A stretch of 64,000 nt of DNA. It comes from Paraphotobacterium marinum. Lineage in GTDB: Bacteria > Pseudomonadota > Gammaproteobacteria > Enterobacterales > Vibrionaceae. Position numbers and translations under genes: made by a program. The notes beneath the pieces were generated by a model. That model saw only the letters and a program-made list of their open reading frames with translations. It was not told the origin of the DNA and searched no databases. The stretch is from the NCBI RefSeq assembly GCF_002216855.1, contig NZ_CP022355.1, positions 434,001 to 498,000 of the forward strand, given 5' to 3'. How positions within the stretch are numbered: position 1 is the first letter of the stretch; the number at the start of each line of letters is the position of its first letter. Positions 1 to 64,000 of the stretch are shown in pieces.

Positions 1-97
1 ATAACTTATATATAGTCACAAAAAGTATGTATAACATGTAATGTATGAATACTAACTGTTTTTATCATAATGTTCATTTATCTTTGAAATGCCATGT

Positions 98-292
98 TTA
101 AATTGAAAAAACCCTTCCTGCATATGGTAGTCTATTTAAAATAATACCTAAGATAAAAGAGCCTATAGTCGCAAGAGCAGCAATAAATAATGTTAAAGCC
201 CATGGGTTCCAGGATACAGCGGGCTGAAAAAAATAAAATAAGCCATTTAAAAATATAAATTGAATTACAGATGCTGGAAAAAAAATCCGAAC
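98..292 (-). pseudogene. Hydrophobic open frame lacking a start, possible membrane-gene remnant
   Basis: An open minus-strand frame of 64 codons ends at the TAA at 98-100. It encodes two hydrophobic stretches: FFPASVIQFIFLNGLFYFF, then, after a polar PAVSWNPW segment, ALTLFIAALATIGSFILGII, ending LNRLPYAGRVFSI. A TGA lies directly upstream, with no usable in-frame ATG. A GTG just upstream would join this frame only if the run of eight T bases there were one base shorter. It follows ssb on the same strand but beyond the ssb terminator. It could be the C-terminal end of a decayed two-helix membrane protein or a chance AT-rich frame. I do not recognise the family. Confidence 0.25.
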
Positions 293-313
293 TCACATGG
301 TTACGGATAAAAT

Positions 314-337
314 AAAAGGCCTGTTAAACAGGCCTTT
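314..337 (-). terminator. Rho-independent terminator of ssb
   Basis: A ten-base stem (AAAGGCCTGT paired with ACAGGCCTTT, three-base loop) lies about 40 bases after the ssb stop. On the minus strand it is followed by TTTTATTTTAT, which fits intrinsic termination of ssb. Confidence 0.85.
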
Positions 338-373
338 ATCAGATTTATCTACATTTTTTGAGTTTGTTAAAGT

Positions 374-889
374 CTAGAATGGAATATCATCATCAAAATC
401 AAATGATGATTCGTCAAAATCTGGCTTATTTTCTTGTTTTTTAGGTGCTGAATTTTCAAAAGAGTTATTTGCTGATGAATTCATACTTTGTTGTTGCATA
501 TTTGGAGAATTAAATTGAGGTTGCTGATTATTAGTTGCCCTTCCTCCAATCATTTGCATAGTTCCATTATAACCCTGAACAACAACTTCAGTACTATACC
601 TATCTTGTCCTGATTGATCTTGCCACTTACGTGTTTGTAATTGACCCTCAACGTATACTTGTGAGCCTTTTTTCAGGTACTCACCTGCAATTTCAGCTAA
701 TTTCCCATATAGAGTTACTCTATGCCACTCGGTTTTATCACGCTGTTCACCAGTGTTTTTATCTTTCCAAGATTCAGAAGTAGCTAAAGTTATGTTTGCT
801 ACTGCACTACCATTAGGTAGGTATCTTACTTCGGGATCACCACCTAAATTACCAACCAGTATAACTTTATTTATACCTCTGCTAGCCAT
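374..889 (-). CDS. ssb: Single-stranded DNA-binding protein SSB
   Basis: SSB coats single-stranded DNA during replication, repair and recombination and recruits partner enzymes through its C-terminal tip. The product is 171 aa, close to E. coli (178). The OB fold spans about residues 5-110, beginning [21 protein letters not shown] Gln/Asn/Ser-rich linker of about 50 residues follows, then the acidic tip DFDDDIPF that binds partners. The start at 889 is chosen because a GGAGAG ribosome site lies five bases upstream and the family begins MASRG; an in-frame ATG twelve codons earlier is less likely. It is divergent from uvrA, as in many gammaproteobacteria. No LexA box is visible in the shared spacer. 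Confidence 0.97.
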
Positions 890-1076
890 ATCTCTCTCCA
901 TCAATAGGTTGTTTGAAAATTTCAATATATTTTAATCAATTTATTAAAAATGCTCAATACTTAATAAATAATTGACTATACTTTTATTTATTTTTGTATT
1001 TATTTTTTTTATATCAAATTATAAGTTTTTATTTTATGATATTGATTATATAAAACATTTAATTTTTGAAAATAAG

Positions 1077-3905
1077 ATGAAATTCATTGAAATAAAAGGT
1101 GCCAAAACTCATAATTTAAAAAATATTGATGTTAAAATACCAAGAAATAAATTGGTGGTTATTACTGGTCTTTCTGGTTCTGGAAAATCCTCTTTAGCCT
1201 TTGATACATTATATGCCGAAGGACAGAGAAAATACGTAGAATCATTATCATCTTATGCTAGACAATTTTTATCTTTAATGGATAAACCCGATGTTGAACA
1301 TATTGAGGGTCTATCTCCTGCAATTTCAATCGAACAAAAATCTACTTCTCATAATCCTCGCTCAACTGTTGGAACAGTTACAGAAATATATGATTATTTG
1401 AGAGTTCTATATGCTAGAGCTGGAGAGGCTAAGTGCCCCAAACATAATGTTGATCTCAAAGCTCAATCGATTACTCAAATGATTGATAAAATACTCGCAT
1501 TACCAGAAAATAAAAAGTTTATGATTTTATCTCCTATTGTGAGAAATCAAAAAGGGGAGCACAAGAAGCTCTTAATGGAACTTCAGACAAAGGGTTTTAT
1601 TAGGGGTCGTTTAAATAAAAATATTCATCCACTAGATGAGTTTCCAGTTTTAAACCCAAAACAAAAAAATAACATAGACATCGTTATTGACCGATTTAAA
1701 ATTAAGCCAGATATTAAAGATAGACTGGCTGATTCTCTGGAAACATGTCTAGATTTATCCTCAGGTATCGCAATTATTGCGGCAATGGATGATAATTCTT
1801 TTCAAGATATAATCCTATCCAACAAATATGCGTGTCCCCTATGCGACTATACTATACCAGAACTTGAACCTAGAAATTTTTCATTCAATAACCCTATTGG
1901 TGCTTGTAATGTGTGCGGTGGGCTTGGAGTAGAACAATACTTTGATCCCGTAAGAATTATACCTAATGATCAATTGTCCATTTCACAAGGAGCAATCAAA
2001 GGTTGGGATAAAAGAAATAGACTCTATTATAGAATATTAAAAAATCTATCAGTTTATTTTAACTTTAGTCTCGACACTCCTTGGAAAGCACTTTCAGAAG
2101 CAACTAAGAATTTGATATTACATGGAACTCAACATGATTCAATTACATTCGAATATGCAAATGATCTAGGCGATATTTCTCTAAAAAAACACAGTTTTGA
2201 AGGTGTTTTGAACAATTTTAAAAGGAGATACAAAGATACTGATTCAATGTACGTTAGAGAAGAGTTATCTAAACTAATTTCATCTAAAGTATGCTCTGCA
2301 TGTAATGGTTCAAGATTAAAACCAGTAGCAGATAATATTTATATCCAAGATTTAACCTTACCCAATTTAGTTAAAAATAACATCAGAGAAAATTACAATT
2401 TTTTCTCAAATTTAAAACTTTCAGGCGAACAAAAAAAAATTGCTGAGAAGTTATTAATAGAAATTATTGATAGACTCAATTTTTTAGTAAATGTTGGCCT
2501 CGATTATATCTCCCTCGCAAGAGGATCAGATACATTATCAGGTGGAGAAGCTCAAAGAATAAGGCTTGCTAGTCAGATAGGATCTGGGTTAGTAGGAGTC
2601 ATGTATGTTCTGGATGAGCCTTCCATTGGTTTACACCAAAGAGATAATCAAAGACTCCTTGATTCACTCTTACATTTAAAAAATTTAGGGAACACGGTTA
2701 TCATCGTTGAACATGACGAAGATGCGATTAGAGCAGCAGACCATATAATTGATATTGGTCCAGGTGCTGGTATTCATGGTGGAAAAGTAATCGCTCAGGG
2801 TGATTTAAATACAATATTAAAAAGTTCGAAGTCATTAACAGCTAAATATTTAAATAACTCTATCCAAATTCAGGCGAATAAAGTAATCAAGTCTATTGAT
2901 AAATCAAAAGTTTTTAAATTAATTGGTGCGACCGGAAATAATTTAAAGGATGTCACACTCGAACTTCCAGTTGGTGTTTTAACCTGTATTACTGGAGTTT
3001 CTGGTTCAGGGAAATCTACACTCATTAATGAAACTCTCTATAAATCTCTTCATTATTTTCTAAATAAGGGTCTTGTAAATGAATCAGCCCCATTCAGAGA
3101 TATCCAAGGAATAGAGTTCTTTGATAAGATAATTGCTATTGATCAGAAACCAATTGGCAGAACTCCTCGATCTAATCCAGCCACCTATACAGGAATTTTT
3201 ACACCCATAAGAGAACTCTTTGCAAGTACTCAAGATGCTAGATCAAAGGGTTATAAACCAGGTAGATTTAGTTTTAACGTCAAGGGAGGTCGCTGCGAAT
3301 TTTGTAAAGGAGATGGATTAATCAAAGTGGAAATGCACTTCTTATCTGATGTATATGTTACGTGTGAAACATGTGGTGGAAAAAGATATAATGAAGAAAC
3401 CTTATCTATTAAATATAAAAATAAGACTATTAGTGATGTTCTTAATATGACTGTAGAAAATGCTCTTTCATTTTTTGATGCCATACCAGTTGTAAAGAAA
3501 AAGCTTCAAACCTTAATGGATGTTGGCTTGAGTTATATTACTCTTGGACAATCAGCAACAACGTTATCTGGAGGAGAGGCTCAAAGAATCAAGCTTGCAA
3601 AAGAACTATCAAAGCGAGACACTGGTAAAACTTTATATATTCTTGATGAGCCTACCACTGGTTTACACTTTCATGATATTAATCAATTATTAAATGTCCT
3701 ACATACCTTGAAGAAAAAAGGCAATACAATAGTCGTGATTGAACACAACCTTGATGTAATCAAAACAGCCGATTGGATTATTGATTTAGGACCAGAAGGC
3801 GGTGAAAATGGAGGAGAAATAATTGCTTCCGGTACTCCTATTGAAATTATAGAAAATGCTCGATCATATACAGGCAAATTTTTAAAAATACACCTTAATA
3901 AATAA
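1077..3905 (+). CDS. uvrA: Excinuclease ABC subunit A
   Basis: UvrA is the damage-recognition ATPase of nucleotide excision repair; as a dimer it loads UvrB at DNA lesions. The 942 aa product matches the E. coli length (940). Visible in order: Walker [10 protein letters not shown] (31-39), the first zinc-finger pairs (CPLC and CNVC, middle of the first half), the ABC signature [12 protein letters not shown] with its Walker B, a second Walker [10 protein letters not shown], zinc-finger pairs CEFC and CETC, a second signature [12 protein letters not shown], and [10 protein letters not shown]. The start at 1077 gives the family N-terminus [17 protein letters not shown]. The frame is open 35 codons further upstream, but that part is low-complexity hydrophobic and not homologous. 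No strong ribosome site is visible. Confidence 0.97.
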
Positions 3906-3936
3906 CTCCCTTTGCAAGGCTTTTAATTGAAACAAC

Positions 3937-3954
3937 GATTATCTAAATAATCGA
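3937..3954. terminator. Possible shared terminator between uvrA and the aminotransferase gene
   Basis: A short inverted repeat (CGATTAT, four-base loop, ATAATCG) sits in the 49-base gap between convergent uvrA and the aminotransferase gene. The stem is A/T-rich and the T-tracts on both sides are imperfect, so it is a weak candidate. Confidence 0.35.
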
Positions 3955-5111
3955 TTAATTTAAATAATAACCTTGCTGCTCCAGTACTTTTTTTATAACT
4001 GAAATACAAGTAATGACATTTTCTTCATTTGTGCCAAACCCCATTAATCCAACCCTCCACGTTTTGCCTAAAAAAGTTCCTAAACCAGAACCTATTTCAA
4101 GATTATAGTCATTTAATAATGTTTGTCTAAATGAGATATCATCAATACCTTCTGGTATATAAATATGATTTAACATAGGTAATCGATAATTTTCATCTTT
4201 CACGACATATTTTATTCCAATAGCATTTAAGTTTCCATTTAGTAACTTGTATGCTTTTTGATGTTTTTCATATAAACGACTCAATCCAATGTTTTGAACA
4301 ACAACTAATGCTTCATGAAGGGCATAAAGCTGATTAACTGGAGCGGTATGATGATAACTTCTCTTTTTTTTAGTTTTTTGATCTGCATCAAGCCAATATT
4401 CACCAAGCAAATTTAAATCTAGAAACCAGCTTTGTACCTTTTCTTTTTTTGAGCAATTTTTTTTAAAGCTTGTTCAGAAAATGTTATAGGTGACAACCCT
4501 GGAACACAAGATAAGCATTTTTGAGAGCCTGAATAAGCTACATCAATCCCCCAAGAATCAACCTCCACTGGAATACCTGCCAATGAAGTTACACAATCAG
4601 CAATTACTAAACAGCCAAATTTTTTTCCAAGTTCGGCAATAGCTTTTGCATCATTCATAACGCCGGTTGACGTTTCAGCATGAACAAAAGCTAAAATTTT
4701 TATTTCAGGATCTCTATTAAGCACCTCCTCAATTGAGGCTAAATCAGTTTGTTCACCCCAATTATTATTGACCTCAATTGGAATTCCCCTACATCTAAAA
4801 ATATTTTCTTTCATTCGTTGTCCAAAAACACCATTAATACATACTAAAACTTTATCTCCAGGTTCAATCATATTCACAAATGCTGCTTCCATTCCTGCGC
4901 TTCCTGGCGCAGAAATGGCAAAGGTTGCTTTATTATCCGTTTGAAATGTATACCTTAAAAGAGTGCTAACTTCTTCCATCATTTCAATAAATAAAGGATC
5001 TAAGTGCCCTATGGTTGGTCTTGATAATGCATGAAGAACTGACGGATAAATTGGAGATGGACCAGGTCCCATCAATAATCTATGTTTGGGGTTGAAGGAT
5101 TTTATTGTCAT
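3955..5111 (-). pseudogene. Class V aminotransferase (serine/alanine-glyoxylate type), frame interrupted
   Basis: This is a PLP-dependent fold-type I aminotransferase of the alanine-glyoxylate/serine-pyruvate family. The upstream part (4419-5111) carries LLMGPGPSPIYPSVL, SAPGSAGMEA, the PLP aspartate region VIADCVTS and the PLP lysine in SGSQKCLS. The downstream part (3955-4410) carries KRSYHHTAPVNQLYALHEAL and the small C-terminal domain GIGSGLG-like segment with TWRVGLMG. Both parts join into a 385 aa protein if one A is added to the seven-base A run (T 4444-4450 on the plus strand). The joined sequence reads QKKEKVQSWFLDLNLLGEYW, as expected. The break sits at A AAA AAG, the dnaX-type slippery heptamer, in the correct phase, so -1 slippage would also restore it. 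It could be a true pseudogene, a sequencing error or a recoded gene. The exact substrate is not fixed by sequence. Confidence 0.85.
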
Positions 5112-5224
5112 ATTATTGCAAACCTGTAATATTTTTTTTATTTAAACATTGACAATACACAAAGAAAGATTATTTTATATAGACTTGGTCAAATACTGTG
5201 ATAAATATAACATTACATATTCGA

Positions 5225-5397
5225 TTAGAAGAGGTGCGTATTTCAGGTAGTCATATTTTTAAAGACCTAACTTTAGTGATGATATGATCAGGGGAAATTA
5301 CGCCGAGGTATTGATTAAATTAGGAATATTGATATCGGCAATGAAGGCTGAATCCTTCATGCTGTCACTTAAGGAATAAAAAGTGTTGAGCTTCTAA
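5225..5397 (+). promoter_or_regulatory. Lysine riboswitch (L box) upstream of lysC
   Basis: This 173-base stretch in the lysC leader carries conserved L-box blocks: AGAGGTGCG near the 5' end, AGGGGAA then CGCCGAGG in the middle, and GGCTGAATCCTTCATGCTGTCACT towards the 3' side. The ends close as a perfect seven-base P1 helix (TTAGAAG at 5225-5231 with CTTCTAA at 5391-5397). In the known family, lysine binding represses the downstream gene. A weak hairpin (AACGA/TCGTT, 5401-5415) followed by ATTTTTAG could be the expression platform, but translational control is also possible. It lies 100 bases before the lysC start. Confidence 0.85.
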
Positions 5398-5497
5398 TAA
5401 AACGAACGATTCGTTATTTTTAGTTTATTATTTTTTAATTCAATTCGAGCTCCATAATTAAATCAAAAAACACTATATTATATAACGGAGATTTATT

Positions 5498-6838
5498 TTG
5501 AATTTAACAGTCGCAAAATTCGGAGGAACAAGCGTCGCGAACTATCAAGCTATGGTTCGAAGCGCCAATATTGTTCTTAAAAACCCTGCAACAAAACTTG
5601 TTGTTGTAAGTGCATGTTCTGGAGTCACAAATATACTCGTTCAACTATCATCAGGAAAAGTGAATGAAGAGTCTTCTCAACATCTTATAAAAAAACTAGA
5701 AAATATACATACTGATATAATTGAGAAAATTTCCACAACATCAGATTTAAATGCAAAGCTAAGTGAACATCTTAATAGCTTAAAACTCTTAGTTGAAGAA
5801 ATAAATAGTCAATATTCAAAAATCCTAGTTGATCAAATTGTTTCTTATGGTGAGGTCTTATCGAGTCTTCTTTTTACCGAAATTTTAAAGGAATTGAAAG
5901 CCCAATCTTATTGTTTTGATGTCAGAAAAGTTATGAAAACTAATAACTCCTATGGCCAAGCTAAGCCTAACCTTGAATTAATTAAAACTCTTACAACATC
6001 TCATTTAAAACCACTTTTGACTGATCACATCGTTGTAACACAAGGATACATAGGCAGCTTTGGAAATACGACAACAACGTTAGGTCGAGGTGGAAGTGAC
6101 TTTAGTGCAGCATTATTAGCTGAGTCTTGCTCTGCTGATGTATTGGAAATTTGGACAGATGTACCAGGAATGTATACAACAGATCCTAGATTAACAAATA
6201 AAGCGCGTCCTATAGAGGAAATAAGTTTTAGCGAAGCATCAGAAATGGCTAATTTTGGGGCTAAAATACTGCATCCATCTACTCTAATACCAGCAATTAG
6301 AAAAAATATTCCCGTATTTATTGGTTCATCTATTAGCTCCAATGAAAAAGGAACATGGATCAAAGAATCAGTTGACTCATCTCCTTTATTCAGAGCTGTA
6401 ACATTAAGAAAAAATCAAACACTGATTACGCTGCATAGCTTAAAAATGTTCCAAGCTTATGGCTTTCTAGCTGAAGTCTTTAATATTCTTGCAAGACATA
6501 AAATATCTGTTGATTTAGTTACCACATCGGAAGTTAAAATTTCATTAACGCTTGATAATTTAAGTACTGCTAATGAAGCTCCAAATATTCCTTCTGAGGC
6601 ACTCAAGGAGCTTGAAGAACTTTGTAAAGTTGAAATTGAACAAAATTATAGTTTAGTTGCTTTAATTGGAAATAGAATTAGTCAAACAAATGGTGCAAAC
6701 AAAAAAGTATTTAATGCACTAAAAGATTATACATTAAGACTTATATGCTACGGTGCTAGTCCTCATAACATGTGTTTTTTAGTTAAAGAAAATGTTGCTA
6801 AAGAGATAGTCAATACTCTTCATAATGAATTATTTTGA
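5498..6838 (+). CDS. lysC: Lysine-sensitive aspartokinase III
   Basis: LysC phosphorylates aspartate, the first step towards lysine, threonine, methionine and diaminopimelate. The 446 aa product is close to E. coli LysC (449). The kinase domain starts with KFGGTSV (8-14) and includes TTTLGRGGSDFSAALLA and EIWTDVPGMYTTDPR. The C-terminal third holds the regulatory ACT repeats (for example TLITLHSLKMFQAYGFLAEV). The start codon is TTG, supported by an ACGGAG ribosome site seven bases upstream and by alignment of the N-terminus. A lysine riboswitch precedes it, so lysine is likely to act at both RNA and enzyme level. metL is absent from the met cluster further along, so this is the only aspartokinase in the window. 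Confidence 0.96.
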   Translation: MNLTVAKFGGTSVANYQAMVRSANIVLKNPATKLVVVSACSGVTNILVQLSSGKVNEESSQHLIKKLENIHTDIIEKISTTSDLNAKLSEHLNSLKLLVEEINSQYSKILVDQIVSYGEVLSSLLFTEILKELKAQSYCFDVRKVMKTNNSYGQAKPNLELIKTLTTSHLKPLLTDHIVVTQGYIGSFGNTTTTLGRGGSDFSAALLAESCSADVLEIWTDVPGMYTTDPRLTNKARPIEEISFSEASEMANFGAKILHPSTLIPAIRKNIPVFIGSSISSNEKGTWIKESVDSSPLFRAVTLRKNQTLITLHSLKMFQAYGFLAEVFNILARHKISVDLVTTSEVKISLTLDNLSTANEAPNIPSEALKELEELCKVEIEQNYSLVALIGNRISQTNGANKKVFNALKDYTLRLICYGASPHNMCFLVKENVAKEIVNTLHNELF

Positions 6839-6859
6839 AAATTAATAATAAAAATACAA

Positions 6860-6894
6860 GGATAATATAAATAACTTACAAATCTATATTATCC
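6860..6894 (+). terminator. Terminator of lysC
   Basis: Ten-base arms GGATAATATA and TATATTATCC are followed on the plus strand by TATTTTTTATT, 21 bases after the lysC stop. It lies between convergent lysC and metH. Confidence 0.7.
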
Positions 6895-6923
6895 TATTTT
6901 TTATTACATCATTAAAAAAAATA

Positions 6924-9900
6924 TTATAAATTTGGATTAATCCATTTTATAATTTCTTTGTCATCCCAGTTCTTTCGTGCTTTATAAGAATCTATTTGAT
7001 CTTTTTGTATTTTAGAAATACTAAAGTATTTGGATTCAGGATGAGAAAAATACCAACCTGATACTGAAGCTCCTGGCCACATAGCTCCATTTTCGGTTAA
7101 CTTCATTCCAGTAGATTTTTCAACATTAAGTAAAGACCAAATTTTGCTTTTTTCAGAGTGATCTGGACATGCTGCATAACCAGGCGCTGGTCTGATTCCA
7201 GTATATTTCTCTCTTATAAGTTCATCGTTATCAAGAGATTCATTGGAAGCATAACCCCAATATTCTCGTCTTACAATCATATGCAAGTATTCTGCAAAAG
7301 CTTCAGCAAGCCTATCGGAAAGAACCTTCAACATAATTAAGTTATAATCATCACCATCTTTCTTATATTGCTCAGATAATTTTTCTTCACCCAAACCAGC
7401 TGTTACAGCAAATGCACCGATCCAATCTTTATTCATTGAATTTTGATTTATGATAAAATCCGAAAGACAATAATTAAATGAATTCTTTTTTCTGTTTGTT
7501 GTCTTAAAAAATTGAGTCTCAATGTTTCAATACTTCTGTCTTCGTCACTATAAATGATAATGTCTTCTTTATCACTATGCGCAGGAAAAAACCAAATACA
7601 CCTGATGTCTTTAAAAGTGAATTCTTTTCAATTAAATCCAACATAGCATTTGCATCACTATAAAGCTTCTGAGCTTCGTTTCCTACCAAAGGATGCTTTA
7701 GTATTTTTGGAAATTTTCCTGATAAGGACCAAGACATAAAAAAAGGAGTCCAGTCAATATATTTTCTTAGAATTGAAATTGACACATTATCTAATACTTT
7801 AACACCCAAAAAATTAGGTACCGGAGGCAAATAATCTTCTTTTATTAAAAATGAGTTTTTCTGTGCTTCTAAAAATGATATGGGTTTATTTTTTGTCTTT
7901 TTATTTAAAATTTGATTTTTAGCAACCTGATATTCAGTATTAATTTTATCTAAAAAAATATTTTTTTTGTTTATTGATAATAGTTCTGAACAGACACCTA
8001 CAGCTTTTGATGCATTCGATACATACACAACACCTTTATCATAATGTTCGACAATTTTAACGGCTGTATGGGCTTTTGAAGTTGTTGCGCCACCAATTAA
8101 TAGCGGAACGCTAAAGTTCCTTCTCTTCATTTCTTTTGCTACAAATATCATTTCATCTAAGGAAGGAGTAATCAAACCACTTAATCCGATAATATCTGCT
8201 TTAATTCTTTCAGCTTCATCTAGTATTTTATCGCAAGGTACCATAACACCCATATCAACAACATCATAATTATTACACTGAAGAACAACAGCAACAATAT
8301 TTTTACCAATATCATGCACATCACCTTTAACAGTTGCAAGTAATATTTTACCTCTTGATTTAACGTTGCTTTTTTCTTCGTGTAAAAATGGCTCTAAATA
8401 TGCAACGGCCTTTTTCATGACTCTTGCTGATTTAACTACTTGTGGTAAAAACATTTTACCTTCACCAAAAAGATCACCGACAATATTCATTCCATTCATT
8501 AATGGACCTTCGATAACTTTTAAGGGAATGCCAAGTAGTTGTCTCATTAATTCGGTATCCTCTTCTATAAAGTCCGTGATTCCATTGACTAATGAATATT
8601 CTAATCTTTTGGTAACATCCCAATGTCTCCATTCTTTTAATTCTTTATCATTTGATTTTTTTTGTCCTGCAAATTTTTGAGCTTCCTCAATTAAAGTTTC
8701 AGTAGCATTTTCATTAAGGTTAAGAATGACTTGTTCAACCTTTTCTTTAAGTTCAGCAGGTAAGTCATCATAAATGGCCAATTGCCCAGCATTGACTATT
8801 CCCATCGTCATTCCATTTTTAATCGCGTGATACAAGAAGACAGCATGTATGGCTTCTCTAACTACATTATTACCTCTGAATGAAAAAGAAACATTTGAAA
8901 CTCCTCCAGATATTAACGCATAAGGTAAATTTTCTTTTATAAAGTGCGTCGATTTTATAAAATCAACTGCATAATTATTATGCTCATCAATCCCAGTTGC
9001 AACAGCAAAAATATTTGGATCAAAAATGATATCTTCTGGAGGAAAGTTGTTATTTATTAGGAGGTTATAAGCCCTTTGACATATCTCAATTTTTCTAGCA
9101 TAAGTATCAGCTTGTCCTACTTCATCAAATGCCATTACAATTACAGCTGCGCCATATAACCTTAAAAGATTTGCTTGACTAAGAAAAATTTCTTCTCCTT
9201 CCTTTAAGGAAATTGAATTAACAATACATTTACCCTGAACACATTTCAATCCAGACTCTAATATTTCCCATTTAGATGAATCAATCATGAATGGGACTTT
9301 GCAAATATCAGGCTCCGTTGCACATAAATTTAAAAACTTAACCATTGCACTTTCTGAGTCAATCATACCTTCATCCATATTGATATCTATGATTTGAGCT
9401 CCATTTTCAACTTGCTCTCTTGCAACAGAAAGTGCTTCCTCAAAGTTTTCTTCTTTTATTAATCTCTTAAATTTTGCAGATCCTGTAACATTGGTTCTTT
9501 CACCGACATTGATAAATAAGGAAGAATTAGATATATTTAAAGCCTCTAATCCAGACAACCTACAGAATTTTGGTTTTTTATTGACAGCACGAGGTTCAAA
9601 CCTTTTTGTCAACTCAGACAGTGCTTTTATGTGTTTTGGTGTCGTACCACAACAACCACCAATGATATTAACTAATCCTTTTTGACACCATACTTCCACA
9701 TATTTGCACATATCTTTTGGGGTCAAGTCATATTCACCAAAGGCATTGGGCAAACCAGCATTTGGGTGAACAGAAACTAAGTTTTCAGAAATATTTGATA
9801 AATTTTCTAAGTAAGACCCTAACTCCTTTGGTCCAAGTGCACAGTTTAAACCAAATGATAAAGGCTCTACATGTCTCAAAGAATTATAAAATGCTTCAGT

Positions 9901-10578
9901 TGTCTGACCTGATAAAGTTCTACCTGAAGCATCTGTAATTGTTCCAGAAATCATTACAGGAAGAGATTTGTTATTCTTTTGAAAGTACTTTTTTAATGCA
10001 AACGCACAAGCTTTTGCATTTAGTGTATCAAAAATGGTTTCAATTAAAATTAAGTCTACGCCACCGTCAACTAAACCTTTTAAAGATTCTGAATAACTTA
10101 CCACCAAGGAATCAAAGTCAATATTTCTAAAACTTGGATCGTTAACATCAGGCGAGATTGAACAAGTTCTATTGGTTGGACCAATGACACCAGCGACATA
10201 TTTTTCGGTATCAATTAACGGATTATTTACAATCCAATTTTCTATACATTTTTTTGCTAATTTGGCAGCCTCAAAATTTAGTTCATAACTCATAGACTCC
10301 ATATCATAATCGGCTAAAGCCACTGAGTTAGAGTTAAATGTATTAGTTTCGATAATATCAGCGCCTGCCTCTAAGTATTGATAATGGATATCATATATTA
10401 GTTCAGGTTGCGTTAGGGTTAAAAGATCATTATGTCCTTTTAAAGATAAATGCCAATCTTTAAACCTATTTCCTCGATAGTCTGATTCATCTAATTTGTG
10501 TTGCTGAATCATTGTTCCCATTGCACCATCAAGAATCAATATTTTTTCTTTAGCCCTCTCTCTTAATTGCTTTTTCAT
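6924..10578 (-). pseudogene. metH: Cobalamin-dependent methionine synthase MetH, frame interrupted twice
   Basis: MetH transfers a methyl group from methyltetrahydrofolate to homocysteine through cobalamin. The main frame (7519-10578, 1019 aa) contains the homocysteine domain with zinc ligands in [10 protein letters not shown], the pterin-binding domain ([16 protein letters not shown]), the cap, and the cobalamin domain with the histidine motif [11 protein letters not shown]. The reading frame then breaks at two six-base runs (A 7586-7591 and T 7486-7491, plus-strand coordinates). Adding one base to each gives a continuous 1218 aa protein (E. coli 1227) that includes the reactivation domain with RPAPGYAACPDHSEK and GASVSGWYFSHPESKYF. 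The protein therefore looks complete apart from these indels. If they are real, the adenosylmethionine-binding reactivation domain is lost and the enzyme would lack repair after cobalamin oxidation. Confidence 0.9.
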
Positions 10579-10598
10579 AATCTCAGGTAGACCACATA

Positions 10599-10622
10599 AG
10601 TTAGCATTCTAGAATGCTAACT
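10599..10622 (+). repeat. Perfect 24-base palindrome upstream of metH
   Basis: A perfect palindrome with half-site AGTTAGCATTCT and centre CTAG lies 20 bases before the metH start. On the plus strand it is followed by TTTTTTA, so it has the form of a plus-strand terminator, yet the nearest plus-strand gene upstream is lysC, 3.8 kb away. On the minus strand it lies in the metH leader or promoter, where it could be an operator or a leader hairpin. Confidence 0.6.
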
Positions 10623-10660
10623 TTTTTATAGACTTTAATCAATTTTTTTAAAAAACTAAT

Positions 10661-10708
10661 TAAAAAAAACCTTTCTAATCTCTCAATATTTTGAGACTAG
10701 AAAGGTTT
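10661..10708 (-). terminator. Strong terminator of the acetoacetate decarboxylase gene
   Basis: The outer arms AACCTTTCTA/TAGAAAGGTT (10 bp) and inner arms TCTCAA/TTGAGA (6 bp) form a long hairpin. On the minus strand it is followed by eight T bases, 25 bases after the stop codon. Confidence 0.9.
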
Positions 10709-10732
10709 AAAGTTAAAATTAACTTTGATATT

Positions 10733-11476
10733 TTATTTTAAATAATCGAAAACAACATTCCCAAAAGATAATGTAAAATCAATAATCTTATGTTTTCCAC
10801 CAATAACTTTTCGAACAGGTAAGTTTGCAACTGGAGCTAGAGCATGATTGAATAATTGAAGGGCCGCTGGACCGCTCCAAACACCTTTAACATTGACATC
10901 TGACATATAATATTCAACCAATTGACAAATATCGGCACCTTTACCGTCAGCACTTGGAATAATTTTTAAAAGATATGTTGGTGTGTTTTCAGCGGATTTA
11001 GTTTCTGCATTAATATCTCCCTCATAATATTTGTAACCCATTGTACCAACGGCAATATCAGTTTGATTATATTTCAACTTCCCAGTTAATGTATCGACAT
11101 CAACCTCTAAACTTGGTTTTCCATATTTCTTAGGAAATCCCCATATCTCACGACCTGCACTAATTGATGCAACATCATCTACAAACATTAAATGACTGTA
11201 TGTTCCCCTTTTTCCATTATACTCAACGTCGATTAACTGTCCTGATTCAGTAAAACTTCCAAAACCTGCTGAATCTGGCATTTTCATAAACTCGTAATGG
11301 ACTACGTTACTAACCACTTTTAAAGGCTCTGGGACTATCTCTCTTAGTAATTCAATATCGGTTTCATAGGAAATAATTAGGTATTCTCTATTTTTAAACT
11401 TATAATCAATTTGTAGTCCAGAAGGGCTAGTAATTGGCATACAGAAAGCATTTTTTTTAATTTGATCAATGTTCAT
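10733..11476 (-). CDS. adc: Acetoacetate decarboxylase
   Basis: This enzyme decarboxylates acetoacetate to acetone and CO2 through a Schiff base with a lysine. The 247 aa length and the segment GREIWGFPKKYGKPSLEV, holding the adjacent lysine pair of the active site, mark the ADC family. Other conserved parts include SHLMFVDDVASISAGRE, the arginine- and aromatic-rich N-terminal region, and VWSGPAALQLFNHALAPVANLPVRKV near the C-terminus. It follows the patatin-like gene by 23 bases and is last in a probable three-gene block with the hydroxybutyrate dehydrogenase gene. Together these would turn 3-hydroxybutyrate into acetoacetate and acetone; the physiological direction is inferred. Confidence 0.92.
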   Translation of the reverse strand: MNIDQIKKNAFCMPITSPSGLQIDYKFKNREYLIISYETDIELLREIVPEPLKVVSNVVHYEFMKMPDSAGFGSFTESGQLIDVEYNGKRGTYSHLMFVDDVASISAGREIWGFPKKYGKPSLEVDVDTLTGKLKYNQTDIAVGTMGYKYYEGDINAETKSAENTPTYLLKIIPSADGKGADICQLVEYYMSDVNVKGVWSGPAALQLFNHALAPVANLPVRKVIGGKHKIIDFTLSFGNVVFDYLK

Positions 11477-11499
11477 AATCTTCTTTATTCCTTAAGTTG

Positions 11500-12624
11500 T
11501 TAAACTAACTCTTCATCCAATGTAAATATATTCAATTTGTTATCTTGTTGTTCTTTAGCCCAGCTCTTACCGCACTGATTAAAAATATCTATTGTATTCA
11601 CATAACCTTTAGTCCTATGATCTTTATACGTGAATTTATTAAAATTATAATCCTTACTTTCAAGCTCTGCCTTCTCTGAATGATATATTAAATGGACAAT
11701 ATCTAAACTTTTTAATCGACCCAACTTTAAAACTTCTTTTACTTTAGGGTTTTTTTTGGCGTCTTCAGGTAAAAATTCTCCAAGGTAGGATATAGCAGCA
11801 CATAAATTTTCAGATGTCGAATATAAATTAGTCGCTCTTCTGGTTCTTGACGCAAATTGAATATCTTTGATTCTTTCTGCTAAAGCATTCATGTTAGTTG
11901 GAAGTTCTCCTTTTGCAGAAAACAAATCAACCATGAAACAAAGAATATCTCTGTTATCAATAGGACAAGTTAAAATCCGATCTAAAATTGAAATAATAGG
12001 TGTGTTTGAATATAATCCACCATCTATATAATACCTTCCATCAATTTCTACAGGTGGAAAACCTGGAGGCATTGCTCCACTAGCCATAATATGTTCTGCT
12101 CTAATTGTTTCACTGAAACTATCGAAAACTTTAAAATCACCAGTTTCTAAATCAACAGCACAAAGACTTAAACGAACATGTTTTTTATTCAAGTATTCAA
12201 AATCGATAAGTTCTTCTAAAGTTTCTTTTAAAGGAGATGTGTCGTAATAACTCAAGTTTTCAACTTTGTCATTTCCAAATTCACTTGGCCAAAGCTTAGG
12301 TTTAAAAAAACCAGGTTGTCCATGCCATAATGCACTATGAGCTCCCATCAAGTTTCTCAATTTCTTATCAAAGTTATCAAAAAAATCACCAAAAGGAACG
12401 GCAGTAGTAACTCTATCCCAAAAAATCTCAAGATTTTTAAGTCTATTCTCTGGCTTATTACCAGCAATTATAGCTGCATTAATAGCACCAATTGAAATAC
12501 CTATGATAGAATTAGGTGAAAACCCCTTTTCTTTTAGAGCTTGATAAGCACCGAGTTGATAAGAACCTAGAGCACCGCCACCTTGAAATACATACACAAC
12601 TTTTCTTTTTGTTTGATTACTCAT
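11500..12624 (-). CDS. Patatin-like phospholipase family protein
   Basis: This is a 374 aa serine lipid acyl hydrolase of the patatin fold. The oxyanion motif GGGALGSYQLGAYQAL is at about residues 15-30, the nucleophile elbow GISIG at about 42-46, and the catalytic aspartate in YYIDGGLYSN at about 200, giving the usual Ser-Asp dyad. The C-terminal region (about 250-370) resembles the extension often found on patatins encoded beside 3-hydroxybutyrate dehydrogenase. There is no signal peptide, so it is probably cytoplasmic. It lies between bdhA and adc; a role in releasing hydroxybutyrate or fatty acids from storage material is plausible but not shown. Confidence 0.9.
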   Translation of the reverse strand: MSNQTKRKVVYVFQGGGALGSYQLGAYQALKEKGFSPNSIIGISIGAINAAIIAGNKPENRLKNLEIFWDRVTTAVPFGDFFDNFDKKLRNLMGAHSALWHGQPGFFKPKLWPSEFGNDKVENLSYYDTSPLKETLEELIDFEYLNKKHVRLSLCAVDLETGDFKVFDSFSETIRAEHIMASGAMPPGFPPVEIDGRYYIDGGLYSNTPIISILDRILTCPIDNRDILCFMVDLFSAKGELPTNMNALAERIKDIQFASRTRRATNLYSTSENLCAAISYLGEFLPEDAKKNPKVKEVLKLGRLKSLDIVHLIYHSEKAELESKDYNFNKFTYKDHRTKGYVNTIDIFNQCGKSWAKEQQDNKLNIFTLDEELV

Positions 12625-12661
12625 TTAGATTCCTCATGAAATGTAATTATAGTTATGAAGT

Positions 12662-12702
12662 AAGCTATAATCTAAACATGTGTATATTTAGATACATAGC
12701 TT
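12662..12702. repeat. Inverted repeat in the leader of the patatin gene
   Basis: Arms AAGCTATAATCTAAA and TTTAGATACATAGCTT (one extra base in one arm) flank a ten-base spacer in the 98-base gap between bdhA and the patatin gene. No T-run follows on the minus strand, so an operator or mRNA hairpin is more likely than a terminator. Confidence 0.45.
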
Positions 12703-12722
12703 ATAAAAGAAGTGTCTAATAT

Positions 12723-13502
12723 TTATTGCATGAACCATCCATGACTAACTACAAGAGATTGCCCTGTAAGAGCATTACTTCCCCAGCTAGCAAACATGAT
12801 TGCTGCTTGAGCAATATCTTTAGTTGTGGTCCATTCACCATCAACAGTATCCTTTAACATAACATTTTTTACAACTTGCTCTTCAGTTAGTCCTAATTCT
12901 TTTGCTTGCTCCGGAATTTGTTTTTCAACGAGAGGGGTTTTTACAAAACCTGGGCAAATGACATTGGCTGTTACATTATACTCAGCACCTTCTTTAGCAA
13001 CAACTTTACATAAACCTATTAAACCATGCTTAGCAGTAACATATGGAGCCTTTAGTTTTGATGCTTCTTTACTATGAACTGAACCCATATAAATTATTGA
13101 ACCAGATTTTTGTTTATACATATGTTTTAGACAAGCCTGAGTTGTTAAAAAAGCTCCATCCAAATTTACGGAAAGCATATTTTTCCATTGCTGATATGTT
13201 AATTCATCTACTGCTGCTATTGTCTGAAAACCAGCATTAGATACTAGGACATCAACTCTACCAAAATTATTAATAACTTGTTGTATCGCATCATTAACAT
13301 CTTTTTCAGAAGTAACGTTCATTGAAACTGCCAATGCTTCAGCACCATTTGCTTGTAATTCTGCAACAGTTTGCTCAGCAGCGTCAAGATTCAAATCAGC
13401 TACTACAACTTTTGCTCCTTCTCTTGCATATTCAATAGCAATTTCTTTTCCAATACCACTTGCAGCACCTGTAATTACTGCGACTTTATTTTCTAATTTC
13501 AT
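12723..13502 (-). CDS. bdhA: 3-hydroxybutyrate dehydrogenase (SDR family)
   Basis: An NAD-dependent short-chain dehydrogenase interconverting 3-hydroxybutyrate and acetoacetate. From the chosen start (259 aa) the Rossmann motif TGAASGIGKE lies at about 11-20, NAG at about 89-91, the catalytic serine in GSVHS and the YVTAKHG motif at about 153-159. The C-terminus SLVVSHGWFMQ is typical of bacterial D-3-hydroxybutyrate dehydrogenases. The start at 13502 (MKLENKVAVITG) is preferred over an ATG four codons upstream on homology and on the AAAGGATGG ribosome site. It is first in a block with the patatin-like and acetoacetate decarboxylase genes. A phased A-tract array precedes it. Confidence 0.9.
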   Translation of the reverse strand: MKLENKVAVITGAASGIGKEIAIEYAREGAKVVVADLNLDAAEQTVAELQANGAEALAVSMNVTSEKDVNDAIQQVINNFGRVDVLVSNAGFQTIAAVDELTYQQWKNMLSVNLDGAFLTTQACLKHMYKQKSGSIIYMGSVHSKEASKLKAPYVTAKHGLIGLCKVVAKEGAEYNVTANVICPGFVKTPLVEKQIPEQAKELGLTEEQVVKNVMLKDTVDGEWTTTKDIAQAAIMFASWGSNALTGQSLVVSHGWFMQ

Positions 13503-13618
13503 TTTTATAACCATCCTTTGTAAAATATTAATAGTTAATTCTTATCAGTAACTTTGCCAATATACAAAAGATAAAAAAAAAAAAAGATGAAAAATCGTAA
13601 TTTTAAGTTCCATAATAT

Positions 13619-13670
13619 AAAAAACAAATAAAAAACGAATAAAAAACAGATAAAAAAGACAAATAAAAAA
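13619..13670. repeat. Helically phased A6 tracts upstream of bdhA
   Basis: Five six-base A tracts begin at 13619, 13630, 13641, 13652 and 13665, a spacing of 11, 11, 11 and 13 bases. They look like an imperfect tandem repeat of about 11 bases. A further A13 run lies at 13573-13585. A tracts in helical phase are known to bend DNA. They lie about 117-168 bases before the bdhA start and just beyond the 3' end of metA. Confidence 0.65.
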
Positions 13671-13720
13671 TGATGTGCAAACCATTTTTATTGGATTAAA
13701 GAATATTAATGTAACTTAAA

Positions 13721-14635
13721 TCAAGTAAAATAACCTTTCGGCACATCTTCCAATGAATAAGGTGTTCTTTGATAAACACAGTAATTTAGCCAGTTCATGA
13801 AAAATAAATTTCCATGTGAATACCAAGATTGTGGCTTCAAATTTAAGTCAGAGTCAATAAAATAATTAGATGGTCTTATTGATTTTGAGGAAATAGCTAA
13901 ATCTCTCAAGTATTCTTCTTTTAGAGTATTTTTGTCATATTCAGGATGGCCCGTTAAATAAACTTCCCGTAAATTTTTACTACAAGCAAGATAAACTTTT
14001 GCCTCATCTGAGTGACATAATACATCTAGATTCTGTTCCTCAAACATTTTTGTGTTAAATTCAGAAAAGCGGGAGTGTGGTGCATTGAAAAATTGATCAA
14101 AACCTCTTATTAATGGGTGAAATCTTTTAAGGGTTTGATGTTCAAAAACACCAGTGATTTTTTTTTTGTTAAGAACCTTATCAACGCCGTACAAGATATT
14201 CAAAGCAGCCTGCACAGCCCAACAGATAAATAGGGTTGATGTAACATGTTGCTGTGTCCATTTGATTATCTTTGTTATTTCTTCCCAATATGTAACATCC
14301 CTAAACGAAATACGACCTAAAGGAGCACCTGTAATAATCATGCCATCATAATTATTATTTGAAATTTTGCTAAAGTTTTTATAGAACTTATCTAAATGTG
14401 AATTCGTCCTAGTGTTCTCCATTCTTAAAAAATCAATATTTAACTGAAGTGGGGTATTTGATAACAACCTTAAAATTTGAATCTCAGTTTCTATTTTATT
14501 TGGCATTAAGTTTAAGATTAAAATATTCATGGGTCTAATATCTTGGTTAGAAGCTCGATTATGCGACATAACAAAGATGCCTTCAGACTCAAGTTGTTTA
14601 AAGGCTGGGAGATGTTGATCAATTTTTACAGGCAC
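13721..14635 (-). CDS. metA: Homoserine O-succinyltransferase
   Basis: MetA activates homoserine with succinyl-CoA, the entry step to methionine. The 304 aa product (E. coli 309) shows the amidotransferase-like fold with catalytic Cys in FICWAVQAAL, and the His and Glu of LTGHPEYD. TGAPLG with leucine fits succinyl rather than acetyl specificity. The start is GTG, supported by a GAGG ribosome site six bases upstream. Two MetJ boxes overlap the promoter region. With metB, metF and metH elsewhere in the window, the route from homoserine to methionine by trans-sulfuration lacks only the metC step here. Confidence 0.96.
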   Translation of the reverse strand: MPVKIDQHLPAFKQLESEGIFVMSHNRASNQDIRPMNILILNLMPNKIETEIQILRLLSNTPLQLNIDFLRMENTRTNSHLDKFYKNFSKISNNNYDGMIITGAPLGRISFRDVTYWEEITKIIKWTQQHVTSTLFICWAVQAALNILYGVDKVLNKKKITGVFEHQTLKRFHPLIRGFDQFFNAPHSRFSEFNTKMFEEQNLDVLCHSDEAKVYLACSKNLREVYLTGHPEYDKNTLKEEYLRDLAISSKSIRPSNYFIDSDLNLKPQSWYSHGNLFFMNWLNYCVYQRTPYSLEDVPKGYFT

Positions 14636-14647
14636 TTAGTACCTCAC

Positions 14648-14663
14648 AGACATATAGACGTCT
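14648..14663 (-). promoter_or_regulatory. Tandem MetJ operator (met boxes) of metA
   Basis: Two adjacent eight-base boxes, AGACATAT and the consensus AGACGTCT, lie 13-28 bases before the metA start. They sit just downstream of a TATAAA-like -10 on the minus strand. MetJ itself is encoded in this window. Confidence 0.85.
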
Positions 14664-14698
14664 ATTTATAATAAATGCTTTGATTTATTTTATCAATA

Positions 14699-14726
14699 AA
14701 AAAACCAGCAAATTTGCTGGTTTTTT
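14699..14726 (-). terminator. Terminator of the alpha operon
   Basis: AACCAGCAAA pairs with TTTGCTGGTT, flanked by A and T runs, 17 bases past the rplQ stop. The stem is symmetrical and could also act on the plus strand. Confidence 0.9.
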
Positions 14727-14743
14727 AATAACATCAGAAAAAA

Positions 14744-15133
14744 TTACTCTTCTGTTGCCGTTTCTTCTTGAATTTCTGGACGATCTACAAGCTCTATATA
14801 TGCCATTGGTGCTTTATCACCCGCTCTAAAACCACATTTTAGAATACGAGTATAACCACCAAGACGACTTGAAAATCTTGGTCCTAATTCATTAAATAAT
14901 TTTGCAACAACTTCATTATCTCTTGTTCTTGCAAAAGCTAAACGACGGTTTGATACACTATCATTCTTAGCAAGTGTAATTAATGGTTCAACTACTCTAC
15001 GTAGTTCTTTAGCTTTTGGTAAAGTCGTTTTAATGACTTCATGTTTAACTAAAGAACTTGCCATATTACGAAACATAGCCTGACGATGACTACTATTTCT
15101 ATTTAGTTGACGTCCACTCTTACGATGACGCAT
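14744..15133 (-). CDS. rplQ: 50S ribosomal protein L17
   Basis: L17 is a large-subunit protein near the exit tunnel. The 129 aa sequence begins [24 protein letters not shown], the near-universal L17 N-terminus, followed by the helical and beta domain with [15 protein letters not shown]; the short acidic tail EETATEE matches vibrio and enteric relatives in style. It closes the alpha operon, 34 bases after rpoA, with a strong terminator directly behind it. Confidence 0.98.
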
Positions 15134-15167
15134 GACCTAATCCTTCTAACTTTATAGTCTTTTTTGA

Positions 15168-16157
15168 CTATTCTTCAGCAATTGATGCGGGTGGCCAGTT
15201 TTCTAGGCGCATACCTAGAGACAACCCACGTGAAGCTAAAACATCTTTAATCTCAGTCAAAGATTTTTTACCTAAATTTGGTGTTTTTAGTAACTCAACT
15301 TCAGTACGTTGAACTAAATCACCAATATAATGTATCGCTTCTGCTTTTAAACAATTAGCAGAGCGTACAGTTAATTCCAAATCATCGACGGGACGAAGGA
15401 GAATTGGATCAAATTCAGGTTTTTCCTCTTTCTCTTCTGGTACTCGGATATCCCTCAAATCAACAAATGCATCAAGCTGCTCTGCAAGTATAGTTGCAGC
15501 TTTTCTAATTGCTTCTTCAGGGTCAAGTGTACCATTAGTTTCCATATCAATAACTAACTTATCAAGATCTGTTCGTTGTTCAACACGAGCAGCTTCAACA
15601 TTATAAGCTATACGATCAATAGGGCTAAAAGTTGCATCAACTAACAAACGACCCAATGGACGCTCATCATCTTCGTTATGAACACGTGCTGATGCTGGAA
15701 TATAACCTCTTCCACGTTCTACCTTAATTTTCATATTTAAATCGATATTGCTATCAGTAATATGACAAATTACATGCTCTGGATTGATAATTTCAACATC
15801 ACCATCGTGAGAAATATCACCAGCAAGTACCGGACCCACACCAGATTTACTTAAAGTAATTGTTACTTCATCTTTACCTTCAAGTTTTACTGCAAGTCCC
15901 TTTAAGTTTAAAAGTATTTCAAGAATATCTTCTTGTATACCTTCTTTGGTACTATATTCATGTAAAACGCCATCAATTTCAACTTCAGTTACAGCACAAC
16001 CTGGCATTGAAGATAATAAAATTCGGCGCAAAGCATTACCTAAAGTATGACCAAAGCCACGTTCTAGAGGCTCAAGTGTAACTTTAGCATGTGTCACATT
16101 AAGCTGCTCAATATCAACTAAATGTGGTTTTAGAAATTCTGTAACAGAACTCTGCAT
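15168..16157 (-). CDS. rpoA: DNA-directed RNA polymerase subunit alpha
   Basis: The alpha subunit nucleates RNA polymerase assembly and contacts UP elements and activators. At 329 aa it equals the E. coli length. The N-terminal dimerisation domain runs to about residue 235 ([21 protein letters not shown] near 32-52), followed by the linker with [10 protein letters not shown] and the C-terminal DNA-binding domain. That domain includes [19 protein letters not shown], with the DNA-contact arginine equivalent to R265. It lies between rpsD and rplQ in the alpha operon. Strong conservation of the C-terminal domain fits a retained CRP, which is also encoded in this window. Confidence 0.98.
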
Positions 16158-16180
16158 TGTATCCCCTCTCTAGTTTTGCA

Positions 16181-16801
16181 TTACTTAGAATAATACTCGA
16201 CGATAAGGTGTTCATTTATATCTGCAGACAAATCAGAACGCTCAGGTGCTCTTTTGAAAGTACCTTCTAATTTATTTGCATCAACTTCAATCCACACTGG
16301 TAATTCACGTTGTGAAGCGATATCCAATGAAGCTTTTATTCTAGCTTGTTTTTTCGCTTTCTCACGAATCGTGATTACATCATCTACAGAAACTCTAAAT
16401 GAAGGAATATTTACCACTTGGCCGTTAACCAAAATAGCCTTATGACTTACAAGCTGTCTTGATTCAGCTCGTGTTGTACCAAAACCCATTCGGTAAACAA
16501 CATTATCTAGTCTTCCTTCAAGTAGCTGAAGTAAGTTCTCACCTGTATTACCTTTAACTCTTGCCGCTTCTTTATAATAATTACGAAACTGCTTTTCTAA
16601 AACTCCGTACATTCTACGAACTTTTTGCTTCTCGCGAAGCTGTACACCGTAGTTTGACAGACGCCCTTTACGTGCGCCATGTACACCCGGTGCATTATCA
16701 ATTTTACACTTGGTATCTATCGCTCTTATGCCAGATTTAAGAAATAAATCAGTACCTTCACGACGACTAAGCTTAAGCTTAGGACCCAAATATCTAGCCA
16801 T
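16181..16801 (-). CDS. rpsD: 30S ribosomal protein S4
   Basis: S4 is a primary 16S rRNA-binding protein and, in gammaproteobacteria, the translational repressor of the alpha operon. The 206 aa product matches E. coli length and starts [21 protein letters not shown]. The S4 RNA-binding domain (about 95-155) includes [27 protein letters not shown]. The target pseudoknot for repression is visible in the leader upstream of rpsM. Confidence 0.98.
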
Positions 16802-16824
16802 ATTCTTTCTCCAGTATTCCTAAG

Positions 16825-17214
16825 TTAAACTCTACGTTTTTTAGGTGGTCTACAACCATTATGAGGAATTGGTGTCGCGTCAACAATATTTGTTATTCGG
16901 AAACCAGCCGCATTTAAAGCACGAATTGTAGACTCACGTCCAGGACCCGGGCCTTTAACCATAACTTCAAGATTTTTCATTCCAAATTCTTTAACCATTT
17001 CTCCACATCTTTCAGCAGCAACCTGTGCAGCAAATGGAGTAGATTTTCTTGAACCACGGAAACCAGAACCGCCAGCAGTAGCCCATGCTAGAGCATTTCC
17101 TTGACGGTCTGTTATCGTTACGATTGTGTTGTTGAAAGAAGCGTGGATATGAGCTATACCATCAGCTACTTGTTTTTTTACGCGTTTACGCGTTCGTGTT
17201 GTTTGCTTTGCCAT
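16825..17214 (-). CDS. rpsK: 30S ribosomal protein S11
   Basis: S11 lies on the platform of the small subunit near the mRNA exit. The 129 aa sequence contains [26 protein letters not shown] and ends with the basic [11 protein letters not shown] tail typical of S11. It sits 17 bases after rpsM and 23 before rpsD in the alpha operon. Confidence 0.98.
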
Positions 17215-17231
17215 TGAACTAACCTCTTAGC

Positions 17232-17588
17232 TTATTTTTTAATAGGCTTGCGCGGACCTTTACGGGTACGTGCATTAGTTTTTGTACGCTGTCCACGTAA
17301 AGGCAGACTGCGACGATGACGAAGCCCTCTATAACAACCAAGGTCCATCAAACGCTTGATACTCATAGAAACTTCACGACGTAAATCACCTTCAACAGTA
17401 TATTTTGCAACACCATCACGAAGCTGATCGATTTGTTCTTCATTTAGTTCACTGATCTTAATGCTTTCAGGTAATGAACACTCAGCTAAGATTTTCTTAG
17501 AACGAGTTTTTCCAATACCATAAATTGCAGTTAAAGCAATAACTGCATGCTTATGATCAGGAATGTTAATGCCTGCTATACGGGCCAT
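17232..17588 (-). CDS. rpsM: 30S ribosomal protein S13
   Basis: S13 is a head protein of the small subunit that bridges to the large subunit. The 118 aa product begins [26 protein letters not shown] and ends with the basic [18 protein letters not shown] tail. It is the first gene of the alpha operon. Its first codons (ATG GCC CGT) form part of the S4-binding pseudoknot, and a GGAG ribosome site precedes the start. Confidence 0.98.
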
Positions 17589-17647
17589 TATTCACTCCTA
17601 GTATTTTCAGAAGAATCACTGCAGAGCCCGTTATGGATACACAGTGA
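17580..17647 (-). promoter_or_regulatory. Alpha-operon leader pseudoknot (S4 autoregulatory site)
   Basis: On the minus strand the stem TCACTG/CAGTGA (17642-17647 with 17616-17621) encloses AACGGGC (17626-17632). ACGGGC in that loop can pair with GCCCGT covering the second and third rpsM codons (17580-17585). This is the arrangement of the known gammaproteobacterial alpha operon ribosome-binding-site pseudoknot, where S4 traps the 30S subunit and represses rpsM-rpsK-rpsD-rpoA-rplQ. Confidence 0.75.
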
Positions 17648-17671
17648 CTTTGCTCTTCTTCATTAAAAGAC

Positions 17672-17694
17672 AAGTTGACTAATATAGTCAACTT
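17672..17694 (-). terminator. Hairpin between rpmJ and the alpha operon
   Basis: Perfect eight-base arms AAGTTGAC/GTCAACTT lie 24-46 bases past the rpmJ stop, followed on the minus strand by GTCTTTT. It probably attenuates readthrough from the spc operon into rpsM; the T-tract is short. Confidence 0.55.
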
Positions 17695-17717
17695 ATTAAC
17701 AAATTGCAAGAAAAATG

Positions 17718-17834
17718 TTAACCTTGACGTTGTTTATGTCTTGGTTCACTGCTACATATAACACGTAAAACTCCATTACGTTTTATAATTTTACAGTTTC
17801 TACACATTTTCTTAACGGAAGCACGAACTTTCAT
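17718..17834 (-). CDS. rpmJ: 50S ribosomal protein L36
   Basis: A 38 aa zinc-ribbon ribosomal protein: [20 protein letters not shown] followed by [18 protein letters not shown]. It has the CxxC, Cys and His ligands of the zinc-binding (C+) form and the exact family length. It follows secY by 24 bases, the usual end of the spc operon. Confidence 0.97.
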
Positions 17835-17858
17835 TTCTAAACTCCGTAATTATCAAAC

Positions 17859-19178
17859 TTATTTATTTTTTAAGTTTGCTTTTTTTAACACTGACTCATA
17901 TTGTTGAGACATTAAATGTGTCTGAACCTGAGCCATAAAATCCATGATAACAACCACTATAATTAAAATGGAAGTACCACCTAAGTATATTTGAACATTC
18001 CAAGCTATCAATAAAAACTCAGGAATCAAACAAATAAATGTGATATATAATGCACCGGCTAAAGTTAGTCGAGTCATTACTTTATCAATGTATCTAGATG
18101 TTTGTTCACCAGGTCTTATTCCAGGGATAAAAGCGCCTGACTTTTTCAGATTATCTGCAGTTTCTCTTGGATTAAAAACCAAGGCTGTATAAAAGAAACA
18201 AAAGAAGATAATTGCGGATGCATAAAGTATTACATATAACGGTTGACCTTGACCTAAAGCAACGGATAAGTCGTTTAGCCATCCTAATCCTTCGTTAGCC
18301 CCAAACCAACGTGCTAAAGAAGTTGGAAATAAGATAATACTTGATGCAAAAATAGCAGGAATAACACCAGCCATATTTATCTTCAAAGGTAAGTGTGTAC
18401 TCTGCTGAGCAAACACTCTACGCCCTTGTTGTCTTTTTGCATAATTAACTACAATTTTTCTCTGACCCCTTTCCATAAATACAATAAAGTATACTACAGC
18501 AAAGACCATTACAGCAATTAATAATAACAATAGAATATTCAACTCACCTTGACGAGATGATTCGAACATTTGTCCAATTGTCTGAGGTAAACCAGCAACG
18601 ATACCTGTGAAGATAATCATAGATATACCATTACCAATACCTCTTTCCGTAATTTGTTCACCTAACCACATTAAAAACATGGTTCCAGTGACCAAACTCA
18701 CAACAGCGACAAGATAAAAAATAAATGTGGCATTATGCACTAAGCCAGGAATCATATTAGGCAAGGCTGTAGAGATACCGATTGCTTGGATAGTACCCAA
18801 GATCAATGTTCCAAAGCGAGTATATTGACTAATTTTACGTCTTCCTGCTTCACCTTCCTTTTTCAGTTCAGCTAAGGTTGGATTAACAACGGTTAAAAGC
18901 TGAACGATAATTGAAGCTGAAATATAGGGCATAATTCCCAGAGCCAAAATTGAGGCTCTTTGTAAAGCACCCCCTGAAAACATATTAAACATTGTCAGAA
19001 AAGTGCCTTGCTGTTGTTGAAAAACATTATTGAGCACATCAACATCAACGCCAGGGATTGGGACATAAGAGCCCGCGCGATAAACTAAAAGTGCCATTAC
19101 TAAAAAAAGCAAACGGGATTTTAATTCTGCAAGTCCACCTTGCCCACTTCTATAATCTTGACCTGGTTTTTTAGCCAT
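17859..19178 (-). CDS. secY: Preprotein translocase subunit SecY
   Basis: SecY forms the protein-conducting channel of the inner membrane with SecE and SecG. The 439 aa product (E. coli 443) has ten hydrophobic segments. The N-terminus is [22 protein letters not shown], with YVPIPGVD early and [19 protein letters not shown] in the middle. The cytosolic loop [22 protein letters not shown] is where SecA and the ribosome bind. It lies between rplO and rpmJ in the spc operon. Confidence 0.98.
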
Positions 19179-19197
19179 TGTGCCTCATCCTCGAGTT

Positions 19198-19632
19198 TTA
19201 AAGTTCAACTTGGCCGCCAGCTGCTTCAATAGCCGCTTTAGCACCACTTGTGACTCTTAATCCTTTAACAGTTAAAGCTTTATCTATTTTACCTGATAAA
19301 ATTATTTTTACTGATTTTATATTTTTAGTTATAAGACCAGCTTGCTTTAAAGTAAATAAATCAACAGTATTATCCTGAACCTTACTTAATTCTGAAAGCC
19401 TAACTTCTGCAGAAACTAAACTTTTTCTAGAAGTAAAACCAAATTTAGGTAATCTCTGTTTTAAAGGCATTTGACCACCTTCAAAACCTGCTCTAACGCT
19501 TCCGCCAGAACGAGATTTTTGACCTTTGTGACCTCGGCCACAAGTTTTACCTAGTCCAGAACCTATGCCTCGACCTACACGCTTAGCTGTAGGCTTAGAA
19601 CCTGCAGCTGGCGATAGAGTATTCAAACGCAT
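19198..19632 (-). CDS. rplO: 50S ribosomal protein L15
   Basis: L15 is a late-assembling large-subunit protein with a long extension into 23S rRNA. The 144 aa protein begins [30 protein letters not shown], with the glycine/basic-rich extension to about residue 55 and a globular C-terminal half. It is five bases after rpmD and 19 before secY. Confidence 0.98.
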
Positions 19633-19637
19633 ACTGA

Positions 19638-19817
19638 TTACTCCTCAATTTTTAACATATAGTTTACTTGATTAATCATTCCACGCACGCATGGAGTATC
19701 TTCAAGTTCAACTGTATGATTAATTTTACGAAGACCCAAACCTCTCAAGGTTGCTTTATGTTTTGGTAAGCGTCCTATAGAGCTCTTTATCTGTGTTATT
19801 CTAACAGTCTTTGACAT
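19638..19817 (-). CDS. rpmD: 50S ribosomal protein L30
   Basis: A 59 aa protein, [20 protein letters not shown] onward, containing [17 protein letters not shown] and ending [13 protein letters not shown]. The length equals E. coli L30. It lies between rpsE and rplO, where rpmD is expected, five bases from each neighbour. Confidence 0.97.
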
Positions 19818-19822
19818 ATCGT

Positions 19823-20320
19823 TTACTCCAGAATATCTTGAACAGAAAGGCCACGTTTAGCGGCTACCATCTCAGGAGACTTCATTTCTTTCAAGCCATC
19901 AATTGTTGCACGAACAATGTTGATTGGATTAGTAGAGCCATACGCTTTTGCTAATACATTATGAACACCGACAACTTCGAGCACATCACGCATAGCACCG
20001 CCAGCGATGATACCTGTACCTTCTGCAGCTGGTTGCATATATATTTTAGACCCAGTATGTCTGCCTTTTACAGCATGATATAAAGTTCCATCATTTAAAG
20101 CAACATTAACCATATTTCTTTTAGCTTTTTCCATTGATTTTTGGATAGCTGCTGGTACTTCTTTCGCTTTACCATATCCAAAACCAACTTTACCGTTACC
20201 GTCACCAACAACTGTTAATGCAGTAAAGCTAAATATACGTCCACCTTTAACCGTTTTAGAAACACGGTTAACTGCAACGAGTTTTTCTTGTAATTCAACT
20301 TGTGTTTTTTCGTTAGCCAT
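19823..20320 (-). CDS. rpsE: 30S ribosomal protein S5
   Basis: S5 takes part in decoding fidelity and in mRNA unwinding with S3 and S4. The 165 aa product contains the double-stranded RNA-binding fold [23 protein letters not shown] and the loop [21 protein letters not shown]. The C-terminal half carries [23 protein letters not shown]. Confidence 0.98.
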
Positions 20321-20332
20321 TATCCGCCTACC

Positions 20333-20686
20333 TTAAAATTTAAGACCAGCTTCACGAGCAGCTTCTGCTAATGATGCTATACGGCCGTGGTATTGGAACC
20401 CAGAACGATCAAATGCAACTTCTTTAACTCCCTTTTCAATGGAGCGTTCTGCGATAGTTTTACCTACAACAGCTGCTGCTTCTTTGTTACCGGTACTTTT
20501 TAGTTGTTCACGAATAGCCTTTTCTAAGGTCGACGCTGTAGCGATAACTTCTGAGCCATTTGATGCTATTACCTGTGCATATACATGACGAGGAGTACGA
20601 TGTATAACTAGGCGAGTTGCATTCAACTCTGCAATCTTACGACGTGACTTAGTAGCACGACGAAGTCTAGATGCTTTCTTATCCAT
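20333..20686 (-). CDS. rplR: 50S ribosomal protein L18
   Basis: L18 binds 5S rRNA and links it to the large subunit with L5. The 117 aa sequence starts [21 protein letters not shown] and contains [16 protein letters not shown] and [26 protein letters not shown], both typical. Confidence 0.98.
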
Positions 20687-20695
20687 AGTCCTACC

Positions 20696-21229
20696 TTATT
20701 TCTTCTTAGCTTCTTTTGTACGCACGATTTCATCAGCGTAACGAACACCCTTACCTTTATAAGGTTCAGGTTGGCGATAAGATCTGATATCAGCAGCAAC
20801 TTGGCCGATAACTTGCTTATCCGCTCCAGTTAATACAATCTCAGTTTGAGAAGGGCATTCTGCCTTAACTCCATCTGGGATAGCATGCTCAACTGGATGT
20901 GAGAAGCCTAGTGTTAAAGAAACTGCTTTACCTTTTATAGCAGCACGGTAACCAACACCTTTCAGTGTTAATTTTTTTGTAAACCCTTCAGTAACACCAA
21001 CAACCATATTATTAACAAGAGCTCTAGCAGTTCCTGCTTGGGCTTTTGCACCTTGACTGTCATCTACTGGAGAAAAAGTAACTTGGTTATCTTTAAGCTC
21101 CAATTTTACTGATGGATTAATAGTGCGATTTAATTCGCCTTTAGAACCTTTAACTGTTACTTCCTGACTATTTAGCTTAATTTCAACTCCAGCAGGAACA
21201 ACAACAGGTGCTTTTGCAACACGAGACAT
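20696..21229 (-). CDS. rplF: 50S ribosomal protein L6
   Basis: L6 lies near the factor-binding site of the large subunit. The 177 aa protein has two repeated domains, beginning [20 protein letters not shown] and ending with the C-terminal signature [26 protein letters not shown]. Confidence 0.98.
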
Positions 21230-21239
21230 TACCTACTCC

Positions 21240-21632
21240 TTACGCTACATAGCAAATAACTTCACCACCTAGACCAGCTTTGCGAGCCGCTCTATCGGTC
21301 ATAAGACCTTTGGAGGTAGAAATAACAGCAATACCTAGTCCACCCAAAAATGAAGGTAACGCATCTTTTTTCTTATAAACGCGCAACCCTGGACGAGATA
21401 CTCTTTTTAATTGTTCAATAACAGGTTGAGCTTCGAAATATTTCAAAGTAACCTCTAATTCTGGTTTGACATCTCCTGAAACAGCATAGTCAACCAAGTA
21501 ACCCTCATCTTTTAATAAATTTGCAATTGCAATTTTAGCTTTAGATGATGGCATTTTAACAGCAATCTTATTTGCTGCTTGACCGTTTCGAATTCGAGTC
21601 AACATATCCGAAATTGGATCTTGCATACTCAT
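21240..21632 (-). CDS. rpsH: 30S ribosomal protein S8
   Basis: S8 binds 16S rRNA in the central domain and in E. coli represses the spc operon. The 130 aa product starts [20 protein letters not shown] and ends with the S8 signature GVISTSKGL-type segment ([20 protein letters not shown]) and GGEVICYVA. Confidence 0.98.
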
Positions 21633-21659
21633 AATAACATTCTCCCGTGATTCAATTGA

Positions 21660-21965
21660 TTACCAGCTAGCTTTTCTAAGGCCAGGTATCTCGCCTTTCA
21701 TACAAGCTTCGCGAACCTTAATACGACTTAAGCCAAACTTACGTAAGTAGCCATGTGGTCGCCCAGTCTGATTACAACGATTTCGTTGACGACTTGAGCT
21801 GGAATCACGAGGAAGAGTTTGCAGTTTTAAAACCGCATTCCAACGTTCTTCTTCTGATGCATTTACGTTATTAATTGTTGCTTTAAGTTCTGCTCTTTTT
21901 TTCGCATACTTAGCAACAAGTTTTGCACGTTTTACGTCACGTGCCTTCATTGATTCTTTAGCCAT
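21660..21965 (-). CDS. rpsN: 30S ribosomal protein S14
   Basis: S14 is a head protein of the small subunit. At 101 aa it is the long form without the zinc ribbon, with [20 protein letters not shown] at the start and [19 protein letters not shown] towards the C-terminus; the CxxC pairs of the short form are absent. Confidence 0.98.
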
Positions 21966-21976
21966 AACCTGTAACC

Positions 21977-22522
21977 TTAACCTTGCTTACGAAATGGAAA
22001 GTTGAAAGCTTCAAGAAGTGCATATGCTTCTTCATTATTCTTAGCTGAAGTAGTGATTGTAATATCAAGACCTCGAATACGGTCAATCTTATCATAATCA
22101 ATTTCAGGAAAGATAATTTGCTCTCTAACACCCATACTATAATTACCACGTCCATCAAAGGATTTAGGGTTTAAACCTCTAAAGTCCCTAATTCTAGGAA
22201 TAGCTATAGATATAAGACGCTCAAAAAACTCCCACATACGCTCACCGCGTAAAGTTACTTTACAACCGATAGGGTAGCCCTCACGGATCTTAAAGCCAGC
22301 AACAGATTTTCTAGCTTTAGTTACCAAAGGTTTCTGACCTGAAATAGAAGTTAAATCAGATACAGCATGCTCTAATAATTTTTTATCATTAATAGCATCG
22401 CCAACACCCATGTTTAAGGTTATTTTCTCAATTCTTGGGACTTGCATGATGCTCTTGTATCCAAACTTCTTAGAAAGCTCGCTTACAATAGTATCTTTAT
22501 AGTAATCATGCAGTTTCGCCAT
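21977..22522 (-). CDS. rplE: 50S ribosomal protein L5
   Basis: L5 binds 5S rRNA and contacts the P-site tRNA. The 181 aa sequence (E. coli 179) contains [19 protein letters not shown] and [22 protein letters not shown]. It is fourteen bases after rplX. Confidence 0.98.
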
Positions 22523-22536
22523 AGTACCACTCCAAA

Positions 22537-22851
22537 TTACTTAATTAATTCATTATTAGATTTATAAAAACGCACTTTTTTACCGTCTTCAAATCTAAAT
22601 CCTACTCGATCTGCCTTTCCAGTCTCTGCATTAAATACAGCAATATTAGATACATCAATTGCAGCTTCTTGCTCAACTATTCCGCCTTGTTGTCCAAGTT
22701 GTGGAACAGGTTTTTGATGCTTCTTAACCATATTTATGCCTTCAACTAGCACTTTGCCAGTAGACAGGATCTTAGTTACTTTTCCTTTCTTGCCTTTATC
22801 TTTTCCAGCAAGAACTATTACTTCGTCATTACGACGGATTTTAGCTGCCAT
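22537..22851 (-). CDS. rplX: 50S ribosomal protein L24
   Basis: L24 is an assembly initiator of the large subunit with a KOW fold. The 104 aa product begins [20 protein letters not shown], with [11 protein letters not shown] as the KOW motif. The start at 22851 is set by homology and by the ribosome site just before it; the open frame continues 13 codons into rplN but that part is not homologous. Confidence 0.97.
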
Positions 22852-22861
22852 TTTAAGCTCC

Positions 22862-23233
22862 TTACAGTACTTCAGGTGCAAGTGATACAATCTTCATAAA
22901 TTTAGAGTTACGAAGTTCACGAGTCACAGGCCCAAAAATACGAGTTCCAACCGGCTGCTCACTATTGTCATTTAACAATACACAAGCATTACGGTCAAAG
23001 CGAATGACAGAGCCATCTGGACGACGTACGCCTTTACGAGTTCTAACAACAACCGCTTTTAAAACATCACCTTTTTTAACTTTACCTCTTGGAATTGCTT
23101 CCTTTACAGTAACCTTGATGATATCTCCAATTTTTGCATAACGGCGATGAGAACCACCCAGGACCTTAATACACATTACACTTCGCGCGCCTGAATTATC
23201 GGCTGCATCTAGCATACTTTGCATTTGGATCAT
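22862..23233 (-). CDS. rplN: 50S ribosomal protein L14
   Basis: L14 lies at the subunit interface, where the silencing factor RsfS binds. At 123 aa it equals E. coli in length, starts [20 protein letters not shown] and includes [21 protein letters not shown]. It is the first gene of the spc operon and is preceded by a clear promoter region. Confidence 0.98.
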
Positions 23234-23267
23234 GTTTGTGCTCCGCTTTTATCAATATAAATAAAAA

Positions 23268-23281
23268 ATCCTTCTCAGGAT
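23268..23281 (-). promoter_or_regulatory. Attenuator-like hairpin in the spc operon leader
   Basis: On the minus strand ATCCT, loop GAGA, AGGAT is followed by TTTTTATTTAT, between the spc promoter and rplN. A second small stem CCCTT/AAGGG lies just upstream. The stem is short (5 bp) but has the layout of an intrinsic terminator in a leader. Confidence 0.4.
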
Positions 23282-23310
23282 CGCTTGCCCTTATATTCAA
23301 AGGGTGTCGA

Positions 23311-23319
23311 ATTATAACA
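23311..23319 (-). promoter_or_regulatory. Extended -10 promoter of the spc operon
   Basis: The minus strand reads TGTTATAAT, a perfect -10 with the TGn extension, about 80 bases before rplN. A -35 match is weak, as is common with extended -10 promoters. The transcript would start near 23304. Confidence 0.6.
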
Positions 23320-23340
23320 CCTTTTTTTTAAAGATGAAAG

Positions 23341-23370
23341 TAAAAAATAACGGCCACATATGTGGCCGTT
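23341..23370 (-). terminator. Terminator of the S10 operon
   Basis: AACGGCCACA pairs with TGTGGCCGTT in a GC-rich stem 21 bases past the rpsQ stop, with ATTTTTTA following on the minus strand. It separates the S10 and spc operons. Confidence 0.88.
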
Positions 23371-23390
23371 ATAGAGTTGAGAAAATTAAA

Positions 23391-23645
23391 TTAAACTCTT
23401 GCTTTTTCAACTACTTTTACTAATGTCCAAGATTTATTCTTAGACAAAGGCTTACATTCACGTATTTCAACAGTGTCGCCTAAACCACACTCGTTGTTTT
23501 CGTCATGTGCTTGTAATTTAGTCGTTCTTTTAATGAATTTACCATAAATTGGATGTTTTACCATTCTTTCTATAGCTACAACGATAGACTTATCCATCTT
23601 ATCACTAATGACACGACCTTGCTGTGTACGAATTTTATCAGTCAT
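23391..23645 (-). CDS. rpsQ: 30S ribosomal protein S17
   Basis: S17 is a primary 16S rRNA-binding OB-fold protein. The 84 aa sequence includes [22 protein letters not shown] and [19 protein letters not shown], both family signatures. Its start overlaps the rpmC stop by one base, suggesting translational coupling. It ends the S10 operon. Confidence 0.98.
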
Positions 23646-23836
23646 TATGAACTCGCTTTTTCAGTTAATACTGTTTTCACACGTGCAATATTTTTACGTA
23701 CTGTTTTAAGAGTATGCGTTTGCTGTGTTTGACCACTAGCTAATTGCATTCGTAAATTAAACTGCTCACGTAATAAGTTTACTAACTCAGTATTTAATTC
23801 TTCAACGCTTTTACTGCGAAGATCTTGTGTATTCAT
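23645..23836 (-). CDS. rpmC: 50S ribosomal protein L29
   Basis: L29 is a small helical protein at the tunnel exit, part of the site for SRP and trigger factor. The product is 63 aa from the second of two adjacent ATG codons ([19 protein letters not shown]), matching the E. coli length; the first ATG would add one residue. The start region abuts the rplP stop codon. Confidence 0.96.
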
Positions 23837-24246
23837 CACATTACCGCCTTAGTTACAAACGTTGTCTTTACAGGTAATTTACGTGCTGCCAAATCAAATG
23901 CTTCACGTGCTAACTCTTCTGAGACACCGTTCATTTCATATAGAACTTTACCTGGCTGAATTTGAGCAACCCAATATTCAACGTTACCTTTACCTTTACC
24001 TTGACGAACTTCTAAAGGTTTTCCAGTAATAGGTTTATCTGGAAAAATTCGAATCCAAATTTGACCTTGACGTTTAATATGACGAGTCATAGCTCTACGT
24101 GCTGCTTCAATCTGTCTAGCAGTAATACGACCACGACCAGTTGCTTTTAAGCCAAAAGTACCAAAACTAATATCAGTACCATTAGCTAACCCGCGATTAC
24201 GACCTTTATGAGTCTTACGGAATTTTGTGCGTTTTGGTTGTAACAT
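23836..24246 (-). CDS. rplP: 50S ribosomal protein L16
   Basis: L16 helps position the A-site tRNA. The 136 aa protein begins [21 protein letters not shown] and contains [23 protein letters not shown], the family signature. The second of two adjacent ATG codons is taken as the start, to give the family N-terminus and the exact E. coli length. Confidence 0.97.
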
Positions 24247-24257
24247 CAAAAAACTCC

Positions 24258-24968
24258 TTACTTACTACGACTTTTACGTGGTTTCTTTTTATTTGCATTT
24301 TTAGGTTTTTCAACTTGAGTATCTTGCGTTGTAGGCATACCCCCAAGAATTTCACCTTTAAAAATCCAAACCTTAACGCCTATAACACCATATTGTGTAT
24401 GCGCAGAAGATGTAGCATAATCAATATCAGCTCTTAAAGTATGAAGAGGAACTCTACCTTCTCTATACCATTCAGAACGTGCTATTTCAGCACCACCCAA
24501 ACGTCCACTTACCTCTACCTTAATACCCTTTGCACCGAGTCTCATTGCATTTTGAGTTGCTCTTTTACAAGCTCTTCTAAACATAACTCTTCTTTCTAAT
24601 TGAGAAGCGATACTATCGCCTACCAACTGTGCATCAAGCTCAGGCTTACGAACTTCAGAAATGTTGATCTGTGCTGGAACACCAGCAATTTTTGCAACAC
24701 CTAATCTTAGTTTTTCTACATCTTCACCTTTTTTCCCGATAACAATACCAGGACGTGCAGTGTGAACTGTTACACGAATACTTTTAGCTGGACGCTCTAT
24801 AACAATTCGTGAAACTGATGCTTTACTAAGTTCTTTCATTAAAAATTTACGTACCTTGAAATCGCTATCTAGGTTGCTTGCGAAATCTTGGCTACCAGCA
24901 TACCAAGTAGTATCCCAAGGCTTAACAATGCCTAGACGAATACCATTAGGATGTACTTTTTGACCCAT
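24258..24968 (-). CDS. rpsC: 30S ribosomal protein S3
   Basis: S3 lies at the mRNA entry site and has mRNA helicase activity with S4 and S5. The 236 aa product begins [20 protein letters not shown]. The KH domain (about 39-107) carries [16 protein letters not shown], and the C-terminal domain includes [30 protein letters not shown]. The tail is lysine- and arginine-rich. Confidence 0.98.
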
Positions 24969-24985
24969 TTGCTTTTCTCCTAGTC

Positions 24986-25318
24986 TTAACGATCAGCTAC
25001 AATAACTGTGATGTGGCTTGAACGCTTTAATATACGATCCGCTCTACCCTTTGCACGAGGCATTATACGCTTCATTGTAGGGCCTTCATCAACAAATATT
25101 TTAGATACGTTTAAATCATCAATATCTGCACCTTCATTGTGCTCTGCATTAGCAATCGCTGACTCTAAAACCTTTTTAACTAAGTCAGCTGCTTTTTTAT
25201 TACTAAATGTTAAAATTTCTAATGCACTTGCAACATCTTTTCCTCTAACTTGATCAGCAATCAATCTAGCCTTCTGAGGAGAAATTCGAGCAAATCGATG
25301 TTTAGCTATAGCTTCCAT
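24986..25318 (-). CDS. rplV: 50S ribosomal protein L22
   Basis: L22 lines the polypeptide exit tunnel and its beta loop narrows it. At 110 aa it equals E. coli. It starts [23 protein letters not shown] and contains the loop with [24 protein letters not shown]. Confidence 0.98.
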
Positions 25319-25328
25319 AATCTACTCC

Positions 25329-25607
25329 TTATTTCTTCTTAGCTTTCTTATCAGCAGCATGGCCGCGATAAGTTCTTGTTGGTGCAAATTCGCCTAGCTT
25401 ATGACCGATCATATCTTCAGATACGAAAACAGGTACGTGCTGACGACCATTATGGACGGCGATGGTCAATCCAATCATTTGTGGAATGATCATTGAACGA
25501 CGGGACCAAGTCTTAATAGGCTTTTTGTCTCCGCTTTCCACCGCTTTCTCTACCTTCTTCAGCAAGGGTAGGTCAATAAATGGACCTTTCTTGAGAGAAC
25601 GTGGCAT
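25329..25607 (-). CDS. rpsS: 30S ribosomal protein S19
   Basis: S19 forms a head complex with S13 and contacts tRNA. The 92 aa protein begins [20 protein letters not shown] and has the signature [23 protein letters not shown] at the C-terminus. Confidence 0.98.
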
Positions 25608-25627
25608 GGCTTTTCCTCTTAAATTAG

Positions 25628-26452
25628 TTATTTATTACGACTTCGTACTATGTACTTGTCAGTTCGTTTGTTTTTACGTGTTTTGTAACCTTTAGTTGGC
25701 GTACCCCAAGGAGAAACTGGATGACGTCCTCCTGAAGTTTTACCTTCACCACCACCATGAGGGTGATCAACTGGGTTCATCGCTACACCTCGAACGGTTG
25801 GACGAACACCTCTCCATCGAGAAGCACCAGCTTTACCAAGTTCACGTAACATATGCTCGGCATTTCCAACTTCACCGATTGTTGCTCTACCTTCAGCTAA
25901 AACTTTTCTCATTTCACCTGAACGAAGACGAACAGTTACATAAGCACCATCTCTAGCTACAATCTGAGCATAAGCACCAGCAGAACGTGCAATTTGAGCA
26001 CCCTTGCCTGGCTTCAATTCTACACAGTGAACTGTTGTACCCAATGGAATGTTTCTCATTGGTAAAGTATTACCTGCTTTAATTGAAGCATCAGATCCTG
26101 ATTGAATTACATCACCTGCCTTTAACGCTTTAGGAGCGATAATATATCTTCTTTCTCCATCAGCATATAAAACCAAGGCAATATTTGCACTTCTATTTGG
26201 ATCATACTCTATTCTTTCAACTTTAGCAGGAATACCATCTTTTGTTCGTTTAAAATCAATAATTCTGTAGTGTTGCTTATGACCACCACCGATATGACGA
26301 ACTGTTATTCTACCTTTATTATTTCTGCCACCACTTTTAGAATTTTTTTCTAATAATGGTGCGTATGGTTTACCCTTATAAAGGTCAGAGTTAACCACTT
26401 TAACTACATGGCGACGACCTGGGGAAGTCGGCTTACATTTTACAATAGCCAT
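25628..26452 (-). CDS. rplB: 50S ribosomal protein L2
   Basis: L2 is needed for subunit association and peptidyl transferase assembly. The 274 aa product (E. coli 273) contains [18 protein letters not shown] in the N-terminal half and [20 protein letters not shown], with the conserved histidine, near residues 218-237. Confidence 0.98.
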
Positions 26453-26469
26453 TCATCTTACTCCTAGAC

Positions 26470-26772
26470 CTACTCTGCATTACCAGTAAAATCAATATCT
26501 TGGCCTTCTTTAAGAATTACGTATGCTTTTTTCCAGTCAGATCTTCGACCCATACGATTGCCTTGACGCTTAACTTTACCCTTGGTTATAAGAGTATTTA
26601 CATTTTTAACTTCTACCTCAAAAAGCTTCTCTACGGCAGCTTTAATTTCTTTTTTAGTTGCATCTTTAGCTACTTTAAAAACAATTGTATTAGCATTTTC
26701 CGCAGCATTAGTAGCTTTTTCAGATACATGAGGTGCTCTTAGAACTTTTAAAAGACGCTCTTCTCTAATCAT
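26470..26772 (-). CDS. rplW: 50S ribosomal protein L23
   Basis: L23 is at the tunnel exit and docks trigger factor and SRP. The 100 aa product starts [20 protein letters not shown] and contains VKTLITKGK-type loop residues ([20 protein letters not shown]). Its start codon overlaps the rplD stop by four bases, so the two are probably translationally coupled. Confidence 0.98.
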
Positions 26773-27371
26773 GCTAGCATCTCCTCAATTTGTTTAACTG
26801 CATCAGTTGTTATTATGACGTTATCAAAAGCAATTAAACTAACTGGATCAATTGCAGCAACATCTCTAACATCAACTTTGTGCAAGTTTCTTGCAGCTAA
26901 AAATAAATTTTCATCAATTTCGTTAGTAATAATTAAAACATCTTTCATATCATAATCTTTTAATTTATTTACTAATTCTTTTGTTTTAGGCTGACTAACA
27001 GCAAATTCTTCTACAACTTGCAAACGCTCTTGACGCACAAGCTCAGAAAGAATACTTTTCATTGCACCTCGGTACATTTTCTTATTGACTTTTTGGCTAT
27101 GATCTTGAGGGCGAGCAGCAAAAGTTACTCCACCAGATCTCCAAATTGGACTTCGAATTGTACCAGCCCTTGCTCTACCTGTACCTTTTTGTCGCCATGG
27201 CTTTGCACCGCCACCAGATACATCAGATCTAGTTTTTTGCGCACGTGTACCTTGACGAGATCCAGCAGCGTAGGCCACAACAACTTGATGAACTAATGAT
27301 TCATTGAATTCACGTCCAAAAGTTGCTTCGGAAACAGTTAGTGCATTTGCACCTTTAACTTGTAATTCCAT
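26769..27371 (-). CDS. rplD: 50S ribosomal protein L4
   Basis: L4 lines the exit tunnel and, in gammaproteobacteria, represses its own S10 operon by transcription and translation control at the leader. The 200 aa product (E. coli 201) contains [20 protein letters not shown] and [20 protein letters not shown], the long tunnel loop. A folded leader upstream of rpsJ fits this autoregulation. Confidence 0.98.
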
Positions 27372-27386
27372 TGTATATCCTCGACG

Positions 27387-28016
27387 TTATGCTTTTACAG
27401 CAGGTTTAACAATAACATCACCGCCAGTTGCACCTGGAACAGCACCTTTAATAAGAAGCAAATTCTTTTCAGCATCAACGCGTACAACTTCTAAGTTTTG
27501 TGTAGTAACTCTTTCAGCTCCCATGTGACCAGCCATTTTTTTACCTTTAAAAACTCGGCCAGGTGTTTGACATTGACCAATAGAACCAGGAGCCCTATGT
27601 GATAATGAATTACCATGAGTCATATCTTGAGTTCTAAAGTTCCAACGTTTAACACCACCTTGGAAACCTTTACCTTTTGAAGTACCAGTAACATCTACTT
27701 TTTGGTTTTCAGAAAAAAGCTCAACTTTAAGCTCAGCACCTACTTCATACTGTTCTTCACCGTTAAGTCTGAATTCCCAAAGTCCTCTTCCAGCTTCAAC
27801 GCCAGATTTGGCAAAATGACCAGCTTCAGGTTTACTTACTCGATTTGCTTTTTTATTTCCAGCAGTAACTTGGATTGCATTATAGCCATCTGTTTCTAAA
27901 GTTTTTACTTGAGAAACTCTATTTGGTTCAACTTCTACAACAGTCACAGGAATAGAGTTACCTTCTTCTGTGAACAATCTTGTCATACCAATTTTTCGGC
28001 CGATTAAACCTATCAT
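27387..28016 (-). CDS. rplC: 50S ribosomal protein L3
   Basis: L3 is an early assembly protein reaching towards the peptidyl transferase centre. At 209 aa it equals E. coli. It starts [19 protein letters not shown] and carries the central loop [20 protein letters not shown] with the glutamine that is usually methylated by PrmB. Confidence 0.98.
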
Positions 28017-28028
28017 AATTTAATCTCC

Positions 28029-28504
<476 letters not shown>

Positions 28505-28599
28505 TCCTCATTTCTCATTGGTTCACAAAACTATGATATAAAATCAAAGTTCAATTATTATACTGTTTTAAGATAGTATTACAAGTTTTTATTTATAAT

Positions 28600-28755
28600 T
28601 TAGTCAAAATAAGCCTTAAGTTGTTTCAAACAAAGCCCACATTGATTTCCAATTAAAATGTTTCTCTGTAATTCACTAATACTTTTAATGTTATTTTCAA
28701 TAATCGCTTTTTCTATTTTCTTTTCTGAAATTGCATTACAGTTGCAAATAATCAT
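28600..28755 (-). CDS. bfd: Bacterioferritin-associated ferredoxin, short form
   Basis: Bfd is a small [2Fe-2S] protein that releases iron from bacterioferritin. The 51 aa product has the four cysteine ligands in the family pattern: CNC at residues 4-6, and NQCGLC with Cys39 and Cys42, preceded by ISEKKIEKAI and LQRNILIG. It lacks about 13 C-terminal residues present in E. coli (64 aa). It lies between tuf and rpsJ, where enteric bacteria carry bfd and bfr, but no bfr is present here. Retention without its partner raises the question of another electron or cluster role. Confidence 0.88.
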   Translation of the reverse strand: MIICNCNAISEKKIEKAIIENNIKSISELQRNILIGNQCGLCLKQLKAYFD

Positions 28756-28825
28756 ATTTTATCCAAAAACAAGCTCTTTTAAATAATAATAATTATTATT
28801 AGCATTAACTTCAATAACTTTTTAT

Positions 28826-28856
28826 AAAAAAAAGACATCTTAAAGATGTCTTTTTT
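28826..28856 (-). terminator. Terminator of tuf
   Basis: GACATCT/AGATGTC with flanking A and T runs, 24 bases after the tuf stop; T6 follows on the minus strand. Confidence 0.9.
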
Positions 28857-28879
28857 AAATATTTAGATGATTTTGTTTC

Positions 28880-30064
28880 TTAAGCGATAATTTTCGCAAC
28901 AACACCAGCACCAACTGTTCTACCACCTTCACGGATAGCGAATCTTAAACCTTCGTCCATTGCAATTGGAGCAATTAGAGTTACAACCATTTGGATGTTA
29001 TCACCTGGCATTACCATTTCAACACCTTCTGGTAATTCAATCGTACCTGTAACGTCAGTTGTTCTGAAGTAAAATTGTGGTCTATATCCTTTGAAAAATG
29101 GAGTATGACGTCCACCTTCATCTTTAGACAATACATAAACTTCTGATTCAAACGTTGTATGAGGTGTAATTGAACCTGGTTTAGCTAGTACTTGTCCACG
29201 CTCTACTTCATCACGCTTAGTACCACGTAAAAGAACACCAACATTCTCACCAGCTCTTCCTTCGTCAAGAAGCTTACGGAACATCTCTACACCAGTACAA
29301 GTTGTAGTTGTTGTGTCTTTAATACCAACAATTTCTACTTCGTCACCAACTTTGATGATACCTTGCTCAACACGACCAGTAACAACAGTACCACGACCTT
29401 GAATTGAGAATACATCTTCGATTGGTAAAATAAATGGTAAATCAATTGCTCTTTCTGGCTCTGGGATATATGAATCTAATGCTTCTGCTAATTCAACAAT
29501 TTTATCTTCCCACTCTTTTTCGCCATTAAGTGCACCTAAAGCAGAACCCATAATTACTGGACAATCATCACCTGGGAATTCATATTCAGAAAGTAGTTCA
29601 CGAACTTCCATTTCTACTAACTCAAGTAGCTCTTCATCATCAACCATGTCACACTTGTTCATGAATACAATGATGTATGGAATACCAACCTGACGACCAA
29701 GTAAGATGTGCTCTCTTGTTTGGGGCATAGGACCATCTGTCGCAGCAACAACAAGAATACCACCGTCCATTTGTGCAGCACCTGTAATCATGTTTTTAAC
29801 ATAATCGGCGTGACCTGGACAGTCAACGTGTGCATAGTGACGAGTTGGTGTGTCATACTCAACATGAGACGTTGAAATCGTGATACCACGCTCACGCTCT
29901 TCAGGAGCATTATCGATAGAAGCAAAATCTTTCGCTTCACCACCATAAACTTTTGCCAATGTAGTACAAATAGCTGCAGTTAAAGTTGTTTTACCGTGGT
30001 CAACGTGGCCGATAGTACCAACGTTAACGTGCGGTTTCGTACGTTCAAATTTTTCTTTAGACAC
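28880..30064 (-). CDS. tuf: Elongation factor Tu
   Basis: EF-Tu delivers aminoacyl-tRNA to the ribosome as a GTP complex. The 394 aa product (E. coli 394) begins [28 protein letters not shown], with the P-loop at about 19-26, the switch II motif [16 protein letters not shown] for guanine recognition, and domains II-III ending [11 protein letters not shown]. It follows fusA with a 103-base spacer holding an inverted repeat and has its own terminator. Only one copy is in this window; enteric bacteria usually have two. Confidence 0.98.
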
Positions 30065-30092
30065 AATCGTGATCCTTCCTAGTTAAAATTGC

Positions 30093-30115
30093 GTCCCTAA
30101 TTACTAGGTAGGGAC
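30093..30115. repeat. Inverted repeat in the fusA-tuf spacer
   Basis: Perfect seven-base arms GTCCCTA/TAGGGAC around a nine-base loop, about 30 bases before the tuf start. No T-tract follows, so a leader hairpin or RNA-processing site is more likely than a terminator. Confidence 0.5.
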
Positions 30116-30167
30116 GACAGTGAATTTATATTTTAAAACGATATTAAATTTAACGCAAATAATTTAA

Positions 30168-32264
30168 TTAAATACGTTCAGCAATAATATTTTCAGCAAT
30201 ATTTTTCGGAACTTCTGAGTACTCTGAAAATTCCATTGAATAAGAAGCCCTTCCTTGTGTTGCCGATCTTAATGAAGTTGCATAACCAAACATTTCAGAT
30301 AAGGGTACTTTCCCTCTTATAACTTTCAAACCAGAAATACCATCATCCATCCCTTCAATTAAACCTCTTCTTCTGTTTAAATCTCCGACAACATCTCCCA
30401 TCCAATCTTCAGGTGTTGTTACTTCAACTTTCATGAGAGGCTCTAATAAAACAGGGTCTGCTTGCAGAGCTCCATTTTTGAACGCCATAGATCCTGCAAT
30501 TTTAAAAGCCATCTCATTAGAATCAACATCATGATAAGAACCATCATATAAAGTTGCTTTAACGTCTAAAACTGGATATCCTGCAATAACCCCGTTTTTC
30601 ATTTGTTCTTCAATTCCTTTTGAAACGGCGCCAATATACTCTTTAGGTACCACTCCGCCAACAATTTCATCCACAAAAACAAACCCTGAATCTTTTTCTG
30701 CAGGTTCTAATTTTAACCACACATGACCATACTGTCCTCGTCCTCCAGATTGACGAATAAACTTACCCTCAACTTCTGTCTTCCCTCTGATTGTTTCTCT
30801 ATAAGCGACTTGAGGATTTCCGACATTACAATCAACATTAAACTCTCTTTTCATTCTATCAACGATAATATCTAAATGCAGCTCACCCATTCCAGAAATA
30901 AGAGTTTGACCAGACTCCTCATCTGATTCTACTCGAAAAGATGGGTCCTCAGCAGCTAATTTACCCAATGCTATTGCCATTTTTTCTTGATCCGCTTTAG
31001 TTTTAGGCTCTACTGCTATTTGGATTACCGGTTCTGGAAACTCCATTCTTTCTAAAATAACTTTATTATCAGGATCACATAATGTGTCACCTGTAGTTAC
31101 ATTTTTTAATCCAATTGCTGCAGCAATATCTCCAGCTCGAACCTCTTTAATCTCTTCTCTTTTATTGGAGTGCATCTGTACGATCCTCCCAATTCGCTCT
31201 TTCTTACCTTTAACTGAGTTATATACAGAATCTCCTGTTTTGACAACACCAGAATAAACTCTTATGAAAGTAAGAGAACCGACAAAAGGATCTGTGGCAA
31301 TTTTAAAAGCTAATGATGAAAATGGTTCATTATCTGAGGAGTGTCTTTCAATTAAATCACCATTATCACTTTCACCTTTGATTGCCTTGACTTCTTTTGG
31401 AGATGGCAAATATTCAACTACAGCATCCAAGACTGCCTGCACCCCTTTATTTTTAAATGCAGATCCACAAGTTGCTAGAACAATTTCATTATTTAAGGTT
31501 CTCTGTCTTAAAGCTCTTTTAATTTCATCTTCTGTTAACTCTTCACCTTCAAGATATTTATCCATTAACTCATCAGAAGCTTCTACAGCAGCTTCAATAA
31601 GGTTTACTCTCCATTTTTCTGCTTCTTCTATTAAATTTGAAGGAATATCTTCATAGGAAAATGTCATTCCTTGATCTTTTTCATTCCAATTAATAGCTTT
31701 CATTTTTATTAAATCAACAACTCCTTTAAAGCCATCTTCTGCACCAATATTAATCTGTATAGGTATTGGGTTTGCTCCAAGTCGAGTTTTAATTTGTTCG
31801 ATTACTCTAAAAAAATCTGCACCAGCACGGTCCATTTTGTTAACGAATACTAATCTAGGTACTTCGTATTTATCTGCTTGACGCCATACTGTCTCTGATT
31901 GTGGCTCTACACCATCAGGGCTGCTAAAAACCACAACTGCACCATCTAGCACTCTTAATGAACGTTCTACTTCAATTGTAAAGTCAACATGTCCTGGGGT
32001 ATCAATGATATTTATGCGATGCTGCTCAAATTGTGAATTCATTCCTTTCCAAAAAGTTGTAGTAGCTGCAGATGTTATTGTGATGCCTCTTTCTTGTTCT
32101 TGCTCCATCCAATCCATAGTTGCAGCACCATCGTGGACTTCACCAATTTTATGAGATAAGCCAGTATAAAATAATACACGCTCTGTTGTTGTTGTTTTTC
32201 CAGCATCAACATGCGCTACGATACCAATATTTCGATATAATTCAATGGGGGTTTCGCGAGTCAC
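30168..32264 (-). CDS. fusA: Elongation factor G
   Basis: EF-G drives translocation and, with RRF, ribosome recycling. The 698 aa product has the G domain with P-loop [12 protein letters not shown], the effector stretch [21 protein letters not shown] and NKMD, then domains II-V with the loop [12 protein letters not shown] and the C-terminal [26 protein letters not shown]. Its internal sequence resembles the EF-G of Vibrio more than that of E. coli. The start is GTG, with AGAGGA seven bases upstream. It is preceded by a terminator-like hairpin separating it from rpsG. Confidence 0.98.
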
Positions 32265-32298
32265 AATTAAGTCCTCTAATTTATATTAAAGTCAATAT

Positions 32299-32329
32299 GA
32301 AAAAGGCACAACAATTACTTGTTGTGCCT
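32299..32329 (-). terminator. Terminator-like hairpin between rpsG and fusA
   Basis: Eleven-base arms AGGCACAACAA/TTGTTGTGCCT with a four-base loop are followed on the minus strand by TTTTTC, 40 bases after the rpsG stop. This is inside what is normally one str operon, so it may lower expression of fusA and tuf or separate transcription units. I find no convincing promoter between it and the fusA start. Confidence 0.75.
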
Positions 32330-32369
32330 GTTTTAACATAAGATTATCATATTATATTTAGTAAAACAA

Positions 32370-32879
<510 letters not shown>

Positions 32880-32932
32880 TCAGTTTTTTCAAACGTTGAT
32901 TGTTAATGTTTGGCCTTACTTAACGGTTATCA

Positions 32933-33322
<390 letters not shown>

Positions 33323-33373
33323 TTATGTTTCTTAATAATTGAAAAATCTATATCCAAAAAAATTGGACATTGA

Positions 33374-33402
33374 ATTTTATTCCTAGAATTGATTAAAGTC
33401 AA
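33374..33402 (-). promoter_or_regulatory. Sigma-70 promoter of the str operon
   Basis: On the minus strand TTGACT (33397-33402) and TAAAAT (33374-33379) are separated by exactly 17 bases, each one mismatch from consensus, 67 bases before the rpsL start and beside the tusB stop. Confidence 0.75.
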
Positions 33403-33410
33403 GTGAAGAA

Positions 33411-33695
33411 TTACCAACTTATTATTTGTGAATTGTTTTCAGTTAACCTAACTAAATCCAAATAATTGATAAGAGCTCTTTCTTTAATTTTAGGCATTAG
33501 TCCACGAGCCACAACATCATTTTCTAAATAATAAATAGATTTGGTCGTAGCCTGTAATTTATCGAGCAGAGAATCATTTAAAATGTTGTAAACTCCGTCC
33601 TCAATAAAAATGATCGCATCATTTGGTATAACGAAATCAATTAATTCCAGAGTAGTTGCTGTTTTATACGAAGAGTTAAAAACCAAGTGTAACAA
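33411..33695 (-). CDS. tusB: Sulfur relay protein TusB
   Basis: Part of the TusBCD complex that passes sulfur from TusA to TusE for 2-thiouridine formation at tRNA position 34. The 94 aa product (E. coli 95) starts MLHLVFNSSYKT, has LQDGV-like IEDGVYNIL and the DVVARGLMPKI segment, and ends with tryptophan as in the family. It lies two bases after tusC. Confidence 0.9.
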   Translation of the reverse strand: MLHLVFNSSYKTATTLELIDFVIPNDAIIFIEDGVYNILNDSLLDKLQATTKSIYYLENDVVARGLMPKIKERALINYLDLVRLTENNSQIISW

Positions 33696-33697
33696 AA

Positions 33698-34060
33698 CTA
33701 AAACCTCAATATTTTTTTACAAAGTCTAATTTCATTGTTGATGATAGTTTGATTCACTATTTTCATATCATCTATTAAATAGATACAATCTCTAGATAAA
33801 TTTCTTTTATTTATTGCATCTTTACAAACAAAAATTTGTTGAATCTCATATAATTCTAATAATCTTATTTTAGAAAGATAGTCTTGGTACATTATTTGGT
33901 TTGCTTTTTGATTCTTAATTAACTGAAGAACAGCATTCTCTACAAAAAAAACTTTAATATTATCTGTGTAACTAGCAATTGATAATAACATATCAAAACC
34001 ATCACGAGCATAATTATCAAAATATGGAGGTGTAGTAAAAATAAATCCAATATCTCTCAA
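33698..34060 (-). CDS. tusC: Sulfur relay protein TusC
   Basis: A DsrE-like subunit of TusBCD. The 120 aa product (E. coli 119) begins MRDIGFIFTTPPYFDNYARDGFDMLL and contains VFFVENAVLQLI; the C-terminus KILRF matches the family. Its start overlaps the tusD stop by four bases (ATGA), implying coupled translation. Confidence 0.92.
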   Translation of the reverse strand: MRDIGFIFTTPPYFDNYARDGFDMLLSIASYTDNIKVFFVENAVLQLIKNQKANQIMYQDYLSKIRLLELYEIQQIFVCKDAINKRNLSRDCIYLIDDMKIVNQTIINNEIRLCKKILRF

Positions 34061-34419
34061 AACTGTACCACCCGATCCACCATTAATAAAGATTCTGACA
34101 TAACACTTAATCCTGATAAAATAAAATTAGTATCTAAATAATCAGTATTACTTTCTACTATTCCTCTTTTTGATGCTGCAGTATGACACAAATGAAGTTC
34201 AAACTTATAATTTTTCGATAGTTTAACCCATTTTTCTAAAAAATTAGTTTCATCTGAACTGTAGTAAATATTTTTATTAGCGATAGTAGTAGCATCAGCA
34301 TAGAAAAACACCTTATCAATGATGTGATCTTTTTTTAATAAAGCCTCTGCAAATAGTAAACTCGAAATAATTCTCTGAGAGTTATAAGAGGCTTTATTAA
34401 TTATAAGCAAATACTTCAC
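34057..34419 (-). CDS. tusD: Sulfur relay protein TusD
   Basis: TusD carries the sulfur-accepting cysteine of TusBCD. In this 120 aa product the active-site region reads FELHLCHTAASKRGI, with Cys at about residue 79, equivalent to Cys78 in E. coli (128 aa). It is the first of three overlapping tus genes, eight bases after fkpA. Confidence 0.92.
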   Translation of the reverse strand: MKYLLIINKASYNSQRIISSLLFAEALLKKDHIIDKVFFYADATTIANKNIYYSSDETNFLEKWVKLSKNYKFELHLCHTAASKRGIVESNTDYLDTNFILSGLSVMSESLLMVDRVVQF

Positions 34420-34427
34420 TATTAAAA

Positions 34428-35243
34428 TTAATTAGTAGATTTATCTGTTGGATTTACTTTAAGTAGCTCAACATCAAAAATCAATGTTGAATTTGGCGGG
34501 ATATGACCTGGAACACCCTGCTCACCATAAGCTAACTTAGCCGGAATTACAAATTCAAATTTAGAACCTGGAGTCATTAGCTTTAAACCTTCTTGCCAAC
34601 CAGGGATTACTTGATTTAATTTGAATTGAATTGGCTTGTTATTGTTGCCTTTTAAATTAGTATCAAATGGTTCTGAGCTTTTCTTACCATTTTCATCAAT
34701 TAAATAACCTGAATAATTTACCGAAACTGTGTCATTATCAGATGGTTTTTCAGTGCCACTGCCTTTTTGAGTTTCTTTATAAACAAGACCACTGTTTGTT
34801 TTCGTAAAACCATCCTTTAACATTTCTGCTTCATATTGCTCACCCAGCTTAATATTTTTAGAACTCATTTCTTCAGTTTTTTTCTTAGCAAGCTCGTTAA
34901 TCTTTTGATCTAAATCTTTAAGAGTCTTCTCTACTTCTTCTTGCGACAACTTGCTTTTGTCATTCAAAGCATCATTAAAACCATCAATTACACTTTTTGC
35001 ATCAAGTTGAAGACCCAACTCATTTTGCTTTTTAAGCGATGTTGCCACCATTGTTCCAATTTGATCACCATAAGCATAAGATTGCTTTTGTGCGTCTGAA
35101 CTAAAACTTGCACTTGATGCTGTTTGCTCTACTTTTGTATCTTCAGATTTCTTAGTAGTATCATTTGATGTATTATCTTTATTACATGCTGTTAATGCAA
35201 TTATTGTTGCTGCTATAGCTGTTAATTTTAAAACGGGTTTCAT
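34428..35243 (-). CDS. fkpA: FKBP-type peptidyl-prolyl isomerase FkpA, predicted lipoprotein
   Basis: A periplasmic prolyl isomerase and chaperone for envelope proteins. The 271 aa product begins with a signal MKPVLKLTAIAATIIALTAC, whose LTAC lipobox predicts a lipid-anchored protein; E. coli FkpA has a plain signal peptide instead. An N-terminal helical dimerisation domain (about 45-145, rich in Lys and Glu) is followed by the FKBP domain with VSVNYSGYLIDENGK, FKLNQVIPGWQEGLKLM and IPAKLAYGEQGVPG. A GGAG ribosome site precedes the start. It is divergent from slyX and upstream of tusDCB. Confidence 0.95.
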   Translation of the reverse strand: MKPVLKLTAIAATIIALTACNKDNTSNDTTKKSEDTKVEQTASSASFSSDAQKQSYAYGDQIGTMVATSLKKQNELGLQLDAKSVIDGFNDALNDKSKLSQEEVEKTLKDLDQKINELAKKKTEEMSSKNIKLGEQYEAEMLKDGFTKTNSGLVYKETQKGSGTEKPSDNDTVSVNYSGYLIDENGKKSSEPFDTNLKGNNNKPIQFKLNQVIPGWQEGLKLMTPGSKFEFVIPAKLAYGEQGVPGHIPPNSTLIFDVELLKVNPTDKSTN

Positions 35244-35395
35244 TTAACTCTCCTGAATATAAATGCTTAATTAAATTATAAATATTACAAAGCTTTTAGA
35301 ATTAGACTACCAATAAAGTAAATTACCTTATATAATACATAACTATTAATAAAAAAAAGTTTCTAATTAAAGATTCACATTAACATAACATTATA

Positions 35396-35629
35396 ATGAA
35401 ACAAATATCTAATAAAATACAAGAAATGAATCTCAAAATTATTGAGTTAGAGCACAAAGTATCTTTTCAAGAACATACTATAGACACTTTAAACGATGAA
35501 GTTTATAGTCAACAAAAAAAAATAGAAACCTTAGAGAAACAACTTTTATTGATAACAAAAAAATTTAAAGAATTAAATACATCCAATATTGAATTACAAG
35601 AAAATGAAACCAGACCACCTCATTATTAA
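35396..35629 (+). CDS. slyX: SlyX family protein
   Basis: A short coiled-coil protein of unknown function. The 77 aa sequence has heptad-like leucines and isoleucines from about residue 8 to 60 (MNLKIIELEHKVSFQEHTID) and the diagnostic C-terminus RPPHY. It is divergent from fkpA, as in enteric bacteria and vibrios, and convergent with yheV. Confidence 0.9.
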   Translation: MKQISNKIQEMNLKIIELEHKVSFQEHTIDTLNDEVYSQQKKIETLEKQLLLITKKFKELNTSNIELQENETRPPHY

Positions 35630-35638
35630 AATCTAGTT

Positions 35639-35833
35639 TTACTTTGTAACTATATCAATAACTGATTTGTTTTCAGTTGTAGGGTTGTCCCTTAAATTAG
35701 TATATCCACAAAAGATACATTTGCTAATTTCGTTGCCTTCTTCAAAAACAACTTGGATAGTATCAATTCTTTTGCATTTTGGACACTTAGCTCCTGCAAT
35801 AAATCTGGCTCTAGACATAATTTTATTAACCAT
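35639..35833 (-). CDS. yheV: YheV family zinc-ribbon protein
   Basis: A small protein of unknown function with the family N-terminus RARFIAGAKCPKCKRIDTIQ and a second pair CIFC, together a four-cysteine zinc ribbon. At 64 aa it is near E. coli YheV (66). A second ATG five codons in (35818) would give an N-terminus closer to the family, so the start is uncertain. It lies among slyX, yheU and crp, a conserved neighbourhood. Confidence 0.88.
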   Translation of the reverse strand: MVNKIMSRARFIAGAKCPKCKRIDTIQVVFEEGNEISKCIFCGYTNLRDNPTTENKSVIDIVTK

Positions 35834-35892
35834 AATTTAGAAGTATGATATCATTATTATACATATTTTTTATTAATCGCATATTATTAAAA

Positions 35893-36105
35893 TTGATAAT
35901 TCCTTTTGAAAAAATACCCCCGAACCAACTAGATGAATTGATTAAAGATTATATTCTTCAACAAGATTGTGTGCAAATTGAAAATATCGATATAAACACT
36001 GAACTTGTCAAAATTAAAAATCAAATCAAACAAAAAGAAATATATGTGGTGTATTCAGAACTTTACCAGACATTCTATCTCAAAAATAATTTATACTTTA
36101 AATAA
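35893..36105 (+). CDS. yheU: YheU family (UPF0270) protein
   Basis: A small conserved protein of unknown function. From the TTG at 35893 it is 70 aa (E. coli YheU 72) and begins MIIPFEKIPPNQLDELIKDY, aligning with the family MLIPWQDLSPETLENLI. The C-terminal half has YVVYSELYQTFYL, matching the VLVWSELHETV segment. The frame is open back to an ATG at 35845, but those 16 residues are hydrophobic and not homologous. No clear ribosome site supports either start. Confidence 0.75.
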   Translation: MIIPFEKIPPNQLDELIKDYILQQDCVQIENIDINTELVKIKNQIKQKEIYVVYSELYQTFYLKNNLYFK

Positions 36106-36254
36106 AAAATATTTAACACCTAATTAAGCTATGAGCACATAAGAAATTTGTTGATTATTATACATCAGCTAGGGTAGTATTATAATTATATAATGCGTAC
36201 TAATGGCTATCAATATATGGATGTTATTAGTCTAAAGAATCTAAGGAAATAAAT

Positions 36255-36887
36255 ATGATACCGACTAAACCACAAACTGACCCAACCCTCGAATGGTTTT
36301 TATCTCATTGTCACATTCACAAATATCCATCAAAAAGCACTCTTATTCATGCTGGTGAAAAAGCAGAGACATTATATTTTATAGTTAAGGGATCAGTTGC
36401 CGTCCTCATAAAGGATGAGGAAGGAAAAGAAATGATTTTAGATTATCTTAATCAAGGTGATTTTATTGGTGAAATTGGTTTATTCGATTCAGAACAAGAA
36501 AGAACAGCTTGGGTGAGAGCAAAGTCGCCATGTGAAGTAGCAGAAATCTCATTTAAAAAGTTTAGGCAGCTAATACAAGTCAACCCTGATATTTTAATGA
36601 GATTAACGGGTCAAATTGCTAAGCGCTTACAAGTAACAAGTAGAAAGGTTGGTGATCTTGCCTTCCTTGACGTCACAGGACGAATTGCTCAAACTCTTTT
36701 AAATCTTGCTAAACAACCTGATGCAATGACTCATCCAGATGGAATGCAAATTAAAATTACAAGACAAGAAATTGGACAAATCGTGGGCTGCTCTAGAGAA
36801 ACAGTCGGTAGAATACTAAAAATGCTTGAAGAACAGAACTTAATTACCGCTCATGGAAAAACCATAGTAGTTTACGGCACTAGATAA
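36255..36887 (+). CDS. crp: cAMP receptor protein CRP
   Basis: CRP is the global activator that binds cAMP and DNA sites and controls carbon use. At 210 aa it equals the family. The cyclic-nucleotide domain (about 10-120) includes [10 protein letters not shown] and [18 protein letters not shown], with the Glu, Arg and Ser contacts to cAMP. The helix-turn-helix [22 protein letters not shown] (about 168-190) is unchanged from relatives. The sequence is very close to vibrio CRP. A GGAA site lies just before the ATG. Together with the intact alpha-subunit C-terminal domain, this suggests CRP regulation is kept. Confidence 0.98.
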
Positions 36888-36896
36888 TTTATCCTT

Positions 36897-36923
36897 GCTG
36901 GTCATGAATTTGTTATGACCAGC
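36897..36923. terminator. Possible shared terminator of crp and the DUF1338 gene
   Basis: Perfect nine-base arms GCTGGTCAT/ATGACCAGC sit in the 45-base gap between convergent genes. The flanking T-tracts are poor, so termination may be partial. Confidence 0.6.
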
Positions 36924-36932
36924 TAAAATAAA

Positions 36933-37724
36933 TCATAATCTGTTGGTTGATTCAAATATCTTATCTGCTGACGCTTCAATAAATCCATTAAATATTCGAC
37001 CACTATCTATACTCTTATAACGTTGAGAAAATTCATAAAACCCTCCCGGTATATAAAAAAAACCATCGCTAAACTGAACTTGAACATGGTCAGCCAGAGT
37101 TGATGATTGCTCCAATCCTAATGCTTCGCTTCCCTTAATTAAACCACCATTTTTATTCATTATTATTTTATTCTGTATTAAGATTTCATTCAGCTCTGAT
37201 AAAGACTTTATTTTATTTAAAGCGTTTACACTTATTGTAAAATGATTAGCACCAAACCCATGAGCAAGAAACCAAGCAGCATACTCACTTTCTTTTAAGA
37301 ATTTCTCATAATCATTAATACTTATATCCCAAGTTTTACCTGAAAACAAAAAATCAATATTAGTGTGATCAAAGCTCATTTTGGTAAACTTATCCAAACA
37401 GAATTTTTGTAAACTTTTGGAACAATCTTGTAAGTTAAGTTGGCTAAGGAAAATTTTAGGCAACTTCTTATCAATATGTTCGAAGTGTTCGGCATATAAT
37501 TTTTTTTTTCTAAAGATATATGATGCTTTCGATTTATATCCAATATTTTGAAGCAATAAACTTATAGATTGTACATTTATTTGGGGTAAATTTAGTGTCC
37601 TCAACGCAAAATGATCAGTAGTAATACTACCATAATCACCCACAATGTGATGAATGTTTGAAGAAGACGGACAAAGCCTAACAGAATAATCTAGCCACAG
37701 ATTGGATATAAATTGTTTAACCAT
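36933..37724 (-). CDS. DUF1338 family protein (2-oxoadipate dioxygenase-like)
   Basis: The 263 aa product resembles the DUF1338 fold, whose studied members (HglS type) are iron(II) 2-oxoacid dioxygenase/decarboxylases. Visible are TTDHFALRTLN (about 36-46), with a probable metal histidine, and YAAWFLAHGFGANHFTISVN (about 150-170), with histidines in the expected HG..ANHF motif. GGFYEFSQR near 230 could hold the glutamate ligand. It lies downstream of astD in the same direction, next to crp, as I recall for vibrios. A link to arginine or lysine breakdown is plausible from context only. Confidence 0.75.
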   Translation of the reverse strand: MVKQFISNLWLDYSVRLCPSSSNIHHIVGDYGSITTDHFALRTLNLPQINVQSISLLLQNIGYKSKASYIFRKKKLYAEHFEHIDKKLPKIFLSQLNLQDCSKSLQKFCLDKFTKMSFDHTNIDFLFSGKTWDISINDYEKFLKESEYAAWFLAHGFGANHFTISVNALNKIKSLSELNEILIQNKIIMNKNGGLIKGSEALGLEQSSTLADHVQVQFSDGFFYIPGGFYEFSQRYKSIDSGRIFNGFIEASADKIFESTNRL

Positions 37725-37806
37725 AAAAATTCACCTAAAAAAAAGTAGTTGTACTATACTAAATCTTTTTAGGATCAATTATCTTTTTATATGTCACAAA
37801 ATAGGA

Positions 37807-39263
<1,457 letters not shown>

Positions 39264-39291
39264 AATTTTACCTCGTTATATAATTAATTTT

Positions 39292-40317
39292 TTAGATAGA
39301 TAAAACTCTTAAGCCCTCGGATTCTTTAATTTTCATATACTTTGCCTGTTCTTTTGTCATATAAACTTCTTGCTTAATTTCGTCTATCATAATATCTATT
39401 ACCGAAGCTCTGAACTCTGAAAACTTAGTATTACTACAAATGTAAGACTTCTTTTCCATAAGATCCGAGTTATCAACAAACACAGTTTTTAAAACCTGTG
39501 AATTTCTCAATGATTTAATATTGTCAATATCACACTCAATAGATGGGCCTGCATCAAAAATATCCACATATCCTCTATTCACAAAGCCCTCCTGCTCTAA
39601 CAATTTTAAAGCAGGTACTGTATCTTTATGAACTTTACCAATAACAGCCTGCGCTTCTTTAGATAGTAAGTTTACATAAATTGGGAGCTTAGGCATTAAA
39701 TCTGCAATTATATCTTTAGAGCCAATACCCGTCAGGTAATCTGCTTGAGAAAATTCAATTGAAAAAAAGTTTTCTTGTAACCATTTCCAAAAAGGAGAAT
39801 TACCATATTCATCAGAGACACCTCTCATCTCCGCAAAAATAGTTTTTGAAAACTTATCTTTAAATTGTGCCATTAATAAAAATCTTGATTTTGATAAAAG
39901 CTTTCCGTTATAACCTCTTCTCCAATTTTCCCTTAAAAAAGTACTACATAACTCAGATGAGCCTGTATAATCACTTCCAAAGGTAAGTACATCAATGACA
40001 TTATGTACATTAAACTCTCTTGAAGAATGGACAACTTTATTAAGGTGATAACTGTAAAATGGAGCTGTCAAACCCACTGCTCTTTCAATTGCTGTAGTTC
40101 CAACTACTTCTTTTTCATCACAGTCCTCGGCAACGAAGAAATAACACTCGGTTCCTGGAATATCGACCTGCCCATTGAAGCTTTTAATAGAATGGTCAAT
40201 ACGTTTTCTTAATAATTCTTCATTTGTAGGCAAAGAGGTAAGTCCATAACCTGATTCCTCAGCGCATTTCATGAGCGCATCATAATCAGTTATTTCTATA
40301 GGACGAATAATAATCAT
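39292..40317 (-). CDS. astA: Arginine N-succinyltransferase
   Basis: AstA transfers succinyl from succinyl-CoA to arginine, the first step of the ammonia-producing arginine pathway. The 341 aa product (E. coli 344) begins MIIIRPIEITDYDALMKCAEES, with VAEDCDEKEVVGTTAIERAVG in the acyltransferase fold and ILEQEGF-like KLLEQEGFVNRGYVDIFDAGP near residue 250. It lies between argD/astC and astD on the same strand with short gaps. astB and astE are not in this window. Confidence 0.95.
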   Translation of the reverse strand: MIIIRPIEITDYDALMKCAEESGYGLTSLPTNEELLRKRIDHSIKSFNGQVDIPGTECYFFVAEDCDEKEVVGTTAIERAVGLTAPFYSYHLNKVVHSSREFNVHNVIDVLTFGSDYTGSSELCSTFLRENWRRGYNGKLLSKSRFLLMAQFKDKFSKTIFAEMRGVSDEYGNSPFWKWLQENFFSIEFSQADYLTGIGSKDIIADLMPKLPIYVNLLSKEAQAVIGKVHKDTVPALKLLEQEGFVNRGYVDIFDAGPSIECDIDNIKSLRNSQVLKTVFVDNSDLMEKKSYICSNTKFSEFRASVIDIMIDEIKQEVYMTKEQAKYMKIKESEGLRVLSI

Positions 40318-40333
40318 ATAGCACCTTTCAAAA

Positions 40334-41548
40334 TTAGAGAGTTAACTTTTTAATAGAAAGTTCGAGTTTTTTAAGTCCTTCCTTAATCTCCTGCTCTGAA
40401 ACGAGTAAAGAAGGAGTGAACCTTATAACGTCTGGGCCAGCAATTAGAATAAGTAACCCATGTCGACTAGCTTCTGTCAAAATATCCCGAGCTCTGCCTT
40501 TCCATTGCTGATTCAGAGAAGCCCCCAATAATAACCCTTTACCTCTAATTTCATCAAAAACATTGAGGGTTTGATTCATATTATTTAATAACTTCTTGAA
40601 TAACTTTTCTTTTGTTATTATATCTTCCATTAAACTACCTGAGGTTACTTCGTTTAATACAGCCAAACCTACAGCACTTGCGAGTGGGTTACCTCCATAC
40701 GTTGAACCATGAGTTCCAACCTTCATATGTTCAGCTAGCTCATTGTTCGTTAACATTGCTGCAATAGGAAAACCTCCACCAAGAGATTTTGCTGTAGTTA
40801 ATATATCTGGAATAATATCCAAAGACTCATATGCATAAAGTGTCCCAGTTCTACCAACACCCGTTTGAACTTCATCAAATATCAAAACAGCATCATGTTT
40901 TTTGCACAATGCAGCCAAACGATGGAGGAATGGCTTTTCTATTGGAACTATACCACCTTCCCCTTGTATCGGCTCTATCATTACAGCACAAGTGTTTTCA
41001 TTGATATGTTTTTCAAAAGCTTCAATATCATTATATGGAAGATGTGTTATTGCACCTGGCTTTGGGCCAAATCCATCAGAATAAACTGGTTGCCCCCCTA
41101 CAGTAACAGTAAAAAAAGTTCTCCCATGAAAACCTTTTTTGAATGATATAATTTCATTTTTTGATTCACTATATTTTTCAATCGCTACTCTTCTTGCTAA
41201 TTTAAGAGCAGCTTCATTTGCTTCAGCTCCGGAGTTAGCAAAAAAAACCTTATCTGCAAAAGTTAATTCTGTTAATCGTTTAGCTAAATCAATAGCTGGC
41301 TTATTTGTCATCACATTACTTAAATGCCATACCTTTTTAGCTTGTTTTTCAAGTGCATCCAACATCACTGGGTGACAATGTCCTAAACAACTAACGGCTA
41401 TACCGCCGGCAAAGTCAATATACTCTTTACCATCATAATCCCAAACCTTAGAGCCTAATGCTTTTTCTGGGACTACTTGCATTGGGGCATAACAAGGAAC
41501 AAGATATTCATCAAAATCAGATCTAATTTCTTTATTATTATTGCTCAT
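40334..41548 (-). CDS. argD: Acetylornithine/succinylornithine aminotransferase
   Basis: A PLP-dependent class III aminotransferase that can serve arginine synthesis (ArgD) and arginine breakdown (AstC). The 404 aa protein has [33 protein letters not shown], the PLP aspartate in [15 protein letters not shown] and the Schiff-base lysine in [15 protein letters not shown] (about 258). Being followed by astA and astD it probably works in the ast pathway, but vibrio relatives use a single enzyme for both, so either symbol could apply. It is preceded by galE. Confidence 0.95.
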
Positions 41549-41583
41549 AGTAGTTACCTCCAGTTAAAAATTTTAATAATTTA

Positions 41584-43186
<1,603 letters not shown>

Positions 43187-43189
43187 AGA

Positions 43190-44188
43190 TTAAACAACAA
43201 ACCCCAAAGCTTTTTTTACCTTATGAACTGTGTGCTGAGCTTTACTTGATGCTTTTTCAGAACCTTCTTTCATGACGTTGTTTAAAAACTCAATGTCTTC
43301 TCTAACCTTTAAGTATTCTTTCTGAATAGGCTCAAGAAAAGCAATGACTGCATCAGCAGTATCAGTTTTAAGTTGCCCGTACATTTTATTTTGATACTCA
43401 ATTTCAAGGTCTGAAACAGATTTATTAGTAACTCCTGCAAAAATAGTAAGTAAATTCGAAACCCCAGGTTTGTTCTGCTCATCATAAAAAATATTTGGCG
43501 GATTATCAGAATCGGTAACCGATTTTTTGATTTTTTTGACTATACTTTTAGGCTCATCAAGTATATGAATGATGTTATTTTTATTTTCATCTGATTTAGA
43601 CATTTTCCTCAATGGATCTTGAAGCGACATCACTTTTGCCCCTTTTTGAGGTATGAACGGATTAGGAACTTGAAATAATTCACCATAGAGATTGTTCATT
43701 CTTATTGCGATATTTCTCGATAATTCAAGGTGTTGTTTTTGGTCTGCTCCAACAGGCACTTGATTCGCTTGATATAATAAAATATCAGCTGCCATCAAAA
43801 CTGGATATGAATATAATCCACAATTAATATTATCACTATTTTTTGCGGATTTATCTTTAAACTGAGTCATCCTATTAAGTTCACCTACTTGAGTATAACA
43901 ATTAAGAATCCATGCTAATTCAGTATGTTCTTTTACATGTGACTGGATAAATAAAGTACTTTTAGATGGGTCGATTCCTAGTGCTAAACACAGAGCAAGA
44001 GCATTTAAAGTCGAATTATGTAACTCTTTAGGGTTCTGTCGTACAGTTATAGCATGTAAATCTACAATACAATAATAGCAATCATACAATTCTTGCATAG
44101 AGTGCCACTGTTTTAAGGCTCCTAAGTAATTACCCAACGTTAAATTACCTGATGGTTGAACTCCACTTAATACCAAATCTTTTTTCAT
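43190..44188 (-). CDS. trpS: Tryptophanyl-tRNA synthetase
   Basis: TrpRS charges tRNA-Trp. The 332 aa product (E. coli 334) begins [25 protein letters not shown] with the HIGH-type motif in GNYLG, and has [12 protein letters not shown] and the KMSKS motif in [13 protein letters not shown] (about 200). It is 33 bases after rpe; gph, which lies between them in E. coli, is missing. Confidence 0.97.
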
Positions 44189-44221
44189 AAACTATTCTTG
44201 CCTTTCTAAAATTATTATTAA

Positions 44222-44902
44222 TTATTCTATCCTTGAAACATGAGCTAACTGTTCTTTCAATTTATCTATTGACTTTTTGTAATTACCAGAATTAAAAATA
44301 GCTGAACCTGCAACAAAAATGTCTGCTCCAGCTTCAGCAACTCTCCTGATATTATTTTCATTAATACCTCCATCGACTTCTATTGCTACATCAAGACCCC
44401 TTGAGATAATCATAGATTTGAGTTTTTCTATCTTTTTCAAAGAACTTTCAATAAAGGACTGTCCACCAAAGCCTGGGTTAACTGACATAATTAAAACCAT
44501 GTCTATTTTATCTAAAACATACTCTAAAACGTTAATATCTGTAGATGGATTTAACACTATACCTGATTTACAACCCGCTTTATTTATAAGCTCAATACTT
44601 CTATCAACGTGATGACTAGCTTCATAATGAAAAGTAATCATTGATGCCCCGGCTTTTATAAAATCCTCTATCATACTGTCAACGGGTGAAACCATAAGAT
44701 GGACATCTATAGGAGCATCAATACCAAACTGCCTAAGAGATTTACATACCATTGGACCAATAGTTAAATTTGGGACATAATGATTATCCATAACATCAAA
44801 ATGAATAATATCAGCGCCAGCCTGCAAAACTGAATTGACTTCTTCTCCTAATTTAGCAAAATCTGCGGATAAAATTGATGGGGCTATTTTAAATTGATTC
44901 AT
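44222..44902 (-). CDS. rpe: Ribulose-phosphate 3-epimerase
   Basis: Rpe interconverts ribulose 5-phosphate and xylulose 5-phosphate in the pentose phosphate pathway. The TIM-barrel protein is 226 aa from [20 protein letters not shown]. Catalytic aspartates and metal histidines are in [17 protein letters not shown] and DVHLMV, with [12 protein letters not shown] and EVDGGI later. An ATG five codons upstream is possible, but the chosen start matches E. coli. Confidence 0.96.
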
Positions 44903-44949
44903 AAGCGAGAACCTCAAACTCTTTTTAAATTCTATTATCAGGAAGTTAT

Positions 44950-45753
44950 TTAATCAAAGAGCGCAAAAAGTTCATTTACTTTTTTTCTGCTTGATGTTGT
45001 TTGCCCGATAACTCTTTTGACTTTTATTGTATTAAGTTTTGCGCCTTTATACAATCGTCGAGTTAGCGGAGTATCATGATTGGAAATTAGAACACTAGTC
45101 AGTTTAGCTGATTTTTCAGCCAAATTAGCCAATTTAGCTTGATCATCAAGGTTAAATCCATTTGAAACGTAGGAAGTGAAATTAGAAGTAGATGATAGTG
45201 GTGCATAGGGTGGATCACAATAAACAACAGACTCTTTTGTAATTAAATCAAATGTATCTTCATAGGACTGACATAAAAATTCTGCTTGTTTTGCTTTTTC
45301 AGAAAAAAATAAAATCTCTTTTTCTGGAAAATAAGGTTTAATGTAGCGGCCAAATGGAACATTGAAAATTCCTTTTTTGTTGTACCGACATAACCCGTTA
45401 AAACAATGTCTATTTAGATATAAAAAATAAATTGAACGTAAAAACTGATCACTCGTTGAATTAAAACTTTCACGAATACGAAGATATTCATCTTTGCTAT
45501 TAAATTTTGAAGTAAACATCTTTTTTGATTCATGAATGAATGAGAATGGCTCCTTTTGAATAATTTTATATAAATTAATTAAGTCACTGTTTAAATCTGA
45601 AAGAATATAATAATCATAACTGGTATTAAGAAAAACACTCCCAGCTCCTACAAAAGGTTCAACTAAAATTTTTTTTTGAGGCAAGTTAGCTTTGATATCA
45701 TCAATGAGACTGTATTTTCCCCCAGCCCATTTTAGAAAGGCTCTTTTCTTCAT
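44950..45753 (-). CDS. dam: DNA adenine methylase Dam
   Basis: Dam methylates adenine in GATC and supports mismatch repair and replication control. The 267 aa product has the AdoMet motif [13 protein letters not shown] at the start, [12 protein letters not shown] (motif I) and the catalytic DPPYAPLS (about 180). It is close to the E. coli length (278). damX, which precedes dam in enteric bacteria, is absent, so aroB is the direct upstream neighbour. Confidence 0.96.
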
Positions 45754-45776
45754 TACAAGTTAATGCCTTCTCTAAA

Positions 45777-46871
45777 TTATGATGAAATTATATAATCAAT
45801 TGCGATCTGTATATCTTCTTCATTTATATTATTTTGTATTTCAACAGATCCAATTTTTACAGGAATGATAAATCTTATCTTATTATTAAGCACTTTTTTA
45901 TCGAGTACCATATGCTTCCAAAACAAAGAAGCACTTTTCATTTGTTTTGGAGTTAAATGAGGCAAATTACACTTTTTTATAAGATTTAATATCTGCAAAT
46001 ATTGATTTTCACTTAAAAGATTTTTATTTACCGAAATACGACAGGCGATCAAAATGCCAATTGCAACAGCTTCTCCGTGTAGAATATTACCATAACCCAA
46101 CTCAGCTTCAATGGCATGCCCAAATGTATGCCCCAAGTTTAAGTAAGCTCTGATACTTTGTTCTTTCTCATCTTCTCTAACAATATCTGATTTTATCTGG
46201 CAAGATATTTGAATTGCTGTTTGAAGCGCTGACGCATCATAAGCAAGTATTCTATTTATATTTGCTTCCAGCCATTCAAAAAAATCATTTTGATGGATAA
46301 TGCCATACTTTATAATCTCCGCAAGGCCTGCATAAAAGTGACGATTGTCTAATGAGCGAAGAACCTCTGTATCAATAATTACTGCTTTGGGCTGGTAAAA
46401 TGCCCCAATCATATTTTTTCCAAGAGGATGATTTACTGCTGTTTTACCTCCAACTGATGAATCGACTTGAGCAAGAAGAGAAGTAGGTACTTGAATAAAA
46501 TCAATTCCTCGCATGTAACAAGAAGCAACAAAACCAACCAAATCTCCAATTACTCCTCCACCCAATGCAATTAGGATTGAGTCTCTGCCATAATGATTTT
46601 CGAGTAAAAATGATATTAATTTTCCAAAATAATTTAGATTTTTGTATCTTTCGCCATCTGGAAGAACAAAAGTATCTATTGGAATATTTGAAGGTTTTAA
46701 CGCATTTTTAACACGATCAACATAAAGCGGGCTTATTGTCTCATTTGAGACAATAAGTATTTTACTTTTTTGAGCAACGAACTGTTCAAATGTTTTAGGA
46801 AGCTTTAGAATATCTCTATCAATAATTATAGGATATGATCTATCTCCTAAATTGACATTTAAACTCTCCAT
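45777..46871 (-). CDS. aroB: 3-dehydroquinate synthase
   Basis: AroB closes DAHP to 3-dehydroquinate, the second shikimate step, with NAD and a divalent metal. The 364 aa sequence has LPDGERYKNL, GGGVIGDLVGFVASCYMRG, PTSLLAQVDSSVGGKTAVNH and the metal histidines in LGHTFGHAIE and LHGEAVAIG. It follows aroK by 35 bases in the conserved aroK-aroB order. Confidence 0.97.
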   Translation of the reverse strand: MESLNVNLGDRSYPIIIDRDILKLPKTFEQFVAQKSKILIVSNETISPLYVDRVKNALKPSNIPIDTFVLPDGERYKNLNYFGKLISFLLENHYGRDSILIALGGGVIGDLVGFVASCYMRGIDFIQVPTSLLAQVDSSVGGKTAVNHPLGKNMIGAFYQPKAVIIDTEVLRSLDNRHFYAGLAEIIKYGIIHQNDFFEWLEANINRILAYDASALQTAIQISCQIKSDIVREDEKEQSIRAYLNLGHTFGHAIEAELGYGNILHGEAVAIGILIACRISVNKNLLSENQYLQILNLIKKCNLPHLTPKQMKSASLFWKHMVLDKKVLNNKIRFIIPVKIGSVEIQNNINEEDIQIAIDYIISS

Positions 46872-46906
46872 TGTTACCTCATAAAAATTAGTTAAAACTA
46901 ACGGCT

Positions 46907-47425
46907 TTAATTTTTTTCGAGAATATCCAATATCTGATTTGCAACAACTTTGGCACTTTGGTCATCAGTACTTACTACATAATCAGCAATTTCTTCGTAC
47001 ATTGGATTTCTTTCCTCTGCAAGTTCTTCGAGAACTATTCGAGGTTCTTCAGTTTGTAAAAGTGGGCGCTTCTTATCTCGTTGAGTTCTAGCAAGTTGCT
47101 TATCAATTGTTGTTTCTAAGTAAACTACTATCCCTCTAGCTGATAATCTATTTCGACTATCTTTACTTTTTATAGAGCCACCACCCGTAGCAAGAACAAT
47201 CCCTTGCTTTTGAGTTAAATCATTTATAACATTTTCTTCACGAACTCTGAAACCATCTTCACCTTCTAACTCAAATACCCAACTAATATCAGCACCTGTT
47301 CTATTTTCAATTTCAGTATCTGAATCATAAAAATCCAAATGTAATTGCTGTGCCAAATGTCTACCTATAGTGCTTTTTCCTGCTCCCATAGGCCCAATTA
47401 AAAAAATATTTCGTTTCTCAGCCAT
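46907..47425 (-). CDS. aroK: Shikimate kinase I
   Basis: AroK phosphorylates shikimate using ATP. The 172 aa protein begins [25 protein letters not shown] with the P-loop at 11-18, the shikimate-binding [18 protein letters not shown] and the lid arginines around RDKKRPLLQ. It is first of the aroK-aroB-dam-rpe-trpS train and divergent from mrcA. The pil/hof genes usually found here are missing. Confidence 0.97.
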
Positions 47426-47698
47426 AATCCTAGCGGTTTAATCTTATATTGTAATTAAAATTCACTTTAAAAAAATTAAAGCTCCCGGACAAAAAATCAT
47501 ATCAAATTTTTTAGAATATCGCATTCTACACTTATTTGTACTATATAAAAAGAATTGTTTTAAATTAATATGAAAAATTTAAACTAGATAATAATACTAT
47601 CTTAATTTAATATATGTATCATACTTTCATTATCACACATATGTCAATGAAGGCTTTACAATTTAGCTTTAGACATAATTTATTAAAAGGACTTATAA

Positions 47699-50098
47699 GT
47701 GAAGTTCATAAGACGATTTATAATTTTTATTTTATTTCTCATAATATTCACTACCGGATTGATTTATGCTTTTTATATTCACTTAAAGCCCGATCTACCC
47801 AATATATCTTCACTTAAAAATTATGAAATGCAAACACCTATGCAAATTTATTCATCTGATGGTCTTTTGATGGCTCAGTTTGGTGAAAAAAGAAGAATTC
47901 CTTTAAAGTTTAATCAAATTCCTAAAAAAATGGTTGACGCTTTCATTGCTACTGAAGACAGTAGGTTTTATGATCATATTGGGATTGATCCTATTGGAAT
48001 GGCTAGGGCTGCATTTGTTGTTTTAACAACTGGTCACCTAAAACAGGGAGCCAGTACTATTACACAGCAAGTGGCAAGAAACTTTTTTTTAACAAGGAAG
48101 AAAAGTTTTCTTAGAAAAATAAAAGAAATATTTATTGCACTCCACATAGAGCAACTTTTAACAAAGAAAGAAATTTTGGAGTTGTATTTGAATAAAATTT
48201 ATCTTGGCTATCGCGCATATGGTGTCGGTGCTGCTGCCAAGGTTTATTTTGGTAAAGATCCAAAAGATTTAACATTAAGTGAAATTGCTGTAATTGCTGG
48301 ATTGCCGAAAGCTCCATCAACGTTAAACCCTATTTATTCTTTAAAAAATGCGACGGAAAGAAGAAATATTGTTCTAGACAGAATGTATAAAGAAAAATAT
48401 ATTACCAAAAATCAAATGATAGAAGCAAAAAAAGAAAAAATCCACGCCTATTACCATACAGCTAAAATCCAAGTATATGCCCCATATATATCGGAGTATG
48501 TTAGAGATTGGGCAATTAAAAAATATGGTAATTCTGCCTACACTGATGGTCTAGACATCTATACTACTGTTGATTCTAAAGTACAACAAGCTGCTCAAAA
48601 ATCTGTAATTGATAATTTACTCAACTACGATGAGAGGCATGGCTACAGAGGAAGCAATAAAAAACTTTGGTCTAACAAAGAGGTAAATTGGACACAAAAT
48701 AAAATTGAAAATTATTTAAAAAAGATTCCTACTTATAGACCCCTTATACCAGCAGTCGTAATAGGTGTAAAAAATAAAGAGATTCAAGTTATTGCAAAAA
48801 ATCAAAAAAACTCAATTGTTATTAATTGGGAGGGGCTAAAGTGGGCACGAAAATTCATAACCAACTCTTATCAAGGTAAATACCCCAAGTCTGCAGAGGA
48901 AATAGTAAGTAAAGGGCAACTTATTTGGATTCGAAAAAAAGATGATGTATGGAGACTTTCTCAGGTACCTAATGCAAATTCTGGGTTAATTTCCATGAAT
49001 CCTTATACAGGTGCTATAGAAGCAATGGTTGGAGGATTTAACTTTACTCAAAGTAAATTTAATAGAATGACGCAGTCCCTTAGACAAGTTGGTTCAAGTA
49101 TAAAACCTTTTATATATTCTGCTGCTCTTGACTCCGGAATGACTTTAGCAACCTTAGTCAATGATGCTCCTATCACAAAAGTTGACCAATGGACAAGTTC
49201 TGTTTGGAGACCTAAAAACGATCCAGAACAATACAATGGTTTAACTCGTTTAAGAAGAGGCTTAGCTCAATCTAAAAATGTTATGGCTATAAGAATATTA
49301 AGAACTGTAGGAATTAATAAAACAGTTAATTATCTGACTCGATTTGGTTTTGATGCGAAAAATCTTCCTAAGTTTGAACCTCTTGCGCTTGGCGTAGCGA
49401 GCATTACTCCAATTAAAATGGTTAGAGGATTCTCAGCATTCGTTAATGGAGGTTATCTGGTTAAAACTTATATAGTATCGAAAGTTGTAAACTCTAAAGC
49501 CGAAACTATTTTTAAAGAAATACCTGTTAAAATTTGTAAAGATAACTGTATTAATGATGACCTAGTAGATGAAAGTTCTAATAAATATCTCGCAAAAAAA
49601 ATAATTACCACGGATAATGCCTTTTTAGTCAAAGAAATGCTCAAAAGTAATATATGGGGGCAAGGTTATGGGGGCGATTGGTGGCGAGGAACAGGATGGA
49701 GAGCAAAGGTTTTAAATAGGCATGATATTGGAGGTAAAACTGGTACAACCCAAAGCTCTACAGATGCTTGGTATATAGGTTATGGACCTAATGTTGTTGC
49801 AGCCACATGGATTGGTTTTGATAACCCCAAATTTCAATTAGGTAAGCATGAAGCCGGAGGAAAGACTGCTCAACCAGCTTGGATTTCATTCATGAAGTTT
49901 GCTTTAGCAAATACTCCTGAGGATAAAAATGAAGAGAAACCATCAGACATAGTTATAGAAAGAATCGACAAAAAAACAGGATTGCTTACTTCTAGTACAG
50001 GCAATGACTCAATGAATGAATACTTCATAGAAGGCACTGAACCCAAACAATATGTGTCTGACGAAAAACAGAGCTACGATAATGAACTACTTTTTTAA
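47699..50098 (+). CDS. mrcA: Penicillin-binding protein 1A
   Basis: A bifunctional class A PBP that polymerises and crosslinks peptidoglycan. The 799 aa product (E. coli 850) has one N-terminal membrane helix (about 8-28). The glycosyltransferase domain carries ATEDSRFYDHIGIDP with the catalytic Glu, and GASTITQQVARN. An OB-like insert follows, then the transpeptidase with SSIKPF (SxxK), SKN (SxN) and GGKTGTTQSS (KTG). The start codon is GTG with AAAAGGA seven bases upstream. It is followed by a clear terminator. It keeps its place beside aroK. Confidence 0.97.
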   Translation: MKFIRRFIIFILFLIIFTTGLIYAFYIHLKPDLPNISSLKNYEMQTPMQIYSSDGLLMAQFGEKRRIPLKFNQIPKKMVDAFIATEDSRFYDHIGIDPIGMARAAFVVLTTGHLKQGASTITQQVARNFFLTRKKSFLRKIKEIFIALHIEQLLTKKEILELYLNKIYLGYRAYGVGAAAKVYFGKDPKDLTLSEIAVIAGLPKAPSTLNPIYSLKNATERRNIVLDRMYKEKYITKNQMIEAKKEKIHAYYHTAKIQVYAPYISEYVRDWAIKKYGNSAYTDGLDIYTTVDSKVQQAAQKSVIDNLLNYDERHGYRGSNKKLWSNKEVNWTQNKIENYLKKIPTYRPLIPAVVIGVKNKEIQVIAKNQKNSIVINWEGLKWARKFITNSYQGKYPKSAEEIVSKGQLIWIRKKDDVWRLSQVPNANSGLISMNPYTGAIEAMVGGFNFTQSKFNRMTQSLRQVGSSIKPFIYSAALDSGMTLATLVNDAPITKVDQWTSSVWRPKNDPEQYNGLTRLRRGLAQSKNVMAIRILRTVGINKTVNYLTRFGFDAKNLPKFEPLALGVASITPIKMVRGFSAFVNGGYLVKTYIVSKVVNSKAETIFKEIPVKICKDNCINDDLVDESSNKYLAKKIITTDNAFLVKEMLKSNIWGQGYGGDWWRGTGWRAKVLNRHDIGGKTGTTQSSTDAWYIGYGPNVVAATWIGFDNPKFQLGKHEAGGKTAQPAWISFMKFALANTPEDKNEEKPSDIVIERIDKKTGLLTSSTGNDSMNEYFIEGTEPKQYVSDEKQSYDNELLF

Positions 50099-50122
50099 GT
50101 CATTGATTCTATAATTACCCTC

Positions 50123-50151
50123 AAAAGCAGCATAGCTATTATGCTGCTTTT
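50123..50151 (+). terminator. Terminator of mrcA
   Basis: AAAAGCAGCATA pairs with TATGCTGCTTTT (one-base offset in the loop), followed by CTTTTTAAT, 24 bases after the stop. Confidence 0.88.
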
Positions 50152-50243
50152 CTTTTTAATTATTAATTTTATTCATTTTTTTTTTGACATTTACTAATTT
50201 TTACATCAATGTAGATTACAAATAATTAAAAAAAATAAAGAAT

Positions 50244-52880
50244 ATGAACACTACATCAAAAAATTTAAAATCAAATATTAATATGCTTGGGCGATTGCTA
50301 GGTAACATTATAAAAAAAGTTCATGGGGAAGAGTTATTAGCCAAAGTAGAGCAAATTAGACTTTTATCAAAATCTGCGTTATCGGGTAATCCAAAAGATA
50401 AAGAACTTCTAATTAATACTTTACAAGGTCTTTCTACGGAAGAAATTTTACCTGTATCTAGGGCGTTTAGTCACTTTTTAAATTTAACAAATATTGCCGA
50501 ACAATTTAACACGATATCAAAAAAATCGGAGATGTCGATTTGTGATTTGAAAGGTATTGATCACTTACTTAACAAGCTTAAGAATAAAGCTGAAGATAAA
50601 GATGTAAAAAAAGCTCTATCGAATCTAAAAATTGATTTAGTTCTTACAGCTCATCCTACTGAAATAACAAGAAGAACTATCATCCATAAATTAATTGAAA
50701 TTAATGATTGTCTTAAACAATTAGAACTTGAGGAAATTTCTGAGTTTCAACAAAACTCTTTAAGTTGTAGACTAGAGGAGTTAATAGCTCAGACATGGCA
50801 TTCTGATGACATAAGGAAAACAAGACCCACTCCAATTGATGAAGCTAAGTGGGGTTTTGCGGTAATTGAAAACTCGCTTTGGGAAGCTGTCCCCAAATTT
50901 TTAAGACTTCTTGATAATAAGTTACAAAAAAATTTCGGATATAAATTACCCGCAAATAAATCTTTAATAAACTTCTCTTCATGGATGGGAGGAGATAGAG
51001 ATGGAAATCCATTTGTTACTTATGATGTGACAAATAAAGTTCTTTTAATGTCGCAATGGAAGTCTTCAGAATTATTTCTTGGTGATTTGGAGCTTTTGAT
51101 AACAGAGCTATCGATGATAAAAGCAAACGAGCAGCTCACACACATCACAAACAACTCAAATGAACCCTACCGATATGTCCTCAAAAAATTAAAACAAAAA
51201 CTTCTTAAATCTAAAAAATATTTAAGTCTAATTTTAGATGATGAAAAAGTGACTGAACCGATAAACTCTCAAAAATTAATCAGCCAAGATGAGTTACTAG
51301 AACCTCTAATGTCATGTTATAAATCACTTGTTGATTGTAATATGGAAAATATAGCCAATGGGTATTTACTTGATACCATAAGAAGAGCTCATTGCTTTGG
51401 GATTAATTTACTAAAGCTTGATATTCGCCAAGATAGCGAAAAACACTTGAATGCAATTAATGAAATAACTTCTTACTTAAAAATCGGCTCTTATGAAGAG
51501 TGGGATGAGAAAAAGAAAATAGAATTTTTAATTAAAGAAATAGATTCTGAAAGACCGTTACTGCCCTTAAAGTGGAATCCCTCAGAGGAAACTCAGGAAG
51601 TACTTAATACTTTTAAAATGTTATCATCTCATGATAAAAATTGCTTTGGTGCATACGTTATATCTATGGCAAAAAATGCTTCAGATATACTTGCTGTGCA
51701 TCTTTTATTAAAGGAACATTCGATAAAAGCATATATGCCTGTCTGTCCTTTATTTGAAACATTAGATGATTTAAATAACTCATTTAATATAATGCAATGT
51801 TTGTATAATACAACTGAATATTTATCTTTGATCTCTAAAGAACAGATGATAATGATCGGATACTCTGATTCAGCTAAAGATGCAGGCGTTTTGGCCTCAG
51901 GCTGGGCACAATATAAAGCCATGGAGTCTCTTATTTGTTTGAGCAACAAAAATAACATTAAACTTACTTTATTTCACGGAAGAGGTGGCTCAATTGGTCG
52001 AGGAGGTGCTCCTGCTCATGCTGCTTTACTATCCCAGCCGCCCCAAACCTTGCAAAATGGCTTAAGGGTTACAGAGCAAGGAGAAATGATTCGCTTTAAG
52101 TTGGGTTTACCTGATGTTGCGATTAATAGTTTACTCTTGTATACAAGCGCTATCTTAGAGGCAAATATTTTACCACCTCCTTCTCCAGACAAGAAATGGA
52201 GAGACATTATGGAAAGTTTATCAATTAATTCGTGTAATGCTTACAGAGATATTGTAAGACATAACTCATCATTTATTGATTATTTTAGAAAGGCAACCCC
52301 CGAAATTGAGCTGGGGAAACTTCCTCTTGGCTCTCGTCCTGCAAAGCGCAAACCTAATGGTGGTATAGAGAGCCTCAGGGCAATCCCTTGGATATTTGCT
52401 TGGAGTCAAAATAGACTGCTCTTGCCTGCCTGGCTTGGTGCAGGAGAAGCTATTAAAAAATCTATAGACCAAGGAAATACAGCTGATTTAGAAGAAATGT
52501 GCCAAAAATGGCCTTTTTTTTCAACACGTTTAGGAATGCTTGAAATGGTTTTTGTTAAAGCAAATGCTCTTATTTCTGAGTATTATGAAAAAACATTAGT
52601 AGATGATACTCTGTGGAGTTTAGGTCAAAGTTTAAGAGAACAATTAAACGAAGATATACAAACTATTTTACAAATAGAAAACTCTCAGCATCTAATGTCT
52701 CAAAACCCTATTGGAGTCGAAAGTATAAAACTAAGAAATATATACGTAGAGCCACTTAATATGCTCCAAGCTGAATTGCTCAAAAGAACAAGAAATCAAA
52801 GCAAACCAAACTCTGTTTTAGAAGAGGCATTAATGGTTACCATGACAGGTATTGCTGCAGGCTTAAGAAATACAGGCTAA
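50244..52880 (+). CDS. ppc: Phosphoenolpyruvate carboxylase
   Basis: Ppc carboxylates phosphoenolpyruvate to oxaloacetate, refilling the TCA cycle and feeding the aspartate family. The 878 aa product (E. coli 883) has the catalytic histidine in [12 protein letters not shown] (about 138), [32 protein letters not shown], the arginine loop [24 protein letters not shown] and the C-terminal RNTG. The next gene is the aphA-like regulator, the same adjacency I recall in Vibrio cholerae. Confidence 0.97.
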
Positions 52881-52894
52881 AATTTTTGCTGATA

Positions 52895-52946
52895 TTTGTA
52901 CCAACTAAAATAATATAGTATATTTACTATTTTATGTTGGTACAAA
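52895..52946. promoter_or_regulatory. Long inverted repeat abutting the aphA-like start codon
   Basis: Perfect eleven-base arms TTTGTACCAAC (52895-52905) and GTTGGTACAAA (52936-52946), with inner A/T arms AAAATA/TATTTT, end three bases before the ATG. As RNA it would form a long hairpin covering the ribosome-binding region; as DNA it is a two-half-site operator. No T-run follows, so it is not a simple ppc terminator. Confidence 0.7.
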
Positions 52947-52949
52947 TAA

Positions 52950-53455
52950 ATGTCACTTCCCTATGTTATTCTTACAATTCTTAAAGATAATGACTCTACA
53001 GGTTATGATGTTACTAAGAAGCTGTCTGGTACAATTGGCTTATTTTGGAGTGCTAGCCATCAACAAGTTTATAGAGAACTAAATAAAATGCTCAAAATGA
53101 GTTGGGTTAACTCATCATTTTTTCCACAACAAGGAAAGCCTGACAAAAAAATATACTCTTTAACTGAAATGGGTGTTGCCGAGTTAACAAAGTGGGTTGA
53201 ATCCCCAATTAAAGAGCAAGTTATGCGAGATGAACTTTCATTGAAAATTTACGCAGCACAAAAAATTAATAATCAAAACATAAAAAAACAGCTTCACCAA
53301 GATCTTAAAAAAGACAACAGGAATTGATTTTATTAAGAAAAAAAGGTGAGCAATCCAGTTCTCTTAAACCTCTCGATGAATTATACATAAAAAGAAATTT
53401 ATATGTATTAGAGGCTGATATTAAATGGATTAAACAAGCTATTTTAATTCTTTAA
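52950..53455 (+). pseudogene. aphA: PadR-family regulator resembling AphA, frame interrupted
   Basis: AphA in vibrios is a PadR-type winged-helix regulator active at low cell density in quorum sensing. The first part (52950-53327) begins MSLPYVILTILKDNDSTGYD and includes SHQQVYRELNKM and QQGKPDKKIYSLTEMG, very like AphA. It stops early; adding one A to the six-base run at 53297-53302 opens the frame to 53455 with RQQELILLRKKGEQ and LYIKRNLYVLEADIKWIKQAI, the usual C-terminal helical dimerisation region. The repaired product is 168 aa against about 179 in V. cholerae. If the break is real, the dimerisation helices are lost. It is convergent with metF, with five bases between stops. Confidence 0.85.
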
Positions 53456-53460
53456 AATTA

Positions 53461-55547
<2,087 letters not shown>

Positions 55548-55597
55548 GATTAAAAAATCCTTTATACATTTTCAAACAATTGATATATTATAGCTAG

Positions 55598-55626
55598 AGA
55601 CATCTTTTGTAGACGTATAGATGTCT
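55598..55626. promoter_or_regulatory. MetJ operator (met boxes) between metB and metJ
   Basis: Three eight-base boxes close to AGACGTCT are visible: AGACATCT (55598-55605), AGACGTAT (55611-55618) and AGATGTCT (55619-55626), the last two exactly adjacent. In E. coli the same spacer holds a multi-box operator controlling both metJ and metBL. Confidence 0.85.
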
Positions 55627-55692
55627 AATTAAGACTATAATAAATTATATGTAATGTGTAAATAATTAATTTTTGTGTTCTGAGAGAATATT

Positions 55693-55980
55693 ATGAAAGA
55701 TTGGAATGGTGAATTTATAAGTCCTTATGCTGAATATGGCAAAAAAACTGAACAAGTTAAAAAGATAACTGTCTCTATCCCACTAAAAGTACTAAAAATA
55801 TTAACAGATGAACGAACTCGTAGACAAGTACTTAATCTAAGACATGCTACAAACAGTGAACTATTGTGCGAAGCTTTTTTACATGCGTTTACGGGACAGC
55901 CTTTACCAACTGATGATGATTTAAATAGAAATACTCCGGAAGATATTCCATTATTGGCAAAAAATAAGAGTGAAAAATAA
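55693..55980 (+). CDS. metJ: Methionine repressor MetJ, shortened C-terminus
   Basis: MetJ is the ribbon-helix-helix repressor that uses S-adenosylmethionine as corepressor. The 95 aa product keeps the DNA-binding core [24 protein letters not shown] and [23 protein letters not shown] almost unchanged. It ends ten residues earlier than E. coli MetJ (105 aa), without the usual tail ending in TWEY. No shifted frame restores that tail and a terminator follows at once, so the shortening looks real. A ribosome site (GAGAG) lies about ten bases before the ATG. Confidence 0.95.
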
Positions 55981-56010
55981 AAAAAGACTTCATAGAAGTC
56001 TTTTTTTTAT
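55979..56010. terminator. Bidirectional terminator between metJ and rpmE
   Basis: AAAAAGACTTC pairs with GAAGTCTTTTT around a three-base loop, flanked by A and T runs on both sides, between convergent metJ and rpmE. Confidence 0.92.
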
Positions 56011-56030
56011 TCAAATAAGATGTTTGCTTT

Positions 56031-56246
56031 TTATTTACTTGATAAAGCTCCAAAGCGTTTTTTGAATTTATCCACACGACCACCTGAGTCAACATTTCTT
56101 TGTTTACCAGTATAAAATGGATGACATTTATCACATACATCTAAGTTAATATCTTTTTTCTTAAGTGTGCTTCTAAATGTAAAAGTGTTTCCACAAGAAC
56201 ACTTAGCATTAATATCGTTATATTCAGGATGAATACCTTGTTTCAT
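56031..56246 (-). CDS. rpmE: 50S ribosomal protein L31, zinc-binding form
   Basis: L31 bridges the 5S region of the large subunit to the small-subunit head. The 71 aa protein has the four zinc cysteines of the C+ form (CSCG at 16-19 and CDKC at 37-41) and [20 protein letters not shown]. It lies between metJ and priA, the enteric order. A structured leader with a terminator-like hairpin precedes it. Confidence 0.97.
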
Positions 56247-56310
56247 AGTTTTAACCTCAAATAGAAGTCCGTATCGCTCTCCTAAACCTAGCTAGGCACC
56301 ATACGTTATT

Positions 56311-56333
56311 AAAAAAAGTCTAATTTAATAGAC
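56311..56333 (-). promoter_or_regulatory. Terminator-like hairpin in the rpmE leader
   Basis: On the minus strand GTCTA, loop TTAAAT, TAGAC is followed by seven T bases, 65-90 bases before the rpmE start and downstream of its promoter. L31 synthesis is autoregulated through the leader in E. coli; a terminator-like hairpin here suggests attenuation. Confidence 0.45.
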
Positions 56334-56351
56334 CACAAATTCAGATCGCAA

Positions 56352-56380
56352 ATTCTAAGCTTTTTAGTTATAATTTGCAA
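56352..56380 (-). promoter_or_regulatory. Probable sigma-70 promoter of rpmE
   Basis: On the minus strand TTGCAA (56375-56380) and TAGAAT (56352-56357) are separated by exactly 17 bases. The transcript would carry a leader of about 100 bases. Confidence 0.6.
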
Positions 56381-56424
56381 GTTATTTATTATAAATAAAG
56401 CAACAGCGAATTATAACTCAAATT

Positions 56425-58616
56425 ATGAAAATCAAAAATAAAGTTGTGAATGTGGCGCTTCCTATCCCATTGAAACAATGCTTTCAATATATTAACTGTT
56501 CTGAAAAGAATGATATTATTGGATACTCAGTTTCTGTTCCTTTTGGGAAAAGAGTTCTCAAAGGTATCGTTATAAGTGAGGTTAATACCCCAATCACTAA
56601 AAATTTGAAAACAATTCTAGAAGTAATTGGGAGCCTTCCTTATTACTCACAAAAAGAAATTGATTTTTTTTTCTAATAGCAAAATATTATCATTACCCAC
56701 TAGGTCAGTTAATATCAAAAATACTTCCCATTCAAGTTGACAATCAAATACCGATTATCAAAGAGTATAGTTTAAATAAAGATCTAACTAATCATCTAAA
56801 CTTAATACCCAAAAGAGCTTTTAAGCAACAGCAAATAATCAACTATTTAATGACAAATAAAGTTTATCACTCAAATTCAAAACAATTTAAAAAAGACTTT
56901 CCGATTATTAAAAAGTTAATTGATAAAAACATTATTGTGTATACAAAATTCGAACATAAAGTTGAAGAAATCAAAAAAATCGACAAAGCTGATATTATTA
57001 ACTCAACAAATAAGGTTTACTTAAATCAGGAACAAAAACATGCTATTGATTCGATAGACCATTTTAATCTTTTTCAAGTATATTTACTTTATGGTATAAC
57101 CGGTTCTGGTAAGACAGAAGTCTTCTTAAATTTAATAGAAAAAGTTCTTCTAAATAACAAAAAAATCATCTATTTAGTACCTGAAATTGGATTAATTCCA
57201 CAAACAAAACATAGAATTCAAAAGAGATTCAACTGCCCAGTTTATGATTACCACTCTGAAATAAGAGTCTCTGAAAAAAAATTAATTATAAATGAATGTA
57301 AAACAAGAAAACCATTAATTATTGTAGGAACAAGATCCACAATTTTTCTTTCGATAAATGATTTAGGTATGATAATAATTGATGAAGAACATGATTCCTC
57401 ATATAAACAACAAGATTCATTTCGTTACAATGCAAGAGATATAGGAATACTTAAAGCTAAAATTTACAATATTCCTGTTGTTTTAGGATCCGCAACACCA
57501 TCATTAGAAAGTCTTAACAACGTCAAACAAAATAAATATAAATTATTAACTCTATTAAAAAGAGCATCAAACCTTGAGTTACCAAGGATAACGATTTATG
57601 ACATTAAAAATACATTTAATAAATCTGGTATATCTGATTTTTTATTAAATAAAATTAAAATACACATCAATAACAATAAGCAAGTATTAGTATTTTTAAA
57701 TAAAAAAGGATTTTCTGACTCGTTAATTTGTAACGAATGTGGATGGATCAGTGAGTGTGAAAGATGTGAAAAATTCTATACACTATATATGAACAGTAAA
57801 AAATTAAAGTGTAATTATTGCTTGCATGAAAAACCTATTGATATCCAATGCCTTTCCTGTGGCTCAACACAACTACATCCTTTGGGCTTTGGAACAGAGC
57901 AAGTACAAAAATATTTGGAAGAAAGCTTTCCAAACAAGAAAGTTATACGCCTGGATGGTGAAAGTACAAAAGATAAATCAAAATTTTTAAATACTCTAAA
58001 AGATATAGAAAATAAAAATTATGATATTATTATTGGAACTCAATTAATTACCAAGGGACATCACTTTAAACATGTTACTCTCTCTGCATTAGTGAATGTG
58101 GATTCAGCTCTTTTTAGTAATGATTTTCGTGCAATTGAAAAATTAAATCAGCAAGTAATACAGGTCTCTGGCAGGGCCGGAAGAGAGTCTTTTAAAAGCG
58201 AGGTTATAATACAAACACACTTTCCCGAACATTCTTTTTTTTCAATTATTAAACAACAAAATTATCTGGATATTTCAAAAAACTTACTAAAAGAAAGAGA
58301 GATATATAATCTACCACCATTTAGTAATCACATAATATATCGCTCAAAATCAATTAATAGCGATGAAAGTTATGAATATTTAATGATTTTAAAAAGTTTT
58401 ATTAATAAACAAAATAAAAACATATTAACTTTAGGACCGTCCCCTGCTAGTATTAGAAAGAAGGCTGGATTATATCGATGGTTGCTAATTTTACAACATG
58501 ATAAAAAGAGTGAACTTTTTAAAGTAATTAATGAAGTTGAGCTTTTTATTTCAAGGAATAATTTAAAAAATAAAGTTAAATCCTCTATAGATATTGACCC
58601 TCTTGAATCAACCTGA
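56425..58616 (+). pseudogene. priA: Primosomal replication helicase PriA, frame interrupted
   Basis: PriA restarts stalled replication forks. The first part (56425-56676) is the 3' DNA-end binding domain (VNVALPIPLKQCFQY, SVPFGKRVLKGIV). The frame stops at a run of nine T bases (56664-56672). One extra T continues it as FLIAKYYHYPLGQLISKILP, and the rest follows with Walker A GITGSGKTEVF, DEEHDSSYKQQDS, the eight zinc cysteines (CNEC, CERC, CNYC, CLSC) and QVSGRAGR. The repaired protein is 730 aa, against 732 in E. coli. Since PriA is close to essential, a sequencing error or slippage at T TTT TTC is more likely than loss. Confidence 0.92.
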
Positions 58617-58640
58617 TATTAATTAAGAAATGGACGAGAA

Positions 58641-59165
58641 ATGAATAAAAGAAAACAAACAAAAAAAGCATATACTATTAACAAAAAAGTTTTCTATGTT
58701 TTTTTAATTTTATTATTGATGGTAATTTATATAATTGGAAAGAGCGTTTTTAAAGACACTAAAAATAAAACATCTGATGTTAACTCAATTAAAATTAAAA
58801 ATACAGACATTGTAAACGATAATTCTAATAAAGTTCCTTCTCCTCCAGTATCAAAGTTTAATTATGCCCAGACCTTAAAGAATAAAGTTGTTGATGTTCA
58901 AGTAGATAATAAAGTAGTATATGATTCAAGACCTTATATTATTCAATGTGCAGCTTTCAAAAGTAAAAAACAAGCAGAACAATTAAAAGCTAAAATTCAA
59001 TCAATAACACAAAATGTATCTATAAAACAAACAACATCAAAAACAACATCTACAATTTGGTATAAAGTTTTAATTGGTCCCTATAAAGGAAGAAGGTTGG
59101 CACAAAATGATGCCCATCTACTCAGTCGTAATAAAATTCGTGGTTGTTTGATGATTGCACAATAA
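58641..59165 (+). CDS. ftsN: Cell division protein FtsN (SPOR domain)
   Basis: FtsN triggers septal peptidoglycan synthesis. The 174 aa product has a short basic cytoplasmic tail (MNKRKQTKKAY), one membrane helix (about 18-35), an Asn/Lys-rich linker and a C-terminal SPOR domain (about 98-174) with YIIQCAAFKSKKQAEQLKAKI and WYKVLIGPYKGRRLAQNDAH. It is much shorter than E. coli FtsN (319 aa), mostly through loss of linker. It lies between priA and hslV, the usual order. Confidence 0.93.
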   Translation: MNKRKQTKKAYTINKKVFYVFLILLLMVIYIIGKSVFKDTKNKTSDVNSIKIKNTDIVNDNSNKVPSPPVSKFNYAQTLKNKVVDVQVDNKVVYDSRPYIIQCAAFKSKKQAEQLKAKIQSITQNVSIKQTTSKTTSTIWYKVLIGPYKGRRLAQNDAHLLSRNKIRGCLMIAQ

Positions 59166-59178
59166 TTTAAAGATTAGG

Positions 59179-59207
59179 GTTGAATTGCTCAAGAATACCC
59201 CCACTAT
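59179..59207 (+). promoter_or_regulatory. Heat-shock (sigma-32) promoter of hslVU
   Basis: GTTGAA (59179-59184) followed after 14 bases by CCCCACTAT (59199-59207) fits the sigma-32 pattern CTTGAA and CCCCATnT, about 40 bases before the hslV start. hslVU is a classical sigma-32 operon. Confidence 0.65.
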
Positions 59208-59248
59208 CTTAATTATAGTTTCTTCTTATTTATATATTGGAGTAATCA

Positions 59249-59773
59249 ATGACAACAATTGTATCAGTTCGACGAAATAATCAAGTCGTAATAGCAGGTG
59301 ATGGACAAGTTTCTCTTGGCAACACAGTAATGAAAGGAAATGCTAAAAAAGTACGAAGATTATACAACAACAAAGTTATTGCTGGTTTTGCCGGTGGTAC
59401 AGCAGATGCCTTTACTTTATTTGAGCGATTTGAACGTAAATTGGAGATGCATCAAGGTCATCTTCTAAAATCAGCTGTCGAATTAGCTAAAGATTGGAGA
59501 ACAGATCGAATGCTAAGAAGGCTAGAGGCTCTCTTGGCAGTAGCAGATGAAGAATGTTCTTTAATTATTACTGGGAATGGGGATGTTTTACAACCAGAAA
59601 ATGATTTAATAGCTATTGGATCCGGAGGAAATTATGCACAATCTGCAGCAACAGCTCTCCTTGAAAATACTGAATTAGGTGCAAGTGAAATTGCAAAAAA
59701 ATCATTAAAAATAGCTGGTGATATTTGTGTTTTTACCAACCAGTTTCATACTGTTGAAGAAATTAATTATTAA
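59249..59773 (+). CDS. hslV: ATP-dependent protease subunit HslV
   Basis: The threonine peptidase of the HslVU protease. The 174 aa product begins [20 protein letters not shown], where Thr2 becomes the catalytic N-terminal residue after Met removal, and contains [25 protein letters not shown] and the C-terminal NQFHTVEEI segment. A GGAG site lies seven bases before the ATG. It is 12 bases upstream of hslU. Confidence 0.98.
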
Positions 59774-59785
59774 TAAGGAGTAATT

Positions 59786-61117
59786 ATGTCTGAAATGACT
59801 CCAAGAGAGATTGTTCACGAATTAAATCGCCACATTATTGGACAAGATAAAGCAAAAAGAGCCGTGGCAATAGCCTTACGTAATAGATGGAGAAGGATGC
59901 AGCTAAATGAAGATTTAAGACAAGAAGTTACCCCTAAAAATATTTTAATGATAGGGCCTACTGGTGTAGGAAAAACAGAAATAGCTCGCAGATTAGCTAA
60001 ATTAGCAAATGCACCATTCATAAAAGTTGAGGCTACAAAATTTACTGAAGTCGGTTATGTAGGTAAAGAGGTTGAAACTATTATCAGAGATCTTACTGAT
60101 GTATCAGTAAAAATCACTCATCAAGAAGCAACTAAAAAAGTTAGGCATCGTGCGGAAGATATCGCAGAAGAGAAAATACTTGATGCCCTTATCCCACCAG
60201 CAAAGGATGACTGGTCCAAGAAAGAAAGTTCAGATGATAGTTCAAAAGCAAGACAAGTTTTTAGAAAAAAACTTCGTGAAGGTCAGCTTGATGATAAAGA
60301 GATCGAAATCGATATTGCTGCGCCTCAAATGGGTGTTGAAATTATGTCACCTCCAGGTATGGAAGAGATGACAAACCAACTTCAAGGTATGTTTCAAAAT
60401 TTAGCTGGTAATACTTCCAAAAAAAAGAAATTAAAAATAAAAGATGCATTAAAACTAAAAACTGAAGAAGAAGCTGCCAAATTAATCAATCAAGAAGAAC
60501 TCAAAGAGTCTGCCATTCAGTCAGTTGAAAACAATGGAATAGTATTTATTGATGAAATAGATAAAATTTGTAAAAGAGGAGATTCCTCCGGACCCGATGT
60601 TTCCAGAGAAGGAGTACAAAGAGACTTGTTGCCTTTAGTTGAAGGAAGTACTGTATCCACTAAACACGGTATGGTTAAAACAGATCATATTTTATTCATT
60701 GCCTCTGGAGCATTCCAAGTAGCAAAACCGTCTGATTTAATCCCTGAGCTTCAAGGAAGGTTACCAATAAGGGTTGAGCTTGAAGCTCTTTCAAGTAATG
60801 ACTTTAAAAGAATACTAACAGAGCCGAAAGCATCATTAACAGCTCAGGCAAAGGCGTTGATGAAAACTGAGAATCTTGAAATTAACTTTACAGAAGACGG
60901 TATTCAGAAATTAGCTGAATCAGCTTGGCAAGTAAATGAAAAAACAGAAAATATTGGAGCAAGAAGACTACATACAGTTATGGAAAGAGTTCTTGATGAA
61001 TTATCCTATAATGCAACTGAAAAGTCTGGAGAATCTATTCAAATAGATGAGAAATTTGTAGAAGCACAACTGAATGATTTAGTTGCTGATGAAGATCTAA
61101 GTCGTTTTATTCTTTAA
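59786..61117 (+). CDS. hslU: ATP-dependent protease ATPase subunit HslU
   Basis: The AAA+ unfoldase partner of HslV. The 443 aa protein matches E. coli (443), with [21 protein letters not shown], Walker [12 protein letters not shown] (about 57-67), GYVGKEVE, Walker [10 protein letters not shown], the sensor region GRLPIRVEL and the C-terminal DLSRFIL that docks into HslV. The inserted I domain (about 110-245) carries [18 protein letters not shown]. Confidence 0.98.
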
Positions 61118-61125
61118 CTTTTTAT

Positions 61126-61149
61126 AGCCCAACCAAAACTTATTGGGCT
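61126..61149 (+). terminator. Terminator of hslVU
   Basis: AGCCCAA/TTGGGCT with a ten-base loop starts nine bases after the hslU stop. The following AATTTAG is only partly T-rich. Confidence 0.65.
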
Positions 61150-61219
61150 AATTTAGTTATTGCAATGAATAATATTATGTATATACTAAATTTTATAGTT
61201 TATTTTTATTTATTTAATT

Positions 61220-61705
61220 ATGGAATATAATACTTCTGAAATATGTGATATTTATTTGGATCAGGTCGATGTAGTTGAGCCTATTTTTAATAGTTACGGC
61301 GGAAGAGACTCATTCGCTGGTATTATAACTACTGTTAAGTGTTTCGAAGATAATCAGGTACTCTATAACGTCTTAAATGAAGATGGAAGTGGCCGTGTGC
61401 TTTTAATTGATGCAGGTGGTTCACTAAGAAAAGCTATTCTTGATATTGATCTAGTCGAATTAGCATCCGATAATCAATGGGAAGGAATTGTAGTTTATGG
61501 CTGCGTTAGAAATGTTGATGAAATTCAACACTTAAATATCGGAATCCAAGCGTTAACTTCAATACCAGTTCTTGCAGATAATCAAGGCACTGGTGAAATT
61601 GATGTGCCTGTAAATTTTGGTGGAGTCACTTTTCTACCTGAGGATTATTTATATGCCGATAATACTGGAATAATTCTTTCTCCTGAAGCATTAGATCTTG
61701 AGTAA
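61220..61705 (+). CDS. rraA: Regulator of RNase E activity RraA
   Basis: RraA binds RNase E and lowers mRNA turnover. The 161 aa product (same as E. coli) has the family fold with [33 protein letters not shown] and [12 protein letters not shown]. It stands between hslU and zapB; menA, found here in some relatives, is absent. Confidence 0.95.
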
Positions 61706-61712
61706 AAATTAA

Positions 61713-61943
61713 TTAATCTACTTCTTCGAACTTATTCAAGAGAACTTTTAGTTTCTCTTGCCAGTCGCTCTGCTCTTTTCTCAACTTATTATTTTCTTCT
61801 TCTAATTGTTTCGCTTTATCAGCACATTGTTGTTGTAACTTTTTATTATCTTGTTTCAAATCTTCAATTTCCATATTTAAAAGAGAAATTGTATCAACTG
61901 CATTTTTAATTTTGTTTTCTAATTCATCTAAAATTTTGAGCAT
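61713..61943 (-). CDS. zapB: Cell division protein ZapB
   Basis: ZapB is a coiled-coil protein that stabilises the Z ring. From MLKILDELENKIKNAVDTIS the product is 76 aa and almost wholly heptad-repeat, with LLNMEIEDLKQDNKKLQQQC and WQEKLKVLLNKFEEVD at the C-terminus. The start at 61943 matches the family better than an ATG five codons earlier. It is convergent with rraA, with seven bases between stops. Confidence 0.93.
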   Translation of the reverse strand: MLKILDELENKIKNAVDTISLLNMEIEDLKQDNKKLQQQCADKAKQLEEENNKLRKEQSDWQEKLKVLLNKFEEVD

Positions 61944-62096
61944 AATAGTTCCTATCAAATATTTTAAATACTTTATAACACTTATTTATTAGAATATGAA
62001 ATAATTTTTAAACATCATTCATTAAATTTGTATTCTTAGATATTTATCACTTTTTTGTGTTAAAATAAATTTAAAAAAATCTTTAAAGAGGTAACA

Positions 62097-63071
62097 ATGA
62101 ACTTTGACCAAGCGATGATATTTACCCATGTAACAGAAAAAGCTGCCATTGCCACACTTCCATGGATTGGTAACGGAGATAAAAATAAAGCAGATGATGC
62201 TGCTGTTCAAGAAATGAGAAGGGTGTTAAATAATAGCAATATTAATGGCGAAATAGTTATCGGTGAGGGAGAAATTGATAATGCCCCAATGCTATATATT
62301 GGTGAAAAAGTTGGGAAAGGAGGTCCAGAAATAGATATAGCAGTTGATCCGATTGAAGGGACTAGAATGACTGCTTTAGGACAAAGTAATGCTGTTTGTG
62401 TTCTTGCTGCAGGAAAAAAAGACTCTCTATTAAAAGCTCCTGACATGTACATGGAAAAATTAGTTGTAAACTCGCTTGCAAAAGATCATATAGATATTAA
62501 TTTACCTATTGAGGAGAATATCAAAAAAGTATCAAGTGTTCTTCACAAAAAAATTGAAGATATGGTCATAACTATTCTCGATAAACCAAGACATCATCAC
62601 GTTATTCAAAAAATTAGAAATTTGGGAGCTAAAGTCTTTTTAATTCCAGATGGTGATGTTATTGCGTCTATTCAAATTTGTATGCAGAATATGCCTGGAG
62701 ATATTATGTACGGTATTGGAGGTGCTCCTGAAGGTGTTATTTCAGCAGCAGCGGTTCACTCTTTAGGTGGTAACATGCAGGCAAAACTAATACCACGTAA
62801 TAAAGTAAAGGGAGCTAACTTAGAAAATGATAAAATCAGTTTAGAAGAGATTAAAAGATGTAAAGAATTAAACTTAAAGACTGAATCTAAACTGCTGCTT
62901 TCAGATCTGGTTACTAGTTCATCTGTTTTATGCGCAGTTACAGGAATTACTAAAGGTGATATTCTTGACGGTGTATCAGTCGAAGAGAACATAGTAAAGG
63001 TTGATACTTTATTAATCATAGGAGAGACAAAATCTATACACCGAATTACCTCACAATATGAATTAAGTTAA
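62097..63071 (+). CDS. glpX: Fructose-1,6-bisphosphatase class II
   Basis: GlpX removes a phosphate from fructose 1,6-bisphosphate in gluconeogenesis. The 324 aa product (E. coli 336) has NGDKNKADDAAVQEMR, EIVIGEGEIDNAPMLY with metal-binding acids, VDPIEGTRMTALGQ, PDGDVIASI and YGIGGAPEGVISAAA. A GAGG site precedes the ATG. glpF and glpK, neighbours in E. coli, are absent, which fits a general gluconeogenic role rather than glycerol use. Confidence 0.96.
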   Translation: MNFDQAMIFTHVTEKAAIATLPWIGNGDKNKADDAAVQEMRRVLNNSNINGEIVIGEGEIDNAPMLYIGEKVGKGGPEIDIAVDPIEGTRMTALGQSNAVCVLAAGKKDSLLKAPDMYMEKLVVNSLAKDHIDINLPIEENIKKVSSVLHKKIEDMVITILDKPRHHHVIQKIRNLGAKVFLIPDGDVIASIQICMQNMPGDIMYGIGGAPEGVISAAAVHSLGGNMQAKLIPRNKVKGANLENDKISLEEIKRCKELNLKTESKLLLSDLVTSSSVLCAVTGITKGDILDGVSVEENIVKVDTLLIIGETKSIHRITSQYELS

Positions 63072-63092
63072 AAATTTTATAGGAGTATAAAT

Positions 63093-63842
63093 ATGTCAAA
63101 CTGGATTGAGGCAACTGTTGTTGAAAATTATAAATGGACACACAACCTTTTTTCTTTAAAGATTAAAGCTAACATTGATAAATTTATAGCTGGCCAGTAT
63201 ACAAAGTTGGGCTTGAAAATTGATGATAATATTATTCAAAGAGCTTATTCCTTTGTTAATAAACCTCAAAGCTCAACTTTAGAAATTTATATTACGACTG
63301 TTAATGATGGTTTATTATCCCCTCAATTAGAGAAATTACAAAAAAATGACAAAATCATGATTACTCAACATTCGAATGGTTTTTTTACGATAAATGAAGT
63401 TCCAAAGTCGAAAGATCTATGGATGATTGCTTCAGGAACTGCAATTGGACCATATTTATCTATATTAAATGACGATAGTCAAGAAGTCTGGCATAAATAT
63501 GAAAATATCTTTATAATTCACTCTGTTCGATATGGTGAAGATTTATCTTATCAAAAAGATTTTATGGCTATACAGAACAAAAAGCCACATGCCTTTAAAT
63601 ATATACCCTTCGTATCTAGAGAAGATTACCCTATCGGATTAAGAGGAAGAGTTACTACTGCTCTTGAAAATGGTGGTTTGGAGAGTTATGCGAATACTAT
63701 TATTTCGCCAGAAAACTCTCAAGTAATGCTTTGTGGTAATCCTGAACTTGTTAGAGATGCCAAAGCTTTATTAGAAAAAAAAGGACTTAGAAAAAACTTA
63801 AGAAGAAAACCTGGACACATTACCATGGAACATTATTGGTAA
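63093..63842 (+). CDS. fpr: Ferredoxin/flavodoxin-NADP reductase
   Basis: Fpr moves electrons between NADPH and ferredoxin or flavodoxin with FAD. The 249 aa product (E. coli 248) has the FAD motif RAYSFVNKP (about 50-58), the pyridine-nucleotide motif ASGTAIGPYLSIL (about 113-125), MLCGNPELVRDAKALLEKKGL and the C-terminal ITMEHYW whose aromatic end stacks on the flavin. It lies 21 bases after glpX. Bfd in the same window is a possible partner. Confidence 0.95.
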   Translation: MSNWIEATVVENYKWTHNLFSLKIKANIDKFIAGQYTKLGLKIDDNIIQRAYSFVNKPQSSTLEIYITTVNDGLLSPQLEKLQKNDKIMITQHSNGFFTINEVPKSKDLWMIASGTAIGPYLSILNDDSQEVWHKYENIFIIHSVRYGEDLSYQKDFMAIQNKKPHAFKYIPFVSREDYPIGLRGRVTTALENGGLESYANTIISPENSQVMLCGNPELVRDAKALLEKKGLRKNLRRKPGHITMEHYW

Positions 63843-63872
63843 TTTAATTTAACATATTGGGAGAAACGAATA

Positions 63873-64000
63873 ATGCAAAAAAATTTAGTTATGGGTAACT
63901 GGAAATTAAATGGAAATAAAAATGAAATTCATACTTTTCTGAATGACTTAAATCTAATTATTCAGGGGTATGATAAATGTGAAGTTTCAGTAGCATTTCC
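63873..64000 (+). CDS. tpiA: Triosephosphate isomerase, 5' part cut by the window end
   Basis: The first 42 codons read MQKNLVMGNWKLNGNKNEIH, with the active-site Asn and Lys of the NWKLNG motif, and end in CEVSVAF as expected for the next strand. A GGGAG site lies about eight bases before the ATG. It follows fpr by 30 bases, the conserved fpr-tpiA order. Confidence 0.93.
   Translation, partial: MQKNLVMGNWKLNGNKNEIHTFLNDLNLIIQGYDKCEVSVAF

Follow-up and report, generated by a model that had tools for sequence, protein, structure and literature searches.

The stretch of DNA considered here, called the window below, is the 64-kb region of bases 434001-498000 on contig 1 (1,426,504 bp) of the Paraphotobacterium marinum genome, which comprises 2,593,992 bp in 3 contigs. 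It carries a ppc gene, an inverted repeat and an aphA gene in this order on one strand, and metF follows aphA on the opposite strand (Table 1). That the gene beside ppc is an orthologue of AphA, as the earlier note on this DNA had proposed, we regard as confirmed by comparison of sequences: its N-terminal domain is of the PadR-type DNA-binding family (PF03551, 50.1 bits against a cut-off of 27), its product matches AphA of PDB entry 1yg2 with an E value of 3.2e-33 over residues 1-115, which is the best match among nine PDB sequences, and ppc (NF000584) precedes it in the same orientation, here as in 91 of 102 relative loci. The tetrapeptide MSLP begins 101 of the 102 relative proteins, and the start of aphA is therefore well supported.

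Table 1. Features of the window (positions counted from its first base)
Feature	Position	Strand	Basis or remark
ppc, phosphoenolpyruvate carboxylase, whole	50244..52880	+	NCBIfam NF000584, 1069 bits against a cut-off of 815
Hairpin, taken as ppc 3′-end hairpin	52893..52948	+	Perfect 13-base arms TATTTGTACCAAC (52893-52905) and GTTGGTACAAATA (52936-52948); starts 12 nt past the ppc stop
aphA, open over 125 aa (DNA-binding part plus the beginning of the C-terminal region)	52950..53327	+	PF03551; PDB 1yg2
Remainder of the broken dimerisation region: open in a different frame, letters resembling the AphA C-terminus	53309..53452	+	Profile search, E 0.06, weak
Lysine riboswitch	5221..5401	+	Above Rfam gathering score
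Alpha-operon ribosome-binding-site leader	17556..17654	-	Above Rfam gathering score
L31 leader	56254..56305	-	Above Rfam gathering score

AphA-like genes were met in 23 of the 41 genomes searched (this genome counted), and no relative was met in viral contigs. In a search of genome contigs, at least 522 relatives of the query stand among the matches listed, and 80 named loci were retained. The set used for comparison consists of 102 aphA loci, in which some strains are doubled because they occur in two collections and some genomes are represented more than once; four distant PadR loci (L022, L023, L025 and L026) and the self matches (L028 and L029) were left out before counting. One of the distant loci, L025, belongs to this same genome: it is a second, intact-looking PadR-type gene at 883678-884013 of contig 1, with 29% identity to the AphA described here.

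What kind of structure is the inverted repeat in front of aphA? The earlier note had described a 52-base repeat with perfect arms of 11 bases, ending three bases before the ATG. The repeat is real, and it is stronger than first described: its perfect arms are of 13 bases, 30 nt apart (43 bp from centre to centre), and a single base (52949) separates its end from the ATG at 52950. As to the bounds of the whole feature, a start at 52895 had cut the left arm short by two bases, and an end at 53302 did not reach the frame break described below. The 56-mer is predicted to fold with -21.3 kcal/mol (z -7.2), a stability reached by none of 200 shuffled sequences, and the 30-nt middle folds as well (-5.2 kcal/mol, equally low in 22 of 1000 shuffles), so that we are dealing with a near-continuous hairpin and not with two isolated arms. 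With respect to intrinsic terminators, the hairpin has the position, just past a stop codon, but not the T-rich tail, since at most three T are found in eight bases around the stem end, and a terminator scan of the region returned none. Thus, it is not a textbook intrinsic terminator. Such repeats, defined by arms of at least 11 bases and a loop of at most 40, number 13 in the window, whereas ten first-order random sequences yield 0-3 each per 64 kb; they are therefore also common in this genome. A mobile or repeated element was considered and rejected: the hairpin has no second copy, and its only other match is its own complement.

The spacer between ppc and aphA is 69 bp long here, while it ranges from 233 to 671 bp (median 408) in the 91 relative loci where ppc precedes aphA on the same strand inside the available DNA; in one of these (L017) the ppc match ends early and the spacer comes out too long. 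In the 90 loci whose ppc match extends to the gene end, we searched for a hairpin downstream of ppc with a stem of at least six pairs, at least three of them G-C, not more than 75 nt from the stop. All 90 loci have one, at a median distance of 25.5 nt (range 5-70), and in 87 of the 90 it is followed by a T-rich tail, which is absent here; in dinucleotide shuffles a hairpin past the ppc stop appears in only 7-15 of 90. Under the same rule the present hairpin is missed with loops of up to 10 nt, because its perfect arms stand 30 nt apart, and is detected with loops of up to 40. Within 500 nt upstream of aphA in the 102 relative loci, the best match to either arm has two to four mismatches per locus, which is the level of shuffled sequences. 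Neither the arms nor the hairpin sequence is conserved, an outcome which the earlier note had itself named as speaking against its proposals, and homology of this hairpin to the ppc hairpin of relatives is therefore one of position only.

Is a hairpin at a gene end something peculiar to ppc, or is it common in this genome? The window and twenty 20-kb stretches, together 464 kb of chromosome I, contain 64 repeats of the kind defined above, and 45 of them lie outside any open frame of 100 aa or more. Among these 45 intergenic repeats, 22 lie within 30 nt past a stop codon, against a mean of 5.6 and a maximum of 12 in 200 trials of random placement. The stop-proximal placements number 24; eight have four T or fewer in eight bases at the stem end, the hairpin after ppc among them, and 14 have six or more. 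These counts indicate that hairpins at gene ends are habitual in this genome, and that a third of them lack a good T tail. Abutment to a start codon is not clearly such a habit: four of the 45 are found no more than 5 nt from a start, where random placement gives a mean of 1.6 and reaches four in 21 of the 200 trials. Another start-abutting repeat was seen at 11927-11964 of the stretch L141 (about 311927-311964 of contig 1), with 17-base perfect arms and a loop of 4; a 387-aa frame on the - strand has its first start 5 nt after it.

The earlier note was also right in seeing no ordinary ribosome site before aphA. No Shine-Dalgarno-like triplet precedes its ATG, and the GGA that is found between -18 and -4 in all of the 102 relative loci is missing here. 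It is to be noted, however, that this absence is a weak sign of regulation, because among the 302 open frames of 100 aa or more that begin with ATG in the 464 kb, with starts assigned mechanically, just 189 have a Shine-Dalgarno match of even three letters and 88 one of four.

The aphA gene itself is out of frame in its distal part. Frame 0 meets a stop at 53325-53327 and frame 2 is open to 53452, so that the frame is lost after about codon 120. The AphA-like C-terminal letters in frame 2 are the best among 1588 six-frame pieces, yet the match is weak. In the given sequence no intact C-terminal dimerisation region is present, and the broken dimerisation region that had been noticed before is confirmed for this sequence. 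The interval where the frame must change contains a run of six A, and the chance of such an A/T run per 19-nt stretch of the window is 0.058. A programmed -1 frameshift seems unlikely at this site: canonical slippery heptamers obey a phase rule, and the A run is apparently out of phase for one. Other genes of the window are split as well. priA extends over two frames (56425-56676 and 56850-58616 on the + strand) with the break inside a long T run, metH (6924-7436 and 7519-10578 on the - strand) shows two frame changes from about 7487 to 7591 near A/T runs, and a gene for a class-V aminotransferase (3955-4410 and 4419-5111 on the - strand) is broken near 4422-4449 beside A/T runs. The breaks of metH and the aminotransferase gene are those accepted among 59 conserved genes compared, and those of priA and aphA were detected separately; what looked like a break near 22852, in a gene for a ribosomal protein, is actually the rplN/rplX junction. 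The genome of strain NSCS20N07D was obtained from PacBio RSII reads by HGAP assembly, according to the accessible text of its report (PMC5649133). Since frames are lost near A/T runs in these other genes as well, the break in aphA may be a homopolymer error of this PacBio-only assembly, and frame breaks in it allow no biological reading without resequencing.

Does aphA nevertheless show signs of relaxed constraint? Its DNA-binding part is still open across the 125 codons, which speaks against an old decay. In comparison with the relatives, a mean of 0.46 of sites differ in the DNA-binding part of AphA and 0.30 in the end of PPC, while pairs among the relatives differ by 0.20 against 0.18 and 0.25 against 0.21. 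AphA thus appears to be more diverged relative to PPC than it is among the relatives, which is compatible with relaxed constraint, although the comparison concerns these two genes alone, with no second regulator as a control, and is extrapolated because the PPC distance of this genome exceeds that of every pair of relatives.

Vibrio aphA is a gene under quorum-sensing control, and it is natural to look at what this genome keeps of that circuit. In V. harveyi and V. cholerae, as far as the accessible text of PMC3262071 describes it, Qrr RNAs activate aphA by pairing in a leader of about 200 nt, at a site about 130 nt upstream of the start. That position would fall within ppc here, and a spacer of 69 nt does not accommodate the leader described in that text. 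A search of this genome for Qrr (RF00378) with strict filters, under which 70 of 383 first-look candidates were scored, gave no match at E 0.1 or below, while 20 of 24 other genomes of the family have one over the cut-off. Neither is there a Qrr beside luxO, a place which it occupies in 12 of 14 relative loci. The best match to HapR/LuxR (NF040929) reaches 25.8 bits here, against at least 197 bits in 21 of 24 other genomes of the family, and a TetR domain model has two matches in this genome, neither of which is HapR by the NCBI cut-off. LuxO and LuxU are retained as best matches, each under its NCBI cut-off; their genes are kept at 121801-123180 of contig 1 (L032 and L041), adjoining a sequence which we take to be uvrB-like.

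How, then, has a strong hairpin come to stand at the very start codon of aphA? We think it likely that the repeat is the 3′-end hairpin of ppc, abutting an aphA gene that is orphaned and probably decaying. In relatives, a hairpin terminator after ppc is followed by several hundred bases which harbor the promoter and the leader of aphA. The spacer is supposed to have shrunk by deletion in this genome, bringing the ppc hairpin directly before the aphA ATG; since only 69 bp are left, there is no room for an aphA promoter, for a leader of about 200 nt with a Qrr target, or for a Shine-Dalgarno site. The hairpin would still end or protect the ppc mRNA, and aphA, deprived of its own promoter, leader and ribosome site, would be left to decay. 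As a by-product, the hairpin would keep ribosomes off aphA on RNA that reads through from ppc. An end-of-gene hairpin would in this manner resemble a start-codon regulator just because the spacer is very short. The locus can serve as an example of a gene neighbourhood that has collapsed in a reduced, AT-rich genome of the vibrio family, where luxO, luxU and a damaged aphA persist without a detected Qrr or HapR/LuxR.

Could the hairpin have been selected as a gate for translation? Here, read-through RNA from ppc would fold the hairpin and be untranslatable, whereas RNA from a promoter inside the repeat would lack the left arm and be translatable, by the logic of the lysozyme gene e of phage T4, for which the same arrangement is documented in the accessible part of PMC3014915. 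The end of the hairpin does coincide with the aphA ATG, and predicted pairing agrees with the idea: on an RNA from 52800, bases 52936-52948 are unpaired with a probability of 0.00-0.29, and this rises to 0.43-0.91 on an RNA starting at 52931 and to 0.52-0.89 on one starting at 52906, while 52952-52955 are predicted to be mostly paired on all three. Since read-through RNA is predicted to be paired just ahead of the ATG, the hairpin would hinder translation from it, and to this extent the earlier suggestion of an RNA hairpin blocking translation is plausible; its position, though, is already explained by the end of ppc. Moreover, a promoter scan located no site on the + strand of the spacer (its one site in the spacer region, 52956-52929, is on the - strand; the region as a whole has 5 sites against 3.9 in shuffles), start-abutting repeats show no clear enrichment in this genome, and the gate would control a protein that is broken in the sequence as given. 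We therefore consider a selected gate unlikely. A mixed history is more doubtful still: the gene-end hairpin of ppc might have been co-opted as a gate after loss of Qrr and of the aphA leader, so that synthesis of a shortened AphA depends entirely on a promoter inside the repeat. If this were true, control of aphA would have been rewired from quorum sensing to the origin of the transcript.

The DNA operator of the earlier note, with the arms as half-sites of a regulator about four helical turns apart, suits the perfect 13-base arms and their spacing, but it has become very improbable. The half-site, with up to one mismatch, has 74 matches in the genome (both arms counted) against 86 for its reversed control, so that a regulon marked by it can be rejected, too; no second copy of the repeat exists, the arms are unconserved in the 102 relative loci, and the middle pairs as well, which an operator does not need. 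Least of all can we give credence to an opening of the hairpin by a small RNA of the Qrr type, as for vibrio aphA, the other proposal of that note, because the retained luxO and luxU and the pairing known from the accessible text of PMC3262071 stand against a spacer without room for the target, no Qrr found by the searches above and no HapR/LuxR.

It is worth comparing the locus with the systems to which it has been likened. The V. cholerae AphA of PDB 1yg2 aligns over residues 1-115, while the C-terminal region is out of frame here after about codon 120. The aphA leader of V. harveyi and V. cholerae, as described in the accessible part of PMC3262071, precedes the same gene, and structure near the start is thought to hinder translation there as it might here, while the long leader, the room for a Qrr target, a detected Qrr and HapR/LuxR are all lacking in this genome. 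With T4 gene e, in so far as the available text of PMC3014915 goes, the locus shares a helix at the translation start that forms on the longer read-through RNA only (by prediction in our case); it differs in that the scan finds no promoter inside the repeat and in that the gene product is broken in the given sequence. In comparison with the intrinsic terminator of ppc in Vibrio and Photobacterium, the hairpin has no T-rich tail, its stem is longer and interrupted, with 30 nt between the perfect arms instead of a short loop, and aphA comes directly after it. The position is nevertheless alike, just past the stop codon of ppc, as in every one of the 90 relative loci.
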